Source of the DNA: Chitinophagaceae bacterium
Lineage (GTDB): Bacteria > Bacteroidota > Bacteroidia > Chitinophagales > Chitinophagaceae
Reading direction: 5' to 3'
DNA length: 64,000 nt
Assembly: GCA_025449645.1 (NCBI GenBank)
Contig: JANWIY010000085.1
Location: 1-64,000 of the forward strand
Position 1 is the first letter of the stretch. The number at the start of each line of letters is the position of its first letter. The notes below the pieces were generated by a model. It had not been told where the DNA came from, searched no databases, and saw only the letters and a list, made by a program, of their open reading frames with translations. Shown one piece after another: positions 1 to 64,000 of the stretch. Both the position numbers and the translations under genes were made by a program.

Positions 1-1078
1 AATAGTGCTTTGATGGGCTCGTCTCCATTTTCCGGGAAAAGGAAATCGTCAAAAAACTCATTATAACCAGGCTCATTGCTACGAAGATATTTTCAACCGG
101 GTTTAATGTTTTGTTTTTGCTTAGTACAATCCTTTTTATCCTGTTGAAAAGATGATTTCTATTCCCGGAAAATGCAATGACGTGTTTTGAATTATTATAA
201 ACAGAAAGTTCTCTGAAACTCAAAAGGGCCCGGATAAATTGTTTTTTATCTTTTGTTTGACCGATAGCAATATCGTCACAACAATTTTCTCTTTCTTCCC
301 GGATAAGAGTCGAAATCCAGAGCACAGCCGGGTTGAAAAAAAATAATGTTTCTGCTATATTTTGTAGAAAATTGACCAAATAATCATTCCGGCGGATATG
401 TGCCAATTCATGGATCAGGCTGGCTTCAACCTGTTCCGGCGGAAGATTCGCCAACAGACCCAAAGGGATAAATATCACAGGCTTTATATGCCCGAAAACG
501 GCGGGCATGTTGATCATTTCAGATTCCAGAAGCATCACTGGCTTACTGATTTGCAACTGTTTGCAAAGTGAAGCAATTTTATCTTTCCAGTAGGTGGAAG
601 GCGTATGCGTTCTGTAATCCCTGATATGTTGGGCATAAAGAAGCGTTGAAATAATTTTCACAAATTTCACACTCAAAATGATAAACCAGACCGATGCAAT
701 GAGTGATGCGTGCATGGAAACGAAGGCTGCCAATTTATTCAAAAATTGTTGTTTACCCTCATCATAGATAAATACCCGGGTTTGGATGTTGACCTGGGAC
801 GAAATCGCAGGATTATTTACTAAATCCTGAAAACCTATTGCGGGAATGCGACTGCTCCATTCCCGGAAAAATGTAAGAATGGAAACAATTATGAAGAGTA
901 AAAATTGCATGGATAAAATATTGTACCTGATTGCCGGGCGCGAATTTTTTGTAACCATCATTACGACGCCGGCAGCGATGACTAATACCAATCCCTCCCA
1001 TAGTGAATGAATAAGCGTCCAGCATAATGCCAAGGCAGTTTCATTTGAAAACAACTGCTTAATGAAAGAAATGTGCAT
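1..1078 (-). CDS. M56 (BlaR1-type) membrane metallopeptidase, C-terminus cut by window edge
   Basis: This frame is absent from the ORF track because it runs off the left edge; I translated it from ATG 1078 and found no stop over 359 codons. The N-terminus (MHISFIKQLF) is followed by several hydrophobic membrane segments. The zinc site HELAH is at about residues 223-227, with NCCDD shortly after, both typical of the M56/BlaR1 family. A last membrane segment (FVAMSLVIMSFLTISF) lies near residue 340. Such proteins usually sense an envelope signal and cleave a BlaI-type repressor. The BlaI-like gene lies immediately upstream, 20 bases away, so the two form one operon. The C-terminal sensor or TonB-like part is outside the window. 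Confidence 0.9.
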   Translation of the reverse strand, partial: MHISFIKQLFSNETALALCWTLIHSLWEGLVLVIAAGVVMMVTKNSRPAIRYNILSMQFLLFIIVSILTFFREWSSRIPAIGFQDLVNNPAISSQVNIQTRVFIYDEGKQQFLNKLAAFVSMHASLIASVWFIILSVKFVKIISTLLYAQHIRDYRTHTPSTYWKDKIASLCKQLQISKPVMLLESEMINMPAVFGHIKPVIFIPLGLLANLPPEQVEASLIHELAHIRRNDYLVNFLQNIAETLFFFNPAVLWISTLIREERENCCDDIAIGQTKDKKQFIRALLSFRELSVYNNSKHVIAFSGNRNHLFNRIKRIVLSKNKTLNPVENIFVAMSLVIMSFLTISFSRKMETSPSKHY

Positions 1079-1098
1079 AAAATATGATTTGAAAATGA

Positions 1099-1470
1099 TT
1101 ATTCATCCTTGTCCAGCTTGCCAAGTAAATCTTTAATCTTCTGCAATTCCTTTTTAGAAGATTTATTATTATTCAAAAAGGCAACCAGCAGGCTGCTGAT
1201 GGATCCATTATACATCGAATGAAGGAAGCGCTCTAAAATAAGCGCCATGGTCTTTTGTTCTTCCAGGACCGGACTGTATATATGCTTCATATTGGTTTCA
1301 TCTCTTTCCAGCATGCCTTTTTCTGTCATGACCTGCATCAGCTTTAATGTTGAAGTATATTGAACCGTCTTAATCTCCTCATTTAACTTATCGTGTACAA
1401 AACGAACGGTGGAGGGGCCGTGTTTCCACAGGAGTTTTAAAACTTCCAGCTCAGATTTGGCCGGGACCAT
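1099..1470 (-). CDS. BlaI/MecI/CopY-family transcriptional repressor
   Basis: A winged-helix repressor of 123 residues from the chosen start. It shows the family pattern: KSELEVLKLLWKHGPSTV at the N-terminus, then the recognition region TVQYTSTLKLMQVMTEKGML, then a C-terminal dimerisation part. The ORF track starts at 1524, but that ATG lies inside a dyad that may be the operator. ATG 1470 has GGAG seven bases upstream and gives the usual family length; ATG 1503 is a second option. The gene precedes the M56 protease gene, as in bla/mec sensor-repressor pairs. The target is probably its own operon; no beta-lactamase gene is adjacent. Confidence 0.9.
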   Translation of the reverse strand: MVPAKSELEVLKLLWKHGPSTVRFVHDKLNEEIKTVQYTSTLKLMQVMTEKGMLERDETNMKHIYSPVLEEQKTMALILERFLHSMYNGSISSLLVAFLNNNKSSKKELQKIKDLLGKLDKDE

Positions 1471-1512
1471 GGTATGACTCCGATTATTTTTGTAGGCCTT
1501 CATATGATGAAG

Positions 1513-1526
1513 GTACGATATCATAC
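1513..1526. promoter_or_regulatory. Dyad upstream of blaI-like gene, candidate BlaI operator
   Basis: GTACGATATCATAC is a palindrome with one mismatched pair. It lies 43 bases upstream of the chosen BlaI start, next to a weak -7-like element on the minus strand (AATATTTG, 1542-1535). Family knowledge says BlaI repressors bind dyads overlapping their own promoter. The assignment is inference. Confidence 0.4.
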
Positions 1527-1684
1527 GTACGTTCCAAATATTAATTGATATTTATAATAGAAATGTTCTTTGAATCCTAACTATAAAGGGGGACATTCCT
1601 TAATGAAATGTTATTGCCCTGTTTTAGGAATAAGGGGTATATTACTTGCAATAAGCACCATATCTTATCAATAAAACAATCAAA

Positions 1685-2590
1685 TTGAAAAGCCTTTTTA
1701 AATTCAGTATCGCCTGCCTCGGCCTCGCGACCACAGTATTTACCGCCGATGGCCAGGTAGGTGTGGAAGTCAGTATCTCAGCCAGGATCGCTCCCCCACT
1801 CTTACCAGTTTATGTACAACCTGCCTGTCCCATGGACGGCTTCCTGTGGACTCCTGGTTATTGGGCATACGCAGATGATGGTTATTATTGGGTTCCGGGC
1901 GTATGGGTGCGGCCTCCGCATATTGGTTATTTATGGACTCCACCCTATTGGGGATTTGCCGGGGGCCTTTACGGATGGCATGGAGGCTATTGGGGCACGC
2001 ACGTAGGATTTTACGGCGGAGTAAATTATGGATTTGGTTATGGGGGCTCCGGGTTTGTTGGCGGCATGTGGCAGGGAGGCGGCTTCAGATACAATACCGC
2101 AGTAATGAATGTGAATACTTCGGTCGTTCATAACACGTACGTAAACCGGACCGTGATCAATAATACAACGGTGATCAATAACCGCACAAGTTTCAATGGT
2201 GGGCCGGGAGGAATTGCTGCCCGTCCGAACGCACAGGAAGAAATGGCCATGCGGGAACAACATGCGCAGGCCACCAGTGAGCAGGTCAATCATCAGCAGG
2301 TGATGAGTCGTGACCGAAATCAGTTTGCTTCAGTAAATCATGGTCGTCCTGCTACGGTCGCCATGAACAGGGTCAATGGTAACCGGTTTAACCCCGAGGG
2401 TCATGCAGCGGCGGTCGGCAACAACAGGCCGAATGTGAACGGGCAGGTTGCCAACCGTTCAGCAGGAAACAACCGCAATACCCCAAACAATAATCAGCAT
2501 GCGCAAATGCAACACGGGCAAGCACAGCATCCGAGACCGCAGGGCCATCCACAACATGCGAATCGTCCGGCAGAACACGAGCGGCGGTAA
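1685..2590 (+). CDS. Secreted YXWGXW-like repeat protein
   Basis: A 301-residue protein with a signal peptide (about residues 1-23, ending in TADGQ). A Trp/Tyr/Gly-rich part (about 45-140) has recurring W-x-P-G-Y/V-W and YW-G units, for example LWTPGYWAYADDGYYW and YGWHGGYWG. This matches the YXWGXW/WXXGXW repeat proteins. The last 130 residues are Asn/Gln/His-rich and low complexity (HAQMQHGQAQHPRPQGHPQ). The function of the family is unknown. The only in-frame start is TTG at 1685; no upstream ATG is available. It is probably monocistronic, ending at a strong hairpin. Confidence 0.8.
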   Translation: MKSLFKFSIACLGLATTVFTADGQVGVEVSISARIAPPLLPVYVQPACPMDGFLWTPGYWAYADDGYYWVPGVWVRPPHIGYLWTPPYWGFAGGLYGWHGGYWGTHVGFYGGVNYGFGYGGSGFVGGMWQGGGFRYNTAVMNVNTSVVHNTYVNRTVINNTTVINNRTSFNGGPGGIAARPNAQEEMAMREQHAQATSEQVNHQQVMSRDRNQFASVNHGRPATVAMNRVNGNRFNPEGHAAAVGNNRPNVNGQVANRSAGNNRNTPNNNQHAQMQHGQAQHPRPQGHPQHANRPAEHERR

Positions 2591-2606
2591 TAAAAAATTG
2601 AAACCA

Positions 2607-2639
2607 AACAAAAATGCCCTCGCAAGCATTTTTGTTTTG
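2607..2639 (+). terminator. Rho-independent-type hairpin after the YXWGXW-like gene
   Basis: The arms AACAAAAATGC and GCATTTTTGTT pair around an 8-9 base loop, followed by TTGG. It lies 17 bases after the stop of the plus-strand gene and 34 bases beyond the stop of the minus-strand LytTR gene, so it may serve both. Confidence 0.75.
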
Positions 2640-2672
2640 GGGTAGACCCTTGTTAAGTTTAGAGGCTCTTAT

Positions 2673-3422
2673 TCAACCCCCGATCAATTTCAGGAAAATT
2701 TCCTTTTTCCGGCGGGAAACATCAATAATGTCCCCGTTTTTCATGGTGATCTGACCACCGTCGCCACGCAGATATTTGGCGATATAATTCAGGTTGATGA
2801 GATGGGAATGGTGGATGCGGTAAAATCGATAGTCGCCAAGGAGCTCTTCAAAGTCCTTAAGCTGCCTGGTTACGACAAGCACCTGGCCGTTTTGCAATAT
2901 CATTTTGGAATAGTTGGAACTGGATTCAATTCTGATAATTTGCTTTATCTGGATGAATTCCAGTCCGTCATTTGCCGGTATCGCAATCTGGTCCTCCTGC
3001 GTTTTCGGATAAGCCAGATGCTTCTTTAATATCTCCGCTCTTTCTGCAGATTTCTTCCCGGCGAAATGGACCAGCCTTTCAACCGTATGCTGCAGGTCAG
3101 TGATGGACACGGGTTTTACGAGATAGTCAAAGGCGCTGATCCGAATTGCATTGATGGCATAGTGATTATAAGCCGTAATAAAAATGATCTCAAAATCAAT
3201 ATCAGGAATTTCTTCAAGCATTTTGAAGCCATTCATGCGCGGCATTTCAATATCCAGGAAGATGACATCCGGCTTATGCTGCTGGATCAGCACAATGGCG
3301 TCTTCCGGGCGCTGCGTTTGGGCAAGTACGCGGATGGAAGGACAATATTCCTGAATTTTAAGCTGCAGGTTTTGCAGGCTGTTTAGTTCATCATCAATCA
3401 ATATGGCTTTGATCGTTTGCAT
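2673..3422 (-). CDS. LytTR-family response regulator
   Basis: 249 residues. An N-terminal receiver domain (residues 1-120) has the acidic pair DDE at 10-12, the phospho-acceptor Asp in FLDIEMPRMNG near residue 57, and the conserved Lys in YLVKPV near 105. A C-terminal LytTR DNA-binding domain (about 145-245) contains IIRIESSSNYSKM and the YRIHHSHLINL motif. Its start overlaps the end of the upstream histidine kinase gene by 29 bases, so the two are translationally linked and almost certainly cognate partners. Confidence 0.95.
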   Translation of the reverse strand: MQTIKAILIDDELNSLQNLQLKIQEYCPSIRVLAQTQRPEDAIVLIQQHKPDVIFLDIEMPRMNGFKMLEEIPDIDFEIIFITAYNHYAINAIRISAFDYLVKPVSITDLQHTVERLVHFAGKKSAERAEILKKHLAYPKTQEDQIAIPANDGLEFIQIKQIIRIESSSNYSKMILQNGQVLVVTRQLKDFEELLGDYRFYRIHHSHLINLNYIAKYLRGDGGQITMKNGDIIDVSRRKKEIFLKLIGG

Positions 3423-5319
3423 AAGAAACCAATTTTATTGCAAATTCTATCCTTGTACCCGCCGGCTTGCGATGTTCGTCATAAAGATCAATAATTTTTA
3501 GACTGCCTGATAAGCCAGGGTCCTGGTTAAAAATGTTTATCCTGTCCTGCGTAATTTTCATGCCGACACTCTTATGAAAGGGCTTATTCAGCTCGTTATA
3601 GGCCCGGGACTGCACGCGGCCGATCCCATTATCCTCGATGATATAGTGGATCATGGTATGATTCAGTCTTACCTGCAAGGAAATTTTGAGGTCCTCGCGA
3701 TCACTCGGTCCAATGCCATGTACAATGGCGTTCTCAAGAAAAGGCTGCACCAGGAGAGAGGGCACGTAATACTCTCCCTGCATCAACAGAGGATCAACAT
3801 CACAATAAAAGCTGAACTTGCAATTGAAGCGCAATTGTTCAAGATCGATATACAGTTGCAGGGATTCGATATCCTTATTCAGCTCTATGAGTTCATTTGA
3901 ACTGCTGTCCAGAATGCTCCGGATAAACCGGGCAAATTTATTCAGATAATCAGAGGCCAGCTTCTTCTCATTCTGCATTATAAAATTTTCTATGCTATTC
4001 AGACTATTAAAAAAGAAATGCGGGTTCATCTGCGCCCTCAATGCCTGCATTTCTGTTTCAGCAATTTTCTGTTTATATTCCAATTCATCTTTTCTCTTTT
4101 TGCCCTGGATCGATTTGTAAAGCAAAAAAGCAACCAGCAGGGTGAGCAGGAACCCAATGCCAATGGAAAACAATAAGATGTCTTTAAAAGCAATCTGCTT
4201 TTTCTGTACAGCGGCAAGCTGTTTCAGGTTGCTGTTCTCGAGTTCCTTTCTCTTAATCATCCATTCCGATTCATTGACAATGGTGTTCCGCCTGTTATTT
4301 TCAGAAAAAAGAGAATCTGCAACAGAGCGATACATCCGGTAATAAAACATCGACGAATCCTTCCTGTTGAGGAGATCATAAACGGATGACAACTGTTCAG
4401 CGGCTTTGACCCTCCCTTCGGCAAAATGGGTCTGATTGGCCAGCTGCATCGCCTTTCCGAGTAAAACAATCTTATCGTGCGCGGGAATATAGCTCAGGTA
4501 TTTTGCTTCTGCCAGGTATACCTGGTATTCATTCCTCAGATCCCCGGTTTCCCTGGCCGTGGTAATGGCTTTGTTGAAATAGAAATCCGCTGAATCCTTA
4601 TTGTGGAATATGGCGTTCAGTTTTCCATATCCCAGGTAGAACTGCGACAAAATATAATTTTCATTGGCCTCCAGTGCGAAAGGCATACCCTTGTCGAGGT
4701 TTAGCCTGGCGCGATCATACAGACCCTGTTCCAGGTCGCACCGGTGAAGCAACTCATAGTTGATAGCAACGCCGCGCCAGGCCCGGATGGAGTCGTTGAT
4801 ATTGATGGCCTGGGTCGCATAATTGCGGCACTTGTCAAAGTCCCTCAGGGAGGCAAAATTCTCTCCGATATTATTCAAAGCAACCGCTTTCACGCGGTAT
4901 GCACCGCAGGCCTCCGCCAGGTCTATGGCATTGAAAAAGGCTTTGGTGCTCGATTCATAATTCCCCGCCGAAGAAAGTAGTATGCCCAGGTTGATACTGG
5001 CAAGCGCTTTCCCAAAAGTGAAATGCAGGGAATCACTCAATATAGAAACCCGTTCGTAATAATCAAAGGATTTTTTTGTATCCGTCTCGCTCAGCATATA
5101 ACTGATCCGGTGCATGACATGGATCTTGGCGGAATCATTCTGCGGATGCGCATTGACCCAGCGGATCAGGCTGTCTACGTTGAAGGTCTGGGCAGCAACG
5201 AAGGAAGAAGCAGGCAGGCAAAAACAAATAAAAAAAAGGATACGGATACGGAAATAAGGGTTAAAAAACTTTTTTATACCGCAAGATGGAGACCAGGTAT
5301 GGGTAATTTCAGCAATCAT
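3394..5319 (-). CDS. TPR-containing sensor histidine kinase (His_kinase/LytS type)
   Basis: 641 residues. An N-terminal signal or anchor (about 25-43, ending FVAAQ) precedes a periplasmic tetratricopeptide-repeat region (about 50-350). A single membrane helix follows near 375-400 (DILLFSIGIGFLLTLLVAFLLY). The cytoplasmic kinase is of the His_kinase type: the acceptor His is in MNPHFFFNSLNSI, followed by LLVQPFLENAIVHGI and the ATP-binding IEDNGIGR. It is a typical Bacteroidota partner of LytTR regulators; the overlapping gene downstream is one. The signal it senses is unknown. Confidence 0.93.
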   Translation of the reverse strand: MIAEITHTWSPSCGIKKFFNPYFRIRILFFICFCLPASSFVAAQTFNVDSLIRWVNAHPQNDSAKIHVMHRISYMLSETDTKKSFDYYERVSILSDSLHFTFGKALASINLGILLSSAGNYESSTKAFFNAIDLAEACGAYRVKAVALNNIGENFASLRDFDKCRNYATQAININDSIRAWRGVAINYELLHRCDLEQGLYDRARLNLDKGMPFALEANENYILSQFYLGYGKLNAIFHNKDSADFYFNKAITTARETGDLRNEYQVYLAEAKYLSYIPAHDKIVLLGKAMQLANQTHFAEGRVKAAEQLSSVYDLLNRKDSSMFYYRMYRSVADSLFSENNRRNTIVNESEWMIKRKELENSNLKQLAAVQKKQIAFKDILLFSIGIGFLLTLLVAFLLYKSIQGKKRKDELEYKQKIAETEMQALRAQMNPHFFFNSLNSIENFIMQNEKKLASDYLNKFARFIRSILDSSSNELIELNKDIESLQLYIDLEQLRFNCKFSFYCDVDPLLMQGEYYVPSLLVQPFLENAIVHGIGPSDREDLKISLQVRLNHTMIHYIIEDNGIGRVQSRAYNELNKPFHKSVGMKITQDRINIFNQDPGLSGSLKIIDLYDEHRKPAGTRIEFAIKLVSYANDQSHID

Positions 5320-5350
5320 TAACAGGTAAGCGTTTTTCTAAGATAGTCAT

Positions 5351-6418
5351 TTATGTATTCGCTTTCTGGATCAGGGCCTTTGGCGTATTGGCCATGATCC
5401 ATAGATCATATAAAAAATTAGAGTTGTTAGCGTAATCGATATCGAGGCTGATCCTTTCTTCAACAGACATTTCTTCTTTTCCTCTTTTTTTTATCTGCCA
5501 CAGACCGGTGATGCCGGCAGGCGCGAGAAACCGTTTTGCCAGATCATCCGTTGTCAATGTTGCTGCTTCATAAAGGGGCAGCGGACGGTTGCCTACAAGA
5601 GACATATCTCCGGACAGCACATTGATCAGCTGCGGCAGCTCGTCGAGACTTGTATTGCGGAGAAAACGTCCTACGCGTGTTATCCGCGGATCATTGTTTA
5701 TTTTGATGAATCTGGTTTCCTTCGAATCATGGTATTGATTGAGGTGTTCGAATTCGCCGATGCGGAGATCAGCACCGTCGAACATGGTCCTGAATTTATA
5801 AAAATTAAAAATCCGGTAACCCCTGCCAGCCCTTTTGGAAACATAAATGGCAGGGCCTCTGGATTCCATCCAAACAGCCATCGCGATGAGCAAAAATAAA
5901 GGCGACAGGATAACAAGTGCTGCTGCTGCGATCAATACATCAAAGCACCTTTTCAGTAAACTATTAATCGATGCCGGCGCAAAAGATGCAACCGCCGGCC
6001 TGGTCTGTTCATCCAATTCAATCGCCTTCGTTTTGAATTTATGCAGGAAGCGGATTTTTGCATCCAGATTTTTTTCATCGCATTCCTTAATAAACAATAT
6101 GTCATCCGCCAGTTTGTTCCTCACATAATAATTTTGGTCAGCTGTCGGCATTGCAGCTGCATCGATTATAAATGGAATCCGGGAAAGCATCGGATGGCCC
6201 CTGAGTACATCCGCGAACCGCCCTATTTGACGCCGGCCAAAATCAGACTCGCAGCAAATCATGTGCGGGGGGGACGCGCCCAGCACAGTAAGCTCCACGA
6301 TCGCGCGCTCCAGGTTTTCACATGCATACCCGCGCTGATAAATGTTAACCAGTTTCGCGATATTGTCATCGCGCGTTCCTATATAGTAGAAACCCGCCAT
6401 GCTTTCCAGCTTTTTCAT
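5351..6418 (-). CDS. Bacterial sugar transferase with N-terminal receiver-like domain
   Basis: 355 residues from ATG 6418 (the ORF track starts 18 codons earlier). The N-terminal ~140 residues look like a degenerate receiver or regulatory domain ([10 protein letters not shown]..., then a segment ending [17 protein letters not shown]). A membrane helix ([20 protein letters not shown]) starts the bacterial sugar-transferase domain, with the family motifs [31 protein letters not shown] and [10 protein letters not shown]. Such enzymes move a sugar-1-phosphate onto undecaprenyl phosphate to start polysaccharide synthesis. No glycosyltransferases, flippase or polymerase adjoin it, so it is an orphan initiator here. 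It lies 31 bases upstream of the histidine kinase gene on the same strand. Confidence 0.9.
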
Positions 6419-6593
6419 AAAAAGGTTTAAGGTTAATGGCTTCGATTGCCAGCTCAAATAAATCCACCTCAAAGTACCTGATAAAAAAAGCCGTTAAAAG
6501 AGAACTGTGTATAATGCATGAATAGCCATGTAAGTGGCTGAAAAAAGAAAGTAACCGTTCAAAAAAGGGCGGCAGGCCTTTTGGGGAGAATGA

Positions 6594-7979
6594 TCACTTG
6601 CCCCTGCCCCATCCGAACCAGTCATTGCCATTGGCGTAGATCATAAGTCCGAGCAAAAGAACCATGCCGGCCACCTGTGCATACTCAAGTAATTTCTGGC
6701 TGGGCTTTCTTCCCGTGACCATCTCCAGGAGTGTAAACAATACATGGCCACCATCCAGGGCGGGTATTGGCAAAAGGTTCATGAACGCAAGTGCAATGGC
6801 CAGAAAGGCCGTAATCGTCCAGAACGACTGCCAGTCCCACATCGAAGGAAAAATGGATCCGATCGCTTTAAATCCGCCAACACCTTTATAGGCGCCGGTT
6901 TTCGGGGAGAGTATTTTTTTGAACTGATCAATATAAGATTTCAGCTTCTCGCCGGCGAGACGGACACCCGCGGGGAATGATGCCAGGAATCCATACTGCT
7001 TCCATTCAATCCTGATCAGTCCGAGACTGTCCAGCGTTTCCATGTCACTAAGCAGGAAGAAACCGACAGTTCCGGTATCGCTTACCGTCATATGCAGTGT
7101 GTCTGTTGCCCCGTTTCGTTCTACGGTTATTGCTACATTTTTGCCCTCATGTGCTCTGAGTACTTTTTTAAATTCCTCATAAAAGGGTGTGGATATTCCA
7201 TCTACGGTTGCAATCCGGTCAAATCGTTTCAATCCGGATTTGTATGCACTTGTACTGTCCGGAATCGTATTCGCGATCACCGGAATGCGGGGATAGAACC
7301 AGAATTTGCTGGTCCCCTTTTTTTCAACCAGTTTACCAATGAGATCGTGCGGCAGGTTAATGGTTTGTCTTACGCCGTCCCTTTCCAGCTCAACGTTTTC
7401 ACCCAGCAATAATTTCATCGGCAGATCGTCAAGGTAGGCAACGGAATCACCGTTAACCGCAATTATTTTATCTCCGTCCCGGAATCCGAGGTCGTACATC
7501 ATACTGTCGTTCACTTGCACCCCATAGGTAAGGCTCGACATGGGGATCTTTTTGTCCCCCCAGGTATAGAGGATCATCGCATAGATCACAAAGGCCATCA
7601 ATACATTCATGGTTACACCACCAAGCATGATGATCAGGCGCTGCCATGCAGGTTTGCTTCTGAATTCCCAGGGCTGTGGTGGAAGACTCATCTGCTCTTT
7701 GTCCATGCTCTCATCCACCATGCCCGCAATCTTCACGTATCCGCCAAGCGGAAGCCAGCCGATGCCATAAACCGTATCGCCTATCTTTTTTTTGAAAAGT
7801 GCAAACCAGGGATCAAAAAACAGGAAAAATTTTTCTACGCGGCATTTGAAAATCTTGGAGGGAAGGTAATGGCCAAACTCATGTACGATCACAATCAGTG
7901 AAAGAGAAAGGATCAGCTGAACGGCTTTTACTCCGGCATCAGCCCAGTCTATTACAAGCAAAATCGGGGAATTATTCAT
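6594..7979 (-). CDS. rseP: Site-2 intramembrane metalloprotease RseP
   Basis: 461 residues, usual length for the family. The zinc motif HEFGH is at residues 33-37 within the first membrane helix. Two PDZ-like domains follow (about 150-220 and 245-305). The C-terminal catalytic helix carries NLLPIPALDGGH. It cleaves anti-sigma factors or signal-peptide remnants inside the inner membrane. It follows dxr by 50 bases on the same strand, a conserved arrangement in many bacteria. A candidate substrate is the anti-sigma-like membrane protein near 39.2 kb, but that is only speculation. Confidence 0.96.
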   Translation of the reverse strand: MNNSPILLVIDWADAGVKAVQLILSLSLIVIVHEFGHYLPSKIFKCRVEKFFLFFDPWFALFKKKIGDTVYGIGWLPLGGYVKIAGMVDESMDKEQMSLPPQPWEFRSKPAWQRLIIMLGGVTMNVLMAFVIYAMILYTWGDKKIPMSSLTYGVQVNDSMMYDLGFRDGDKIIAVNGDSVAYLDDLPMKLLLGENVELERDGVRQTINLPHDLIGKLVEKKGTSKFWFYPRIPVIANTIPDSTSAYKSGLKRFDRIATVDGISTPFYEEFKKVLRAHEGKNVAITVERNGATDTLHMTVSDTGTVGFFLLSDMETLDSLGLIRIEWKQYGFLASFPAGVRLAGEKLKSYIDQFKKILSPKTGAYKGVGGFKAIGSIFPSMWDWQSFWTITAFLAIALAFMNLLPIPALDGGHVLFTLLEMVTGRKPSQKLLEYAQVAGMVLLLGLMIYANGNDWFGWGRGK

Positions 7980-8029
7980 CGTGCAAAGGTCAGCTGCAGG
8001 CGGCGTCCCCGCAAGGCTTTAGGTGAATT

Positions 8030-9199
8030 TTACAATTTAATTAAAGAAGCCGCGAAGTTACGGGCCTCCCCATCGCTGTCAAAATAATCTTCCAGCGTGG
8101 GTTGTTCCAAAAAGGGAATTTTATGAATGGTTTTTTCTATTAAATCCGTCATGTCCAGAAATCCGATGCGGTTCTTCAGGAATGCATAAACAGCAATTTC
8201 ATTTGCCGCATTCAGTACACAGCCTGCGTTGCCTCCTTTTTTAAGTGCATCAATGGCCAGCTGTAAATTCCTGAACGTCCTGATGTCCGGATCTTCAAAA
8301 CTTAGCTTGTCCGGTTTATTAAAAGAGTACCTCGGCATTTTATTCTGAAGGCGGACCGGGAAACCCAGGGCATACTGGATCGGCAGCTTCATGTCGGGCA
8401 ATCCCATTTGCGCCTTGATGCTTCCATCTTCAAATTGAACCATGCTGTGAATAATACTCTGCGGATGAATCACCACCTGGATCTGCGAGGGATTCAGGTT
8501 AAAGAGCCATCTGGCTTCAATCATTTCCAGCCCCTTGTTCATCAGGGTAGCCGAATCAATGGAGATTTTTGCTCCCATCGCCCAGTTCGGATGCTGCAAT
8601 GCATGATCTCTTTTTACATTGACGAGGAAATTGGGTTTTTTTCCGAGGAATGGTCCGCCTGAAGCGGTAAGGATGACCTTCTCTATCCTGTTGCGCGTTT
8701 CGCCCAGAAGACATTGAAAAATGGCAGAATGTTCCGAATCCACAGGAATGATCGGGGCGCGATTCTCCACTGCCTTGCGCATCACGATATCTCCGGCCAC
8801 CACCAGGGTTTCCTTATTGGCGAGGGCAATCGTCTTTCCGCATTCAATGGCTTTCAGCGTGGGCATGAGTCCCGCAAATCCGACAATAGCCGCCATCATC
8901 ACATCATAGGAATCCATGGCAGCCACTTCTATCAGTGATTGCGCACCGGCAAAAACCTTGATGGGGTGCTCGGCAAGGGCCTGCTTTACCATTTGATATT
9001 TGGATTCATCGCCGATAACAACAATATCAGGCAAAAATTTCAGCGCCTGTTTGATCAGCAGATCAGCATTCTGCTGCGCAGTGAGCACCTCTGCAGAAAA
9101 AAGTTCCTGATTAGCCGCAATCACTTCCAGGGCCTGAGTTCCCACAGATCCCGTAGAACCAAACAGGGCAACCCTTTTCTTTTGCTGATTATTCACCAT
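8030..9199 (-). CDS. dxr: 1-deoxy-D-xylulose 5-phosphate reductoisomerase
   Basis: 389 residues, full family length. It has the NADPH-binding motif GSTGSVGTQ near residue 14, LANKETLV near 127, the metal/substrate site PVDSEHSAIFQ near 152, SGGPF near 183, and MNKGLEMIEARWLF near 222. It catalyses the second step of the MEP isoprenoid pathway in the cytoplasm. It lies 55 bases after the GH3-family gene and 50 bases before rseP. Confidence 0.97.
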   Translation of the reverse strand: MVNNQQKKRVALFGSTGSVGTQALEVIAANQELFSAEVLTAQQNADLLIKQALKFLPDIVVIGDESKYQMVKQALAEHPIKVFAGAQSLIEVAAMDSYDVMMAAIVGFAGLMPTLKAIECGKTIALANKETLVVAGDIVMRKAVENRAPIIPVDSEHSAIFQCLLGETRNRIEKVILTASGGPFLGKKPNFLVNVKRDHALQHPNWAMGAKISIDSATLMNKGLEMIEARWLFNLNPSQIQVVIHPQSIIHSMVQFEDGSIKAQMGLPDMKLPIQYALGFPVRLQNKMPRYSFNKPDKLSFEDPDIRTFRNLQLAIDALKKGGNAGCVLNAANEIAVYAFLKNRIGFLDMTDLIEKTIHKIPFLEQPTLEDYFDSDGEARNFAASLIKL

Positions 9200-9254
9200 A
9201 GACTTCCGGGATGAAGGTTAAATGTAGCGAATTCCAATTGTATGCGCAGAGAGG

Positions 9255-10751
9255 TCAGTCACTGTATTTTTCGAGTTCTTCCGCAAAACTGCGATCGTTA
9301 CTGAGATGCGGCACTTTATTTTGTCCGCCGAGTTTACCAATGGATTTCATATAATCAATGAATCCATTTTTCTTGACGGGATGGATCTGCAGGGGCTGCA
9401 GAATATTTCCGGAGATGAGATCATCATAATAAATATTTTTCGCCCGGAGATTACTATCCACTTTTCTTGCAAATGCGTGCATGTCGGCCGGACGCTGCTC
9501 AAATTCAACGAACCATTCGTGAAAAGATTTTCCTTCTCCCTGGCCCATGATAAAAGGAGCTACGGTAAACTCATTGATCTGCACGCCTTCTTCCTTGGCA
9601 GCTTTCATCAGACTGTATTCCACTTCCTCGCCGATCACATGTTCACCGAAAGCTGATATGTAATGTTTGATCCGGCCCGTCACTACGATGCGGTAAGGGC
9701 TGGTGGAAACAAACCGCAGGGTATCCCCGATATTATATCCCCAGAGTCCTGCGTTATTATTTACAATCAGCGCATAATTGATGCCGGTCTTCACATCCTT
9801 CAGTGAAACGCGTGAGGGCCTCTCCTGAAAAATTTCTGATGCCGGAATAAATTCAAAAAAAATGCCGCTGTTGCTGTTTAATAAAAGCCCTTCCTCCTGC
9901 TGACTGTCCTGAAATGCGAAAAAGCCTTCCGATGCCGGATAGGTTTCGATGGTATCCACCTGTTTTCCGATACTGTCCAGCAGGCGGTCTTTATAGGGTT
10001 CAAAATTCACACCCCCGTGAACCAGCACAGAAAAATTCGGAAAAAGATCTTTGATCTGTTTACCCGATCCTGCCATGAGCCTGTCAAAATACATCTGCAT
10101 CCAGGGAGGTATCCCGCTGATCAGGGTCATATCCTGGCTGATCGTTTCTTCCACGATCTTGTCGAGTTTGGTTTCCCATTCTTCAATGCAGTTCGTTTCG
10201 TAGCTGGGCAGCTGGTTGGTACGCAGGTAATGGGGTATATGATGATTTACGATGCCGCTGAGCCTGCCTGTTGGGATGCCGGCGATCCTTTCCAGTTCGG
10301 GGGAGCCGGAAAGAAAAATCATCTTCCCGTTGGCAAAGGCAGAATTGCCTGTTTCAGCCATATAACAAAGCAGGGCGTTCCGGGCCGTATTGATGTGATT
10401 GGAAATAGACTCTTTGGAGATGGGAATATATTTGATCCCGCTGGTTGTTCCGGAGGTCTTGGCAAAATAAATCGGCTGTCCCTTCCATAATATATTGTGT
10501 TTGCCCTGCTTGATCTGGTCGATATAAGGTTTGAATTGTTCGTAGTCACGGAGCGGAATGGCAGCTTTGAATTCCTCGTAGGTCTTAACAGTTTCCAGGT
10601 GGTGCTCCCTGCCAAAAACAGTCTTCGACCCGGTTTTCAGGAGGCTCTTCAGGATATTCTCCTGATCCTCCGGGGCGGAGCTCATTTCCTTGCGGGTACT
10701 CCTATATATATATGAAGCAAAGGGCTTGGCTAAAAATGACTTGATTTTCAT
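9255..10751 (-). CDS. GH3-family (auxin-responsive-promoter type) acyl-adenylating enzyme
   Basis: 498 residues from ATG 10751. The ORF track starts 105 codons upstream, but that extension overlaps the rplU gene and its promoter and has no family resemblance. It shows the adenylate-forming ATP motif AKTSGTTSGIKYIP near residue 90 and the central TYPASEGFFAFQ region, both typical of bacterial GH3 homologues. The physiological substrate in Bacteroidota is not known; plant relatives join amino acids to carboxylic acids. It is the first gene of the run towards dxr and rseP, and a -7 element is visible just upstream. Confidence 0.85.
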   Translation of the reverse strand: MKIKSFLAKPFASYIYRSTRKEMSSAPEDQENILKSLLKTGSKTVFGREHHLETVKTYEEFKAAIPLRDYEQFKPYIDQIKQGKHNILWKGQPIYFAKTSGTTSGIKYIPISKESISNHINTARNALLCYMAETGNSAFANGKMIFLSGSPELERIAGIPTGRLSGIVNHHIPHYLRTNQLPSYETNCIEEWETKLDKIVEETISQDMTLISGIPPWMQMYFDRLMAGSGKQIKDLFPNFSVLVHGGVNFEPYKDRLLDSIGKQVDTIETYPASEGFFAFQDSQQEEGLLLNSNSGIFFEFIPASEIFQERPSRVSLKDVKTGINYALIVNNNAGLWGYNIGDTLRFVSTSPYRIVVTGRIKHYISAFGEHVIGEEVEYSLMKAAKEEGVQINEFTVAPFIMGQGEGKSFHEWFVEFEQRPADMHAFARKVDSNLRAKNIYYDDLISGNILQPLQIHPVKKNGFIDYMKSIGKLGGQNKVPHLSNDRSFAEELEKYSD

Positions 10752-10775
10752 ATTTTCAGGCAGGCGATTGAACGA

Positions 10776-10783
10776 CAAACCTA
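10776..10783 (-). promoter_or_regulatory. Candidate -7 element of the GH3-dxr-rseP run
   Basis: The minus strand reads TAGGTTTG, an exact TAnnTTTG match, 24 bases upstream of the chosen GH3 ATG. The start choice and promoter position support each other. No clear -33 TTTG was found. Confidence 0.45.
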
Positions 10784-10842
10784 CAATAAAAGCCAATACC
10801 CCCGCCTGTGGCTTTCCGGGTCCAAGTTTTTTGCAGGAAAGC

Positions 10843-10873
10843 TTCGAAATTAACCCCAATCCCCTTACCTTTG
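10843..10873 (+). promoter_or_regulatory. Bacteroidota-type promoter of rplU-rpmA
   Basis: TTCG at 10843-10846, a 19-base spacer, then TACCTTTG at 10866-10873. This matches the TTTG-N19-TAnnTTTG consensus with one mismatch. The predicted transcript start is about 14 bases before the rplU ATG. Confidence 0.65.
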
Positions 10874-10893
10874 CAGCCCTAATATTGCATCGT

Positions 10894-11196
10894 ATGTTCG
10901 CAGTAGTACAAATCGCAGGAAGCCAGTTCAGGGTTGAAAAAGACCAGACTTTATTTGTTCCCCGCATCGAAGGGCAGACCGGGGACAAGGTAGAATTTAA
11001 AGACGTGATACTGTCCACTGCAAAAGGAAAATTTGCCATGGGCAAGGACCTCAAGCAGGTAATCAAGGCCGAAATTCTTGGCCATGTGCAGGGAGATAAA
11101 GTGATTTCTTTTAAGATGAACAGAAGAAAGGGATTCCGGAAAAAACATGGTCACCGTACCCACTATACGAAAATCAAAGTGACGGAAATCGAATAA
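10894..11196 (+). CDS. rplU: 50S ribosomal protein L21
   Basis: 100 residues from ATG 10894; the ORF track start (10690) adds an unrelated extension that crosses the promoter. The sequence MFAVVQIAGSQFRVEKDQ and the end FRKKHGHRTHYTKIKVTEI are diagnostic of bL21. It binds 23S rRNA in the large subunit. It forms the standard rplU-rpmA pair with L27, 47 bases downstream. Confidence 0.98.
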   Translation: MFAVVQIAGSQFRVEKDQTLFVPRIEGQTGDKVEFKDVILSTAKGKFAMGKDLKQVIKAEILGHVQGDKVISFKMNRRKGFRKKHGHRTHYTKIKVTEIE

Positions 11197-11201
11197 GGTC
11201 A

Positions 11202-11233
11202 TTTTCAAATTTTCAAATTTTCAAATTTCCAAA
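11202..11233 (+). repeat. Octamer tandem repeat between rplU and rpmA
   Basis: Three exact copies of TTTTCAAA followed by one variant, TTTCCAAA, fill nearly all the space between the two ribosomal genes. A short A/T satellite like this could alter spacing by slippage; no function is known to me. Confidence 0.85.
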
Positions 11234-11243
11234 TTAGTTCACA

Positions 11244-11513
11244 ATGGCACACAAGAAAGGCGAAGGCAGCGTAAAGAACGGCCGCGATTCGCAGAGTAAA
11301 AGACTCGGTGTTAAAATTTTTGGTGGCCAGGCTGCGGTATCCGGCAACATCATCGTTCGTCAACGCGGTACCGTTTATCATCCGGGAAAAAATGTAGGTG
11401 TGGGCAGAGACTTCACCTTATTTGCACTCACCGATGGTGTGGTGGAATTTAAAAAAGGAAAGGCCGACAGAACATTTGTTCACGTTCTTCCGGCACCTGC
11501 CACGGCCCAGTAA
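11244..11513 (+). CDS. rpmA: 50S ribosomal protein L27
   Basis: 89 residues. The N-terminus [20 protein letters not shown] and the [20 protein letters not shown] motif are diagnostic of bL27. It follows rplU on the same transcript. There is no N-terminal extension of the kind cleaved in Firmicutes. Confidence 0.98.
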
Positions 11514-11520
11514 AATTTCA

Positions 11521-11595
11521 TTACGTAGTGATTCTTTGGAATAATTCAAAAAAACTTTTGGATAATTCTAAAGAATTTATATTTTTACTACGTAA
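11521..11595. repeat. Inverted and direct repeats in front of the Lys/Ala-rich gene
   Basis: Perfect 9-base arms TTACGTAGT (11521-11529) and ACTACGTAA (11587-11595) enclose a pair of near-identical 14-mers, CTTTGGAATAATTC (11534) and CTTTTGGATAATTC (11555). These lie exactly 21 bases apart, about two helical turns. The inner 14-mers overlap palindromic ATTCTTTGGAAT and ATTCTAAAGAAT. The layout suggests a regulator binding site or cruciform. Confidence 0.7.
11557..11585 (+). promoter_or_regulatory. Candidate promoter of the Lys/Ala-rich peptide gene
   Basis: TTTG at 11557-11560, a 17-base spacer, then TATATTTT at 11578-11585. The -7 box has one mismatch to TAnnTTTG. The expected transcript start falls in the right arm of the inverted repeat, about 35 bases before the ATG at 11629. 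Confidence 0.5.
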
Positions 11596-11628
11596 ATTAG
11601 TTTACTAACCATTTAAATTCTACAAACA

Positions 11629-11727
11629 ATGGCAACAGCAAAAAAAGCAGCTAAGAAAAAAGCAGCTCCAAAAAAGAAAGCGGCTCCGAAAAAGAAAGCT
11701 GCTAAGAAGTCTGCAAAGAAGAAATAA
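11629..11727 (+). CDS. 32-residue Lys/Ala/Pro-rich histone H1-like peptide
   Basis: This gene is too short for the ORF track. ATG 11629 opens 32 codons ending in TAA, made only of Met, Ala, Thr, Lys, Pro and Ser, with KKKAAPKKKAAPKKKAAKK as its core. This is the composition of histone H1-like (Hc1/AlgP-type) tails that bind DNA or RNA electrostatically. It has its own plausible promoter and is followed 27 bases later by a strong terminator, so it forms a complete transcription unit. It sits downstream of ribosomal genes. Nucleoid or ribosome association is inference from composition only. Confidence 0.75.
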   Translation: MATAKKAAKKKAAPKKKAAPKKKAAKKSAKKK

Positions 11728-11754
11728 TTTCTTCCTTAGTTGGCTGAAAATATC

Positions 11755-11787
11755 AAAGTCCCCCGGAACATTCCGGGGGACTTTTTG
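11755..11787 (+). terminator. Strong intrinsic terminator after the Lys/Ala-rich gene
   Basis: AAAGTCCCCCGGAA and TTCCGGGGGACTTT are perfectly complementary 14-base arms (minimal CA between them), followed by a T run. Confidence 0.9.
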
Positions 11788-11793
11788 TTTTAG

Positions 11794-11801
11794 TACATTT
11801 G
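11794..11801 (+). promoter_or_regulatory. Candidate -7 element of the PolX-like gene
   Basis: TACATTTG matches TAnnTTTG exactly, 27 bases before ATG 11829. It immediately follows the terminator hairpin, so its upstream region is inside that hairpin. Confidence 0.5.
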
Positions 11802-11828
11802 TACCTTCATCTTCTCAAACTCAAGCCC

Positions 11829-13487
11829 ATGGCGGTTGACAATGCCTACATAGCAGAAAGTTTTTCCCTTCTCGCCAAACTCATGGACATCCATGGCGAG
11901 AATTCTTTTAAAACAAAATCCTACGCAATTGCTGCCTTCAACATCGATAAATTAACGGAGGACCTGACCGTGCTTGCACGCGAAAAAATCATCTCGATCA
12001 AAGGCATCGGACCGAGCATCGGTAAGCAAATCGTCGAAATAGTGGAAACCGGCGAGCTGGGTCAACTTCGGGAGATAATTCAAAAAACACCCCCCGGAGT
12101 CATCGAAATGCTCAAAATCAAGGGTCTGGGTCCAAAAAAGATTTCCACCGTCTGGAAGGAGATGGAAATCGAATCCATCGGTGAACTTATGTATGCTTGC
12201 AACGAAAACCGTCTGCTCCTTTACAAAGGTTTTGGAGAGAAGTCGCAGAATAATATTCGGGACACAATTACGTTCTATCTGAAGAGTCAGGGAAGCTTTC
12301 TCTTCGCTGAAGTGGAAGGCTATGCCCTCCAGATTCAAAAAAACCTGAGAACAGCCTTTCCGCAACACCTGATTGCCCTGACGGGCTCCTTCCGCAGGCA
12401 ACTTGAAATTGTTGATCAGCCGGAATGGGTCTGCAACATTCCGCCGTCAGAACTTTCTTCCTGTTTATCCGGAATGGAATTCCAGTCCGCGCAAACCACG
12501 AACGAAATCCTTACCGCTTCGGGGCCAGAAAATATTTCGTTGAAATTTCATTGTGTTCCCTCTGAAGCATTTTATTCAACTCTCTTTGAAACCAGCGCAA
12601 GCGAAGCTTTTCTTAGCGCCTGGAGGAAAAAATTTGCGGCGATGCCGAATCCGCCTTCGGAAGAATCCATTTTTCAGGAATCCGGTATTCCTTTCATTCC
12701 TTCAGCATTGCGTGAGGATCCTGCCATGCTGGATAGGTCCCTGAATCTCCAGTCGCTTATTCAGACTTCCGACATCAAGGGCATCATCCATAGTCACAGC
12801 AACTGGAGCGACGGATCCCAAACCATTGAACAAATGGCCAAAGCCTGCATTGAACAGGGATTTGAATACCTCGTGATCAGCGACCACAGCAAGTCGGCTT
12901 TTTATGCCAACGGGCTTTCTGAAGAACGCGTCCGGGAGCAACACCTCTATATTGATGAGCTCAACCTTCAGCTCGCACCCTTTCATATTTTTAAAAGCAT
13001 TGAGAGTGATATCCTGAACGATGGCAACCTCGATTACAACGAAGGGATCCTGGCAACATTCGACCTGGTGATTGCATCCGTGCATTCAAACCTGAAGATG
13101 AGTGAAGAAAAAGCCATGAACCGGCTGTTGCGCGCAATCGAAAATCCTCACATGCGCATCCTGGGCCATCCTACAGGCCGGTTATTACTAAGCCGCCCGG
13201 GATATCCGGTAAATCATGAGAGGCTGATTGAAGCCTGCGCTGCGCATCAGGTGGTGATCGAACTCAACGCCCATCCGCGGCGGCTGGATCTTGACTGGCG
13301 CTGGATCGATTATGCACTCCGGAAAAATGTGCTGATCTCCATCGATCCCGATGCGCATTCCATCGCAGGCTATCACGATATTCATTATGGCGTGCTGGCA
13401 GCACAGAAAGGCGGATTGCGTGCTGAACAAAATCTGAGCAGCTTTTCGCTTGAGCACATGAAAAGATTTGTCAGTGAGAAGCGTTGA
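11829..13487 (+). CDS. PolX-like protein: HhH + degenerate Pol-beta palm + PHP phosphoesterase
   Basis: 552 residues from ATG 11829 (MAVDNAYIAES; the ORF track adds 10 codons). The N-terminal helix-hairpin-helix region (about 1-150) carries IKGIGPSIGKQ and IKGLGPKKI. The Pol-X palm (about 165-270) keeps the nucleotide-binding GSFRR (T185-R190). However, the two Asp expected in DxD are Q197 and E199, and the third, expected in a VDFR-like strand, is K239 (SLKFH). The C-terminal PHP domain (about 318-552) is intact: HSHSNWSDG (H321, H323), SDHSK, ESDIL, ASVHS, LGHPTGR and DPDAH. So polymerase activity is probably lost while metal-dependent nuclease or phosphoesterase activity may remain. A role in DNA repair is inferred from the family. 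Confidence 0.9.
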   Translation: MAVDNAYIAESFSLLAKLMDIHGENSFKTKSYAIAAFNIDKLTEDLTVLAREKIISIKGIGPSIGKQIVEIVETGELGQLREIIQKTPPGVIEMLKIKGLGPKKISTVWKEMEIESIGELMYACNENRLLLYKGFGEKSQNNIRDTITFYLKSQGSFLFAEVEGYALQIQKNLRTAFPQHLIALTGSFRRQLEIVDQPEWVCNIPPSELSSCLSGMEFQSAQTTNEILTASGPENISLKFHCVPSEAFYSTLFETSASEAFLSAWRKKFAAMPNPPSEESIFQESGIPFIPSALREDPAMLDRSLNLQSLIQTSDIKGIIHSHSNWSDGSQTIEQMAKACIEQGFEYLVISDHSKSAFYANGLSEERVREQHLYIDELNLQLAPFHIFKSIESDILNDGNLDYNEGILATFDLVIASVHSNLKMSEEKAMNRLLRAIENPHMRILGHPTGRLLLSRPGYPVNHERLIEACAAHQVVIELNAHPRRLDLDWRWIDYALRKNVLISIDPDAHSIAGYHDIHYGVLAAQKGGLRAEQNLSSFSLEHMKRFVSEKR

Positions 13488-13494
13488 AAGAAAG

Positions 13495-13560
13495 GGTTGA
13501 TGGATATCAGGTGCGACTCCGCAACAGGAGTCCATCAACCATCAGCTATCAACCATCAAC
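13495..13560. repeat. Intergenic hairpin and CATCAAC-rich repeat between convergent genes
   Basis: GGTTGATGGA (13495-13504) pairs with TCCATCAACC (13531-13540). Inside, GACTCC pairs with GGAGTC around GCAACA. It is followed by further near-direct copies of ATCAACCATCA. The element lies between the stops of two convergent genes, and its end supplies the stop codon of the minus-strand kinase. It could act as a terminator or be a small intergenic repeat family. Confidence 0.7.
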
Positions 13561-16500
13561 TATTCATGCCCGCAATTGGCAATTCAACATAAAAAGTGCT
13601 ACCCTCATTCACCGAGGTTTCAAACCAGATCCTGCCCTTGGCCTGCTCCACGATGGTCTTGCTCATGGCGAGTCCCAGGCCGGTGCCGGAGGATTTTGTA
13701 GTGAAATTCGGGGTAAATATTTTGGATTGCATTTGTTCCGGAATTCCTTCTCCATTGTCGCTTATCTTGATCCGGATGCGGTCTCCGATCAATTCCTCGC
13801 TCACACTGATCACGCATGTTTTCTTTTCATGACAGGCTTCAAAGGCATTCTGCAGCAGATTGGTGAACAGGCGGTTCAGCTGCGTCTTATCAGCGTACAC
13901 CATGATCTTGTCCCGGACCGGAACCCATTTAAAAAGCAGGTTCTCCATAGTTTCATATAAAGAGACGAGAGAAAAAAGCATTTCATGGAGATCAACGATT
14001 TCCTTTCGGGGATTTCCGATATTGGCAAACTGCGAGAAGTCTGCCGCAATCTTTGATAAATGATCGATCTGCTCTACCAGGGTCTTTGCCACGTTTGCCG
14101 TAAGCTCCTTTACATTTCCTGCATCACTGTTATTGGCTTTCTGCAGGTATTGAATACTCAGCTTCATCGGTGTCAGGGGGTTCTTGATTTCATGAGCAAC
14201 CTGCCTCGCCATTTCCCTCCAGGCACCCTCACGTTCACTCTTGGCCAACGCAGCAGCGCTCTCTTCCAGCTGCGCCACCATGCGATTGTATTCCTTGATC
14301 AGGCCGCCGATTTCGTCATTCTTTTTCCATTCGATGGCTTCGTTGGTCCTGCTCAAATTTACCTCCCTCATTTTCTCCGAGATCAGCGTAAAGGAAGAAG
14401 TAATGCGGTTGGTGAGAAAGAGTGCAATGGTGCCGGCAATAAGAAAAATGAATACATTCAGGTTCATAATGGTAACCAGGAACCTTGAAATTTCATCATT
14501 CAATTCATCCTCTGTATTGAAGGATGGAATGTTCAGATAGGCGCTCGCATGTCCTTTGCCAATGCGGACGGGACAATAAATACTCTGGAAACTGATGCCG
14601 CCCATTTTCTCCTGGTTGAAGAATTCAACAGAATTCAGCCTGTTCATATAAAAATAGGCGAGCGGATTCATCTGCTCGCTCAGAATACCCTTCGTATAAA
14701 TAAAGGGATTGGAAGAAACGATCAGGTTACCATTGAGGTCATACAGATTAATATCGGCATTATGGATCTCCGCTGTGTTGTTGATCATTTTTTCAAGATC
14801 ATCCCTGGGCACACTCAGGATGGGGTTTACAGAAAGGTCTGGCCGCTGGTATCGCGTCAGCCGGCTTTCTATCTCTGCAGTCATCACTTTAAGTGAAGCA
14901 CTCAGCCTGTCCTGGTTATTCCGGTTGTATCTGTTGATGAGAAAGAAAATCGTAGACACTCCGATCACCAGGAAAAGGAACAGGCTGACGAAAATGATTG
15001 TGGTATGGATTTGCGATCGGATGTTCAGCTGCAGATATTCTTTCAGCTGCTGCCAGTGAAGACCCGTTTGTATGAGCACCGAACTGAACCAGAATAAGGC
15101 CACGAGTATCAGAAAAGCACTGAAGAGATAAGAAAATAAAGTGATGGCCTCAATCACCAGGTTATCCTTCTTTGCGATCACAATCAGCTTGTCATCTGAA
15201 ATGCTGTGCCAAAGCTCGTCGTATCCATTATTTTTTTTCTGGTAGAAATCCTTTTTGGGGATCATGCTGTCATCCAGCTGGGTGGGGAATGGATAGTTGT
15301 TATAATAAGTGACCAGTTCATTATTGCTGTAGATGGCATAGGAATATATCGGCGAATATTCAGGGAGAAATTCCTTTCGCTGCTGGGTCAGCTGGGGCAC
15401 CAATCCTTCGCTCTTATAGCTCCTGGGTTCGGCCTGCACAAAAAGATAGCCCACAATTTTCCCTGACGGGGCCTGGATCACTTTCTTATAGATATAGCTG
15501 AATTTGTCATACGATCTCTCATAATACATCAGGTTGGGAATCGTAGTTGGTTTCCCCTGAAGTTTAAAAACCGTATTTAGGGTATCAAAGGAAACCGGAA
15601 CCTGGTTGTAGAGTGGTTTCTCAGCGGAATCATAAATATAGATCTTGGTGTCGTATTTGCTGAGATAGGCGCTAAAATTATTATTGATCAGACTGTCTTT
15701 AAGATAATGGTTCTCCGCCGGATTGCGGAAGCGGTTGAATCCACGAAGCATAAAATCGTTGTCGAAATAAATTAGCGACATGCTCACGAGTTTTTCACTG
15801 GAGGGATCTATCTGTTCTGCCAGCCGGTCGGCAAAACTCTTGCGCTGTTCCAGTTCAATTTTCCGGTTTTCAAAAATGATGATCACGGAAATGGAACTGG
15901 AGAAAATAAACAGCCAGAATAAAATTTCAGATACATTCAGCTGGTAATGAAGTCCGGAAAAAAGATTCCTCATCATGAGCCACAAATAACAAAGCAGCCA
16001 GATCAGCACGTAGATGTCAAGCTCCACAACAGCCGTTCCCGAATGAAAGGTGAGAAAGCTAAGCCCGATGGTGGCTACAAGAATAAAAACGGGCATTATT
16101 TTATTTTCGATCAGGCCGCGCACGAGGCGCAGGAGGATCTGCGTAAAAAAGAAATAGCTAAGGGCCAGTGCGGCAAGTATGATGAAACTGACAACGCTGT
16201 AAATGGTGAGGCTAAATAAATTGGTGACGTTAAAAGATATCCTGGCATCGGCCACGAGACTCTGTACGATATCCGCAAATAGAAAAGTGATGGTCACCAG
16301 AATACCCATCGCGCAAACGATCACCAGCCAGCGCTTCCAAAAACTTCTGAACCTCGGAAAGACCCATTCTCCTATTTCCTGCCTTACAAACAAAACGATC
16401 CAGCAAAACAGAAGGGCATTGATGAGGAGATCTCCAAGGGACCGGAGCACAAAATTGGAACTGTAAATGGTGGGATCAAACAATTCATATTGCCTTAAGT

Positions 16501-17314
16501 TCAGGATCTCCGGAAAGCTGTAGCTGATGGTCCTGAAAATGAGAATTGTTACGGCAAGAAAAAGAATGCCCACGATCCGGTCATATTTTTCAGCGATGGC
16601 ATGGGCCATATTGTGCACGATCACGAGCAAAACCAGCACCCCGACAAACACCACCAGAAGAAGAACCAGACTGTATTTCGCCACGTGATATGATTCTGTT
16701 CTCTGGAGATAAAAAAGCGTTTCCCCTTCCAGGTTCTTCACCGGGAAAGGCGTTGGAGCCAGAGAAATGCGAACCCGGTTTTCTGCTGATGGGAATCCGA
16801 CGAATTCGGGCTTTAGATTTTCCGGAGAAATATAATACTGCCAGCGCACGGGAATAAGAGCAATTACAGTAAGCGGATAGGGAACCACCACAAAGGAATG
16901 CTTGATGATTTCAAACTGCCCGTTGCTCAGGTTCACAAAATAATTTCCGTCTGCTTTGAGCAGCATGCTGTCTGGCAAAACGGATGACTGGTCACTCCAG
17001 AAAGTGAGGTGTTCGCTGAACGGATGGTTCCGCTCATAGATGAGGATTCCATATTGCTTATCCATCAGGTTATCCAGATCAGTACGCGAATAATTTTTAT
17101 CAGACAACCTGCGGATGAGGTTTTCATCCTTCAGCAATTGCTGAAAATCCGATTCACGCTCCTTTAAGAAAGATTCGATGGAGTTTCGCAGGATGCGTGT
17201 TGTAGATAATCCGCTGAGATAGATATTGATGAGATAGGCCGCAATGAAAAGAACGATGCCTGCAAGCATCAGGTAAACATTCCTGCGAAAAAATTTTTTG
17301 AGAAAGGCAATCAA
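13556..17314 (-). CDS. Large NtrY-like membrane sensor histidine kinase
   Basis: 1252 residues. A membrane helix at 15-32 is followed by an extracytoplasmic part, then a run of six or more membrane helices (about 210-450). A second periplasmic segment, more helices, a HAMP-like linker and the kinase follow. The acceptor motif VAHEIKNPLTPMKLSIQ places His near 1041. Further boxes are NLLQNAFEA, ISDNGEGIP, FTTKSSGTGLGLAM and GSTFYVELP. This large architecture recurs in Bacteroidota as an NtrY-like kinase; the signal is unknown and no response regulator adjoins. The start is TTG 17314, whose last two bases open the mazG stop codon (TTGA), implying coupled translation. Confidence 0.9.
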   Translation of the reverse strand: MIAFLKKFFRRNVYLMLAGIVLFIAAYLINIYLSGLSTTRILRNSIESFLKERESDFQQLLKDENLIRRLSDKNYSRTDLDNLMDKQYGILIYERNHPFSEHLTFWSDQSSVLPDSMLLKADGNYFVNLSNGQFEIIKHSFVVVPYPLTVIALIPVRWQYYISPENLKPEFVGFPSAENRVRISLAPTPFPVKNLEGETLFYLQRTESYHVAKYSLVLLLVVFVGVLVLLVIVHNMAHAIAEKYDRIVGILFLAVTILIFRTISYSFPEILNLRQYELFDPTIYSSNFVLRSLGDLLINALLFCWIVLFVRQEIGEWVFPRFRSFWKRWLVIVCAMGILVTITFLFADIVQSLVADARISFNVTNLFSLTIYSVVSFIILAALALSYFFFTQILLRLVRGLIENKIMPVFILVATIGLSFLTFHSGTAVVELDIYVLIWLLCYLWLMMRNLFSGLHYQLNVSEILFWLFIFSSSISVIIIFENRKIELEQRKSFADRLAEQIDPSSEKLVSMSLIYFDNDFMLRGFNRFRNPAENHYLKDSLINNNFSAYLSKYDTKIYIYDSAEKPLYNQVPVSFDTLNTVFKLQGKPTTIPNLMYYERSYDKFSYIYKKVIQAPSGKIVGYLFVQAEPRSYKSEGLVPQLTQQRKEFLPEYSPIYSYAIYSNNELVTYYNNYPFPTQLDDSMIPKKDFYQKKNNGYDELWHSISDDKLIVIAKKDNLVIEAITLFSYLFSAFLILVALFWFSSVLIQTGLHWQQLKEYLQLNIRSQIHTTIIFVSLFLFLVIGVSTIFFLINRYNRNNQDRLSASLKVMTAEIESRLTRYQRPDLSVNPILSVPRDDLEKMINNTAEIHNADINLYDLNGNLIVSSNPFIYTKGILSEQMNPLAYFYMNRLNSVEFFNQEKMGGISFQSIYCPVRIGKGHASAYLNIPSFNTEDELNDEISRFLVTIMNLNVFIFLIAGTIALFLTNRITSSFTLISEKMREVNLSRTNEAIEWKKNDEIGGLIKEYNRMVAQLEESAAALAKSEREGAWREMARQVAHEIKNPLTPMKLSIQYLQKANNSDAGNVKELTANVAKTLVEQIDHLSKIAADFSQFANIGNPRKEIVDLHEMLFSLVSLYETMENLLFKWVPVRDKIMVYADKTQLNRLFTNLLQNAFEACHEKKTCVISVSEELIGDRIRIKISDNGEGIPEQMQSKIFTPNFTTKSSGTGLGLAMSKTIVEQAKGRIWFETSVNEGSTFYVELPIAGMNS

Positions 17315-18093
17315 TCGTAAAGTTTTTGTTTTTTAACGGCGTTCCAAACGGCGTCTAACTCTTCCAGCGATAGATCCGTCATCTGCTTGCCGGTTAAAAC
17401 AACAGCTTGCTCCATTTTCGTAAATCGTTCAATGAATTTGCGGTTGGTGCGCTCGAGGGCAGTTTCGGCATCTACCTGCAAAAATCGTGAATAATTGATG
17501 AGCGAGAACAGCAAATCACCGAATTCCTCTTCTATATGCAGCGAATCCCCGGAAGCCTCCGCTTCCTTTAATTCCCGGGTTTCTTCCTCTACCTTTTCCC
17601 AAACTTCCTGGCTGTTGTTCCATTCAAAACCCACCTGCCTGGCTTTCTCCTGGAGCCGGATCGCCTTCACAACGGCAGGGAGGGCCGATGGGATTCCGCC
17701 CAAAACGGATTTTTTCCCTTCTTTTAATTTCAGGTTTTCCCAGTTGCGCTTAACATCGGTTTCATCATTAACTTTTACATCGCCATAAATGTGCGGATGC
17801 CGGGAAATGAGCTTTTCACAGATCCCATGTAACACTTCTTCCAGTGTGAATTTATCCTGCTCCCTTCCAATTCTTGCATAAAAAAGAAGGTGCAGAAAAA
17901 GGTCCCCCAGCTCCTCTTTGATCCCCATCCAGTTTTCATCAAGGACAGCATCCGCAAGCTCATAGAGTTCCTCTATGGTCAGTGATCTCAGGGTTTGGAT
18001 GGTCTGCCTGCGATCCCAGGGACATTGTTCCCTGAGCTCATCCATAATTTTAACAAGCCGTAAAAAAGTATCTGAAACAGATTCTGATTCCAT
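17311..18093 (-). CDS. mazG: Nucleoside triphosphate pyrophosphohydrolase MazG
   Basis: 260 residues, full length with two MazG repeats. It shows CPWDRRQT near residue 20, EELYELADAV, GIKEELGDLFLHLLFYARIG, and in the second repeat VEEETRELKEA and EEFGDLLFSLINYSRFL. It hydrolyses NTPs or dNTPs to monophosphates and pyrophosphate, cleaning the nucleotide pool. It follows the DUF3667 gene by three bases and overlaps the kinase start. Confidence 0.96.
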   Translation of the reverse strand: MESESVSDTFLRLVKIMDELREQCPWDRRQTIQTLRSLTIEELYELADAVLDENWMGIKEELGDLFLHLLFYARIGREQDKFTLEEVLHGICEKLISRHPHIYGDVKVNDETDVKRNWENLKLKEGKKSVLGGIPSALPAVVKAIRLQEKARQVGFEWNNSQEVWEKVEEETRELKEAEASGDSLHIEEEFGDLLFSLINYSRFLQVDAETALERTNRKFIERFTKMEQAVVLTGKQMTDLSLEELDAVWNAVKKQKLYD

Positions 18094-18096
18094 AAA

Positions 18097-19185
18097 CTAC
18101 AATTCAAAAATGGAAAAAACGATAAATATCACCAGAAGGAAAAGCTGAACCAGGAATGAGCCCCAAAAAAGTAAAAAATACTTGAATATGGTTTTCATTC
18201 GACCCTGTCCATAGAAAATCCGCATTGCCCGGTAATAATACCAGATGGGGAACAGCAAAACGATGATTGCCGGCCAGCTAATCCAATGCCAGCCGGAAAG
18301 CGTCTCCGTTTTTCTTAGCAGGAAATATACCAGCAGGGTCAGAAATGAAAAAATATAAAGATGCACCGCAAATATACCATGATCCACATAGTAAAACTGT
18401 TTGCGACGAACATAAAGCAGCTTCAGTAAAAAGGCAAACAGGGGCAGCGAGAGAAAAAGCAATTTCGGAAAATTGTGAAGAAAGATATTTACCCACTCTT
18501 TGAGCAGTTCAGCCTTGTCTTCCTTATACTTTTCACTCATCTCAATTCCCTTTCTCTTTACCATCCTTTTCAACCAGGAATCCCGCTTTGCTGCAGGAAT
18601 GGACCGTTGAGCGGAATCATATTGCCCGACCGAGTGATAATCCTCTTCATTACCCATAAACGTGATCCGAGCTTTCCTGAGAGAATCAGGCAAAACGTTT
18701 GTCTTTTCATTTCGGTTAAACGCAAATGCCTTCCTTATATTTGCTGAATCCTTTGCATCATCCGCGCCAGAAAGTGCCCGCTGCTCCAGGACTTCAATTT
18801 GTTTGCGACGTTCAGAATCGGTTCCGATATGCAGGTTATTGGCACCGTTTCCGAAATTCAGATTCCCCGCGTCAACCATTGAGAAGAATATAATAAAGAA
18901 AAAAGCCGAAGTGAAAATATACATCCTTATCGGATCCAGGTAACTCGCTCTCCTTCCCGCTTTATATTCTTTGGAAAGAAAACCCGGCCTTCGGAACAGG
19001 TCCTTTACGGTCACGAAGAACTTGCCGTCAAAATGTGTAATATCGGAAAAAAAATGCGAGACCAGGTGCCAGGCTGTCTGCCGGGGTTCAATATTTTCCT
19101 GGCCGCAAACCGGACAATATCTTTGTGGTACCGGAGAGCCGCAATTAAGACAAATTTTTTCCGCCCTGACCTTACCGTGTGACAA
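18097..19185 (-). CDS. DUF3667 membrane protein with N-terminal zinc ribbon
   Basis: 362 residues. An N-terminal zinc ribbon (CLNCGSPVPQRYCPVCGQ) is followed by the conserved DUF3667 block HFFSDITHFDGKF, then FFRRPG-like RRPGFLSKEYKAGRRASYLDP. Then come a membrane helix, a charged loop of about 140 residues, and four further helices. The function is unknown. It starts a tight run with mazG (3-base gap) and the large kinase. Confidence 0.85.
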   Translation of the reverse strand: MSHGKVRAEKICLNCGSPVPQRYCPVCGQENIEPRQTAWHLVSHFFSDITHFDGKFFVTVKDLFRRPGFLSKEYKAGRRASYLDPIRMYIFTSAFFFIIFFSMVDAGNLNFGNGANNLHIGTDSERRKQIEVLEQRALSGADDAKDSANIRKAFAFNRNEKTNVLPDSLRKARITFMGNEEDYHSVGQYDSAQRSIPAAKRDSWLKRMVKRKGIEMSEKYKEDKAELLKEWVNIFLHNFPKLLFLSLPLFAFLLKLLYVRRKQFYYVDHGIFAVHLYIFSFLTLLVYFLLRKTETLSGWHWISWPAIIVLLFPIWYYYRAMRIFYGQGRMKTIFKYFLLFWGSFLVQLFLLVIFIVFSIFEL

Positions 19186-19264
19186 TACTGAAATTTAATT
19201 AAAAATAAAGATATTCGATTATAATTAAGACGTCCTTTTCCCGTTTACCCAATGTCGCTAACTA

Positions 19265-20110
19265 ATGGATATGATATGTAGCAGGTATTTGCAGGCCTTA
19301 TTTTTCTTGCTTACAGCGGTCCCCGTCCGTTCCCAGTATTACTATAAGGATATTCTTGATACCCGCCAGACACAGCTTACCTGGAAATCCTATTTCGCTA
19401 ATAAAGTAAAAAAGGTAAACATCCTAAGCACGGAAAGGAACGGAGAACCGACACCGGGTTTCGAGTGCACACAGACCGTTTCTCCCGACTATCACACCAT
19501 TCAGACTTTTACCAAATCGGCCGACGTGCAACCATCCGTCCTCTTTTCTTCTTATGATGCAAACGGAAGACTAATAAAAACGGAAGACACGAGTGACACA
19601 TATAAAAGCACGACTATTTACAATTACAATGATGCAGGAGAAATCGATACCATTATCAATACCTCATTGGAAACCGACAACAAGTTGATGACAAATGAAA
19701 AACATATCTGGACCTATAATAACGGGAAGGCTGTGCTGATGTTAAAAATTAAGAATGTGTCAGATACGACCATAGTGAATTTTACATCAGATGAAAAGGG
19801 GAATATTATTGAAGAAAGGGCGGTCCACCAAAAAGAAAACCTGCCTGCAGTTTATTATTATTACGACAACGATCAAAGGCTCACAGATATTGTGCGCTAT
19901 AATGAAAAAGCGCAGAGACTTTTACCTGACTATATTTTTGGTTACGGAACTGAGGGTATTGCATCCATGATTTTTGTTCCGGCAGGATCAGACGATTATG
20001 AACGATGGATATACGAATATGATAGTCGGGGGTTGAAGTCGGCCGAGACATGTTTCAACAAAAGAAAGGAGATCATGGCAAAGATTATCTATCAGTATAA
20101 TTCTCAATAG
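19265..20110 (+). CDS. Secreted hypothetical protein with YD-like repeats
   Basis: 281 residues, with a signal peptide (about 1-23, ending VPVRSQ). The body has repeated short beta units such as YDANGRLIKTED, YNYNDAGEIDTI, FTSDEKGNIIEE, YYDNDQRLTDI and YEYDSRGLKSAE. These resemble RHS/YD repeats and the text-like repeats common in Bacteroidota lipoproteins. No catalytic motif is visible and I do not recognise a specific family. Starts at codon 1 or codon 3 are both possible. Confidence 0.75.
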   Translation: MDMICSRYLQALFFLLTAVPVRSQYYYKDILDTRQTQLTWKSYFANKVKKVNILSTERNGEPTPGFECTQTVSPDYHTIQTFTKSADVQPSVLFSSYDANGRLIKTEDTSDTYKSTTIYNYNDAGEIDTIINTSLETDNKLMTNEKHIWTYNNGKAVLMLKIKNVSDTTIVNFTSDEKGNIIEERAVHQKENLPAVYYYYDNDQRLTDIVRYNEKAQRLLPDYIFGYGTEGIASMIFVPAGSDDYERWIYEYDSRGLKSAETCFNKRKEIMAKIIYQYNSQ

Positions 20111-20129
20111 ATTGCCAAAAGCTATATCA

Positions 20130-20191
20130 TTTAATTATTAAGCGTACTTCTACGTACCGCTTTAATTATTACGCGTATTTCTACGCAAATC
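20130..20191. repeat. Two tandem copies of a 31-base unit
   Basis: The unit starts TTTAATTATTA and continues with GCGTA-x-TTCTACG. Copy one is 20130-20160 and copy two begins at 20161. Each copy contains a short inverted pair (GCGTA...TACG(C)). The rest of the 317-base gap up to the PKD gene is A/T-rich and shows only a -7-like box. Confidence 0.75.
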
Positions 20192-20397
20192 CGCTCCTGT
20201 CGTGGATTACAGGCCATAAGCGTTTTATTCACATTTATTACAGATTTATATTTTTGGCTGGAATTTTGATCAATGAAAATTCCCCCACACTTCCCGATTA
20301 GCCTGAGAAAAATAATCGTTGACTTTCCAATATAATACCAAAAACGACTGACTTTGGCAGGAAATTTGTTTCTCAAAACTGACTTTTTCTGTATCTG

Positions 20398-20405
20398 TAA
20401 CTTTG
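20398..20405 (+). promoter_or_regulatory. Candidate -7 element of the PKD protein gene
   Basis: TAACTTTG matches TAnnTTTG exactly, 22 bases before ATG 20428. No good -33 box is visible. Confidence 0.45.
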
Positions 20406-20427
20406 AAAAATCCATAAATCCAAGTCT

Positions 20428-23400
20428 ATGAAAGGCATTCTACCCTTTTGCGGGAGATTTCTGTCTCCACGCTTCATTTTACTTTCCGCTTTTCTTTTGT
20501 TGTTTAGTGTTTCAGTGGTCAGGGCGAAAACCGTTGTGATTGGTACAGGCTTTGGCTTTGTTTCAGTTACGAATATGAATGGACTTAACCCGGGGGATGT
20601 GCTCGCAATTCAGGCAGGTCAATATACCGGCGGTTCCTTTCAACACTTAAATGGCATTACAATTACCAATAATGGTGGAACCGTTATATTCGGAGGCCAG
20701 GTTTCCCTCAATTCATTAGTGGGATGTACTTTTTCCGGATTTCAATTTAGTAATATGACCGGCATTGCGATCCGGTGGGACGGAAACTTCAGGCGTTGCG
20801 TCGAAAAAAACATTTCCTTCTACAATGTAAACGGATCTGCCAATGATGCGGCAGATAATAACTTATATAACGGCGATACTTCTTCCCTGAAATTTTACCA
20901 GGTTACATTCGACAGCCTCACGCTTTTCAAAACAGGATTGCTTTTGCAGGGAAGCTGGGGTGATGTGCAGGTGCCGGTTTGTTTTATGGACAGCGTTATT
21001 TTTTCACGAATCAAGATTGACAGTACCACGAGCAATGGAACGGAGGTGCGGGGTACAATATTCAGGGCGAATGCGTATGACTGGAGAGTAACTTACAATG
21101 GCGTCAACACCGTATTGGGTGATGTGGGTATTTTTTATATGATCGGCAATGGTTATTTTCACAATATCTATAGAACGGGTGGCCGCGGATATATCATGAG
21201 GCTTTGGAACTGCGGTCTTGGATCCACCGGTAAAACATATTTCTACAATAACATTGACCTGAACAGTACGGTTTACGGTACCATCGATACCCGTGTGGAA
21301 GCGGGCGAGATCAGCACCTATACAACAGGCGGTAATTGCTATGTATATAACAATACATCAGGAAATAAAAGCGATAATATTGGCTACTGGGCCTCGGTCG
21401 CTGTGATCGGGCAGTATCCGGCACCCTGGATCTGTGAGGTAAAAAATAATCTCGGCTTCAATCTCCTTACCCGTGGCAAACCACCAATTGCCATGGACCA
21501 GTCCAGTCAAACCTGGGTGCCTGATTCATCCAACAATATGTACTTTGCCAGCTCCAATGGCGTGGTTGACCCGGTAACGGGTATTCCTGTTGCCAACAGT
21601 CCTGTGCTGGGTAAAGGAGTTACCGTATCCTGGATAACAGATGACTATTATCACAACCCAAGACTCGGTGCCTATGATATCGGCGCCGTTCAACATGGGG
21701 GCACTATAATTCCGCCACCCAACCAGCCTCCTGTAGCGGTGGCAAATCCTAAAATAACCATCACACTGCCTGTGAACACTGCTAATCTGGATGGTTCAAA
21801 ATCTTATGATCCGGATAATGGTATTGCCAGTTATCTCTGGGTGCTTAGTTCAGGAACAGGAGGAACCATCACCTCGCCAAATACATCAACTACTACTGTA
21901 ACCGGACTTACCCAGGGAACCTACATTTATAAACTAACCGTAACAGATAATAGCAATGCAACATCTTCTGCTTTCGATACGGTTGTTGTGAATCCTGCCG
22001 CGAACCTTCCGCCTATAGCAAATGCCGGGGCAGGACAAACCATTACCCTTCCGACAAATTCAGTAACAGTGGATGGAAGTGCGTCCAAAGATCAGGACGG
22101 TACCATTACGGCATATGCCTGGAGCCAGACCTCAGGTCCTTCAGCAGCCACCATTGCTTCTCCTGCAACGGTATCAACGGGTATCTCCGGACTGCAGCAG
22201 GGCATTTATATATTCGCCCTGAAGGTTACCGACAACTCAGGAGCAACAGCTTCAGATACACTTACCATCACGGTAAATGCAGCGGCGAATTTACCGCCTG
22301 TTGCCAATGCTGGTAGCAGCAAATCAATCACCCTTCCGGTGAATAGTGTTACGCTGGATGGATCACTTTCGTCAGATCCGGATGGAACAATTTCTTCCTA
22401 TAGCTGGATTCAGGTTACCGGCCCTTCCGCCTCCACGCTTACTGGTGCCACTGCATCTGTTGCCACTGCAAGCAATCTTGTTGCGGGACAATATACTTTT
22501 CAGCTTACCGTAACGGACAATAAGGGAGCGAGCTCCAGCGCACAAGTAAAAATTACCGTTTCCGCGGCCGGTCCGCAGCCACCTGTTGCCAATGCAGGAG
22601 CGAATCAAACCATTACCCTGCCAACGAATTCGGTAACGATCGACGGTAGCGGTTCAACCGCTTCCTCAGGAAGTATTGCCAGTTATGTATGGTCTGAAAG
22701 TTCAGGTCCTTCAGCTGTTTCCCTTACCAACACGGCCCAGGATGTATTGAATAATCTGAAGGCCGGCATATATATTTTCCTTTTGACTGTAACGGACAAT
22801 ACCGGCGGTACTGCTTCGGATTCCGTGACCATTACCGTGAATGCCGCGCCAAACATAGCGCCAGTCGCAAACGCCGGACCAAGCATGACCATCACGTTGC
22901 CGACAAATTCAGCAACACTGGACGGATCTAAATCCTATGATCCGGATGGAACGATCAGCACTTACGCATGGACACAGATTTCCGGACCGAACAATCCCGG
23001 GGTGACCGGTCCGAATACGGCTTCATTGGGCCTGAGCGGACTAATCTTCGGCCAGTATACTTATCAGTTAACCGTTACTGACAATAGCGGTGCCAGTTCA
23101 AATGCCCAGGTAAAAATCACTGTTGTTAACCCACCGAATATTCCGCCGGTTGCCGATGCAGGCGCCGACCAAACAATTACTGCCCCCGCAAATTCTGTTA
23201 ACCTGGATGGAACCGGTTCATCAGATCCCGACGGTACCATCAGCGCTTACAGCTGGGTCAAGGTTTCAGGTCCGGGAACAATCACCATCAGCAACTCCAA
23301 TACTGCGACACCTTCCGTTATCGGATTGCAACCAGGAACCTATGTATTTGAACTTACGGTGACAGATAATAATGGTGCCACGGCTACTGATCAGGTGACC

Positions 23401-24270
23401 GTTACGGTTAACCCACAACCCATTGTACCCAACCAGGTGCCGGTAGCCAACGCAGGAAGTAACCTCACCATCACAGCTCCTGCAAATAGCATATCGCTCG
23501 ATGGTAACAGTTCTTTTGATCCGGACGGATCAATTACAGGTTATAGCTGGAGACAAGTATCAGGACCTTCAATTTCTGTTATAAGTGGAGCAAACACGGC
23601 AACCCCGGGTGTATCACAGTTGGTTGTGGGCCAGTATATGTTCGAACTTACTGTGACCGACAATGATGGCGCAACAGCAAAGGACCAGGTTACGGTAACC
23701 GTTAACCCGGCTGTTTCCAAAGTTGACCAATCGCCGGTGGCAAGTGCAGGACCGGATGCAACTATAACCTTACCTGTGAATACTTATGTGCTCGATGCCT
23801 CGCTTTCAAATGATCCCGACGGAACGATCTCGTCTTATCAATGGCAGGAGCTTAACGGACCAACAACTGTTACGAGTACCCCTATGGATAATTCAAAGGT
23901 TACGGTTGCAGGTCTCCAGATTGGAACCTATGAGTTCCAGGTAACCGTTACCGATAACCAGGGAGTCAACAGTACTGCCATGATGACCATCACGGTTGAA
24001 AAGGGATCCGGCGTTGAAGATCAATTGTTGATCTATCCAAATCCTGCACACGATGTGGTTAACGGAAGAATTACCAGTACCGTTACGGGAACAACAAAGA
24101 TCAATGTGTATGATATGAATGGAAGAACTGTACTGATAGACCAGGTTGAAAAAACATCAGACGTTGTTACGCGGACCTTTACAATAAGTCAGCTTGCTGC
24201 AGGAATGTACACGATCCAGATCAATATCGCCAACAGAAAAACCATGGTAAGTAAGTTCATTAAGAATTAA
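20428..24270 (+). CDS. Secreted beta-helix / multi-PKD protein with T9SS type A sorting domain
   Basis: 1280 residues. A signal peptide (about 1-33) precedes a parallel beta-helix-like N-terminal region (about 35-430, with many NNG/FYN-type turns). Eight PKD-like immunoglobulin domains of about 95 residues follow, each opening with VANAG(x)TITLP-like and containing LDGS-S-DPDGTI and LTVTDN. The last ~85 residues (LLIYPNPAHDVV ... GMYTIQI ... KFIKN) are a T9SS type A sorting domain, so the protein is exported across the outer membrane and probably attached to the surface. No catalytic residues can be named. Adhesion or polysaccharide binding is inferred. The PKD repeats make the DNA prone to recombination. 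Confidence 0.9.
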   Translation: MKGILPFCGRFLSPRFILLSAFLLLFSVSVVRAKTVVIGTGFGFVSVTNMNGLNPGDVLAIQAGQYTGGSFQHLNGITITNNGGTVIFGGQVSLNSLVGCTFSGFQFSNMTGIAIRWDGNFRRCVEKNISFYNVNGSANDAADNNLYNGDTSSLKFYQVTFDSLTLFKTGLLLQGSWGDVQVPVCFMDSVIFSRIKIDSTTSNGTEVRGTIFRANAYDWRVTYNGVNTVLGDVGIFYMIGNGYFHNIYRTGGRGYIMRLWNCGLGSTGKTYFYNNIDLNSTVYGTIDTRVEAGEISTYTTGGNCYVYNNTSGNKSDNIGYWASVAVIGQYPAPWICEVKNNLGFNLLTRGKPPIAMDQSSQTWVPDSSNNMYFASSNGVVDPVTGIPVANSPVLGKGVTVSWITDDYYHNPRLGAYDIGAVQHGGTIIPPPNQPPVAVANPKITITLPVNTANLDGSKSYDPDNGIASYLWVLSSGTGGTITSPNTSTTTVTGLTQGTYIYKLTVTDNSNATSSAFDTVVVNPAANLPPIANAGAGQTITLPTNSVTVDGSASKDQDGTITAYAWSQTSGPSAATIASPATVSTGISGLQQGIYIFALKVTDNSGATASDTLTITVNAAANLPPVANAGSSKSITLPVNSVTLDGSLSSDPDGTISSYSWIQVTGPSASTLTGATASVATASNLVAGQYTFQLTVTDNKGASSSAQVKITVSAAGPQPPVANAGANQTITLPTNSVTIDGSGSTASSGSIASYVWSESSGPSAVSLTNTAQDVLNNLKAGIYIFLLTVTDNTGGTASDSVTITVNAAPNIAPVANAGPSMTITLPTNSATLDGSKSYDPDGTISTYAWTQISGPNNPGVTGPNTASLGLSGLIFGQYTYQLTVTDNSGASSNAQVKITVVNPPNIPPVADAGADQTITAPANSVNLDGTGSSDPDGTISAYSWVKVSGPGTITISNSNTATPSVIGLQPGTYVFELTVTDNNGATATDQVTVTVNPQPIVPNQVPVANAGSNLTITAPANSISLDGNSSFDPDGSITGYSWRQVSGPSISVISGANTATPGVSQLVVGQYMFELTVTDNDGATAKDQVTVTVNPAVSKVDQSPVASAGPDATITLPVNTYVLDASLSNDPDGTISSYQWQELNGPTTVTSTPMDNSKVTVAGLQIGTYEFQVTVTDNQGVNSTAMMTITVEKGSGVEDQLLIYPNPAHDVVNGRITSTVTGTTKINVYDMNGRTVLIDQVEKTSDVVTRTFTISQLAAGMYTIQINIANRKTMVSKFIKN

Positions 24271-24296
24271 ACAGAATACGGATAGTTTGGATATAC

Positions 24297-24326
24297 AAAA
24301 TGACCCGCTAAGGCGGGTCATTTTTA
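24297..24326. terminator. Hairpin between PKD gene and efflux operon
   Basis: AAAATGACCCGC and GCGGGTCATTTT pair around TAAG, with a T run on the plus strand and an A run upstream. It lies between convergent genes and can work in both directions. Confidence 0.88.
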
Positions 24327-24344
24327 TTTCGTGAAAGGTCTTAT

Positions 24345-25922
24345 CTAATGCATACCTCCCATGGATGCCTTTTGTTTGCCGCGTTTTACAAATAATATGA
24401 ATGGAATACAAACGACAAAGATTACTCCCAGGTATAAAAATACGTCCATGTAAGTTTGCACATTGGCCTGGGTGGTTACCGAATAATCCAACACCTTGTA
24501 AGCAGATTTAAGTGCCAGGTCAGACTGCATTCCTCTTGCCATGAATCCGTGCTGTAAAATATTCAGGCGGTTTTGAACATTCGGATCGTTTATGCCTAGT
24601 TTGCTTACGAGATTGCTACGGTGTTCCATATTCTGCCGGGCCATGAATGTGGTTATGATAGCAACTCCGAAAGATCCTCCCACCTGACGCATCATCCCGG
24701 TAAAGGATACACCCTGACCGATCTCTGCACCTTTCAAAGTACTCAGCGATAATGTTGTGATTGGAATAAACAACATCGCCATGCCTGCTCCCCTGATCAC
24801 CAGCATCCAGAAGAAAGCTTCTGAGCCGGTATCATTAGTGAGAATCTTATAACCCCAGAAACAAAAAATGGCAAAGAATAGCATGCCGATCGCCACCAGA
24901 GGTTGCTGCGGCACTCCTTTCTGCAGGATCTGACCGATTACAGGCATCATAAATGCTGTAGATACAGACGACGCAACCATTAACATGCCCGACTGCTCGG
25001 CTGTCCATCCCAGCGTACTTTGGGTATAAATCGGAATGATAAAAGTAGATCCGTATAATCCGAAACCCAATATGAATGTCAGCACCGTACCAACGCGCAG
25101 GTTTCCGTTTTTTAAAACCCGGAAATTCACGATGGGGTTTCGAAAAATGGTTTCTCTCCATACAAAAAAGAATCCACCCAGCACCGTCAGGCAACTGAAC
25201 AGGACAATGAATTTATCAGCGAACCAATCGTCATCCTGACCTTTCTCAAGTACATATTGCAAGGAACCTACTGACAACGCAAGCAGGAAAATACCCACCC
25301 AGTCAATATCAGCCAATGCACTTTTTTCGCCATAATTCGGATTGCGTATGAACTGGAGCGTAAGCAGGGTGGCAATTACACCAATGGGAATATTGATATA
25401 AAAAATATAAGGCCATGAAAAATGATCCACTATATATCCTCCCAGCGGAGGTCCCAGGGTAGGACCAACAATCACACCCAGTCCATAAATTGCCTGCGCC
25501 ATACCCCGTTTTTCCTGAGGATAAACTTCGGTGATAATCGTTTGCGAAGTAGCAAGCAGGGCTCCCCCGCCCAGTCCCTGCATAAACCGGAAAAATACCA
25601 GTTCCCAGATGCCATTGGCATTTCCGCACAAAAAGGAACAAACGGTAAAGATCATGATGGAAGCCGCAAAATAGACCCGTCTTCCAAACTGATTCGAAAG
25701 CCAGCTGGTCATGGGAATGATAATCACATTTCCGATTGCATAAGCTGTAATTACCCAGGCAATTTCCGTAAGAGTCGCCCCCAGGTTGCCACGCATATCA
25801 TTCAGGGCAACGTTTACTATAGTCGCATCAATGATTTCCAGTAAGGCACAGGTGATGGCGGTCAGCGTAATGATCACCCGCCTTGATCCGTATTCAACCA
25901 GAGAATCCCGCCGGAGTTCCAT
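24345..25922 (-). CDS. MFS drug efflux transporter, DHA2 (EmrB/QacA) family
   Basis: 525 residues with 14 predicted membrane helices. The DHA2 signatures include LEIIDATIVNVALNDM in helix 1, WVITAYAIGNVI, FGRRVYF (motif A) and GPTLGPPLGGYI (motif C). It exports hydrophobic drugs with proton uptake, working with the HlyD-type adaptor (23 bases upstream) and the TolC-type channel of the same operon. It is the last gene of a TetR-controlled operon. Confidence 0.95.
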   Translation of the reverse strand: MELRRDSLVEYGSRRVIITLTAITCALLEIIDATIVNVALNDMRGNLGATLTEIAWVITAYAIGNVIIIPMTSWLSNQFGRRVYFAASIMIFTVCSFLCGNANGIWELVFFRFMQGLGGGALLATSQTIITEVYPQEKRGMAQAIYGLGVIVGPTLGPPLGGYIVDHFSWPYIFYINIPIGVIATLLTLQFIRNPNYGEKSALADIDWVGIFLLALSVGSLQYVLEKGQDDDWFADKFIVLFSCLTVLGGFFFVWRETIFRNPIVNFRVLKNGNLRVGTVLTFILGFGLYGSTFIIPIYTQSTLGWTAEQSGMLMVASSVSTAFMMPVIGQILQKGVPQQPLVAIGMLFFAIFCFWGYKILTNDTGSEAFFWMLVIRGAGMAMLFIPITTLSLSTLKGAEIGQGVSFTGMMRQVGGSFGVAIITTFMARQNMEHRSNLVSKLGINDPNVQNRLNILQHGFMARGMQSDLALKSAYKVLDYSVTTQANVQTYMDVFLYLGVIFVVCIPFILFVKRGKQKASMGGMH

Positions 25923-25945
25923 AGATTTCAGTTTCAGAATAAAAA

Positions 25946-27058
25946 TTATTTACCGTCAATGTGAACGTCCACTTCCACATTCATACCTGCTTTCAGTCTG
26001 CTCAGCAGCGAATCATCGGGATTGTCGAAATCAACTTTTATGGGCAGACGCTGAACGACCTTTACGAAGTTGCCGCTGGCATTATCCGGAGGCAAAAGGG
26101 CAAAGCGTGCGCCGGTAGCCGGTGAGAAAGAAGATACCTTGCCCTCGAATTCATGACCGGGCATCGCATCCGCATCTACGATCACGGGCTGGCCAATCCT
26201 GATCTTATTATATTGCGTTTCTTTAAAATTCGCTATGACCCATAAGCGCTGATCGAGTACAATACTAAAAGTGGATTGGCCGGCATTAAGAAATTGACCC
26301 ACCTGCACATTCACTTTCGAAACGAGGCCGTCTGCAGGCGCGGTAATAACGCAATAGGTCAGGTTCAGCCTGGCATCATCCACATCCACCTGCCTTTGCC
26401 TGATCATTGCACTTGCAACGCTGATCTGTGATGATGTGGCCTTGCTCTGGCTGGACACAGCATTGGTCTGACTGGAAGCCTGCTTTTCTTGTTCCTCCAG
26501 AATCTGCAATTGTTTTTCAGCGGATTCCTTTGCGGCCTGCTTGTCTTCAAACTGCTGCTGCGTTACAGAATGATCTTTGATCAGATTGGCATACCGGTTA
26601 TATTCTTGCGTTGTTTGCCACACATTCACTTTTGCCTTTTCAATCTGCGCATCCACCTCAAGTGCGGCGGCTTGTGAAGTGCCGATATTTGAACGTGCTG
26701 CAACGGTTGAGGCCTTTGCGGAAAGAAGATTGCTTTCAGCAGTTGCCAGTGCAGCCTGTGCCTGCTCCAGCTTGATTAGCAGATCGCGGTCATCCAGGAC
26801 TAACAGCGTATCTCCTTGTTTAACTTTTTGATTGTCTGTGACCCTCACTTCCTTTATGTATCCTGAAACACGCGGAATGATCGGACTGATATTGGCCTCC
26901 ACCTGCGCATCATCGGTTTCCATATGATGCTTGCCATGGTACCACTTGCTTATTCCGAAGGATGCGCCCGCAAGCACCAGGAGGATGAGGATGATGAGAA
27001 ATACCTTACTCCTTTTCTGCGGTTGGGATTGATCTCCATTTTGTTTTTCAGTTGCCAT
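25946..27058 (-). CDS. HlyD/EmrA-family membrane fusion protein
   Basis: 370 residues. One N-terminal membrane helix (about 20-39) is followed by a barrel-sandwich (lipoyl-like) half (DDAQVEANISPIIPRVSGYI). A long alpha-helical hairpin (about 105-210, Gln/Ala-rich coiled coil) comes next, then the second half (VITAPADGLVSKVNV) and a beta-barrel. It bridges the EmrB-type pump and the TolC-type channel in the periplasm. Genes on either side are the channel and the pump. Confidence 0.95.
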   Translation of the reverse strand: MATEKQNGDQSQPQKRSKVFLIILILLVLAGASFGISKWYHGKHHMETDDAQVEANISPIIPRVSGYIKEVRVTDNQKVKQGDTLLVLDDRDLLIKLEQAQAALATAESNLLSAKASTVAARSNIGTSQAAALEVDAQIEKAKVNVWQTTQEYNRYANLIKDHSVTQQQFEDKQAAKESAEKQLQILEEQEKQASSQTNAVSSQSKATSSQISVASAMIRQRQVDVDDARLNLTYCVITAPADGLVSKVNVQVGQFLNAGQSTFSIVLDQRLWVIANFKETQYNKIRIGQPVIVDADAMPGHEFEGKVSSFSPATGARFALLPPDNASGNFVKVVQRLPIKVDFDNPDDSLLSRLKAGMNVEVDVHIDGK

Positions 27059-27084
27059 AGAAACTTTTCAATTAGTGAGTATAA

Positions 27085-28443
27085 TTATTTAGTAGTGTCA
27101 AGGGAATTGGTAAGTACGCCTGCTTTTCCCAAGAGCGTATTGTATGCCACGATTGCATCTGCTCTTGCCAGTTCCAGGTTAATCCTGGATTGCAATAATG
27201 AAACATTCGCGTCCAGCAAATCAGTGACGGTTACCAGGTTATTGTCGTATTTATTCTTTGTTATCTTATAATTCTCTGTTGCCTGCTCTATTGCGAGACG
27301 GCTGACTTCCATTTTCTTTGTGGCCGATATATACTGCTCGTAGGCCTGATTGATCTCCAGCTTTACCTGATCATCCAGATATTCTTCGTTTGCTTCCACT
27401 TCAGCAAGTCTGGCTTTTGCCTGGTCAACTTTTGCATTCGTCTTCCACAAAGATGAAAGACTGTATGAAACGCCAACACCATAAGTAACGGCATTCGTGA
27501 TGGTAATGAGATTGGGAATATCGGCTGCAATGTATCCACCTGTTAGTGCAAGGCTGGGATAGTAATCACTCTTTGCCTCCTGGATGCCCACAGCAGAAGC
27601 CTTCCTCCTGAATGCCTGCGCCTGAACGTCGTTGCGGCTGCGGATCGCCAGCTGCTCATAATCTTCAATTGCATTGATTGGTCCAGGCTGGGACAGGCTA
27701 TTGGAATCAGGAACAAGCTGTACATGTTCCGGAAGACCCAGTAATAAATTCATGTTGACCCCGGCCACCCGGAAATTACTTTCCGCATCCACCAGATTCA
27801 ATTCAATCGTGGAGGTTTGAAGGGCAGCTTTTAATTCATCGTTTCTTGCCAGCAACCCATTTTTCTCCAGGTTACTGAAATCCGAATCGCGGGATCTTGA
27901 CTGCTCGAGGTCTTCCCTGATCAACCGGAGGTTTGCATTGGCCTTGTACAGGTTGCTGAAGGCCCCGATGATATTAAGGATGACAGCCTCCTTGTTATTG
28001 TCTGCATCCATTGTTGCCGCCTTTTCCAAAAATTCCGCAGACCGGATTCCGTATTGGATGCGGAGCCCGGAGTACAATGGAAGCGATAAGTTGGCGATCC
28101 CATAAGCGGCCTGATCCACTTTAATATTATTGTTGCCGGAACCGCCGCCCGAACCGCCATTGGTATTGATCTTTATTTTAAGATCAATATTCGGCTGCGT
28201 TACTCTCAGATAGGAGCCGCTGACCTTGAAATCAGGCAGCTTTTTTTGCTTGGCCTCCGTGAGCGCAGCAGTTGCCTGATCAATCCTTGCCCTTGCTGCC
28301 TTCAACTGCTTACTATTTCTGACACCCAGGTCTATTGCTTCTTTCAGGGTAATGTTCCGCACACTGTCCTGACCCATTCCCCTGAGGGATGACAGGAGTA
28401 GAAATGAGAAAGCCAACTGAGAAAATTTTGTTCTAAGATTCAT
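27085..28443 (-). CDS. TolC-family outer membrane efflux channel
   Basis: 452 residues with a signal peptide (about 1-24). Two outer-membrane-efflux repeats follow (about 30-230 and 240-440), rich in long Ala/Gln/Leu helices: ITLKEAIDLGVRNS near the start and YKITKNKYDNNLVTVTDLLDA near the end, both typical. Its start overlaps the TetR stop by 11 bases. It supplies the outer membrane exit for the EmrAB-type pump. Confidence 0.94.
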   Translation of the reverse strand: MNLRTKFSQLAFSFLLLSSLRGMGQDSVRNITLKEAIDLGVRNSKQLKAARARIDQATAALTEAKQKKLPDFKVSGSYLRVTQPNIDLKIKINTNGGSGGGSGNNNIKVDQAAYGIANLSLPLYSGLRIQYGIRSAEFLEKAATMDADNNKEAVILNIIGAFSNLYKANANLRLIREDLEQSRSRDSDFSNLEKNGLLARNDELKAALQTSTIELNLVDAESNFRVAGVNMNLLLGLPEHVQLVPDSNSLSQPGPINAIEDYEQLAIRSRNDVQAQAFRRKASAVGIQEAKSDYYPSLALTGGYIAADIPNLITITNAVTYGVGVSYSLSSLWKTNAKVDQAKARLAEVEANEEYLDDQVKLEINQAYEQYISATKKMEVSRLAIEQATENYKITKNKYDNNLVTVTDLLDANVSLLQSRINLELARADAIVAYNTLLGKAGVLTNSLDTTK

Positions 28444-29068
28444 TTGTTAGTATTGCTTTAAAAATAATTTTGATATGCGCTGACAATCTCTTCTTAATTA
28501 CTTTTTCAAATTCTTCTTCCGATAATGATTCCAGGTTATGATAGGATCTGTAAAACTCAAGGTTGACCAAAATATGTGTGATCGTACCGATCAGCGTATT
28601 CATCATCATAGGTATATCCACCTGTTTTTTGAAGAGCCTCTTCTTCTGACCATGGCGGATGAGATCACTGATCCAGGATGAATTTCGGTTCTTCATTTTG
28701 GCCAACAGTTCCACAATAACCGGGTTCTGGTTAATCACCTCCTCGCAGAGCAGGATGCGATGAAATTTTTTCCGCTGCATGATCTTATCGATATATTCGT
28801 CCACCAGGTGATACACTTTCTGAAAAGCATCCAGTCGCTCATCTTTCAGCAATATATCCACCTGCTCCTTGATATTCAGGCTTCTCTGTTCGAAAATCGC
28901 CTCCATTAGTTTTTCTTTTGAGCCAAAATAATATGAGATCATTGCAGTATTGATGCCAGCTTCCTCCGCAATGTCCCGCACCGAAGTGCCCTCGAATCCC
29001 TTCCTGGAAAATAATTGCTCCGCTGTGTCCATCAGTTGCTGCTGTTTTATGGAATATTCGGGTTTCAT
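28433..29068 (-). CDS. TetR/AcrR-family regulator of the efflux operon
   Basis: 211 residues from ATG 29068 (the ORF track adds 17 codons through the operator region). The N-terminal HTH is clear: TAEQLFSRKGFEGTSVRDIA, then AGINTAMISYYFGSKEKLM. A helical ligand-binding domain follows. It is first in its operon, overlapping tolC by 11 bases, so it probably represses itself and the pump. The dyad ATTAAAC-N4-GTTTAAT just upstream is the probable operator. The inducer is unknown. Confidence 0.93.
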   Translation of the reverse strand: MKPEYSIKQQQLMDTAEQLFSRKGFEGTSVRDIAEEAGINTAMISYYFGSKEKLMEAIFEQRSLNIKEQVDILLKDERLDAFQKVYHLVDEYIDKIMQRKKFHRILLCEEVINQNPVIVELLAKMKNRNSSWISDLIRHGQKKRLFKKQVDIPMMMNTLIGTITHILVNLEFYRSYHNLESLSEEEFEKVIKKRLSAHIKIIFKAILTNES

Positions 29069-29073
29069 GGGCA

Positions 29074-29099
29074 CAAAATTAATTAAACGTTTGTTTAAT
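29074..29099 (-). promoter_or_regulatory. TetR-type operator with adjacent -7 element
   Basis: Perfect inverted repeat ATTAAAC-GTTT-GTTTAAT (29082-29099), ending right upstream of TAATTTTG (29081-29074 on the minus strand), an exact TAnnTTTG match. A bound dimer would block the promoter. The -7 box is so close to ATG 29068 that the transcript would be nearly leaderless. Confidence 0.65.
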
Positions 29100-29177
29100 A
29101 TAGTTTTTTTGAAAAACAATTTTGAGCAAAGTCCGCCCCATCTGCTAAAAAAATAATTTCATAACATTGATAACGAT

Positions 29178-29185
29178 TACATTTG
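29178..29185 (+). promoter_or_regulatory. Candidate -7 element of the M13 peptidase gene
   Basis: TACATTTG matches TAnnTTTG exactly, 21 bases before ATG 29207. The -33 region is not convincing. Confidence 0.45.
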
Positions 29186-29206
29186 CACATAATAAATAAT
29201 GCTAAT

Positions 29207-31237
29207 ATGAAGATTGCTTTTATTTTATTTCCCGGTGTTTTTCTAATGCTTTTTTCATGTCAGCAGTCTGCGGATTCCGATAAAATGGCCAAAAACGATC
29301 CGATCGATTTCTCCGCAATGGACACTTCAGTGCGCCCCCAGAATAACTTCTTTTTATACGCCAATGGAACATGGCTGAAGAATACGAAGATCCCGGCCTC
29401 ACAATTCTCCTGGGGCAGCTTTTCGACCCTGCAGGACAGTTCAATAGTACGTTTGCATAAAATACTGGATTCCTTATCGAAACTTTCGGGTGCTGCTCCG
29501 GGATCCGTATCCCAGCAAACCGGCGATCTTTATCTCAGCGCCATGGATTCCGACGGTATAGAAAAAAAAGGCTATGACCCCGTTAAGCCTGAACTGGATG
29601 CCATTGAAAGAATAAAAAATTATAAAGATCTGATGAATCTGGTCGCAGCAGCTTATGCTGTGAACCACGCACCTTTCTTTTCATTTACAGTTGGTGCTGA
29701 CGACAGAAACAGTACAATTAATATTGCACATTTTGACCAGGGAGGACTTGGTTTGCCCAGCAGGGATTATTATTTCAAGAATGATTCGGCAACGGAAAAG
29801 ATCAGAAACGGATATGTATCTTATATCAGCAGGATCTTCACCCTGATTGGGAATCAGCCGGCAGAAGCGGTAAAAAAGGCAAACTCGGTGATGCAGCTGG
29901 AAACGGTGCTGGCAAAGGTTTCCAAGACTCCGGTAGCGCTACGTGATCCCATTGCCAATTACCATAAAGAATCGGTGAATTCAATAAACAAAACCTTTCA
30001 CGGATTTAAGGATTTCCTGGAAAAGCTCGGAGTGCCTTCGGATTCCATTTTGGTGGGGCAACCAGAGTTCTTCCAGGGGCTTTATTCCATTCTTCAGAAA
30101 ACACCTATTCAAACACTCAGAAGTTATCTGTGCTTTCACATAATGAATGACGATGCAGACTACCTCTCTCATGATTTTGTAAATGCAAAATTCAATTATA
30201 ACAGATTGCTGACCGGGCAATCACAAATGAAGGAAAGGTGGAAGAGAATGACTTCCATGGTCGACAGTCAGCTCGGCGATGCCCTCGGCCAGTTATACGT
30301 TCAAAAATATTTTCCTCCGGAATCAAAACAAAAAATTAATGAACTCGTAGATAATATTCTTTCAACTTATGCTGAAAGGTTGCAGAAGCTCAGCTGGATG
30401 AGTGATTCCACCAGGCAAAAAGCCGTGCAGAAATTGCATGCCATCGTTAAAAAAGTTGGTTATCCTGATAAGTGGAAAGACTATTCTTCAATCCATATTA
30501 CCCGGGATAACATCATTGCTAACCTTAAAGGAACCGCCAACTACAGCTACAAAAGAGATATCAATAAGATCGGTAAACCGGTTGACCGTTCGGAATGGGA
30601 TATGACACCGCCCACGATCAATGCATATTACGAACCGACACAGAACAATATTAATTTTCCAGCTGGTATTCTTCAGCCTCCGTTCTATTTTGTTTCAGGC
30701 GATGACGCCGTAAATTACGGCGGTATCGGTATGGCGATCGGCCACGAAATAACCCATGGATTTGATGATCAGGGCCGTCAATATGATGCCGATGGAAATC
30801 TGAAAGAATGGTGGACCCCGGAAGATGCAAAAAGATTCAAACAAAGGGCACAAAAAATCATTGATCAATACAGCGGCTACATTGCTGTGGACACTTTACA
30901 CCTCAATGGCGAACTTACCGAAGGAGAGAATATTGCAGACAACGGTGGTACCGCCATCGCTTACGCAGCTTTCAAAAAAACTGCCCAGGGAAGCGGAGAT
31001 GAAAAAATAAACGGATTTACACCGGATCAACGATTTTTCCTTTCGCTCGCCCAGATATGGAGGATAAAGGTCCGTCCGGAACGGGAGAGAACCCTTGCCC
31101 TTACCAACCCACATTCTTCCCCCAAGTGGAGAGTAAACGGTCCTGCTTCCAATACGCCGGCTTTTTATGACGCATTTCATGTAGAACCCTCCGATTCCAT
31201 GTACAGGCCGGATAGTCTGCGCGTGAAAATCTGGTGA
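29207..31237 (+). CDS. M13-family zinc metallopeptidase lipoprotein (neprilysin/PepO type)
   Basis: 676 residues from ATG 29207 (the track start 29183 adds 8 codons). The signal peptide ends in the lipobox LFSCQQ, so it is likely a lipoprotein. The family landmarks are present in order: NAYYEPTQNNINFPAGILQPPFY, the zinc motif HEITH, GENIADNGG with the third ligand Glu, and a C-terminal end near the characteristic DAFHV and a terminal Trp. It probably degrades short peptides in the envelope. It diverges from the TetR operon and has its own -7 element. Confidence 0.95.
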   Translation: MKIAFILFPGVFLMLFSCQQSADSDKMAKNDPIDFSAMDTSVRPQNNFFLYANGTWLKNTKIPASQFSWGSFSTLQDSSIVRLHKILDSLSKLSGAAPGSVSQQTGDLYLSAMDSDGIEKKGYDPVKPELDAIERIKNYKDLMNLVAAAYAVNHAPFFSFTVGADDRNSTINIAHFDQGGLGLPSRDYYFKNDSATEKIRNGYVSYISRIFTLIGNQPAEAVKKANSVMQLETVLAKVSKTPVALRDPIANYHKESVNSINKTFHGFKDFLEKLGVPSDSILVGQPEFFQGLYSILQKTPIQTLRSYLCFHIMNDDADYLSHDFVNAKFNYNRLLTGQSQMKERWKRMTSMVDSQLGDALGQLYVQKYFPPESKQKINELVDNILSTYAERLQKLSWMSDSTRQKAVQKLHAIVKKVGYPDKWKDYSSIHITRDNIIANLKGTANYSYKRDINKIGKPVDRSEWDMTPPTINAYYEPTQNNINFPAGILQPPFYFVSGDDAVNYGGIGMAIGHEITHGFDDQGRQYDADGNLKEWWTPEDAKRFKQRAQKIIDQYSGYIAVDTLHLNGELTEGENIADNGGTAIAYAAFKKTAQGSGDEKINGFTPDQRFFLSLAQIWRIKVRPERERTLALTNPHSSPKWRVNGPASNTPAFYDAFHVEPSDSMYRPDSLRVKIW

Positions 31238-31380
31238 ACCAGCAGGCCGTTTCTCCCTTTGGTCATCATAGCTTGATCTGCTTAAAACCTTTGCCCAGCA
31301 AGGGTTTTAACATTTTGATAAGGGGGTTTGCCATGATGAAACAGCATACAATTTGGTTTCATTCCCGACATAAGCAGGTT

Positions 31381-31388
31381 TACTTTTG
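31381..31388 (+). promoter_or_regulatory. Candidate -7 element of the small secreted protein gene
   Basis: TACTTTTG matches TAnnTTTG exactly, 90 bases before ATG 31478. A TTTG occurs at 31352-31355, but the 25-base spacer is longer than usual. The implied 5' leader is about 80 bases. Confidence 0.4.
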
Positions 31389-31477
31389 TACCCACTGAAG
31401 CCATACAGGTGCTAACCCAGCTTGCCAGAAAATTTATTCTAACTATTTTATTTCAGTTCTAATTAAATCGTAACATT

Positions 31478-31900
31478 ATGAAACCAGTATTCTCAAAGTT
31501 TAATTTAAAGAAATCCGCACCGGTACTCGCGGCAGCACTTTTGCTTTCCCTTGGATCTGCATCTGTGCATGCATCACCGATCATTGAAAAAATAGTCAGT
31601 CCTGTTGACCAGGAAGTGTCTGTGAATTATGTTGGTGTTACAGAAAACAATTTCGTATTTCATCTGAATTTCGATAATAAATCAGGTGAAAAATTCTGGC
31701 TGATCGTAAAGAATGATGCCGGTGAAATTGTTTATCAGCAGGCATACAAGGATGCTCATTTTTCCAAAACCATTCGTTTGCCAAAGGAAGAAGGTGAAAT
31801 TCATCCGACTTTCGTTATCCGTACAGCAAATGAACAGGTTGAACGCAGATTTGTGGTCAACCGCAAGATTTCCGAAAATGTAATTGTGACCCAATTATAA
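31478..31900 (+). CDS. Small secreted protein, unknown function
   Basis: 140 residues. The signal peptide (about 1-32) ends VHASP. The mature part is a small beta-sandwich-like domain with VSVNYVGVTENNFVFHLNFDN, FWLIVKNDAGEIVYQQ and FVIRTANEQVERRFVVNRKI. Small proteins of this shape are common in Chitinophagaceae; I know no function. It is monocistronic and flanked by a strong terminator. Confidence 0.8.
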   Translation: MKPVFSKFNLKKSAPVLAAALLLSLGSASVHASPIIEKIVSPVDQEVSVNYVGVTENNFVFHLNFDNKSGEKFWLIVKNDAGEIVYQQAYKDAHFSKTIRLPKEEGEIHPTFVIRTANEQVERRFVVNRKISENVIVTQL

Positions 31901-31915
31901 TACCCTCTTGAGTAG

Positions 31916-31950
31916 AAAAAAGGCCTGCAAAATTTTGCAGGCCTTTTTTT
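31916..31950. terminator. Perfect bidirectional terminator palindrome
   Basis: Two perfectly complementary 17-base arms (AAAAAAGGCCTGCAAAA and TTTTGCAGGCCTTTTTT) lie 15 bases after the small secreted protein and 35 bases beyond the stop of the convergent hydrolase gene. Confidence 0.93.
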
Positions 31951-31984
31951 GCATCCATTCCTTTACTGGTTATGACCGCCACGA

Positions 31985-33271
31985 TTAATTGTCCACATCA
32001 CGAATGGAAGGCCGGGTATCTTCCGGATCCCTGTGTTCATAGATTAATTTAAATGCTTTCAGGTCAGGCAGGAATTTCCTCTCCCGAAGCAGGTCATATT
32101 GGTAGATTATTTGTCCCAACTGGTATAGAAAAGGAAAGCCAACCGTGTCATATTCATATTTGTCATCGTTCAGGATCTCATCTTCGTTGGTATACACAGT
32201 TGCAGTGATCATAAATTCGATCCGGTTTTTGAAGTCTGCAACGTAGGAAACATCAGTTAAACAGCCATACGCCCATCCGGCTTTATTGAAAATGCGCACT
32301 GCAGGCCTGCGTTGCTGCCGGTAAAAAAATTTTACATAACTGTCGTAGAAAATACTGGTATCATATTTCGGATATGGGGTCTCCGATGGATATTGTGACA
32401 AATACCGGTACAGGAATATATAGTCATCAGGCTTCAGCCGGAACCTTTGTTTCTCGGGCACGGACATTGGGAAGAGAACGGATTGTAATAATTGCTGTAA
32501 ATCTTCCAATGGGATATTGTTATGCCTGGTGAAATTCATGGGCTCATGCACCAGACTGTCTTTGCCGTTGATATACCCCCTTCCAAGCATAACCTTCCGG
32601 GAAAAATCGAAAGAATCCCGGTTATAAGCAGGCGGCTGAATGAATATTGATTTGCCAGTCGAATTCAGAAACCTGATCAGGTTGGTATGGCGGTTCTCTT
32701 CTTCATTCATTGGCATAAACTGCCTGACGATGCGGATTTGCGGATATCCTTTATCATGCAGGTTGCGGTTGATCTCCTGCTGCCCAACAAATTCATACAT
32801 CCGGTTGTAAGCGTCATTGTCGCTGATCAGAAATGCTTTCCTGATAAACTGGGCGATAGAAGGCATGCCACTGGCCGAAGTGCTGTCTTTATAAAGGGCT
32901 TTTTGCCCGGAATAGCTGCTGTCGTATTGAATGGTCGTAAACTTATCAACTCCCGCAGCATGCATGCGGTTGAGTTTTTCAAGAGAAAGAAGCGCCAGCG
33001 GCAATTTCACTGTGGAAGCGGGATAATAATAAAGGCTGTCCCCTGTGTTAAAATAGAAATTCTTAAAGGAAGGTTTGTTTTTTGAGTCCCGGTCTATTCG
33101 CGTATAAATAATTTGAACGCGGTATTTGCTTTTCTGAATTAATACCTGATGAAAGAGGGAATCTCCTCCTGATTCAAGTATCTTTTGTAAGAATGCATCC
33201 GTCCTCATTTGGGCCGAAACCTGCGTTTGCAATAACAACGCGAATAACAGCGGCAGTGGGAGTACTTTCAT
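31985..33271 (-). CDS. Exported class A beta-lactamase-like serine hydrolase
   Basis: 428 residues from ATG 33271; the ORF track extension is not signal-like. The signal peptide is MKVLPLPLLFALLLQTQVSAQ. The serine-hydrolase motifs are in order: SxxK in PASTVKLP, SDN in LISDNDAYNRMYE, and KAGW in place of KTG. The protein is about 130 residues longer than true class A beta-lactamases, and this long form is a separate Bacteroidota group. The substrate is unknown; resistance should not be assumed. Confidence 0.85.
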   Translation of the reverse strand: MKVLPLPLLFALLLQTQVSAQMRTDAFLQKILESGGDSLFHQVLIQKSKYRVQIIYTRIDRDSKNKPSFKNFYFNTGDSLYYYPASTVKLPLALLSLEKLNRMHAAGVDKFTTIQYDSSYSGQKALYKDSTSASGMPSIAQFIRKAFLISDNDAYNRMYEFVGQQEINRNLHDKGYPQIRIVRQFMPMNEEENRHTNLIRFLNSTGKSIFIQPPAYNRDSFDFSRKVMLGRGYINGKDSLVHEPMNFTRHNNIPLEDLQQLLQSVLFPMSVPEKQRFRLKPDDYIFLYRYLSQYPSETPYPKYDTSIFYDSYVKFFYRQQRRPAVRIFNKAGWAYGCLTDVSYVADFKNRIEFMITATVYTNEDEILNDDKYEYDTVGFPFLYQLGQIIYQYDLLRERKFLPDLKAFKLIYEHRDPEDTRPSIRDVDN

Positions 33272-33317
33272 GCAGACGAATGTACAAAAAGAACATCCGA
33301 TGCCTGAAGACGGGAGT

Positions 33318-33488
33318 TCAGGATTTCCCTGCTCCCCGGGTAACCAGCCAGACAATAACTCCTATTACCAGCAACACCAGGATCACACCTACCCAAACAC
33401 CTGCTTTAAAAATGGCCCCTGCCACTTCGCAGCCATCAAGCAGAAACATGGCGAGTATCAGGTACAAAAGCGCTATGATCTTTTTCAT
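33318..33488 (-). CDS. 56-residue lipoprotein with one membrane helix
   Basis: The start MKKIIALLYLILAMF leads to a lipobox (LLDGC), so the protein is probably lipidated at Cys near residue 20. A second hydrophobic helix follows (WVGVILVLLVIGVIVWLV) and a short basic end. I chose ATG 33488 rather than 33509 because it gives a proper lipoprotein signal. It may be expressed with the downstream serine hydrolase gene (46 bases apart). Function unknown. Confidence 0.7.
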   Translation of the reverse strand: MKKIIALLYLILAMFLLDGCEVAGAIFKAGVWVGVILVLLVIGVIVWLVTRGAGKS

Positions 33489-33595
33489 TTGTTGATCGTT
33501 TAGAGACAAAATATTGAAAAATCATGCCAGATGGTGGGTTTGAACCGGGGACCGGGGTTTTACAAAAAAAGATGCAGTTGATGAAGGGAATAAAG

Positions 33596-33603
33596 TAGAT
33601 TTG
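33596..33603 (+). promoter_or_regulatory. Candidate -7 element of the RRM protein gene
   Basis: TAGATTTG matches TAnnTTTG exactly, 18 bases before ATG 33622. A GTTG lies 15 bases upstream of it. Confidence 0.5.
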
Positions 33604-33621
33604 GGGTCTTATATTCAGATC

Positions 33622-33906
33622 ATGAAACTTTTTGTTGCAGGCCTACCCTATGATTTTGATGACACCGATTTAAAAGAAATGTTTGAACTCTACGGTGAAG
33701 TAAGCTCAGCCAAAGTGGCTATTGACCGGGAAACCAGGAAAAGCAGGGGATTTGGCTTCCTGGAAATGACCGTTGCCCTGGAAGCCAAAGAAGCTATTGA
33801 CGCGCTTCACGGTGCACGCCTTCGGGGAGGAAAAGAACTGGTTGTTCGTGAGGCGGAAGAAAAGCCGCGCGACAGCAACAGCGGAGGCTATCGGCCCAGA
33901 AGGTGA
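33622..33906 (+). CDS. Single-RRM RNA-binding protein
   Basis: 94 residues from ATG 33622. It has one RNA recognition motif with RNP2 (LFVAGL, residues 3-8) and RNP1 (KSRGFGFLEM, about 40-49), then a short Arg/Glu/Gly-rich tail. Such proteins bind single-stranded RNA and often respond to cold in Bacteroidota and cyanobacteria. It is monocistronic and convergent with rhaM, only 13 bases away. Confidence 0.93.
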   Translation: MKLFVAGLPYDFDDTDLKEMFELYGEVSSAKVAIDRETRKSRGFGFLEMTVALEAKEAIDALHGARLRGGKELVVREAEEKPRDSNSGGYRPRR

Positions 33907-33919
33907 GTATGCGAAATTC

Positions 33920-34258
33920 TTATAAAGAGAATACATTTTCCATCAGTCGCCATTTTACTCCTTTCTCCGTTCCTGGTAATACCTGCTGGTAGGTTTCCAT
34001 CACATGTTCCCATTCCTGCACTTTGGCATTGCGCAGGTCATCCGCATTCTTTTTCTCAAATGAAAAATCCGGATCCGTTTCGATGATCATGAAAAGCCGG
34101 TTCGCGCAGTGATAAATTTCCATATGCTGAATGCCTGAATCCCGGATACTTTTAATGATCTCAGGCCATACTTTGCGGTGATGGGCCTTGTAGGCTTCAA
34201 TCAAGGCAGGATCGTCCTTCAGATCCAGCGCCAGACAATATCTGTTTTTGGCTGCCAT
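33920..34258 (-). CDS. rhaM: L-rhamnose mutarotase-family protein
   Basis: 112 residues from ATG 34258. It shows the RhaM pattern: YCLALDLKDDPALIEAYKAHHRKVWPEI, EIYHCANRLFMIIET and a C-terminal TEKGVKWRLMENVF. The enzyme interconverts alpha and beta anomers of 6-deoxysugars such as L-rhamnose or L-fucose. It starts 4 bases after the FAH-family gene stop, so the two are one operon with the amidohydrolase. Confidence 0.92.
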   Translation of the reverse strand: MAAKNRYCLALDLKDDPALIEAYKAHHRKVWPEIIKSIRDSGIQHMEIYHCANRLFMIIETDPDFSFEKKNADDLRNAKVQEWEHVMETYQQVLPGTEKGVKWRLMENVFSL

Positions 34259-34262
34259 GCAA

Positions 34263-35120
34263 TTATTTTGGAGAGTAAGCAATTACCTCCTGCCGGGCAG
34301 TGCCCAGGCCGTCAATACCGAGTTCAACCAAATCCCCGGGCTTAAGATAAGTGGGCGGCTTCATACCAAGTCCCACACCCGCGGGTGTTCCGGTCGAGAT
34401 GATATCTCCGGGAAGGAGGGTCATAAAATGACTGATATACGAAATTAAGAACGGGATCTTAAAAATGAGATTGGCAGTGGTGCCATCCTGCATCCGCTTC
34501 CCATTAACTTTTAGCCAAAGCTTTAGTTTATTTACGTCCGGGATCTCATCGGGTGTAACCAGCCAGGGACCTAGCGGAGCAAAGCTGTCACAGCCCTTGC
34601 CTTTATCCCAGGTGCCACTTCTCTCTATTTGAAATTCCCTTTCGCTAATGTCGTTATGCAGGCAATAACCGGCTATATGATCCGCAGCATTATCTTCCTC
34701 AACATAAGAAGCTTTCTTACCAATGACTACAGCAAGTTCTACTTCCCAATCCGTTTTTTTGGAATTTTTCGGTATGATTATTTTGTCGAAAGGCCCGCAC
34801 AGTGCCGTGGTTGATTTCAGGAAGATCACGGGCTCCGGCGGGGGTTCGGCCTTGGTTTCCCTGGCATGATCAGCATAGTTAAGACCTATGCATACGATCT
34901 TGGATGGCCGAGCAACCGGTGCAGTAAGAGGCGTTTGATCATCCAGTTTTTTGAGTTTATCCCGTTTCTTATGAATGAAGGATTTCAACCGCAACAAACC
35001 GTCGCCTGCAAAAAAGATTTCATCATAATCCTCAGTCCAATCTTTCAGTCTGTACAATGCACCATCGATAACAACTCCCGGTAATACCTTCCTGCCTTTT
35101 AACCACCTGATCAATTTCAT
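34263..35120 (-). CDS. Fumarylacetoacetate hydrolase-family protein, probable 2,4-diketo-3-deoxy-L-fuconate hydrolase
   Basis: 285 residues. The C-terminal FAH fold (about 70-283) shows CIGLNYADHA, metal-binding EVELAVVIGK, GYCLHNDISEREFQ, KGCDSFAPLGPW and GDIISTGTPAGVG. The context (fuconolactonase-like gene 18 bases upstream, mutarotase downstream) suggests cleavage of a 2,4-diketo-3-deoxy sugar acid to pyruvate and lactate in the non-phosphorylative L-fucose or L-rhamnose route. Ureidoglycolate lyase-type activity is the alternative. Confidence 0.88.
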   Translation of the reverse strand: MKLIRWLKGRKVLPGVVIDGALYRLKDWTEDYDEIFFAGDGLLRLKSFIHKKRDKLKKLDDQTPLTAPVARPSKIVCIGLNYADHARETKAEPPPEPVIFLKSTTALCGPFDKIIIPKNSKKTDWEVELAVVIGKKASYVEEDNAADHIAGYCLHNDISEREFQIERSGTWDKGKGCDSFAPLGPWLVTPDEIPDVNKLKLWLKVNGKRMQDGTTANLIFKIPFLISYISHFMTLLPGDIISTGTPAGVGLGMKPPTYLKPGDLVELGIDGLGTARQEVIAYSPK

Positions 35121-35138
35121 ATAATGGTTTAAATAGAT

Positions 35139-35969
35139 TTACAAACCATAAAAAGTCATTGCATTGCCACCGAATAATTTTTCCTGTTCCAAAATGGAAA
35201 ATGAAGAAAAGTAATCCTCCATTATTTCTATTACTTCTCCATAAGATGCGGCCGGTAAGCACGCGGGCCAGTCGGATCCGAACACGATACGGTCAACACC
35301 GAAAGATTCAACTACTGCATCAATGTAGGGCCAGAAGATTTCTTTGCTCCAGTTATTCCAATGGGATTCGGTTACCATGCCCGACAATTTGCAATATACA
35401 TTATCCATGCGGGAGATATTGTATAGTTGCCGCTTCCAGAAAGCAATTTCCTTTTCCCTGATCGCCGGTTTGGCCAGGTGATCAATGATGAACGGCTGGT
35501 TGGGAAATGACTTCACCAGCCCGGCGGCATGCGGCAACTGATCGGAATAAATGAGCAGGTCATAGGTATAGTCAAATTTGCAAAGCGCGGTGATCCCTCT
35601 TTTGAAATCAGGCCGGAGCATAAAAGTACGATCTGCTTCATTTTGCAGAATATGCCGGAATCCGCAGATCTTGGGGGAATGCTGGTATACGGCCAGGCGC
35701 TCAGAAAGGTTTGCGGCAGTAAGATCAACCCAGCCGACGATCCCTTTGATGAAGGAATTTTCAGAAGCCAGCCTTAAAAAAAAATCATTTTCTTTTTCCG
35801 ACTGGTTTACCTGTATCAGCACACAGCTGTCCATCGCATGTGTTTCGAGCAGCGGCTGAATATCGGCAGGAAGAAAATCTCTCTTCAAAACAGCCATCTC
35901 ATCCGTGATCCAGGAATTTTGTACGGGATTATATTCCCAGAAGTGCACATGGGCATCGATTCTCTGCAT
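35139..35969 (-). CDS. Amidohydrolase-family lactonase, L-fuconolactonase type
   Basis: 276 residues. TIM-barrel amidohydrolase 2 family: N-terminal metal motif DAHVHFW, central FIIDHLAKP, VYCKLSGMVTE, and C-terminal VFGSDWPAC with the catalytic Asp. This matches the L-fuconolactone hydrolases acting on sugar lactones. It begins the three-gene minus-strand operon with the FAH-family hydrolase and RhaM. Confidence 0.88.
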   Translation of the reverse strand: MQRIDAHVHFWEYNPVQNSWITDEMAVLKRDFLPADIQPLLETHAMDSCVLIQVNQSEKENDFFLRLASENSFIKGIVGWVDLTAANLSERLAVYQHSPKICGFRHILQNEADRTFMLRPDFKRGITALCKFDYTYDLLIYSDQLPHAAGLVKSFPNQPFIIDHLAKPAIREKEIAFWKRQLYNISRMDNVYCKLSGMVTESHWNNWSKEIFWPYIDAVVESFGVDRIVFGSDWPACLPAASYGEVIEIMEDYFSSFSILEQEKLFGGNAMTFYGL

Positions 35970-36146
35970 AAGAATTCACTTGAGCCTATCCAATATCCAT
36001 TCGTGAAGTTAGCGAATTCCGTTACTTCTAACCTGAAAGCCCAGGGTAATTGGAGCAAAGAACAAACCCTGGATGCGTAAGTGAAATTTTCGTTATTTTG
36101 ACAGCCGCAATATGCCTTATTGATTTCAATTCATAGCCAGGACCCG

Positions 36147-37040
36147 ATGCGCAATATCTTCATTATACTCATTTGTTTTTTCAGTTTGCCTCCAATCCAT
36201 CATGATGATGGTACAGGCAAGAAAAAACCAATGAATATAACCGCTTCTCATACGCTTAATGGAAAATCGGATTTGGTGAAGAGGGGCCTGGCAGGCAGGG
36301 GGAAAATAGTCGTTCTGGATTATTATTTTAATAATGAATATAAAAAAGATGCCGGAGGCCGTATGATCCGGTATCATTATACATGGGAGGATCAGGCAAA
36401 CAGCGGATTTTCAGGGTTCGGTAATATTTTCCGCCAGTCAGGTGCCACCACTGAATCGCTCACAACTGAACCCACGCGGTCCTCCCTGCAGCACGCCGAC
36501 GTCTATATTATCGTGGATCCGGATACGGAAAAGGAAACGGCGAGTCCTCATTTTGTTTCCAGTAAAGATGCTGATGTGATTTACGACTGGGTAAAATCCG
36601 GCGGCGTATTGTTATTGATGGGTAACGATTCCGCTAATGCAGAATTTCTTCATTTTAACCAGCTGGCCGGACGATTTGGCATTCATTTTAATGAAGACTG
36701 CCGGAATCGGGTAACCGAAAATCGTGTTGAAATGGGCGCATTTTACCTCGGTGATCACGATGTCATTTTCCGGAGAACAAGAAAAATCTTTATTAAAGAA
36801 ATGAGTACGCTCCATATTCAGAAGCCGGCGACTGCTTATTTCAGGCAGGGAGGAGACATCATTATGGCCGTTTCCAGGGTCGGTAAAGGAACCGTTTTTG
36901 CAGTAGGCGATCCCTGGTTTTACAATGAATATTTGGGTAGGGAAAATCTAACGCCTGAATTTGAGAATGACCGTGCTGCAAGGGATCTGGCCGAATGGCT
37001 GTTACATCAATCGAAAAAACACAGCCATAATGAGAGATAA
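36147..37040 (+). CDS. Secreted DUF4350-like (GATase-fold) protein
   Basis: 297 residues from ATG 36147 (the track begins at a TTG 9 codons earlier). The signal peptide is MRNIFIILICFFSLPP. The body has a Rossmann-like core: KIVVLDYYFNNEY, LQHADVYIIVDPDTEKE, IYDWVKSGGVLLLMGND and FAVGDPWFYNEYL. This pattern occurs in DUF4350 proteins and in domains attached to unsaturated rhamnogalacturonyl hydrolases in Bacteroidota. Here it is free-standing, 14 bases before the tagaturonate reductase gene. A role linked to pectin sugars is inferred from context. Confidence 0.7.
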   Translation: MRNIFIILICFFSLPPIHHDDGTGKKKPMNITASHTLNGKSDLVKRGLAGRGKIVVLDYYFNNEYKKDAGGRMIRYHYTWEDQANSGFSGFGNIFRQSGATTESLTTEPTRSSLQHADVYIIVDPDTEKETASPHFVSSKDADVIYDWVKSGGVLLLMGNDSANAEFLHFNQLAGRFGIHFNEDCRNRVTENRVEMGAFYLGDHDVIFRRTRKIFIKEMSTLHIQKPATAYFRQGGDIIMAVSRVGKGTVFAVGDPWFYNEYLGRENLTPEFENDRAARDLAEWLLHQSKKHSHNER

Positions 37041-37054
37041 CGGAAATAAATGCC

Positions 37055-38575
37055 ATGAGATTATCAATAAAAAATTTGGAAAGGATCAGGAATTCCGGCA
37101 TTCCGGATATCCCTTTGAATCGGATTTTTGAACTCCCGGAAAAAGTATTGCAATTTGGAACCGGTGTTTTATTGCGGGCACTCCCGGATTATTTCATAGA
37201 TAAGGCAAATAAACTGGGGATTTTTAATGGGCGTGTGGTCATAGTAAAATCAACAAGCCAGGGCGACAGCAGCGCATTCCCGAAGCAGGATAATTTGTAT
37301 ACGCTATGCATAAAGGGCGTGGAGAAAGATGAAACGATTAACGAGATGGTCATCAATGCCTCCATCAGTCGCGTTTTGACGGCCCCGCATCAGTGGAATG
37401 AGGTGCTGGCATGTGCAGCGAATCCGGAATTGCAGATTATTATTTCCAATACCACGGAAGCCGGACTTGTTCTGGTTGAAGACGATCCGCTCGCGGCTGT
37501 TCCGCACTCTTTTCCCGGAAAGTTGCTGGCATTCCTGCAGGAAAGGTATCGTTGCTTTAATGCAAGCTCCGAAGCCGGAATGGTCATCATTCCCACTGAA
37601 CTCATACCGGATAATGGCCAACTACTGAGAGAAATTCTGGTCACAAAAAGCAAAAACCTCGACCTGGATAATAATTTTATCCACTGGCTGGAAACCGCAA
37701 ATACATTTTGCAATTCGCTTGTGGATTGCATTGTTCCTGGGAGCCTGCCGGAAGCCGAGAAAAAAGACCTGAGCAGCAAACTTGGTTACACTGACGACCT
37801 GATGATCATGTCGGAAGTCTACCGGCTATGGGCCATAGAAACTGCATCGGAAGATGTGAGGGAAATATTATCATTCGCCGAAGCAGATAAACGGATTATT
37901 ATTAGCGGGGATATCAGTAAGTTCCGCGAGCTCAAACTGAGACTGCTAAATGGCTCACATACTTTTTGCTGCGGACTGGCCGTTTGGGCGGGTTTTCAGT
38001 TTGTAAAACAGGCGATGGAAAATAAGGGCTTTGCCGAATTTGATACAGCCCTCCTGCTGGAGGAAATTATACCTTCCATTCAATCCGATACAATCAAAGC
38101 AAATGAAGCCCGTGCGTTCGCTATGGCCGTGATGGACCGGTTCCGGAACCCATATATGCAGCACCGCTGGCTGAGCATTTGCCTGCAGTATACCTCCAAA
38201 ATGAAAACAAGAAATGTTCAAACCATTCAAAAGCATTACGAAAAAAAAGACAGCCCTCCCCGGTTAATGGCCGCGGGATTCGCAGCCTGGCTTTTGTTTA
38301 TGAGATCGGAAAAAAAGGGTGAAAACAGATTTGCAGGCAATCTGCACGGAACCGAGTATATACTTCAGGATGACTTTGCTGAAAAATACAGTGCTCTTTG
38401 GGCCCGGGCGGGAAGCAATATACAATTACTTGTAAATACCGTTCTGGAAGATAGCAGCTTCTGGGGAATCAACCTGGCGGCCTTGCCGGGTTTTGCAGAA
38501 TCTGTCATTTCCAGCCTGAAACTCTTCATGGAATCTGACCCGCCTGCTTTCTTTAAAAAGATAACTTCTTCGTAG
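37055..38575 (+). CDS. uxaB: Tagaturonate reductase / altronate oxidoreductase
   Basis: 506 residues, family length. The NAD-binding N-terminus includes VLQFGTGVLLRALPDYFIDKA. The mannitol-dehydrogenase family active-site motif KLRLLNGSH (K-x4-N-x2-H) lies near residue 297. It reduces D-tagaturonate to D-altronate in galacturonate use. The rest of that pathway (uxaA, uxaC) is not in this window. It follows the DUF4350-like gene closely. Confidence 0.92.
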   Translation: MRLSIKNLERIRNSGIPDIPLNRIFELPEKVLQFGTGVLLRALPDYFIDKANKLGIFNGRVVIVKSTSQGDSSAFPKQDNLYTLCIKGVEKDETINEMVINASISRVLTAPHQWNEVLACAANPELQIIISNTTEAGLVLVEDDPLAAVPHSFPGKLLAFLQERYRCFNASSEAGMVIIPTELIPDNGQLLREILVTKSKNLDLDNNFIHWLETANTFCNSLVDCIVPGSLPEAEKKDLSSKLGYTDDLMIMSEVYRLWAIETASEDVREILSFAEADKRIIISGDISKFRELKLRLLNGSHTFCCGLAVWAGFQFVKQAMENKGFAEFDTALLLEEIIPSIQSDTIKANEARAFAMAVMDRFRNPYMQHRWLSICLQYTSKMKTRNVQTIQKHYEKKDSPPRLMAAGFAAWLLFMRSEKKGENRFAGNLHGTEYILQDDFAEKYSALWARAGSNIQLLVNTVLEDSSFWGINLAALPGFAESVISSLKLFMESDPPAFFKKITSS

Positions 38576-38679
38576 GTATCAGGGAATATGATTGAGACAC
38601 GAAATAAAAAGGGTCGCCGGGCAACGCTTTTTCCCCAAACAGCATTCCTATCTTTAGAAGGATCAATACCAAAAGATTA

Positions 38680-39234
38680 ATGGAAATAGCCGACCTGGTC
38701 AGAGAGGCAAAACAAGGCAGTGCCGCAGCGCAGAAGCTTTTATTTGACCTGTTGGCAGACAGAATGTTTATGGTATGCCGCCGCTATGTGAAGATCAGGG
38801 AGAATGCCGAGGAAATATTGCTGGATGGTTTTTACAAGCTATTCAAAGGCCTGAATAATTTTCATTATGAAGGAGACGGAGCATTTTACGCCTGGTCGAA
38901 AAAAATCATGGTCAATGAATGCCTGATGTTCCTCCGAAAAAAGAACGCATTCACCCTGATCACGGAATCCGCGGCAGAAGAGATTCCCCTGAACGAAGAA
39001 GTGCTCGATCAACTATCTGCTTCAGAAATTTTTTCCCTGATTGTGCAGCTTCCGGTAGGCTACAGAACAGTTTTCAATCTTTACGTGATTGAAGGAATGA
39101 ATCACAGGGAAGTGGCCTCCTTGCTGAATATTTCGGAAGGGACTTCCAAATCGCAGCTGAGTAAGGCCAGATCCCTTTTACAAAAAATGTTACTCCAAAA
39201 TGGAACCGATTATGCCAGAAGAAAAACACGCTGA
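38680..39234 (+). CDS. ECF-type RNA polymerase sigma factor
   Basis: 184 residues. Sigma region 2 (about 8-80) includes LLFDLLADRMFMVCRRYV, AEEILLDGFYKLFKGL and FYAWSKKIMVNECLMFLRK. Region 4 (about 115-170) carries LPVGYRTVFNLYVIEGMNHREVA and the HTH LLNISEGTSKSQLSKARS. This is the Bacteroidota ECF pattern. The next gene, overlapping its end by 23-35 bases, encodes a single-pass membrane protein that is its probable anti-sigma factor. Confidence 0.94.
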   Translation: MEIADLVREAKQGSAAAQKLLFDLLADRMFMVCRRYVKIRENAEEILLDGFYKLFKGLNNFHYEGDGAFYAWSKKIMVNECLMFLRKKNAFTLITESAAEEIPLNEEVLDQLSASEIFSLIVQLPVGYRTVFNLYVIEGMNHREVASLLNISEGTSKSQLSKARSLLQKMLLQNGTDYARRKTR

Positions 39235-39979
39235 TGGCGCAGGCCTGAAGAATAAACTGGAAGAGCTTTCCGCTCTTCCAGGAGAGAGCCCAATGGATAA
39301 AAACCTGGCCTGGGACAAACTGTATTTGCATCTGCGCAAAAGGCAAAACCGAAATATAACGATTTGGTATTGGGCTGCTGCAGCCTGTCTCGTGATATCC
39401 TTAATTATGGCCAGCATCCTGGAAACTAATAAAACCGGGAATCCGGTTAATTACCATGCTGCAAATGCAGTTACGCAGCACCGGCCAAATCCGGAACAGC
39501 TTGCCAAAAAACAAAATCCAATTTTACGGGATGAAACCGTTTCAAATAACATGAAGGGCATTCAGGAAATAATTGAAAAGAAACAAGGCAGATCTGTTTT
39601 ATCCATTCATTCTCAAAAGAACAACCGTTCAATCGTTCACAGCAACATTTCCCTATGGAAGGCAAAACCAGAATCCGCACAAATCGTAACGGTCAATCAG
39701 CTGCCAACACCGACCCTGGCTCATGAGGGTCTGGCCATATCTCTTTACGATCAGGGAAAAACAAAAACGAATCCACTGATTGCAAAAGGGAAACTTCGTG
39801 TAGTACATGTGAATGAATTGGATGAGCCCTCAGGAGAAGACCATAAATGGGTCAGGAATTCCGGCCGACTTTCGCTGCAGATACAATTGATTGGTCAGAC
39901 CATTCCGCAAAATAGCTACATGGAATCAGGTCATTCAGAGTATGGAATCTTAAAAATCAGCCTTCCTTCTTCAAACTAA
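39212..39979 (+). CDS. Probable single-pass membrane anti-sigma factor
   Basis: 255 residues from ATG 39212 (39200 is also possible); both starts lie inside the sigma gene. A charged cytoplasmic part of about 48 residues includes LAWDKLYLHLRKRQ. One membrane helix follows (WYWAAAACLVISLIMASIL), then a periplasmic region of 185 residues with no recognised fold. It has no zinc-binding anti-sigma motif and no FecR domain. The assignment as anti-sigma factor rests on gene order, overlap and topology. Confidence 0.7.
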   Translation: MPEEKHADGAGLKNKLEELSALPGESPMDKNLAWDKLYLHLRKRQNRNITIWYWAAAACLVISLIMASILETNKTGNPVNYHAANAVTQHRPNPEQLAKKQNPILRDETVSNNMKGIQEIIEKKQGRSVLSIHSQKNNRSIVHSNISLWKAKPESAQIVTVNQLPTPTLAHEGLAISLYDQGKTKTNPLIAKGKLRVVHVNELDEPSGEDHKWVRNSGRLSLQIQLIGQTIPQNSYMESGHSEYGILKISLPSSN

Positions 39980-39984
39980 GTAAT

Positions 39985-41100
39985 ATGAAAAAGATCTTGC
40001 TCATGCTGATGCTCTCAGGGAGCGTCAAGGGCTCGCTTTTTGCCCAGGAAAACACGCCCATCAGCGGCGCAGACAAAAAGTTTGAGCTTTCATCCGATAA
40101 GTTCAGCCGTCGTTTCCTTATAGATCTGGGGAAAGGAAATAAACTTCAGATAGAATTGAAAGAGATGTCCGATCTCGACCGGCTGAAAAATATGGATTCT
40201 CTCCTGCGTGTAATCTTGCAGGATATCGCATACCTGCGCGATTCACTTTCAGATGAAATAACCTCCAAAAGAATCGATTACCTAATGGATTCTTCGGGAA
40301 GAAAGGAGATCCGGTTCCAGCAGTTTAAGCCAAAAGGTTCTATTTTCCTATTGAATAAGGGCGACCTGGCAGCCTTAAAACTGGAACAGGATACGGTTAA
40401 TTTTATAGGAGTGATTCACTATCAGGCCAGGGTTGCACTGAGGAAACCTTTTCCGGATATCCGATATTACCAGGTTAGCTTTTTTGTTAATCAACTCGAT
40501 GAATTGCCTTCGATTCTCGCCTCCGGCCTGAATGATAAAATACTCAGTTTGCAGAATAATGTGAATTCCGGGTGGCAGCGGGATAAAACCGGTATGATGC
40601 ATTTGCAAAGAGATCCGGGGATATCTGCAAAACTGCCAAAAGGATATTTTGAAGGTCATGGTGACTTCATAAAAACGGTAATTTCCGTCAATGTTCAGAA
40701 TTATAAAAACTATTTTGTTCCCTCATTCAGTCTTGGAGCCACCTTAACCATCAGCAACGCTGTATTCAAATATGATATAGGTCTCCTATGGGAACCGCAG
40801 TTCCTTTTTCAGAATACTCAGGGCACTCTGAAAACATTCCGCAATGATTTCCTTACGCTGACCTGGGGGCAGGGATTTGTCCGTGATCACGACCCCAGGA
40901 AGGAATCCACCCTGCTGACCGTATTTTCTATTGGTTACCTGATCAGAAGGGAGGGTGAATATTTTGACAACCATACCATCCGTTTGGGAGCCGGAAGTAT
41001 ATCGTTATTCGAAGGCAAAACAAAAATTGAACCGGCTATTTTCTTCCATGATTTTTTCAGGCAGGTAACGCCCGGACTGAGATGGATTCAGGGATTCTAG
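39985..41100 (+). CDS. Secreted/outer-membrane protein of the ECF cassette, unknown function
   Basis: 371 residues with a signal peptide (about 1-21, ending LFAQE). The first half is mixed and charged, with a short helical stretch (MDSLLRVILQDIAYLRDSL). The second half (about 225-371) alternates hydrophobic and polar residues and ends in an aromatic-rich strand (GLRWIQGF), as expected for a small beta-barrel. It starts 5 bases after the anti-sigma-like gene, so it belongs to the same operon and may be the sensor or main target. Confidence 0.7.
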   Translation: MKKILLMLMLSGSVKGSLFAQENTPISGADKKFELSSDKFSRRFLIDLGKGNKLQIELKEMSDLDRLKNMDSLLRVILQDIAYLRDSLSDEITSKRIDYLMDSSGRKEIRFQQFKPKGSIFLLNKGDLAALKLEQDTVNFIGVIHYQARVALRKPFPDIRYYQVSFFVNQLDELPSILASGLNDKILSLQNNVNSGWQRDKTGMMHLQRDPGISAKLPKGYFEGHGDFIKTVISVNVQNYKNYFVPSFSLGATLTISNAVFKYDIGLLWEPQFLFQNTQGTLKTFRNDFLTLTWGQGFVRDHDPRKESTLLTVFSIGYLIRREGEYFDNHTIRLGAGSISLFEGKTKIEPAIFFHDFFRQVTPGLRWIQGF

Positions 41101-41118
41101 GAATACCGGTTGAACCAG

Positions 41119-41170
41119 AAGCCATTTGAAACCGCCCCTTTTTAAGGTAAACCGGTTTCAAATGGCTTTT
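41119..41170. terminator. Hairpin between convergent ECF cassette and SnoaL-like gene
   Basis: Perfect 15-base arms AAGCCATTTGAAACC and GGTTTCAAATGGCTT enclose a 20-base loop and are followed by TT on the plus strand. It is placed between converging stops and can work both ways. Confidence 0.85.
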
Positions 41171-41210
41171 CATATTGTGCAAGTATTTCTCTACCTGTAC
41201 AATGTTCCGG

Positions 41211-41591
41211 TTACATAAAAAATTCTTCCAAAGCAATTTTACCATCCTTGACCTGGTAAACACAAATTTCTGCCATGTTAGAACGACCCCGGCCCTTCAT
41301 GGTAACATCCATATCCAGCTTCATGGCAATGGCATTGCCGGCAACAATAGGATCGGAAATCTTGATACCATGTACATTTTCAACCATTTCTTCAAACTTA
41401 TGTCCTTTCTTAATAATGGCCTGCAGACCCCTGGTTTCTTTTTCAAATCCGGCGGAAGCCTCCGGCTCGATACTGATTGCATTTTGCGAAAACAATTCTT
41501 TCTGGGCATCTTCATACTTTCCCTCAGAACAAAGGGAGTGTAGGCGCCCTGCAATTTGCTTTGTTGTCATTACTGCTTCTTTTGTTGTCAT
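41211..41591 (-). CDS. SnoaL/NTF2-like protein
   Basis: 126 residues (119 if ATG 41570 is used). It is a small alpha+beta cone fold: EIAGRL-like helix, YEDAQKELFSQNAISIEPE, KGHKFEEMVENVHGIKISDP, then strands ending KIALEEFFM. Many such proteins are enzymes or ligand binders; no substrate can be named. The first seven codons look like a duplication of the next start (MTTKEAV then MTTKQIA), so ATG 41570 may be the original start. Confidence 0.85.
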   Translation of the reverse strand: MTTKEAVMTTKQIAGRLHSLCSEGKYEDAQKELFSQNAISIEPEASAGFEKETRGLQAIIKKGHKFEEMVENVHGIKISDPIVAGNAIAMKLDMDVTMKGRGRSNMAEICVYQVKDGKIALEEFFM

Positions 41592-41624
41592 AACTCATGT
41601 TTTAAAATTAAAAAATAGTCCTTA

Positions 41625-41888
41625 TCAGGTAATCTTTTTCTGCGGCAAATATCGAACCAGTCGCTTTATCCTGACCAACCTTGGACCGGTGTCAGGTTCG
41701 GCCAGTCCGTCTTCCAAATTCATAAATAACTGGTTATCTATTCAAAACCCGGTCATGCGCATATTAAGTCATTGCCTCGTCTTCCCCTCCATGGGTAAAT
41801 GCAGAACCAGGTTGTCCCTGGCAAAATCCCATGCCAACTCATCCTGCTCCGATACCTGTTGGATTCGTGGTGCCCCTCTATTTGCTGT
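41625..41888 (-). other. Possible decayed coding fragments, 41.6-41.9 kb
   Basis: Two short minus-strand frames read like protein but are broken by stops. One (41769-41888) includes DELAWDFARDNLVLHLPMEG. The other (41625-41735) includes NLEDGLAEPDTGPRLVRIKR. They might be parts of one lost gene. I do not recognise a family. Confidence 0.3.
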
Positions 41889-42018
41889 TTAATAGACGAG
41901 CTTTGGCGCCGCTTGTGGTAAACCATGCGGCAACTGCCGGAAGAATTAACATTTTCATAAATCCAGCTTTGATATGAAAGGCTTTTCTGAACTGAAAATC
42001 TGTCTACATAACTGGTAG

Positions 42019-42177
42019 GGTCTAACTCAGTATAGCTTTATTTTCATCCTGATCCGTCTGGAAGATACTGTGCTGCTGGCAGGAAGTATCGGTCTATTCC
42101 TTATACTTGCACTCATTATGCATGCCAGCAAGAAAATAAATTGGTATGGTGCGGACCTGTCAACGTCAAATACATAA
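42019..42177 (+). pseudogene. creD: CreD C-terminal remnant
   Basis: The frame from 42031 to TAA 42177 encodes about 48 residues resembling the C-terminal helices of the inner-membrane protein CreD: ILIRLEDTVLLAGSIGLFL, then LALIMHASKKINWYG. A TAG (42016) closes the frame upstream and no start is available; the other ~400 residues are missing. This is therefore the tail of a deleted or decayed creD. The rest of the 649-base gap before the DGK-like gene contains no complete gene. Confidence 0.75.
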
Positions 42178-42240
42178 AATCAGATCTTTCTGAAAAGAGA
42201 CATTTAAAACCGGGCTAGGTTTATACCTGCTATTCAACTA

Positions 42241-42606
42241 ATGAAAATGAAACAAAAAACAGGAAGATCGTTTATAACTGCATTTTCTGGTCTGTGCTAT
42301 TTCTTTCTTCACGAAAAGAACGGAAGAATTCAGGCCATCATTTGTGTCTGTACCCTGATACTTGCTGTTTTATTTAATATCTCTTCCCTGAAATGGATTG
42401 CCGTTTTATTGTGCAGTGGATCCGTGCTCTGTTTGGAAATGCTTAATAGCGCTTTGGAAAAATTGGCTGATATCGTGGAGCCGGCATTTCATCCCCATAT
42501 CAAAATCCTAAAAGACGTTGCCGCCGGAGGCGTTCTTCTGGCTTCCATTATCAGTGCAATTATAGGCACAATTATTTTCTTACCTGAAATATTAAGGTAT
42601 TTATGA
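42241..42606 (+). CDS. Diacylglycerol/undecaprenol kinase family protein
   Basis: 121 residues with three membrane helices. The family motif is present: CLEMLNSALEKLADIVEP, followed by HIKILKDVAAGGVLLASI. This group in Gram-positive bacteria and Bacteroidota phosphorylates undecaprenol or diacylglycerol at the inner membrane. Its stop overlaps the start of a 50-residue membrane peptide gene by four bases (ATGA). Confidence 0.92.
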   Translation: MKMKQKTGRSFITAFSGLCYFFLHEKNGRIQAIICVCTLILAVLFNISSLKWIAVLLCSGSVLCLEMLNSALEKLADIVEPAFHPHIKILKDVAAGGVLLASIISAIIGTIIFLPEILRYL

Positions 42607-42755
42607 AAACAGCTTTTTTAACCATTTATTATTCCATCTTTCATGCTGCGCAGCATTTTAGCGCCTGGGCACTTACTCTGATATTCAGTTGCATGCTGGG
42701 AATTATGTATGCGAGGGTGAAGCAAATGCAACAAAAAAATACCGCTAACTGGTAA
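42603..42755 (+). CDS. 50-residue membrane peptide coupled to the DGK-like gene
   Basis: This gene is below the ORF-track cut-off. ATG 42603 overlaps the DGK-like stop in an ATGA arrangement. The 50 codons encode an N-terminal amphipathic stretch (FLTIYYSIFHAAQHF) and a hydrophobic helix (WALTLIFSCMLGIMYARV), then a polar tail ending in Trp. The coupling suggests a partner or accessory subunit of the kinase. No family recognised. Confidence 0.6.
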   Translation: MKTAFLTIYYSIFHAAQHFSAWALTLIFSCMLGIMYARVKQMQQKNTANW

Positions 42756-42806
42756 GCAAGAAAAACAATTCACTCAAAAGCCCATTGTTTTATAATTTCG
42801 CGCTGC

Positions 42807-45740
42807 ATGACTTCCATAAATGAAAAGCTGAGCGCATTATCCGGGCAATTGGCAGGCGAACTCTATACAGATGACCGCATGAGGATCCTTTACGCAACCG
42901 ACGCGTCCGCCTACCGGGAGATGCCTCTGGCTGTGGCCATCCCAAAATCAAAGGATGACCTCAGGATACTGATTGATTTTGCAAGGGAAAATCAAACCTC
43001 TCTCGTACCAAGAACTGCCGGCACCTCATTGGCAGGCCAGGTCGTCGGTAATGGAATCATCGTGGACGTTTCAAAAAACTTCAACCAAATCCTCGAGCTG
43101 AATACAGCAGAACGCTGGGTAAAAGTGCAGCCAGGGGTGATCCGGGATGAACTGAATATGTTCCTGATGCCATATGGTTTATTTTTTGGGCCGGAAACCT
43201 CCACAGCCAACCGCGCGATGATCGGAGGCATGGTGGGAAATAATTCCTGCGGTTCCAATTCTGTCGTCTATGGCAGCACAAGGGAACACCTGCTTGCAGT
43301 GAACGCCCTGCTCAGCGATGGCTCCGAGACCGTATTCACATCGGTAACCATTGATGAATTTCACCTGAAGTGCGAGCGCCAGGATCTGGAGGGAAGTATT
43401 TACAGGACCGTAAGATCCATGCTGGGAAATACTGTCAACCAAACTGAAATAAAGAATCAGTTTCCGAAGAAAAGTGTAGAAAGAAGGAATACCGGCTATG
43501 CCCTGGACATTCTGATGAATTCAGCACCTTTTGTTGCAGGCGGGCCAGATTTTAATTTTTGCAAACTTATTGCCGGTTCAGAAGGCACACTGGCATTCAT
43601 CACGGAAATAAAATTGAATATTATTCCGATCCCTCCGGGGGAAACCGGTTTGCTTTGTGTTCATTTCCATTCAGTGGACGAATCCCTGCGTGCAAACCTG
43701 ATTGCCATTAAATATCACCCCAGTGCCAGTGAACTGATCGACCATTATATTCTCGAGTGCACCAAAGAAAATATCGAGCAAAACAAGAACCGTTTCTTTG
43801 TGAAAGGCGATCCGGGCGCCATCCTCGTCATTGAATTCAAAAGGCCTGGCAGAAAAGAAATTGAAGAGATCGCAAATCAGGTAGCAGATGAAATGAAGCT
43901 TGCTGGCCTGGGATATCATTATCCCTTGTTATTTGGAGAAGAAAGTAAAAAAATCTGGAGCCTGCGGAAGGCCGGACTGGGCCTCCTGGGCAATATGCCG
44001 GGAGATGAAAAGGCCGTACCGGTTATTGAGGACACGGCAGTAGATGTGCAGGACCTCCCGCAATATATTTCTGATTTTAATTTGATACTTGAAAAATATG
44101 GTTTGCATGCCGTGCACTATGCCCATGCGGGTTCCGGCGAAATACACCTTCGCCCTATCATTAACCTGAAAACAGCAGAAGGAAATAAACTCTTCAGGAC
44201 CATCGCTGAGGAAATAGCGTCCCTGGTTAAGAGATACCGGGGTTCCCTGAGTGGGGAGCACGGGGATGGAAGGCTGAGAGGTGAATTCATCAGGCAAATG
44301 GTTGGCGACAGGAATTATGAATTGTTCAGAACCATTAAAAGAACCTGGGATCCTGCAAATATTTTCAACCCGAACAAGATTGTGGATACTCCTCCGATGA
44401 ATACCATGCTGCGTTATGCACCCGGGCAAAAAACACCTGAATTCAAAACCGTTTTTCGTTTCATGGGACAGAGCATATTGCAGCATGCGGAACAATGCAA
44501 TGGCACGGGGGATTGCCGCAAAACCCATCTGTCCGGCGGTACGATGTGTCCTTCCTATATGGCTACCAGGAATGAGAAAGATACGACGAGGGCAAGAGCA
44601 AATATATTGAGGGAATATCTCACCAATTCCAACAAGCTTAACCGCTTCGATCAAAAGGAAATACTGGATGTCATGGATCTTTGCCTTAGCTGCAAGGCTT
44701 GCAAATCAGAATGCCCTTCCAATGTTGACGTGGCCAAACTCAAGGCAGAATTTCTCCAACAATATCATGATGCCAACGGTGTGCCATTCCGGTCAAAGCT
44801 TATCGCGAATTTCAACCGCTCAGCCAGACTTGGATCCCTGGCACCTGGAATCTATAATTTCATGATGACCAATCCTGCGGTCAGCAGTTTATTAAAGCGC
44901 ATTTCAGGCTTTGCGCAGGATCGGTCCATGCCTACCCTTCATAAAGCAAGTTTGTTAAAATGGTATAGGAAAAGAAAACCGACCACACCGCCGAATCGCG
45001 CCGGGAATGGTAGAAAACTGTATTTGTTTTGCGATGAATTTACCAATTACAATGACACGGAAATAGGCATCAAAGCCATACTCTTACTGGAAAAATTGGG
45101 CTACGAAGTGATTATTCCTGCACATGAAGAAAGCGGAAGGGCCTGGATGTCCAAAGGTTTGCTGAGAGAAGCAAAAAAAATAGCAAACAAAAATATAGTT
45201 ACCCTGAGTAAGCTGGTGAACACCGAATCTCCCCTGCTCGGAATTGAACCCAGTGCTATCCTGGCTTTCCGGGATGAATATATTGATCTGGCAGATGATG
45301 AAAATCTCGAAGCGGCCAAAATACTATCGGCGAACACATTCATGCTAGACGAGTTCATGGCAATTGAAATAGCAAGGGGAAATATTAAAAAAGAGCTTTT
45401 CACGAAAGAAAAACGGTTTATTAAATTGCACGGGCATTGCCAGCAGAAAGCATTATCATCTATCACCCCTACCATCAGTATGCTTTCCATTCCCGAAAAT
45501 TATAAGGTGGAAAACATTCCCTCAGGCTGTTGCGGAATGGCAGGATCCTTTGGATTTGAAAAAGAGCATTATGAGCTTTCAATGAAAATCGCCGAACTGG
45601 TCTTGTTGCCTGCCGTAAGGAAAGAAGCAGAAGATGTTATCATTGCTGCGCCGGGAACAAGTTGCCGCCACCAGATTAAAGACGGAACCGGAAGGATAGC
45701 CTTGCATCCGGTTGAAATTCTTTATCATGCCCTTCTATAG
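42807..45740 (+). CDS. FAD-linked oxidase / Fe-S / CCG-domain oxidoreductase (D-lactate dehydrogenase type)
   Basis: 977 residues. A PCMH-type FAD-binding domain (about 25-260: PRTAGTSLAGQVVGNGIIVDVS, GGMVGNNSCGSNSVVYGSTREH) is followed by the FAD-oxidase C-terminal domain (to about 530, with LSGEHGDGRLRGEF). A double 4Fe-4S module follows: CNGTGDCRKTH...MCPSYMATR and CLSCKACKSECPS. A cysteine-rich CCG domain ends it (GHCQQKA, SGCCGMAGSFGFEK). Such fused proteins oxidise D-lactate or D-2-hydroxyglutarate and pass electrons to the respiratory chain. It is monocistronic. The exact substrate cannot be told. Confidence 0.93.
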   Translation: MTSINEKLSALSGQLAGELYTDDRMRILYATDASAYREMPLAVAIPKSKDDLRILIDFARENQTSLVPRTAGTSLAGQVVGNGIIVDVSKNFNQILELNTAERWVKVQPGVIRDELNMFLMPYGLFFGPETSTANRAMIGGMVGNNSCGSNSVVYGSTREHLLAVNALLSDGSETVFTSVTIDEFHLKCERQDLEGSIYRTVRSMLGNTVNQTEIKNQFPKKSVERRNTGYALDILMNSAPFVAGGPDFNFCKLIAGSEGTLAFITEIKLNIIPIPPGETGLLCVHFHSVDESLRANLIAIKYHPSASELIDHYILECTKENIEQNKNRFFVKGDPGAILVIEFKRPGRKEIEEIANQVADEMKLAGLGYHYPLLFGEESKKIWSLRKAGLGLLGNMPGDEKAVPVIEDTAVDVQDLPQYISDFNLILEKYGLHAVHYAHAGSGEIHLRPIINLKTAEGNKLFRTIAEEIASLVKRYRGSLSGEHGDGRLRGEFIRQMVGDRNYELFRTIKRTWDPANIFNPNKIVDTPPMNTMLRYAPGQKTPEFKTVFRFMGQSILQHAEQCNGTGDCRKTHLSGGTMCPSYMATRNEKDTTRARANILREYLTNSNKLNRFDQKEILDVMDLCLSCKACKSECPSNVDVAKLKAEFLQQYHDANGVPFRSKLIANFNRSARLGSLAPGIYNFMMTNPAVSSLLKRISGFAQDRSMPTLHKASLLKWYRKRKPTTPPNRAGNGRKLYLFCDEFTNYNDTEIGIKAILLLEKLGYEVIIPAHEESGRAWMSKGLLREAKKIANKNIVTLSKLVNTESPLLGIEPSAILAFRDEYIDLADDENLEAAKILSANTFMLDEFMAIEIARGNIKKELFTKEKRFIKLHGHCQQKALSSITPTISMLSIPENYKVENIPSGCCGMAGSFGFEKEHYELSMKIAELVLLPAVRKEAEDVIIAAPGTSCRHQIKDGTGRIALHPVEILYHALL

Positions 45741-45893
45741 AACTGAAAAAATTATTTTAACCTGCCGTAATTGTAGTCTGAACCGAAAAAGCCTTTCAGC
45801 AGGATAAATTTAAATGGGTTTAGAAGCACCAGATAATGAAATTGCCTAACTTTCATTTTGTCATTGAACCATCCTACGAATTAAAATGACTAT

Positions 45894-46700
45894 ATGTTTT
45901 ACACCCAGTCATTCCGGCCCGATAATTTACTCCGGAATGTAATCGACTCTTATTTGTATGTGAAGGCAGAATTGGATGGTCCCTGCACGGATTATAGTTT
46001 TCTCCCAAAAGTTAACCAGCAACTTTCTTTCAATCTCGGTCGGGAAAAAACAATCTTTGACCTGGATAACCAGGAATATGTTCCTTCCGATATACTGATC
46101 GGGCAGAATAACCGAACCTGCCGGATAAAGGTATTCAATGGTATGAACCGGCTGATTATAAATCTGAAACCTTTGGGCTGGTATAAATTATTTAAGGTGC
46201 CAGCGCATCGTTTTATTAACCGGAGCACCAATTTGATTAGTTTATTGGGAAATGAAATTGTCTTAATCATTCAGCAAATAAAGGAATGCCAGGACAATAA
46301 AAAGCAAATAAAATTGCTGGATGTTTTTTTTCTTGAACGGCTTCAGCAGCAGGGAAACTGCAAAAACCTGGAAGAAGCAGTGAAGCTGATCCACGAAGCA
46401 AAAGGAAATATTACCGTTAACCAGCTGGAAAGAGAGGTATTTATTACACGAAGAAGCCTTGAGCGTTATTTTTTGGATCAGGCTGGTTTATATCCAAAAA
46501 TGTATGCGCGTATTGTACGCTTTAAGGAAACCATAAAATATCTTGAAAAAAATCAAAAGCCAAATTGGCCTTATTTCACGAATGGGCTGGGCTATTGCGA
46601 CCAAAGTCATTTTATTAATGAATTTCAACATTTTGCTGGATGCGCCCCAACGCGATATTTCGAGCAGCCCCTGGGTTTTGAGATGGCACTGAAAACTTAA
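45894..46700 (+). CDS. AraC-family transcriptional regulator
   Basis: 268 residues. The N-terminal half (about 1-130) resembles the AraC-associated DUF6597 cupin-like domain (FLPKVNQQLSFNLG). A C-terminal AraC HTH (about 165-260) shows ITVNQLEREVFITRRSLERYFLDQAGLYPKMYARIVRF and the second helix pair GYCDQSHFINEFQHFAGCAPTRY. It sits 71 bases before the DsrE-like/TsdA-like pair on the same strand and may control it. Confidence 0.93.
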   Translation: MFYTQSFRPDNLLRNVIDSYLYVKAELDGPCTDYSFLPKVNQQLSFNLGREKTIFDLDNQEYVPSDILIGQNNRTCRIKVFNGMNRLIINLKPLGWYKLFKVPAHRFINRSTNLISLLGNEIVLIIQQIKECQDNKKQIKLLDVFFLERLQQQGNCKNLEEAVKLIHEAKGNITVNQLEREVFITRRSLERYFLDQAGLYPKMYARIVRFKETIKYLEKNQKPNWPYFTNGLGYCDQSHFINEFQHFAGCAPTRYFEQPLGFEMALKT

Positions 46701-46771
46701 TAATTGTCACTTTTTTCCAATATTTCATCCAAAAGGGATTTTAGCTTACACTCCAACCAAATTTAATTGAC

Positions 46772-47467
46772 ATGGAAAACACCAACCAGAAAAATGGAAA
46801 CCCGAGAAGGGATTTTCTCGGGAAACTCGCTGCCGGGGCGGCCGCCGTTGGCATGGCCACCCTGCCGAATCCGGCAAAAGCAATGTCCCTGACGGAAACG
46901 GCCTTCAAATATGCCGACGATCCGGAGCTATGGCTCGCCAGAATTAAAGGAAAACACAAGATTGTATTTGATGTGACCGCTCCACACGAGATCTTTCCCT
47001 TTGCGTGGCCAAAAGTATTTTTGATGACGAATGGCGCAGCGGCAAAGGATTGTACAGCAGTTGTGATCCTGCGGCACAGCGCCATTCCCTATGCCCTCGG
47101 AAATGATATTTGGGCTAAATATAAATTCGGAGAAATGTTCAAAATGAATGATCCGAAAACCAACGCCCCTTCAGTTCGCAATCCATTCTGGCAACCGAAG
47201 CCCGGGGACTACTCCGCGCCGGGGCTGGGGAATGTGGACATCGGTATCAATCAGCTGATGGACGATGGTGTACTTTTTTGTGCCTGTGATGTTGCCCTTA
47301 CTGTGTTTAGTGCCATGGCGGCCGGAAGCATGAATATGAGCGCAGGAGATGTAAAAAAAGAGTGGCTGGCTGGTGTATTGCCCGGCATCCAGGTTGTTCC
47401 ATCCGGCGTTTGGGCTGTTGGCCGGACGCAGGAACATGGTTGCTCATATTGTTTTGTGGGCGAATGA
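46772..47467 (+). CDS. Tat-exported DsrE-like sulfur-family protein
   Basis: 231 residues. A twin-arginine signal (RRDFLGKLAAGAAAVG, R12-R13) is followed by cleavage near AKAM. The mature protein has a DsrE-type alpha/beta core: HKIVFDVTAP, CTAVVILRHSAIPYAL, MDDGVLFCACDVAL with C170 and C172, and the end VVPSGVWAVGRTQEHGCSYCF with two more Cys. DsrE-family proteins handle protein-bound sulfur; Tat export suggests it folds in the cytoplasm with a cofactor or metal. Its stop overlaps the next start (ATGA), tying it to the TsdA-like cytochrome. Confidence 0.8.
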   Translation: MENTNQKNGNPRRDFLGKLAAGAAAVGMATLPNPAKAMSLTETAFKYADDPELWLARIKGKHKIVFDVTAPHEIFPFAWPKVFLMTNGAAAKDCTAVVILRHSAIPYALGNDIWAKYKFGEMFKMNDPKTNAPSVRNPFWQPKPGDYSAPGLGNVDIGINQLMDDGVLFCACDVALTVFSAMAAGSMNMSAGDVKKEWLAGVLPGIQVVPSGVWAVGRTQEHGCSYCFVGE

Positions 47468-48456
47468 AGCGAGCAACAATTATTATTTTAATTGCCATTC
47501 TGCTTATCATCCTGGCAGGGAAAATTATTTTTTTCCCCGGTCATAAAAAAAATGCAGATGCAAGGTCCGGCGGACCGATATCGAAAATTTCAGAGAAGAC
47601 TGAATGGCTGGCGCCGGATACAAGTCTTATTCCGCATACGGCGGAGGGCGATTTGATCCGTTTAGGCCGCAGGCTTATTGCAAATACTTCATTTTATTTC
47701 GGTCCGGCGGGTACCATCAACCATCGCGCAAACGGAATGAATTGTCAGAATTGCCATCTGGATGCAGGTACCCGCATTTTTTCCAACAGCTTTGCTGCTG
47801 TAGCCTCCACATATCCCTTATTCAGGTCCAGAAGCGGAAGGATCGAATCCATAGAATTCAGGATCAATGAATGCCTGGAAAGGAGCCTGAATGGCAGAAA
47901 AATAGACAGCGGCAGTACGGAAATGAAAAGCATGGTAGCCTATTTGAAATGGGTGGGTAAAGAGGTTCTGAAAGAATCAAGGCCCCGCGGCGCTGGTACG
48001 GAGGAATTGGCCTTTCTGGACAGACAGGCCGATACACTCAAAGGCAGGCTTGTGTTTCAGCTGAAATGCCAGGTTTGCCACGGCCCGGACGGCCAGGGAA
48101 TCTTAGCAATCGATAAGAATTCATACATCTATCCGCCGCTCTGGGGCGAACATAGTTACAACACAGCAGCTGGTTTGTACCGGCTCACCAAATTGGCGGG
48201 GTATATTAAATATTCCATGCCCTTCGGCACAAGGTATCCTGCTCCCCAACTGACAGATGAACAAATCTGGGATGTTGGGGGTTTCATAAATTCAATGCCG
48301 CGCCCGGTTAAGTTTTTTAAATATGATTGGCCCGTGCTGGAAACCAAACCAGTGGATTATCCATTCGGCCCCTACACGGATAGCTTTTCAGAGCAACAAC
48401 ATAAATACGGCCCTTTTGGTCCGATAAAAAAAGCAAAGGGAGCACTCTCAAAGTAG
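47464..48456 (+). CDS. TsdA-like dihaem cytochrome c (thiosulfate dehydrogenase family)
   Basis: 330 residues from ATG 47464; the track start is in the wrong place because this ATG overlaps the upstream stop. One N-terminal membrane anchor (about 5-20) precedes two cytochrome domains with haem motifs CQNCH (C94) and CQVCH (C202). Around the first, MNCQNCHLDAGTR and later RIESIEFRINECLERSLNGR are typical of TsdA, which oxidises thiosulfate to tetrathionate or works in reverse. It is anchored to the outer face of the inner membrane. Partner electron carriers are not in the window. Confidence 0.85.
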   Translation: MKRATIIILIAILLIILAGKIIFFPGHKKNADARSGGPISKISEKTEWLAPDTSLIPHTAEGDLIRLGRRLIANTSFYFGPAGTINHRANGMNCQNCHLDAGTRIFSNSFAAVASTYPLFRSRSGRIESIEFRINECLERSLNGRKIDSGSTEMKSMVAYLKWVGKEVLKESRPRGAGTEELAFLDRQADTLKGRLVFQLKCQVCHGPDGQGILAIDKNSYIYPPLWGEHSYNTAAGLYRLTKLAGYIKYSMPFGTRYPAPQLTDEQIWDVGGFINSMPRPVKFFKYDWPVLETKPVDYPFGPYTDSFSEQQHKYGPFGPIKKAKGALSK

Positions 48457-48496
48457 ACATAATTGAAAGCTGTGCATAGTGTCCTCCTGTATTGAG

Positions 48497-48856
48497 CGCC
48501 TGATTAAACGCTGGCGAAGCTCCATCCATGTGGGGGAATTTTGACCAATTATAATTAACTGGGCATTGCGGAAAAATAGCCAATGCCGGAAATTGTCTGC
48601 GAAGATTTTCTTTCAGGAACAAATCTCCTCCGTAAAGCAGTTGTGAGGCATTGTCGTTTCCCTGTTCACCAGAGCCATGTAATAAAACGACCAGCGCATA
48701 AACATAATCTTTTTTGGGATTTTCAGGATAAAGAATCCGGTACCGCAGGCTATCTCCATTGCAGATAAACATTTCCTTAGGATAGAGACTGCTGTCCTGG
48801 ACCTATATGCGAAAAGTATTACCGGAAAGAAAGAAGAGGATAATAATTTTTTTCAT
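48497..48856 (-). pseudogene. Broken alpha/beta hydrolase (predicted esterase) gene
   Basis: From ATG 48856 a signal-peptide-like start (MKKIIIILFFLSGN-type) is interrupted by an in-frame TAG (48805-48803). The same frame then continues as a clear hydrolase N-terminus: RYRILYPENP, ALVVLLHGSGEQGNDNASQL and FPQCPVNYNWSKFP. After about residue 120 the similarity stops and the frame runs into antisense of the TsdA-like gene, so the catalytic Ser/Asp/His part is missing. Premature stop plus 3' truncation make this a pseudogene. The exact end is approximate. The remaining ~230 bases before the next gene show only a -7 box. Confidence 0.8.
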
Positions 48857-49015
48857 GAAAATTTTTTATGAATTCGTTACTGGTTTTATGGCATCCTTTC
48901 TGCCAGCTAAACGGATCATGGCCCAAAAGACCTCCGGTTAGAAGCTGAAAGTAAAAGATATGGTGATAATCACATTTGAAATAATTGAATCTTAGCGTTT
49001 TTGATCTGATTTTAG

Positions 49016-49023
49016 TAAATTTG
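49016..49023 (+). promoter_or_regulatory. Candidate -7 element of the GMC oxidoreductase operon
   Basis: TAAATTTG matches TAnnTTTG exactly, about 68 bases before the small-subunit ATG at 49092. No -33 box at the normal distance. Confidence 0.35.
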
Positions 49024-49091
49024 GTCAACCGGCCAAACCGCTGCTTGCCTTTAGAAGAACTCTCATGGTTCACTTTTAGACCCCATATTCA

Positions 49092-49625
49092 ATGCCAAAC
49101 AGACGCGTTGCTATTCAACAGCTTCTTTTTATTTGTGCTGGAACAGTGATCCTACCATCCTGCCTTCAGAACAATGGGAAAGCTTCGATACTTCTGAAAA
49201 GAATAAGTATCTCGGCAGATCAGGAAAAAATGCTTGCCGGGCTGGCGGAGACCATTCTCCCAAAAACGGACTCACCGGGCGCCTGGGATCTCTCCGCGCA
49301 TCTGTTTGCATTGAAAATGGTCGATGATTGTTTCCCCAAACAGAATCAGGAAAAATTTGAACTGGGCCTGAAGGGGTTTGAAAAATTTGCAAAGGAAAAA
49401 TCCGGCAAATCCTTTGTTGATTGCAGCGGTCTGCAGAAAAACGCAATTGTTTCAGATCTGGATGGTAAAAAAAATGACGATGCAAATCTTAATTTTTTCT
49501 ATCAGTCCGTCAAAAAGCTAACCATACAGGCTTACAACACTTCGCAATTTTATTTAACCAATATTCGTGGCTATAAGATGATCCCCGGTAAATTCCAGGG
49601 CTGCGTTCCTTTAAAGGCAGCATAA
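49092..49625 (+). CDS. Gluconate 2-dehydrogenase subunit 3-family protein
   Basis: 177 residues. The N-terminus NRRVAIQQLLFICAGTVILPSC combines a twin-arginine pair with a lipobox, so it may be a Tat-exported lipoprotein. The family landmarks are LAGLAETILPKTDSPGAWD, then KMVDDCFPK and a C-terminal FYQSVKKLTIQAY...GCVPL. It is the small subunit of membrane-bound GMC dehydrogenases and helps export the large subunit, which lacks a signal. It lies 17 bases before the large-subunit gene. Confidence 0.88.
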   Translation: MPNRRVAIQQLLFICAGTVILPSCLQNNGKASILLKRISISADQEKMLAGLAETILPKTDSPGAWDLSAHLFALKMVDDCFPKQNQEKFELGLKGFEKFAKEKSGKSFVDCSGLQKNAIVSDLDGKKNDDANLNFFYQSVKKLTIQAYNTSQFYLTNIRGYKMIPGKFQGCVPLKAA

Positions 49626-49642
49626 TTCATTAATACTTTGAT

Positions 49643-51352
49643 ATGGGCGAAAATAAAGATGGTGTGAAAAACCGCAGTTTTGATGCGATCGTCATTGGCT
49701 CGGGCATGAGTGGCGGATGGGCAGCAAAAGAATTAACCGAAAAGGGATTAAAAACCCTGGTACTCGAAAGAGGACGTGATGTAGTGCATCTTAAGGATTA
49801 TCCCACAACAAATATGATGCCCTGGGAATTTGAACATCGGGGGCAGGTACCCGAAGCAATCCAGGAAGCCAATCCCGTAGTAAGCCGATGTTATGCCTTC
49901 CGGGAGGATGCCATGCATTTTTTTGTTAAGGACACGGAGCATCCGTACGTGCAGGAAAAACCGTTCGACTGGATACGCGGTTATCAGGTTGGCGGAAAAT
50001 CCTTAATGTGGGCACGACAAACCCAGCGCTGGAGTGATTTTGATTTTGAAGGGCCGGCAAGGGATGGTTTTGCAGTAGACTGGCCGATAAGATATAAGGA
50101 CATTGCTCCCTGGTACAGTTATGTCGAGAAATTTGCCGGCATTTCTGGCAATAAAGACGGTCTCGCTGTTTTGCCCGATGGAGAATTTTTGCCGCCGCTC
50201 GAACTCAGCTGCGTGGAAAATTATTTCAAGGATTTTGTTTCAAAGAACTATACTGACAGGCATGTTATTTATGCACGGTGTGCGCATCTTACTGAACCAA
50301 GGCAGATCCATTTGGATCAGGGACGCGGCCAATGCCAGAATAGAAATCTTTGCCAGCGAGGCTGCCCTTTCGGAGGATATTTTGCAAGCAATTCAACCAC
50401 GATACCCTGGGCCCAAAAAACCGGAAACATGACCTTGCGTCCCTACTCCGTTGTTCATTCCGTTATCTACAACGAAAAAATGAATAAGGCTACCGGCGTG
50501 CGCGTCATAGATAGCCACACAAAAGAAATGAGCGAATATTATGCAAGAATCATTTTTGTAAATGCGGCGGCCCTGAACACCAATCTCATTCTGTTAAACT
50601 CAAAGTCGGCCCGGTTTCCCAATGGTCTGGGAAATGATAGTGGCGTTCTCGGAAAATATTTTGCCTTTCATAATTACCGGGGGCATATTTCTGCGGTATA
50701 CGATGGATTTAAAGATACGACGACGGCGGGTGGGCGACCAACAAGCGCTTATATTCCGCGTTTCAGGAATGTGCTTCGCCAGGAAACAGATTTTCTCCGC
50801 GGTTATGCCGCCGGGTTTTTCGGAGCAAGATATTCCTTTCCAAAAGCCGAAGGATTTGGAACAGCCCTAAAGGAAAGTCTTGCTAAAAAAGATTCAGGTC
50901 CCTGGCGCGTAGGTTCTCACATGATGGGCGAGACCATTCCAAAATTGACCAATTTTGCATCCCTGGATGCGAACAAGAAAGATGACTGGGGTATCCCCCT
51001 GCTGGATATTTCGGTTGATTATGACGACAATGATGAAAAGATGGTTAAAGATTTCATGGAGCAACTCAGCGAAATGTACAGTAAGGCGGGTTTTGCTGAA
51101 ATTAAGACCTCAGATAGCAAGCAGGCACCCGGCCTGGATATACATGAGATGGGAGGCGTAAGAATGGGCAAGGATCCAAAAACATCCATGCTGAATAAAT
51201 GGAATCAGCTGCACAGTTGCCCCAATGTATTTGTTACTGACGGTGCGTGCATGACCTCCACCTCCTGCCAAAATCCGTCCCTGACTTATATGGCCATGAC
51301 TGCCCGGGCTTGCGACTATGCCGTTTCGCAGATGAAGAAAAATGAATTGTAG
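49643..51352 (+). CDS. GMC-family FAD oxidoreductase (gluconate dehydrogenase large-subunit type)
   Basis: 569 residues. The FAD-binding site is at the N-terminus: DAIVIGSGMSGGWAAKEL, with ERGRD at the end of the second strand. VGGKSLMWARQTQRW is another GMC landmark. A cysteine cluster (GQCQNRNLCQRGCPFGG, C near 228-240) is seen in this gluconate/sorbitol dehydrogenase group. The C-terminal active site has the paired HEMGGVRMG and SCQNPSLTYMAMTARACDYA. It oxidises a sugar or sugar acid in the periplasm. No cytochrome subunit follows, so electrons must go to a carrier encoded elsewhere. Confidence 0.92.
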   Translation: MGENKDGVKNRSFDAIVIGSGMSGGWAAKELTEKGLKTLVLERGRDVVHLKDYPTTNMMPWEFEHRGQVPEAIQEANPVVSRCYAFREDAMHFFVKDTEHPYVQEKPFDWIRGYQVGGKSLMWARQTQRWSDFDFEGPARDGFAVDWPIRYKDIAPWYSYVEKFAGISGNKDGLAVLPDGEFLPPLELSCVENYFKDFVSKNYTDRHVIYARCAHLTEPRQIHLDQGRGQCQNRNLCQRGCPFGGYFASNSTTIPWAQKTGNMTLRPYSVVHSVIYNEKMNKATGVRVIDSHTKEMSEYYARIIFVNAAALNTNLILLNSKSARFPNGLGNDSGVLGKYFAFHNYRGHISAVYDGFKDTTTAGGRPTSAYIPRFRNVLRQETDFLRGYAAGFFGARYSFPKAEGFGTALKESLAKKDSGPWRVGSHMMGETIPKLTNFASLDANKKDDWGIPLLDISVDYDDNDEKMVKDFMEQLSEMYSKAGFAEIKTSDSKQAPGLDIHEMGGVRMGKDPKTSMLNKWNQLHSCPNVFVTDGACMTSTSCQNPSLTYMAMTARACDYAVSQMKKNEL

Positions 51353-51511
51353 GATCTTTGTAAAAATCTCAATTTCAGCGCCACGCAGCATCTTAGCCAA
51401 ATCCTTTAAGCCAGCATCGTCTTTAAATGGAAATTGTTGGCCGCCTTCAGTGAACCCCGGATCCGTTCTTAATTCCACTTCTGATTTTTCTGAATAAGGA
51501 ATGGCCCGCAT
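51353..51511 (-). other. Possible truncated gene remnant after the GMC gene
   Basis: A minus-strand frame from ATG 51511 reads protein-like for about 50 codons (MRAIPYSEKSEVELRTDPGF, then KDDAGLKDLAKMLRGAE). It then runs into antisense of the GMC gene. A TGA closes it two codons upstream. It may be the tail of a lost gene; I do not recognise it. The rest of the 300-base gap to 51652 is A/T-rich with no other signal. Confidence 0.3.
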
Positions 51512-51652
51512 CCTGATTCAAAACGCAACCGGCTATCCCACTAATCATTTAATGAATTGCCCGATGCAAAAAATAATCTTAAATTTATCGGGAGAAGCGA
51601 CTATTGCAATATTTTTTTAACCCTTTAGCGTTTTTAGCCAAAAAAACTGAAT

Positions 51653-52654
51653 ATGGATCAACACTCCGTACAGCAGCTTTTTTTCAACCACATAAAAAAC
51701 AACCTGCCTCCGCATCTTTCCTTGGTGGATGAAATATCGGAACTGCTGAACATAAGCAACGACAGTGCTTACCGGCGCATCAGGAGTGAGAAGCCCATTT
51801 CTTTTGAAGAAATTCAGAAACTTTCATCTCATTTTAAAATATCTCTGGATCAATTCCTGCATCTGCAAAGTGACTCATTTATTTTTTCGGGTAAGTTATA
51901 TACAGTTCCCGGCGAATCCTTTGAACAATATCTCAAAAATTTATTACAAACCTTTACCTATCTGAACGGGTTTGAAAACAGGCATTTTTATTTCCTGACC
52001 AAGGATATTCCCTGGATCAACTTTTTCCAGATAACCGAGCTGTCTGCGTTCAAGATTTTTCTATGGATGAAATCCATTCTTTTATACGAAACCCTGAAGG
52101 GCAAAAAATTCTCACTGAAAAATCAACAACATCCGGAATTTATGGAACTTGGAAAAAAGATAATTCAGCAGTATAATAAAATTCCGACCACTGAAATATG
52201 GAACCTGGAAGGTATCAATATAACGATTCAGCAAATCGAATATTACCGCGAATGCGACGTGTTTGAATCCAAGGAAGACATTCTCATCATTTACAATAAA
52301 CTGGAAGAGTTGGTTAACCACATTGAAAGACAGGCCGAGTCCGGCAAAAAGTTTGCCATCCATTCAGAACCGGCTTCCAATTCCCCTCATTTTAATATGT
52401 TCTATAATGAACTGGCCCTGGGAGACAACACGGTTTTAGCTGATCTGGGCAAAATAAAAGTCACTTACCTCAATCACAGTGTAATTGATTTCATTTCCAC
52501 CCGCGATGAAAGATTCTGCAATCAAATTTACCAGTCCATAAAAAACCTGATCAGCAAATCGACTCAAATAAGCACCATAGGGGAAAAAAACCGAAGTCAT
52601 TTTTTCAACAATCTTCGCGCAAAAATCCATCATCATAAAACATTTATTTCTTAA
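51653..52654 (+). CDS. HTH-domain protein, probable transcriptional regulator
   Basis: 333 residues. The N-terminal ~75 residues form an XRE-like helix-turn-helix: LVDEISELLNISNDSAYRRIRSEKPISFEEIQKLSSHF. The rest (about 85-325) is mostly helical without a recognised ligand domain. Proteins of this shape recur in Chitinophagaceae; their targets are not known. It converges on the SDR operon at 52.7-55.9 kb with only 30 bases between stops. Confidence 0.78.
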   Translation: MDQHSVQQLFFNHIKNNLPPHLSLVDEISELLNISNDSAYRRIRSEKPISFEEIQKLSSHFKISLDQFLHLQSDSFIFSGKLYTVPGESFEQYLKNLLQTFTYLNGFENRHFYFLTKDIPWINFFQITELSAFKIFLWMKSILLYETLKGKKFSLKNQQHPEFMELGKKIIQQYNKIPTTEIWNLEGINITIQQIEYYRECDVFESKEDILIIYNKLEELVNHIERQAESGKKFAIHSEPASNSPHFNMFYNELALGDNTVLADLGKIKVTYLNHSVIDFISTRDERFCNQIYQSIKNLISKSTQISTIGEKNRSHFFNNLRAKIHHHKTFIS

Positions 52655-52684
52655 TATGTCAGGCAAGGTTCTTTGCAGATACTA

Positions 52685-53542
52685 TTAAGCCATCTTGCCT
52701 TCGGCAATTGAAATTGCTGTTTCACTCATCAACAACCTTTTATACCGGTCATCCACTTTCAGGTTTTTCATTCCATAGCTGGTGATCCTGGCCTTGACGA
52801 ATTCAGGCAACAATCTGTCGAGCACCATAAATATATTATTAATGACCCCCGGAACAATAACCGCTTTTCCCTTAAACAGTCCCGCCATTGCAACCGCGGC
52901 CACCTGTTCAGGGTTCATAACGGCTAATTTTGACAGCCAGCCAAGTTTTCTATTAAGAAGAATGACAGACAGATTTGTATTTATTCCACCGGGGCATAAC
53001 ACGCTAACATGAATTCCATCTCTGATCACTCCTTTCCGGAGACTTCTACTGAAGAAATGTATATAGGATTTGGTTGCCCCGTATACCTCCTTCCGCTGCA
53101 GAAAGAAAAAAGAAGCCATGCTGCCTACATTCAGTATATAAGAAGGCGTGTTCCTTTCCAGGTTTTCGAGAAACAACCTGGTGATAATGGTGGTGGCAAG
53201 GACGTTTAACCTGATTTGCCTCTCATAAAGTTCAACAGTTCCTTCAGCGAAAGGAATTGTACTTCCTATCCCAGCATTATTGATGAGTACCTGTAAATGA
53301 AGGTCCTGATTTTGTATTTCCGATAAAAGCCCTTCGCAGGATAATGGTTCGGTCAAATCCCGCTCCAATGTAATTACTGATACAGGGAAATTCCTTCGGA
53401 TAAAATCTGCAAGTTCATTCAAACCGCTGTCCGGCAGCGCCACCAGCACAAGGTTCATATTTCGCATTGCGCATTCCAGGGCAAAAGATTTTCCCAGTCC
53501 CTCGCTGGCGCCCGTTATAAGTGTATACATTTTATTATGCAT
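52685..53542 (-). CDS. Short-chain dehydrogenase/reductase (KR-like)
   Basis: 285 residues. Classical SDR: cofactor motif TGASEGLGKS near residue 10, NNAG near 89, catalytic Ser in NVGSMAS and YGATK (Tyr and Lys). The C-terminal region has an extra hydrophobic segment (about 245-260), as in membrane-associated lipid SDRs. It overlaps the epimerase gene by 8 bases and ends the operon. The substrate is unknown. Confidence 0.92.
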   Translation of the reverse strand: MHNKMYTLITGASEGLGKSFALECAMRNMNLVLVALPDSGLNELADFIRRNFPVSVITLERDLTEPLSCEGLLSEIQNQDLHLQVLINNAGIGSTIPFAEGTVELYERQIRLNVLATTIITRLFLENLERNTPSYILNVGSMASFFFLQRKEVYGATKSYIHFFSRSLRKGVIRDGIHVSVLCPGGINTNLSVILLNRKLGWLSKLAVMNPEQVAAVAMAGLFKGKAVIVPGVINNIFMVLDRLLPEFVKARITSYGMKNLKVDDRYKRLLMSETAISIAEGKMA

Positions 53543-54524
53543 ATTCAGGTTGATTTAAATAATGAATCGTTTGCTTCAGCGCCTCCTCAATCGGAGTAAT
53601 TTGATAGCCCAGTTCACAGATTGCCTTATTACTCGAGAAACAATAATTGCTGAAAAACCGGTCGATGGACCCAATGGTAATCAGGGGAGGCCTGCCGATA
53701 ATGGCATAGTTCAGCATTTGTAAAAATGTCCAGCCTCTTACCAGGTTTTTTGAAAGCCTCACTATTCGGCCTTTAATACGTGAAATTTCGCCAACAAGGC
53801 TAAAAAAATCATGATATGAAATGTTTACACCGCCCAGAATATATTTTTCACCTGATCTTCCTTTCTCCATGGCCAGGAGATGGCCATTCACTACATCATC
53901 AATAAATGCGAAGCATGCCTGGTATGATCCGGGAGATGGAATAAAAGCGATTTTCCTCCTGATAAACTTCTCTATCACTGCATTTGCATTATGATTTTGC
54001 GAAACCTTTCCGGGGCCATAAACTTTAGACGGAGATAAGACCAGGGCATGCATACGCCTTTTTGCATAGCGGAAGACCATATCCTCCGCTATTTTTTTTG
54101 ATAATTCGTAATCCAGCGTAAATGCCGAAATGCGAGGATCTTTCTCTGTCATCGGTTCCTTAATACAGGGACCAATTACGCCGCAGGTACTCGTGAATAC
54201 AAATCGGGAAACGTTTTCTTCCCTGGCTGACTCCAAAACATTCGCCGTACCTTCCACATTGGTCCGGAATATTTCATCCGGATTTTTTGCCCAGAATTTT
54301 ACAGCTGCAGCAATGTGGAAGACCTGTTCGCATCCTTTCAAGGCGCCCGCAATTGAAGAACGGTCAAGGATATCCCCCTTAAATACCAGGATATTCGGAT
54401 GCCGGGGAACGTATGCAGACTGCGGATTACGCAGCATCAGGTGAATTATATTTCCCTGCCCTGCCAGTTTCATGGAAAGGGAATGGCCTAAATATCCGGT
54501 ACCGCCGGTAATGAAGATTTTCAT
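53535..54524 (-). CDS. NAD(P)-dependent epimerase/reductase (extended SDR)
   Basis: 329 residues from ATG 54524, which overlaps the CPBP gene stop (ATGA). The Rossmann motif is TGGTGYLG; the catalytic pair is in YELSK, with STCGV supplying the Ser/Thr. The pattern HIAAAVKFWAKNPDEIFRTNVEGT is close to dihydroflavonol reductase/hopanoid-type epimerases. The substrate is unknown. It works next to a second SDR, suggesting two redox steps on one metabolite. Confidence 0.92.
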   Translation of the reverse strand: MKIFITGGTGYLGHSLSMKLAGQGNIIHLMLRNPQSAYVPRHPNILVFKGDILDRSSIAGALKGCEQVFHIAAAVKFWAKNPDEIFRTNVEGTANVLESAREENVSRFVFTSTCGVIGPCIKEPMTEKDPRISAFTLDYELSKKIAEDMVFRYAKRRMHALVLSPSKVYGPGKVSQNHNANAVIEKFIRRKIAFIPSPGSYQACFAFIDDVVNGHLLAMEKGRSGEKYILGGVNISYHDFFSLVGEISRIKGRIVRLSKNLVRGWTFLQMLNYAIIGRPPLITIGSIDRFFSNYCFSSNKAICELGYQITPIEEALKQTIHYLNQPEYA

Positions 54525-55210
54525 GATTTCAGGATTTTGGGTGAAAGGCCAGGTATGAAGATTAAGCAATTTTCATAAACGAGCGATATGGTCAGGTGCA
54601 GCGCTATAGCGGGAATCACAGACTGATTCCAGATCGTTATTACGCATAACAACAGACCAAAAGGAAGGCAGGAAATCATTTCAGCAGACCCGTTAAAAAT
54701 ATGAATTCCAGCATAGAAAATCAGATTGATCGTAATTGCCAAAGGAATTCCATATACATCTATACAAACAGTCAAAAGCAAGCCTCTGAAAAAACATTCG
54801 TAAGTAATCAGGAAGAATATCCGCATGGCCAGGTACAGCGTTACTGCTTTACTCTTTGCAGCCTTGTTGACATGCTCATTCTTCTGCCTGGTTCTGCTCT
54901 TTCTCACCCCATTCAACAGTGCAATATAGCCGGCTGCAATCATCAGTACCAGGATGACCAGCTCCTTTATGAAGGAAAATTCAGCCGGAACGGCAAATAA
55001 ATGCATCCAGTACTTAAGTAATGAAATAACAGGGAAGCCAAGAACACATATTCCTGAAATATGCCTTACTGTAAGGCCTTTTAATTCAGTGATCAATTCG
55101 GCACTGCCTGTAAGGGAAATACTATCCTTTGTCCAGGCAACACAACTAATAAGGAAAAATAAAGTATAGCAGACAGTGATTATTCCTAATATAAAAAAAT
55201 CTGATGCCAT
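54521..55210 (-). CDS. CPBP-family intramembrane protease homologue with altered motifs
   Basis: 229 residues with 6-7 membrane helices. The CPBP (Abi/CAAX) region is recognisable: ITYECFFRGLLLTV, INLIFYAGIHIFNG and PAIALHLTISLVYEN. However, the EExxxR motif reads YECFFR, the FxxxH motif reads YAGIH, and the last His is followed by HLTIS rather than HxxxN. So key residues differ and activity is uncertain. It is coupled to the epimerase by an ATGA overlap and lies 12 bases after the DUF6134-like gene. Confidence 0.82.
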   Translation of the reverse strand: MASDFFILGIITVCYTLFFLISCVAWTKDSISLTGSAELITELKGLTVRHISGICVLGFPVISLLKYWMHLFAVPAEFSFIKELVILVLMIAAGYIALLNGVRKSRTRQKNEHVNKAAKSKAVTLYLAMRIFFLITYECFFRGLLLTVCIDVYGIPLAITINLIFYAGIHIFNGSAEMISCLPFGLLLCVITIWNQSVIPAIALHLTISLVYENCLIFIPGLSPKILKS

Positions 55211-55222
55211 CTAAATAATATA

Positions 55223-55882
55223 TTATTTTAACCGAAACTCTAAATTATATAGCTGGTCTACTTCAACACCTACACAAACTCCGTCTCTGTAAGAGTAATA
55301 GTTGGAATTACCATTGGGAAGTATCAACCGATATTTGTTATTAGCCACCCTTTTGATTTCTACATATTGGCGGAAATTATCAGAATATACTCTCCCGATA
55401 TTGACAGGCTCCTTGCAATAAAGGGAAAGAACAGAATAGCGGATCGGATAAACCGGCAGCTCAGTGGCATCTTCACTGGTGGTCATCTTATAAGAACCCC
55501 CGGAATATTGTAATTTCTGGTTGACCTTTTCCTGACCATTGACCTTTCGGTATAGGTACGAATAAACCAGAATCCCGTCCTCAAAAATGGCTTCCTCTAC
55601 AGATTTAACAATGATCATGAAAAGAAAGCGCGTTTCTACTTCAGATTCTATTTTGATATGTACATGTCCTCCATTTACCTTCTGATAAACAACCAGCATC
55701 CCCTTTAATTCTCCGTTGTGAAGGATATTGTAGAGTGAAGCGTGTTCCTGGGCATTCGCAGTGCTTGAAACGCATATCAAAGCGGATAACGCCGGCAGTA
55801 TTTTTAATATTAAGGATTTGATTAAAGTATATTTCCGTTTCAGATGATTTCTAAGCGTCCAGCAGATGATCAGGGTTATCAT
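55223..55882 (-). CDS. DUF6134-like secreted protein
   Basis: 219 residues. A long basic N-terminus (RNHLKRKYTLIKS) leads into a hydrophobic signal ending ANAQEH. The mature part is a beta-rich domain (LYNILHNGELKGMLVVYQK, YRKVNGQEKVNQKLQYSGGSY, PIRYSVLSLYCKEPVNIGRVY) like DUF6134 proteins. It is first in the four-gene operon with CPBP, epimerase and SDR. The family has no known function. Confidence 0.72.
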   Translation of the reverse strand: MITLIICWTLRNHLKRKYTLIKSLILKILPALSALICVSSTANAQEHASLYNILHNGELKGMLVVYQKVNGGHVHIKIESEVETRFLFMIIVKSVEEAIFEDGILVYSYLYRKVNGQEKVNQKLQYSGGSYKMTTSEDATELPVYPIRYSVLSLYCKEPVNIGRVYSDNFRQYVEIKRVANNKYRLILPNGNSNYYSYRDGVCVGVEVDQLYNLEFRLK

Positions 55883-56078
55883 AAAAAAGGTTTTAATGAA
55901 TTAAAATGCTGACTCTAAATTATTCTCATGAAATGCCCGTTCCTAATTGCCTCCCGGGCCTCATGGATTTGCAGAAGTAAATGTTACCTTCCTTATTGCT
56001 GTGTTGCCGCGAAATCGGCATGTATTGCAAACGATGCCTTGGAGAACTTAAGAGAGAAGTGATTTCCACCAAACAGAA

Positions 56079-56094
56079 TATGCAAATTTGCATA
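56079..56094. promoter_or_regulatory. Perfect 16-base palindrome between operons
   Basis: TATGCAAATTTGCATA is a perfect palindrome in the 320-base gap between the DUF6134-like gene start and the RND gene stop. It lies about 200 bases upstream of the DUF6134 operon. A small CCTCC/GGAGG hairpin follows at 56131-56147. The gap contains no gene. Confidence 0.45.
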
Positions 56095-56202
56095 CTTTAC
56101 TAATGAATAATAACCTGATTATGCCAGATCCCTCCTTGTTTGGGAGGAGGTGCCCAGGTGAGTAAGTCTTTGTGGAGGATATACCTGTTGATGGAAACAG
56201 GA

Positions 56203-59200
56203 TCAGGGTTTCCCTGATTCGTGTTGGGCATTGGTCTGGGCTATCTCGTATTCCAATTCAGGGTCAATATTTTGTTGCTCTGCTCTTTTTGATTTTTCTA
56301 TTAATTCTTCCCGATGCACCTGCAGCCACGCAAGTTGTTTTTTGCCATAAGAAAAACGGGTGATCACCACAAATAAAACCGGAACAATAAATATGGCAAG
56401 CGTTGTAGACGCAACCATGCCGCCAAAAACTGTCACCCCGATCGTATTCCTGGAAGCCGCACCGGCACCTGTTGCCAAAGCAAGCGGTAATACGCCGAGG
56501 ATAAATGCCATAGATGTCATGATAATTGGCCTCAGGCGCAGTCGTACCGCATCAAGCGTAGCTTTAATTAATTCTTCGCCGTGATCCACTCGCAACTTGG
56601 CAAATTCTACGATCAGTATCGCATTTTTTGCCGACAACCCTATCAGGGTGATCAGTCCTATCTGTGCATATACATTATTCGTGAGCGCAGGGATGCAGGT
56701 GAGGGCAAGGATGGCGCCGAAAGCGCTTATCGGAACCGCCAGCATCACGGAAAAAGGTACGGACCAGCTTTCATAAAGTGCTGCAAGAAAAAGAAAAACA
56801 AAAATGATGCAAAACAGAAATATGTATAGAGTAAGAGAGCCGGCTTTTATTTCTTCGTAACTAAGCCCCGAAAAATCATAAGTGTATCCCCGCGGCAAAG
56901 CCTTTACGGCTAAAGCTTTCAAATCATCGATGCTCTGACCACTGCTATATCCTGGCGGTATTGAACCGTCAACTTCTGCGGAACGGAAAATATTAAAGTG
57001 GGCGATAAGCGGAGCGGCTATAGTGGATTGATAAGTGATCAGGGTGCTCAGCGGAACCATTGCACCAGCCTGGTTACGCACATAATATTTATTCATATCG
57101 GATATAAGCGCCCGGTATACCGTATCTGCCTGGATGACCACATGGTATGTGCGATTATATAACGTAAAGTTATTTACAAACAAACTACCCATATACGCCT
57201 GCATAGTCGTAAAAACGCTTGAGATATTTACCCCCAGCTTTTCACATTTTTCCCTGTCAACGGTAAGGTCATAACTTGGGGTATGCGCTGAAAAATAACA
57301 AAACGCTGTGGATATTGAAGGGACTTTGTGCGCTTCCGCAACAAATTTTTGAACCACTTTTTCAAAAGTATGGATATCATCCGTTGAACTACCCTGCTCA
57401 ATTTGCATGCTAAACCCTGCTGCAATTCCGATACCCCTGATAGGTGGCGGAGGAATAACCACCACATTCGCGTTTTTTATACCCGCTTCGGCTATTCTTT
57501 TTTTTAGCACATTCATAATACCCGGCACCTTGGTTTCCGTCGTAGTACGCTCGTCCCATGGCTTAAGCATGATAAACATAGAACCCGCATTTGAAGTGGC
57601 ACCGCCGTTCAATATATTATAACCGGATACGGCTGTATAATGCATTATCCCCGGCGTTGCAGTAACCACCGCCATCAGCTTATTCATCACATTCACTGAC
57701 TGAACGGTTGCAGAAGCATCAGGCAACTGGTAAGTAACATAGAGTCGCCCCCCATCTTCAAAAGGCACGAATCCTGATGGTTTGGTTTTAAATAGAAGAT
57801 ATGCCCCAGCACAAATACAAACCAAAATAACAATGACAAATTTTGAATAATGTATACTCCTTTTTACACCATGTGTGTATTTTTCAGTGAACCTTTCGAA
57901 CCACCGGTCAAAGCGATAGAAAAATTTACCCAGATATTTCGATGTATTGTCAATGTGAGAAGGCCTTAATAATAATGTGCAAAGAGCAGGTGTCAGCGAT
58001 AAAGCAATGAAAGCAGATAGTATGACCGATATGGCAATCGTGATGGCAAATTGCTGGTATAATCGTCCTACTATACCCGGAATAAAACCGACAGGTACAA
58101 ATACCGCAGCAAGAATCAATGCAATGGCCACTACGGGCCCGGATATATCCTTCATGGCACGATAAGTCGCCTCCTTGGGCGACATATGCTGCTCATCAAT
58201 ATAGTGCTGAACGGCTTCCACCACGATGATGGCATCATCGACCACTATACCAATAGCCAGCACAAAGCCAAACATGGTAAGGGTATTTACCGTGAAGCCC
58301 AGGGGGATAAAAAAACAAAAAGTGCCTAATATAGAGACCGGGATTGCCAATATAGGTATGATGGTGGAACGCCAGTTTTGCAGGAACAGGAATACAACGA
58401 TAGCCACCAATCCCAAAGCCTTCAGCAGGGTTCCTATGACTTCCTGCATGGAAACCCTAATGATCGTCACCGATTCAAAGGAAACTATATAATCCACATC
58501 CGATGGAAAAGATTTTTTTAATTGTGCCAGAGCTGCATACACATTATCAGCAGTTTGCAGTGCGTTGCTTCCGGGAGATTGATAAATCATCAGAAGGGAA
58601 CACCTGTTTCCATCAACGAAGGCGTTGCTTGAAAAAGTAAACTTCCCCAGTTCAACCCTGGCCACATCTTTCAGGTAAACCAGTTCACCGGTAGTTGGAA
58701 TTGTTTTCACAACAATCTTCCGGTAATCTTCCGCCTTACTGAGCATCCCGTTTACCTGTATCCCTATTTCATGCGTTTGTGATGCATTTTGGGGCGGCGC
58801 CCCGGCAGAACCTGCAGCTACATATACATTTTGAGCGTTCAATGCATTAACGACATCAGTTGGCGTTAAACTATAGGAAGCCATTTTATCCGGATTCATC
58901 CATACACGCATGCTAAACTGATCCGTACGGGAGGTTACGTCTCCAACTCCGGGTACGCGCAAAAGGGCATCTTCAATAAATACGTTGGTGTAATTATCCA
59001 GAAATGTAATATCATGGGTATGCTTTGGTGAATACACGGAAACGAGCATCAGCTGATCGGGATTACTCGCCCGCACCGTCAACCCCAATTTACTTACAAC
59101 CGCCGGCAGCTGAGGCTGCGCTATACCAAGCCGGTTTTGAACATTGAGTGCTGCAATATGCACATTGGTGCCGATATTAAATGTTACCCTGATACCCACA

Positions 59201-59463
59201 CCGCCGCTATTGGTGCTGGTGCTTGTCATGTATTCCATGCCGGGCGTACCGTTTACCTGTTCTTCTATGGGAATTGCCACCGTTTGTTCAACAGTTTCTG
59301 CGTCTGCACCTGTATACGACCCATTAACTGAAACGCTCGGCGGTGATATATTTGGATATTGGTCAACTGCAAGATTCAAAAGACAAATAATTCCCGAGAT
59401 CACTATTACCAATGATATCACGATTGCAGTAACCGGCCTTTTTATAAACGTGCTCGCAATCAT
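56203..59463 (-). CDS. HAE1-family RND efflux pump, second copy
   Basis: 1086 residues with the AcrB layout: 12 membrane helices and two large periplasmic loops. Proton-relay residues are present: the Asp pair in GIVVDDAIIVVEAVQH (near 405), Lys in GLSAKNAILIVEFAK, and Arg in RLRPIIMTS. The C-terminal tail is charged. It overlaps the stop of the first RND gene by four bases (ATGA) and is the same length and closely similar to it. No outer-membrane channel gene follows. Confidence 0.95.
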   Translation of the reverse strand: MIASTFIKRPVTAIVISLVIVISGIICLLNLAVDQYPNISPPSVSVNGSYTGADAETVEQTVAIPIEEQVNGTPGMEYMTSTSTNSGGVGIRVTFNIGTNVHIAALNVQNRLGIAQPQLPAVVSKLGLTVRASNPDQLMLVSVYSPKHTHDITFLDNYTNVFIEDALLRVPGVGDVTSRTDQFSMRVWMNPDKMASYSLTPTDVVNALNAQNVYVAAGSAGAPPQNASQTHEIGIQVNGMLSKAEDYRKIVVKTIPTTGELVYLKDVARVELGKFTFSSNAFVDGNRCSLLMIYQSPGSNALQTADNVYAALAQLKKSFPSDVDYIVSFESVTIIRVSMQEVIGTLLKALGLVAIVVFLFLQNWRSTIIPILAIPVSILGTFCFFIPLGFTVNTLTMFGFVLAIGIVVDDAIIVVEAVQHYIDEQHMSPKEATYRAMKDISGPVVAIALILAAVFVPVGFIPGIVGRLYQQFAITIAISVILSAFIALSLTPALCTLLLRPSHIDNTSKYLGKFFYRFDRWFERFTEKYTHGVKRSIHYSKFVIVILVCICAGAYLLFKTKPSGFVPFEDGGRLYVTYQLPDASATVQSVNVMNKLMAVVTATPGIMHYTAVSGYNILNGGATSNAGSMFIMLKPWDERTTTETKVPGIMNVLKKRIAEAGIKNANVVVIPPPPIRGIGIAAGFSMQIEQGSSTDDIHTFEKVVQKFVAEAHKVPSISTAFCYFSAHTPSYDLTVDREKCEKLGVNISSVFTTMQAYMGSLFVNNFTLYNRTYHVVIQADTVYRALISDMNKYYVRNQAGAMVPLSTLITYQSTIAAPLIAHFNIFRSAEVDGSIPPGYSSGQSIDDLKALAVKALPRGYTYDFSGLSYEEIKAGSLTLYIFLFCIIFVFLFLAALYESWSVPFSVMLAVPISAFGAILALTCIPALTNNVYAQIGLITLIGLSAKNAILIVEFAKLRVDHGEELIKATLDAVRLRLRPIIMTSMAFILGVLPLALATGAGAASRNTIGVTVFGGMVASTTLAIFIVPVLFVVITRFSYGKKQLAWLQVHREELIEKSKRAEQQNIDPELEYEIAQTNAQHESGKP

Positions 59464-62400
59464 CCTTCCTGAGATTTATTCAGTTCACGCGATTTTGCAA
59501 TCTCGTATTCTAACTCCGCATCAATATCCTGCTGCTCCACTTTTTTTGCTTTCTCCATCAACTGGTCGTGATTCGCGATCAGCCATACTAATTTTTCCTT
59601 ACCATAGGACATGCGGGTGATCACTACAAAAAGAACAGGAACTATGAAGATAGCCAGTGTTGAAGCTGCAGTCATACCGCCGAAAACAGTAAAACCAATC
59701 GTTCTCCTTGCTACTGCGCCGGCACCCGTTGCCAGTACCAATGGCACCACGCCCAGCATAAAAGCAAGGGACGTCATGATGATCGGACGCAACCGAAGCT
59801 TCACTGCTTCCAATGTTGATTTGATAAGTTCTTCGCCGCGGTCAACACGTATTTTTGCAAACTCAACAATTAATATCGCGTTCTTTGCCGCCAAACCTAT
59901 TAATGTAATCAACCCTATTTGGGCATATACATTGTTTGTTAAACTCGGCACGAACACCAGTGTAAGAATGGCCCCGAACGCCCCAATGGGTACGGCAAGC
60001 AATACCGAGAACGGAACTGACCAGCTTTCGTACAGCGCAGCGAGGAAAAGAAATACAAAGGTGATGGAGAATAAGAAAATATAAATAGTGGTTGACCCCG
60101 CCCGGATCTCCTCATAACTCAATCCGGAAAATTCGTAATTATACCCCTCAGGAAGAACCCTGTTCGCAATAGCGATGAGTGAATCCGTAGCCTGGGTGCT
60201 GCTGAATCCCACCGCAGAAGCACCATCAATTTCCGCGGAACGAAAAATATTAAAATGGGATATCAAAGGAGCGGTTTCTGTCGGCGAATAACTCACCAGC
60301 GTGCCGAGAGGAACCATTGTGCTATCCTGATTGCGCACATAATATTTATCTATATCCGTTATCAGTGAGCGAAACGCCGTATCGGCCTGCACTACAACAT
60401 GAAATGTACGGTTGTAAACCGTAAAATCATTAATGTACAAACTGCCCATGAATGCCTGTATGGTAGTGAACACATCCCCGATATTTACACCTAACTTCTC
60501 ACACTTTTCCCGGTCGACAGTAAGATTGATACTGGGTGTGTGTGAGGAATAAAAACTGAATGCATTTGTTATCGCAGGATTCTTATTTGCCTCACTTATG
60601 AATTTGTTCACTACATTTTCAAATGCATGCAAATCATCACTGGTGCTGCGTTGTTCAATCTGCATACTAAATCCAACCGTTTCACCAACGCCCGGAATCG
60701 GCGATGGCTGAATCACTTCAACGTTTGCATTTTTTATTCCTGCCTCTGTAATTCTTTTTTGCATCACCCTGATAATCCCCGGCACCTGCTGATCAGACAC
60801 ACTGCGCTCATCCCATGGTTTAAGCTGCACATAAATTGTCCCCGAATTGGAATTGGTCGCATTATTCACCACATTCAATCCCGATAGGGCGGCATAATGC
60901 GCAACACCGGGAGTATGAGTAACCACTTGCATCAATTTAGTCATCACATCAACAGACCCGGCGGTTGAAGAAGCCGGAGGTAATTGAAAAGTGACGTACA
61001 GGTTACCATCATCTTCCGAAGGAATAAAACCGGTTGCCTTATCCTGAAATAAAAAGTATGCCGCAGCGCAAATACAAAGCAACAATATCACCACGTACTT
61101 CGAGGCTTTAATACTTCTTTTGACGCCGTTCGTATATTTGTCCGTAATCCTCTCGAACCAATTATTAAATGAAAAGAAGATCTTATTCAGGCCTTTCTTC
61201 TGTTTATCCGGATCGGAAGGTTTTAATAATAATGTGCAAAGTGCAGGAGTCAGTGATAATGCAATGAAAGCAGAAAGTATGACCGATATCGCGATCGTGA
61301 TGGCAAACTGCTGGTACAACCTTCCAACAATGCCCGGAATAAATCCTACCGGAACGAATACTGCAGCGAGTATCAGCGCAATCGCCACCACGGGCGCTGA
61401 AATGTCTTTCATCGCATGATAGGTTGCTTCTTTCGGCGACATCTTTTGGTGATCAATATAGTGTTGTACGGCTTCCACCACAATAATAGCATCATCCACC
61501 ACGATACCAATGGCAAGCACAAAGCCAAACATGGTGAGGGTGTTTATTGTAAACCCAAGAGGAATGAAAAAACAAAAAGTTCCTAAAATGGATACCGGAA
61601 TGGCAAGAACAGGGATTAGTGTAGAGCGAAGGTTTTGAAGAAATAAAAATACCACAATCGCAACAAGTCCCAGGGTCTTTAATAAGGTTCCCACTACATC
61701 GGCCATGGATACCTTCACAACGGTGACTGCTTCAAATGGAACTGAATATTCCACGTCGGCTGGAAAAGACTGCCTTAATAAAGCGAGTTCCTTATAAATT
61801 CCTTTTGCCGTTTCCAGTGCGTTGCTTCCGGGAGCCTGGTAAATGCGCAAAAAAGAAGCCCGGTGCCCGTCAACAAAAGAATTACTTGAAAAAGTGAACT
61901 TGCCCAATTCCACCCTGGCAACATCTTTCAAATAGACCAGCTCTCCGGTGGCCGGTAATGTTTTTATAATAATGTTTTCAAACTCTGAAACCTTGCTCAG
62001 TCTTCCGTTTACGAGAATTCCTATTTCAAAGGTTTGTGTTGTTTGCTGGGGCGGTACTCCGGCGGATCCTGCAGCAACCTGAACGTTTTGCGCATTCAAG
62101 GCACTGATAATATCCGAGGGCGTTAGTTTATATGCCGCCATTTTTTCGGGATTCATCCAGATGCGCATGCTGAAATCATCAGTAAAACGGTTTATACTGC
62201 TCACGCCTGGAACCCTAAGCAAGGCATCCTGGATAAATATATTGGTGTAATTATCAAGAAAGGTAATGTTGTGAGTTCCCTTTGGGGCATACACAGCAAC
62301 CATCATCAGCATGCTTGGGTTCACTGCTCTAACGGTAACACCCAACCGGCTTGCAACTGCCGGTAATAAAGGCGTTGCAATGCTTACCCGGTTTTGCACG

Positions 62401-62720
62401 TCAAGCGTGGCAATATCAATATCAGTCCCGATATTAAAGGTTACGTTCATGGACATCAGCCCGTTATTCGTGCTGTTGCTCTGCATGTATTCCATGCCGG
62501 GTGTGCCATTCACCTGTCCCTCGATTGGCGTAGCGACTGTTTGTTCCACCGTTTGGGCATCGGCCCCGGTAAATTGTGCATTCACCTGCACAATGGGCGG
62601 AGTGATATCAGGATACTGGTCAACTGGTAAACTTAATATACAAATGGATCCGGCAATCACCAACACAATTGAAACAACCATCGCAGTTACCGGGCGCTTA
62701 ATAAATGTGTTAGCTACCAT
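59460..62720 (-). CDS. HAE1-family RND efflux pump, first copy
   Basis: 1086 residues, AcrB-type. It has the same relay residues as its neighbour (GIVVDDAIIVVEAVQH, GLAAKNAILIVEFAK, RLRPIIMTS). The periplasmic pore and docking loops differ most from the second copy. It lies 72 bases after the adaptor gene and is coupled to the second pump. The two may form mixed trimers, as MdtB and MdtC do, or act separately; that is inference. Confidence 0.95.
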   Translation of the reverse strand: MVANTFIKRPVTAMVVSIVLVIAGSICILSLPVDQYPDITPPIVQVNAQFTGADAQTVEQTVATPIEGQVNGTPGMEYMQSNSTNNGLMSMNVTFNIGTDIDIATLDVQNRVSIATPLLPAVASRLGVTVRAVNPSMLMMVAVYAPKGTHNITFLDNYTNIFIQDALLRVPGVSSINRFTDDFSMRIWMNPEKMAAYKLTPSDIISALNAQNVQVAAGSAGVPPQQTTQTFEIGILVNGRLSKVSEFENIIIKTLPATGELVYLKDVARVELGKFTFSSNSFVDGHRASFLRIYQAPGSNALETAKGIYKELALLRQSFPADVEYSVPFEAVTVVKVSMADVVGTLLKTLGLVAIVVFLFLQNLRSTLIPVLAIPVSILGTFCFFIPLGFTINTLTMFGFVLAIGIVVDDAIIVVEAVQHYIDHQKMSPKEATYHAMKDISAPVVAIALILAAVFVPVGFIPGIVGRLYQQFAITIAISVILSAFIALSLTPALCTLLLKPSDPDKQKKGLNKIFFSFNNWFERITDKYTNGVKRSIKASKYVVILLLCICAAAYFLFQDKATGFIPSEDDGNLYVTFQLPPASSTAGSVDVMTKLMQVVTHTPGVAHYAALSGLNVVNNATNSNSGTIYVQLKPWDERSVSDQQVPGIIRVMQKRITEAGIKNANVEVIQPSPIPGVGETVGFSMQIEQRSTSDDLHAFENVVNKFISEANKNPAITNAFSFYSSHTPSINLTVDREKCEKLGVNIGDVFTTIQAFMGSLYINDFTVYNRTFHVVVQADTAFRSLITDIDKYYVRNQDSTMVPLGTLVSYSPTETAPLISHFNIFRSAEIDGASAVGFSSTQATDSLIAIANRVLPEGYNYEFSGLSYEEIRAGSTTIYIFLFSITFVFLFLAALYESWSVPFSVLLAVPIGAFGAILTLVFVPSLTNNVYAQIGLITLIGLAAKNAILIVEFAKIRVDRGEELIKSTLEAVKLRLRPIIMTSLAFMLGVVPLVLATGAGAVARRTIGFTVFGGMTAASTLAIFIVPVLFVVITRMSYGKEKLVWLIANHDQLMEKAKKVEQQDIDAELEYEIAKSRELNKSQEG

Positions 62721-62792
62721 AATTTATTCGTCATTGTTATTCGCATATTGTCGAATATATTTTCTTGCACAAATCACCTAGTTAACATTGTA

Positions 62793-64000
62793 CTAGTTAT
62801 TTTCACCGCTGTCTTTTTTCCCTGCGCTTCGCTGCATGCTGCTATGCGTACTGTCACCTCCTCTCCCGCCGGATTGCTGTTTCTGACTAACCGCTACCTG
62901 CGAGCCTTCGTGAAGGGATTGCACCCCGTCAACGACGATGAGGTCTCCTTCTTCAATTCCGCCCTTGATGATCACATTCCCGCCAATCGTTTGGCCAAGC
63001 TGAATCTTTTTTTGAATTGCATATAATTTCGGGCCTTTCTGCCCAGCCGTATCAGTCTCCTGTTTTTTGGCCGAATCACCGTTATGACTGATCAATGTAT
63101 CTTTCACCACAAACACAAAATATTCACCCATTTGCTCAACAACCGCTTTGCCGGGTATTACCAATTGCGGAGAAGTGTCCTGGTTGTGTACACGCACAAC
63201 GCAACTCATACCCGCCTTCAAACCATATTTCGGATTGGGAAATACAAGCCGGATCCGGATTGCGCCCGTTTGCGGATCGACTGCCCGGTCAATGACGGAT
63301 ATTTTTCCTGTGTAAGGATAAAGTGTATTGTCCGCCATCAGTATTGTAAATAAAGAATCCGGCAGTTTCTTTTTGTGATTTTGAAGGTCCTCAAAATGCG
63401 TCAGTTGTTTTTCATTGATAAGGAAATCAACTGCCATCGGATCAATGGTGGAAATCGTATTCAATACTGTGGTCCCTACAGAAGCCATGTCTCCCAACTT
63501 CACCTGGCTAAAACCGATCGTTCCATCAAAGGGCGCATAAACCGTGGCATAGGTCAGATTCGTTTTTGCTGTTTTGACGGCTTCCTGGGCGGCTTTTGTT
63601 TGATTTTGCGCATTTTCCAATGCAATTACCGCATGGTCAAGTACCTGTTTGGCAATTGCGTTGTGGTTGTTGAGATAAGTATACCGGTCGGCATCCTGCT
63701 TGGCCTGAACCTCGTTTCCATCTGCAACTTTCACATTGGCAACGGCTGCATCGTAATTCGCCTGATACAATCTTTTGTCGATCTCATATAATTTTTGTCC
63801 TTTTTTTATATGTGTCCCCTCCGTAAAAAATATTCCTGTTATATAGCCCGGGACCTCCGGACGCAATGCAACCTCGCTCAGTGCCTCCGTTGTGGAAGGA
63901 TATTTATCAAAATAAAATACTAACTGTGGAACTGCCGTAATTACATTTACAGGCACGACAGTAGACGGGGGAGGCGGCTTATGCTTGCAGGAGAAAAAAA
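62793..64000 (-). CDS. RND periplasmic adaptor lipoprotein, N-terminus cut by window edge
   Basis: The ORF track starts at GTG 63956, but the frame continues upstream to the window edge through FFSCKHKPPPP, which looks like a lipobox. So the true start is outside. The visible ~400 residues include a lipoyl half (LRPEVPGYITGIFFTEGTHI), an alpha-hairpin rich in Ala/Gln (about 60-125 from the GTG), the second half (ATVYAPFDGTIGFSQVKLG), and barrel and membrane-proximal parts. The C-terminus is Gly/Ser/Gln-rich. It connects the RND pumps to an outer membrane channel. Confidence 0.93.
   Translation of the reverse strand, partial: FFSCKHKPPPPSTVVPVNVITAVPQLVFYFDKYPSTTEALSEVALRPEVPGYITGIFFTEGTHIKKGQKLYEIDKRLYQANYDAAVANVKVADGNEVQAKQDADRYTYLNNHNAIAKQVLDHAVIALENAQNQTKAAQEAVKTAKTNLTYATVYAPFDGTIGFSQVKLGDMASVGTTVLNTISTIDPMAVDFLINEKQLTHFEDLQNHKKKLPDSLFTILMADNTLYPYTGKISVIDRAVDPQTGAIRIRLVFPNPKYGLKAGMSCVVRVHNQDTSPQLVIPGKAVVEQMGEYFVFVVKDTLISHNGDSAKKQETDTAGQKGPKLYAIQKKIQLGQTIGGNVIIKGGIEEGDLIVVDGVQSLHEGSQVAVSQKQQSGGRGGDSTHSSMQRSAGKKDSGENN

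Follow-up and report, generated by a model that had tools for sequence, protein, structure and literature searches.

A noncanonical PolX-family protein with an altered catalytic triad and an intact PHP nuclease domain from a Chitinophagaceae bacterium

What is the role of a PolX protein whose palm domain has lost the catalytic aspartates while its nuclease domain is intact? The question is raised by a gene located in a 64,000-nucleotide stretch of contig JANWIY010000085.1 from a Chitinophagaceae bacterium (referred to as the window). The open reading frame runs on the + strand from the ATG at 11829 to the stop at 13487 and codes for a protein of 552 amino acids. All domains lie on the same strand: the N-terminal 8 kDa domain (residues 1-77; 11829..12059), the helix-hairpin-helix (HhH)/thumb region (residues 78-150; 12060..12278), a degenerate palm domain (residues ~151-252; 12279..12584), truncated fingers (residues ~253-275; 12585..12653) and the PHP nuclease domain (residues 314-552; 12768..13484). 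Pfam analysis revealed HHH_8 (4-77), HHH_5 (93-143) and PHP (321-420) above cut-off, and reported no palm or fingers family in the window protein. The nearest NCBIfam model is PolX NF006375, with a score of 397 bits, which is under its cut-off of 426 bits. The best PDB matches were D. radiodurans PolX 2w9m (E=6e-83), followed by T. thermophilus PolX (~2e-58). The region 11829-13487 encodes a noncanonical bacterial PolX, which is ordinary for its host.

Homologues were collected from 60 relatives, 80 loci of named genomes and 90 loci selected after searching 396 genomes across the phylum; the first two sets overlap, so a few genes were fetched twice. By the triad columns, 162 sequences are altered, among them D. 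radiodurans PolX (AEE), and 52, including T. thermophilus PolX, carry three acidic residues; since the sequences were sampled, this ratio should not be read as a frequency. A preliminary description of the locus had placed Q197-P-E199 at the expected Asp-x-Asp and K239, within SLKFH, at the third Asp, and had proposed aligning the Asp columns of homologues and modelling the palm as checks. Alignment with canonical PolX of the same genus bore this assignment out: the three catalytic columns hold Q197, E199 and K239 (Q197-P198-E199 at 12417..12425 and K239 at 12543..12545, + strand). The Asp triad for two-metal nucleotidyl transfer, characteristic of canonical PolX, is thus absent, and the replacement of at least one catalytic acidic residue by a non-acidic one, characteristic of noncanonical PolX, is seen in Q197 and K239. 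The register of the third column, LKFHCVPSEAFYS / VDLRLVTDREYGS, is shared by the canonical copies and the T. thermophilus and D. radiodurans enzymes. S237, suggested for this column by the VD-x-R pattern alone, was rejected, as the wider register places K239 there. The closest relative (87%) likewise has QEK, and the full triad is absent from all 162 altered homologues. Together, the homologues and the closest relative rule out sequencing or assembly error, or chance, as the cause.

The alignment is anchored by five relatives of the same genus that own a second PolX with the canonical DDD triad (L113 in G010, L114 in G031, L115 in G015, L116 in G026 and L117 in G027), which excludes a misplaced triad. 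The palm of these second copies reads GSLRR...GDIDI...QVDLR...YFTGSxEHN; the copy in G031 is cut by the contig end. A second PolX, of the canonical type, was not found in the host genome, a 3.59 Mb draft assembly that is 86% complete. The Chitinophagaceae with one canonical and one noncanonical copy would be a natural place to ask how both divide the work. Among the canonical sequences, we also noted L198 and L199 (G380 and G423, genomes outside the class), with two canonical PolX copies each on separate branches.

An AlphaFold2 model of the window protein was obtained with a mean pLDDT of 90.1 and a pTM of 0.77. All seven PolX chains headed the Foldseek list, and the best full-length superposition was that with 3au6, T. 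thermophilus PolX with primer/template and ddGTP (TM 0.84, rmsd 4.2 Å, 569 columns). The model and the alignment bear on the possibility that the protein is a true polymerase, with a misaligned triad or with an alternative acidic set that gives residual polymerization. E199 does occupy the second Asp column and D196 adjoins the first, and an early report claimed polymerase activity for D. radiodurans PolX (AEE); however, Prostova et al. could not reproduce that activity (PMC9226535). The acids near the first Asp pair are just E193, D196 (in a Gly column) and E199, and the modelled strand 237-242 (SLKFHC), the expected bearer of the third Asp, contains no acidic residue, which makes a shifted triad improbable. 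A shifted or alternative triad was rejected on the basis of the DDD paralogues, which fix the register, and the listing of acidic residues. Moreover, the fingers have lost the dNTP-site motif and ~15 residues. We consider polymerization by this protein very improbable.

The fingers interval, which like the palm interval below follows our own definition and not the domain boundaries of PMC9226535, has 23 residues in the window protein versus 38 in T. thermophilus PolX and ~45 in the canonical relatives. Its mean length is 24.6 residues for the altered set versus 45.0 for the canonical one, a difference of ~20 residues. The dNTP-site motif YFTGSxxHN is degenerate, reading FETSASEAF versus YFTGSREHN in the canonical paralogue. 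The palm interval from GSxRR to the fingers is 68 residues in the window protein and 71 in T. thermophilus PolX (canonical mean 72.9, altered mean 69.3). By this proxy the palm of the window protein is ~4-5 residues shorter than the canonical one, near the published 77-residue cut-off, and would probably fall outside the strongly palm-truncated forms; a truncated palm (<77 residues) is optional among noncanonical PolX members (PMC9226535).

The GSFRR motif, which had been described as remaining, is present at residues 186-190. In the altered clade, the Gly and both Arg are conserved, whereas the Ser is kept in only 5 of 162 sequences, with E, A, D or Q as the usual replacements. The survival of GSFRR as such is therefore partly incidental. 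As an observation in its own right, G-x-F/L-R-R (window residues 186-193, 12384-12407) stays conserved in the palm of the altered clade despite the lost Asp, and strong conservation of W200 and F261 is likewise seen in Chitinophagaceae. Across 52 diverse altered sequences, the G of the patch G-x-F-R-R-Q-x-E-I/V is kept in all 52 and its second Arg in 49. It is conceivable, though unlikely, that this patch has been repurposed, for example for holding the DNA 3′ end or phosphate for the PHP domain, with a clade-specific substrate preference.

In the case of the PHP domain, the statement that all metal ligands are intact proved correct. All nine are present (H321, H323, H353, E392, H419, H447, E478, D508 and H510) and are invariant across the 117 sequences of the first alignment, and the HHHEHHEDH set is complete in 162/162 altered sequences. 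The preliminary description had left the choice between a nuclease and a phosphoesterase. The latter alternative, in which the domain would act mainly on small molecules or 3′-phosphates and not as an exonuclease, draws on the histidinol phosphatases found among PHP domains, on a PHP fold matching E. coli YcdX, and on the 3′-phosphatase, 3′-phosphodiesterase and AP-endonuclease activities reported for PolX PHP domains (PMC9226535), which make such chemistry conceivable. Against it, the DNA-binding arm formed by the conserved 8 kDa and HhH domains points to a DNA substrate, and the noncanonical PolX proteins characterized so far are exonucleases. We therefore give the phosphoesterase alternative very little credence.

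The HhH/thumb region is the best-conserved part outside the PHP domain in the homologue alignment. Within the 8 kDa domain, the Schiff-base Lys K72 of Pol beta presumably corresponds to Q67 of the window protein (12027-12029), with K66 adjacent. This column is a poor marker even among canonical Bacteroidota PolX, where it is Asp in 31/51. The dRP-lyase activity of the window protein is doubtful, yet the column supports no conclusion. The general assumption that PolX proteins keep this activity deserves testing.

Phylogenetic analysis of 85 sequences placed a single branch (SH-aLRT 99) between the altered and the canonical PolX. The tree comes from a quick search with a midpoint root and has D. 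radiodurans on a long branch; for the noncanonical branch as a clade we rely on PMC9226535. From canonical to diverse altered sequences, the mean column entropy increases from 1.54 to 2.83 bits in the palm and from 1.13 to 2.99 bits in the fingers, and it hardly rises in the PHP domain (1.33 to 1.44 bits). Among the usable same-genus pairs, after leaving out those with saturated synonymous sites, dN/dS was ~0.19-0.30 for the palm, 0.04-0.10 for the PHP domain and 0.07-0.17 for the N-terminal arm. At the level of sequence, the palm and fingers have lost constraint and the PHP domain has not. Taken together, dN/dS and entropy indicate that constraint on the polymerase part is relaxed without leaving it free to decay, and that the nuclease is under strong purifying selection. 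This pattern also bears on the idea of a decaying or non-functional gene, which would fit the relaxed constraint in palm and fingers. That idea is at odds with the dN/dS values, which are well below 1 for each domain and speak for a maintained gene and against a pseudogene, with the frame being intact and stop-free in all full-length relatives, and with the invariant PHP ligands; we regard it as extremely improbable. In this part of Bacteroidota, selection preserves the nuclease and the DNA-binding arm, not the polymerase.

Upstream of polX are located rplU (within 10690-11196) and rpmA (11244-11513), and downstream, on the opposite strand, a large sensor kinase (13556-17314). In 109 related loci, some of them too short to show the neighbours, polX is adjoined by an rpmA-like sequence in 82 and a sensor-kinase sequence in 77. 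The recurrence of these neighbours indicates that the locus has for the most part been inherited in place. Between rpmA and polX lies a short Lys/Ala-rich frame of ~32 amino acids, MATAKKAAKKKAAPKKKAAPKKKAAKKSAKKK (11629-11727, + strand), with a histone H1-like composition, and after this frame comes a GC-rich hairpin with a T run.

Genes for Ku and for a LigD that combines phosphoesterase, ligase and polymerase domains are present in the host genome, as predicted by the published link of noncanonical PolX to end joining. Of the 60 relatives, 44 have a PolX match, and Ku was detected in 27 of these as against 3 of the 16 others (Fisher p 0.007, or 0.010 once two fragmentary matches are moved; uncorrected for kinship and incomplete assemblies). 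The direction agrees with the 49% versus 19% given for Bacteroidetes in PMC9226535. The co-occurrence of Ku/LigD with PolX is an association only. Separately, Ku was undetected in 4/5 relatives with a second canonical PolX versus 6/28 without a second copy (Fisher p 0.02, uncorrected, with some assemblies incomplete); a canonical copy may serve as a substitute in genomes that lack Ku/LigD end joining.

We propose that the window protein is a noncanonical, non-polymerizing PolX that acts as a PHP-dependent 3′-5′ exonuclease and 3′-end processor and probably backs double-strand break repair with Ku and LigD, a reading to which we assign a probability of roughly 0.93. By analogy with characterized relatives, the Pol beta-like palm could no longer bind two catalytic metals, and polymerization would be lost. 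The 8 kDa and HhH domains would steer the protein to gaps, nicks or broken ends. There the PHP domain, a putative metal-dependent (probably Mn2+) 3′-5′ exonuclease with 3′-end and AP-site processing, would trim or clean the 3′ ends. Family evidence and conserved residues make DNA binding and nuclease activity most likely, and the gene co-occurrence leads us to infer a part in end joining, probably as support of double-strand break repair alongside Ku and LigD. A dedicated nuclease with an HhH arm, as suggested in the preliminary description, is hence the best supported reading, consistent with the lost triad, truncated fingers, relaxed palm, kept PHP domain and conserved HhH region, and it matches the Deinococcus biochemistry (PMC9226535). 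The suggestion needs to be amended in one respect: the class is already named, published and normal in Bacteroidetes.

Prostova et al. (NAR, 2022; PMC9226535) reported that noncanonical PolX make up 27.5% of prokaryotic PolX, fall mostly into one cluster from Bacteroidetes and Deinococcus-Thermus, and are the usual PolX of Bacteroidetes. Their altered triads are of 302 kinds, with a shortened palm or fingers and decayed dNTP sites, and the PHP consensus HHHEHHEDH is found in 98% of them. The PolX of D. radiodurans and D. gobiensis had no polymerase activity and a strong Mn2+-dependent 3′-5′ exonuclease activity, which was abolished by PHP ligand mutation. In three Bacteroidetes species, the altered PolX genes were verified by Sanger sequencing. 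A 2026 survey of bacterial DNA polymerases, in which the PHP site was intact in 95% and the polymerase site in 75% of PolX1 (PMC12926913), agrees with this view. Our search of the open-licence literature turned up no biochemical work on a noncanonical PolX from Bacteroidota. The phenomenon is already described for the host phylum, so its surprise value is low; the far larger, independent genome set used here confirms that PolX in this part of Bacteroidota commonly takes the noncanonical form. As a matter of annotation, PolX proteins of this kind should not carry the name DNA polymerase.

Compared with known systems, the window protein agrees with the noncanonical PolX of PMC9226535 in its altered triad, its shortened fingers and degenerate dNTP site, the preserved HHHEHHEDH set and 8 kDa/HhH region, the phylum of its host, the presence of Ku/LigD in the genome and its place on a common branch, and there is no difference of substance. 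With D. radiodurans PolX (2w9m) it has in common the absence of the Asp triad, the intact PHP domain and the domain order. The two differ in the triad (AEE in D. radiodurans versus QEK), the fingers (37 versus 23 residues) and the palm interval (63 versus 68), with ~31% identity in the structure alignment. The canonical PolX (T. thermophilus 3au2/3au6 and the same-genus L113, L115, L116 and L117) have the same fold and domain order, but carry the DDD triad, the YxTGSxxH fingers motif and longer fingers. The PolX-like PHP proteins of Actinobacteria (PMC12926913) are close PolX relatives without polymerase function, as we propose for the window protein; they are missing the entire polymerase region and a portion of the 8 kDa domain, whereas the window protein retains the palm.
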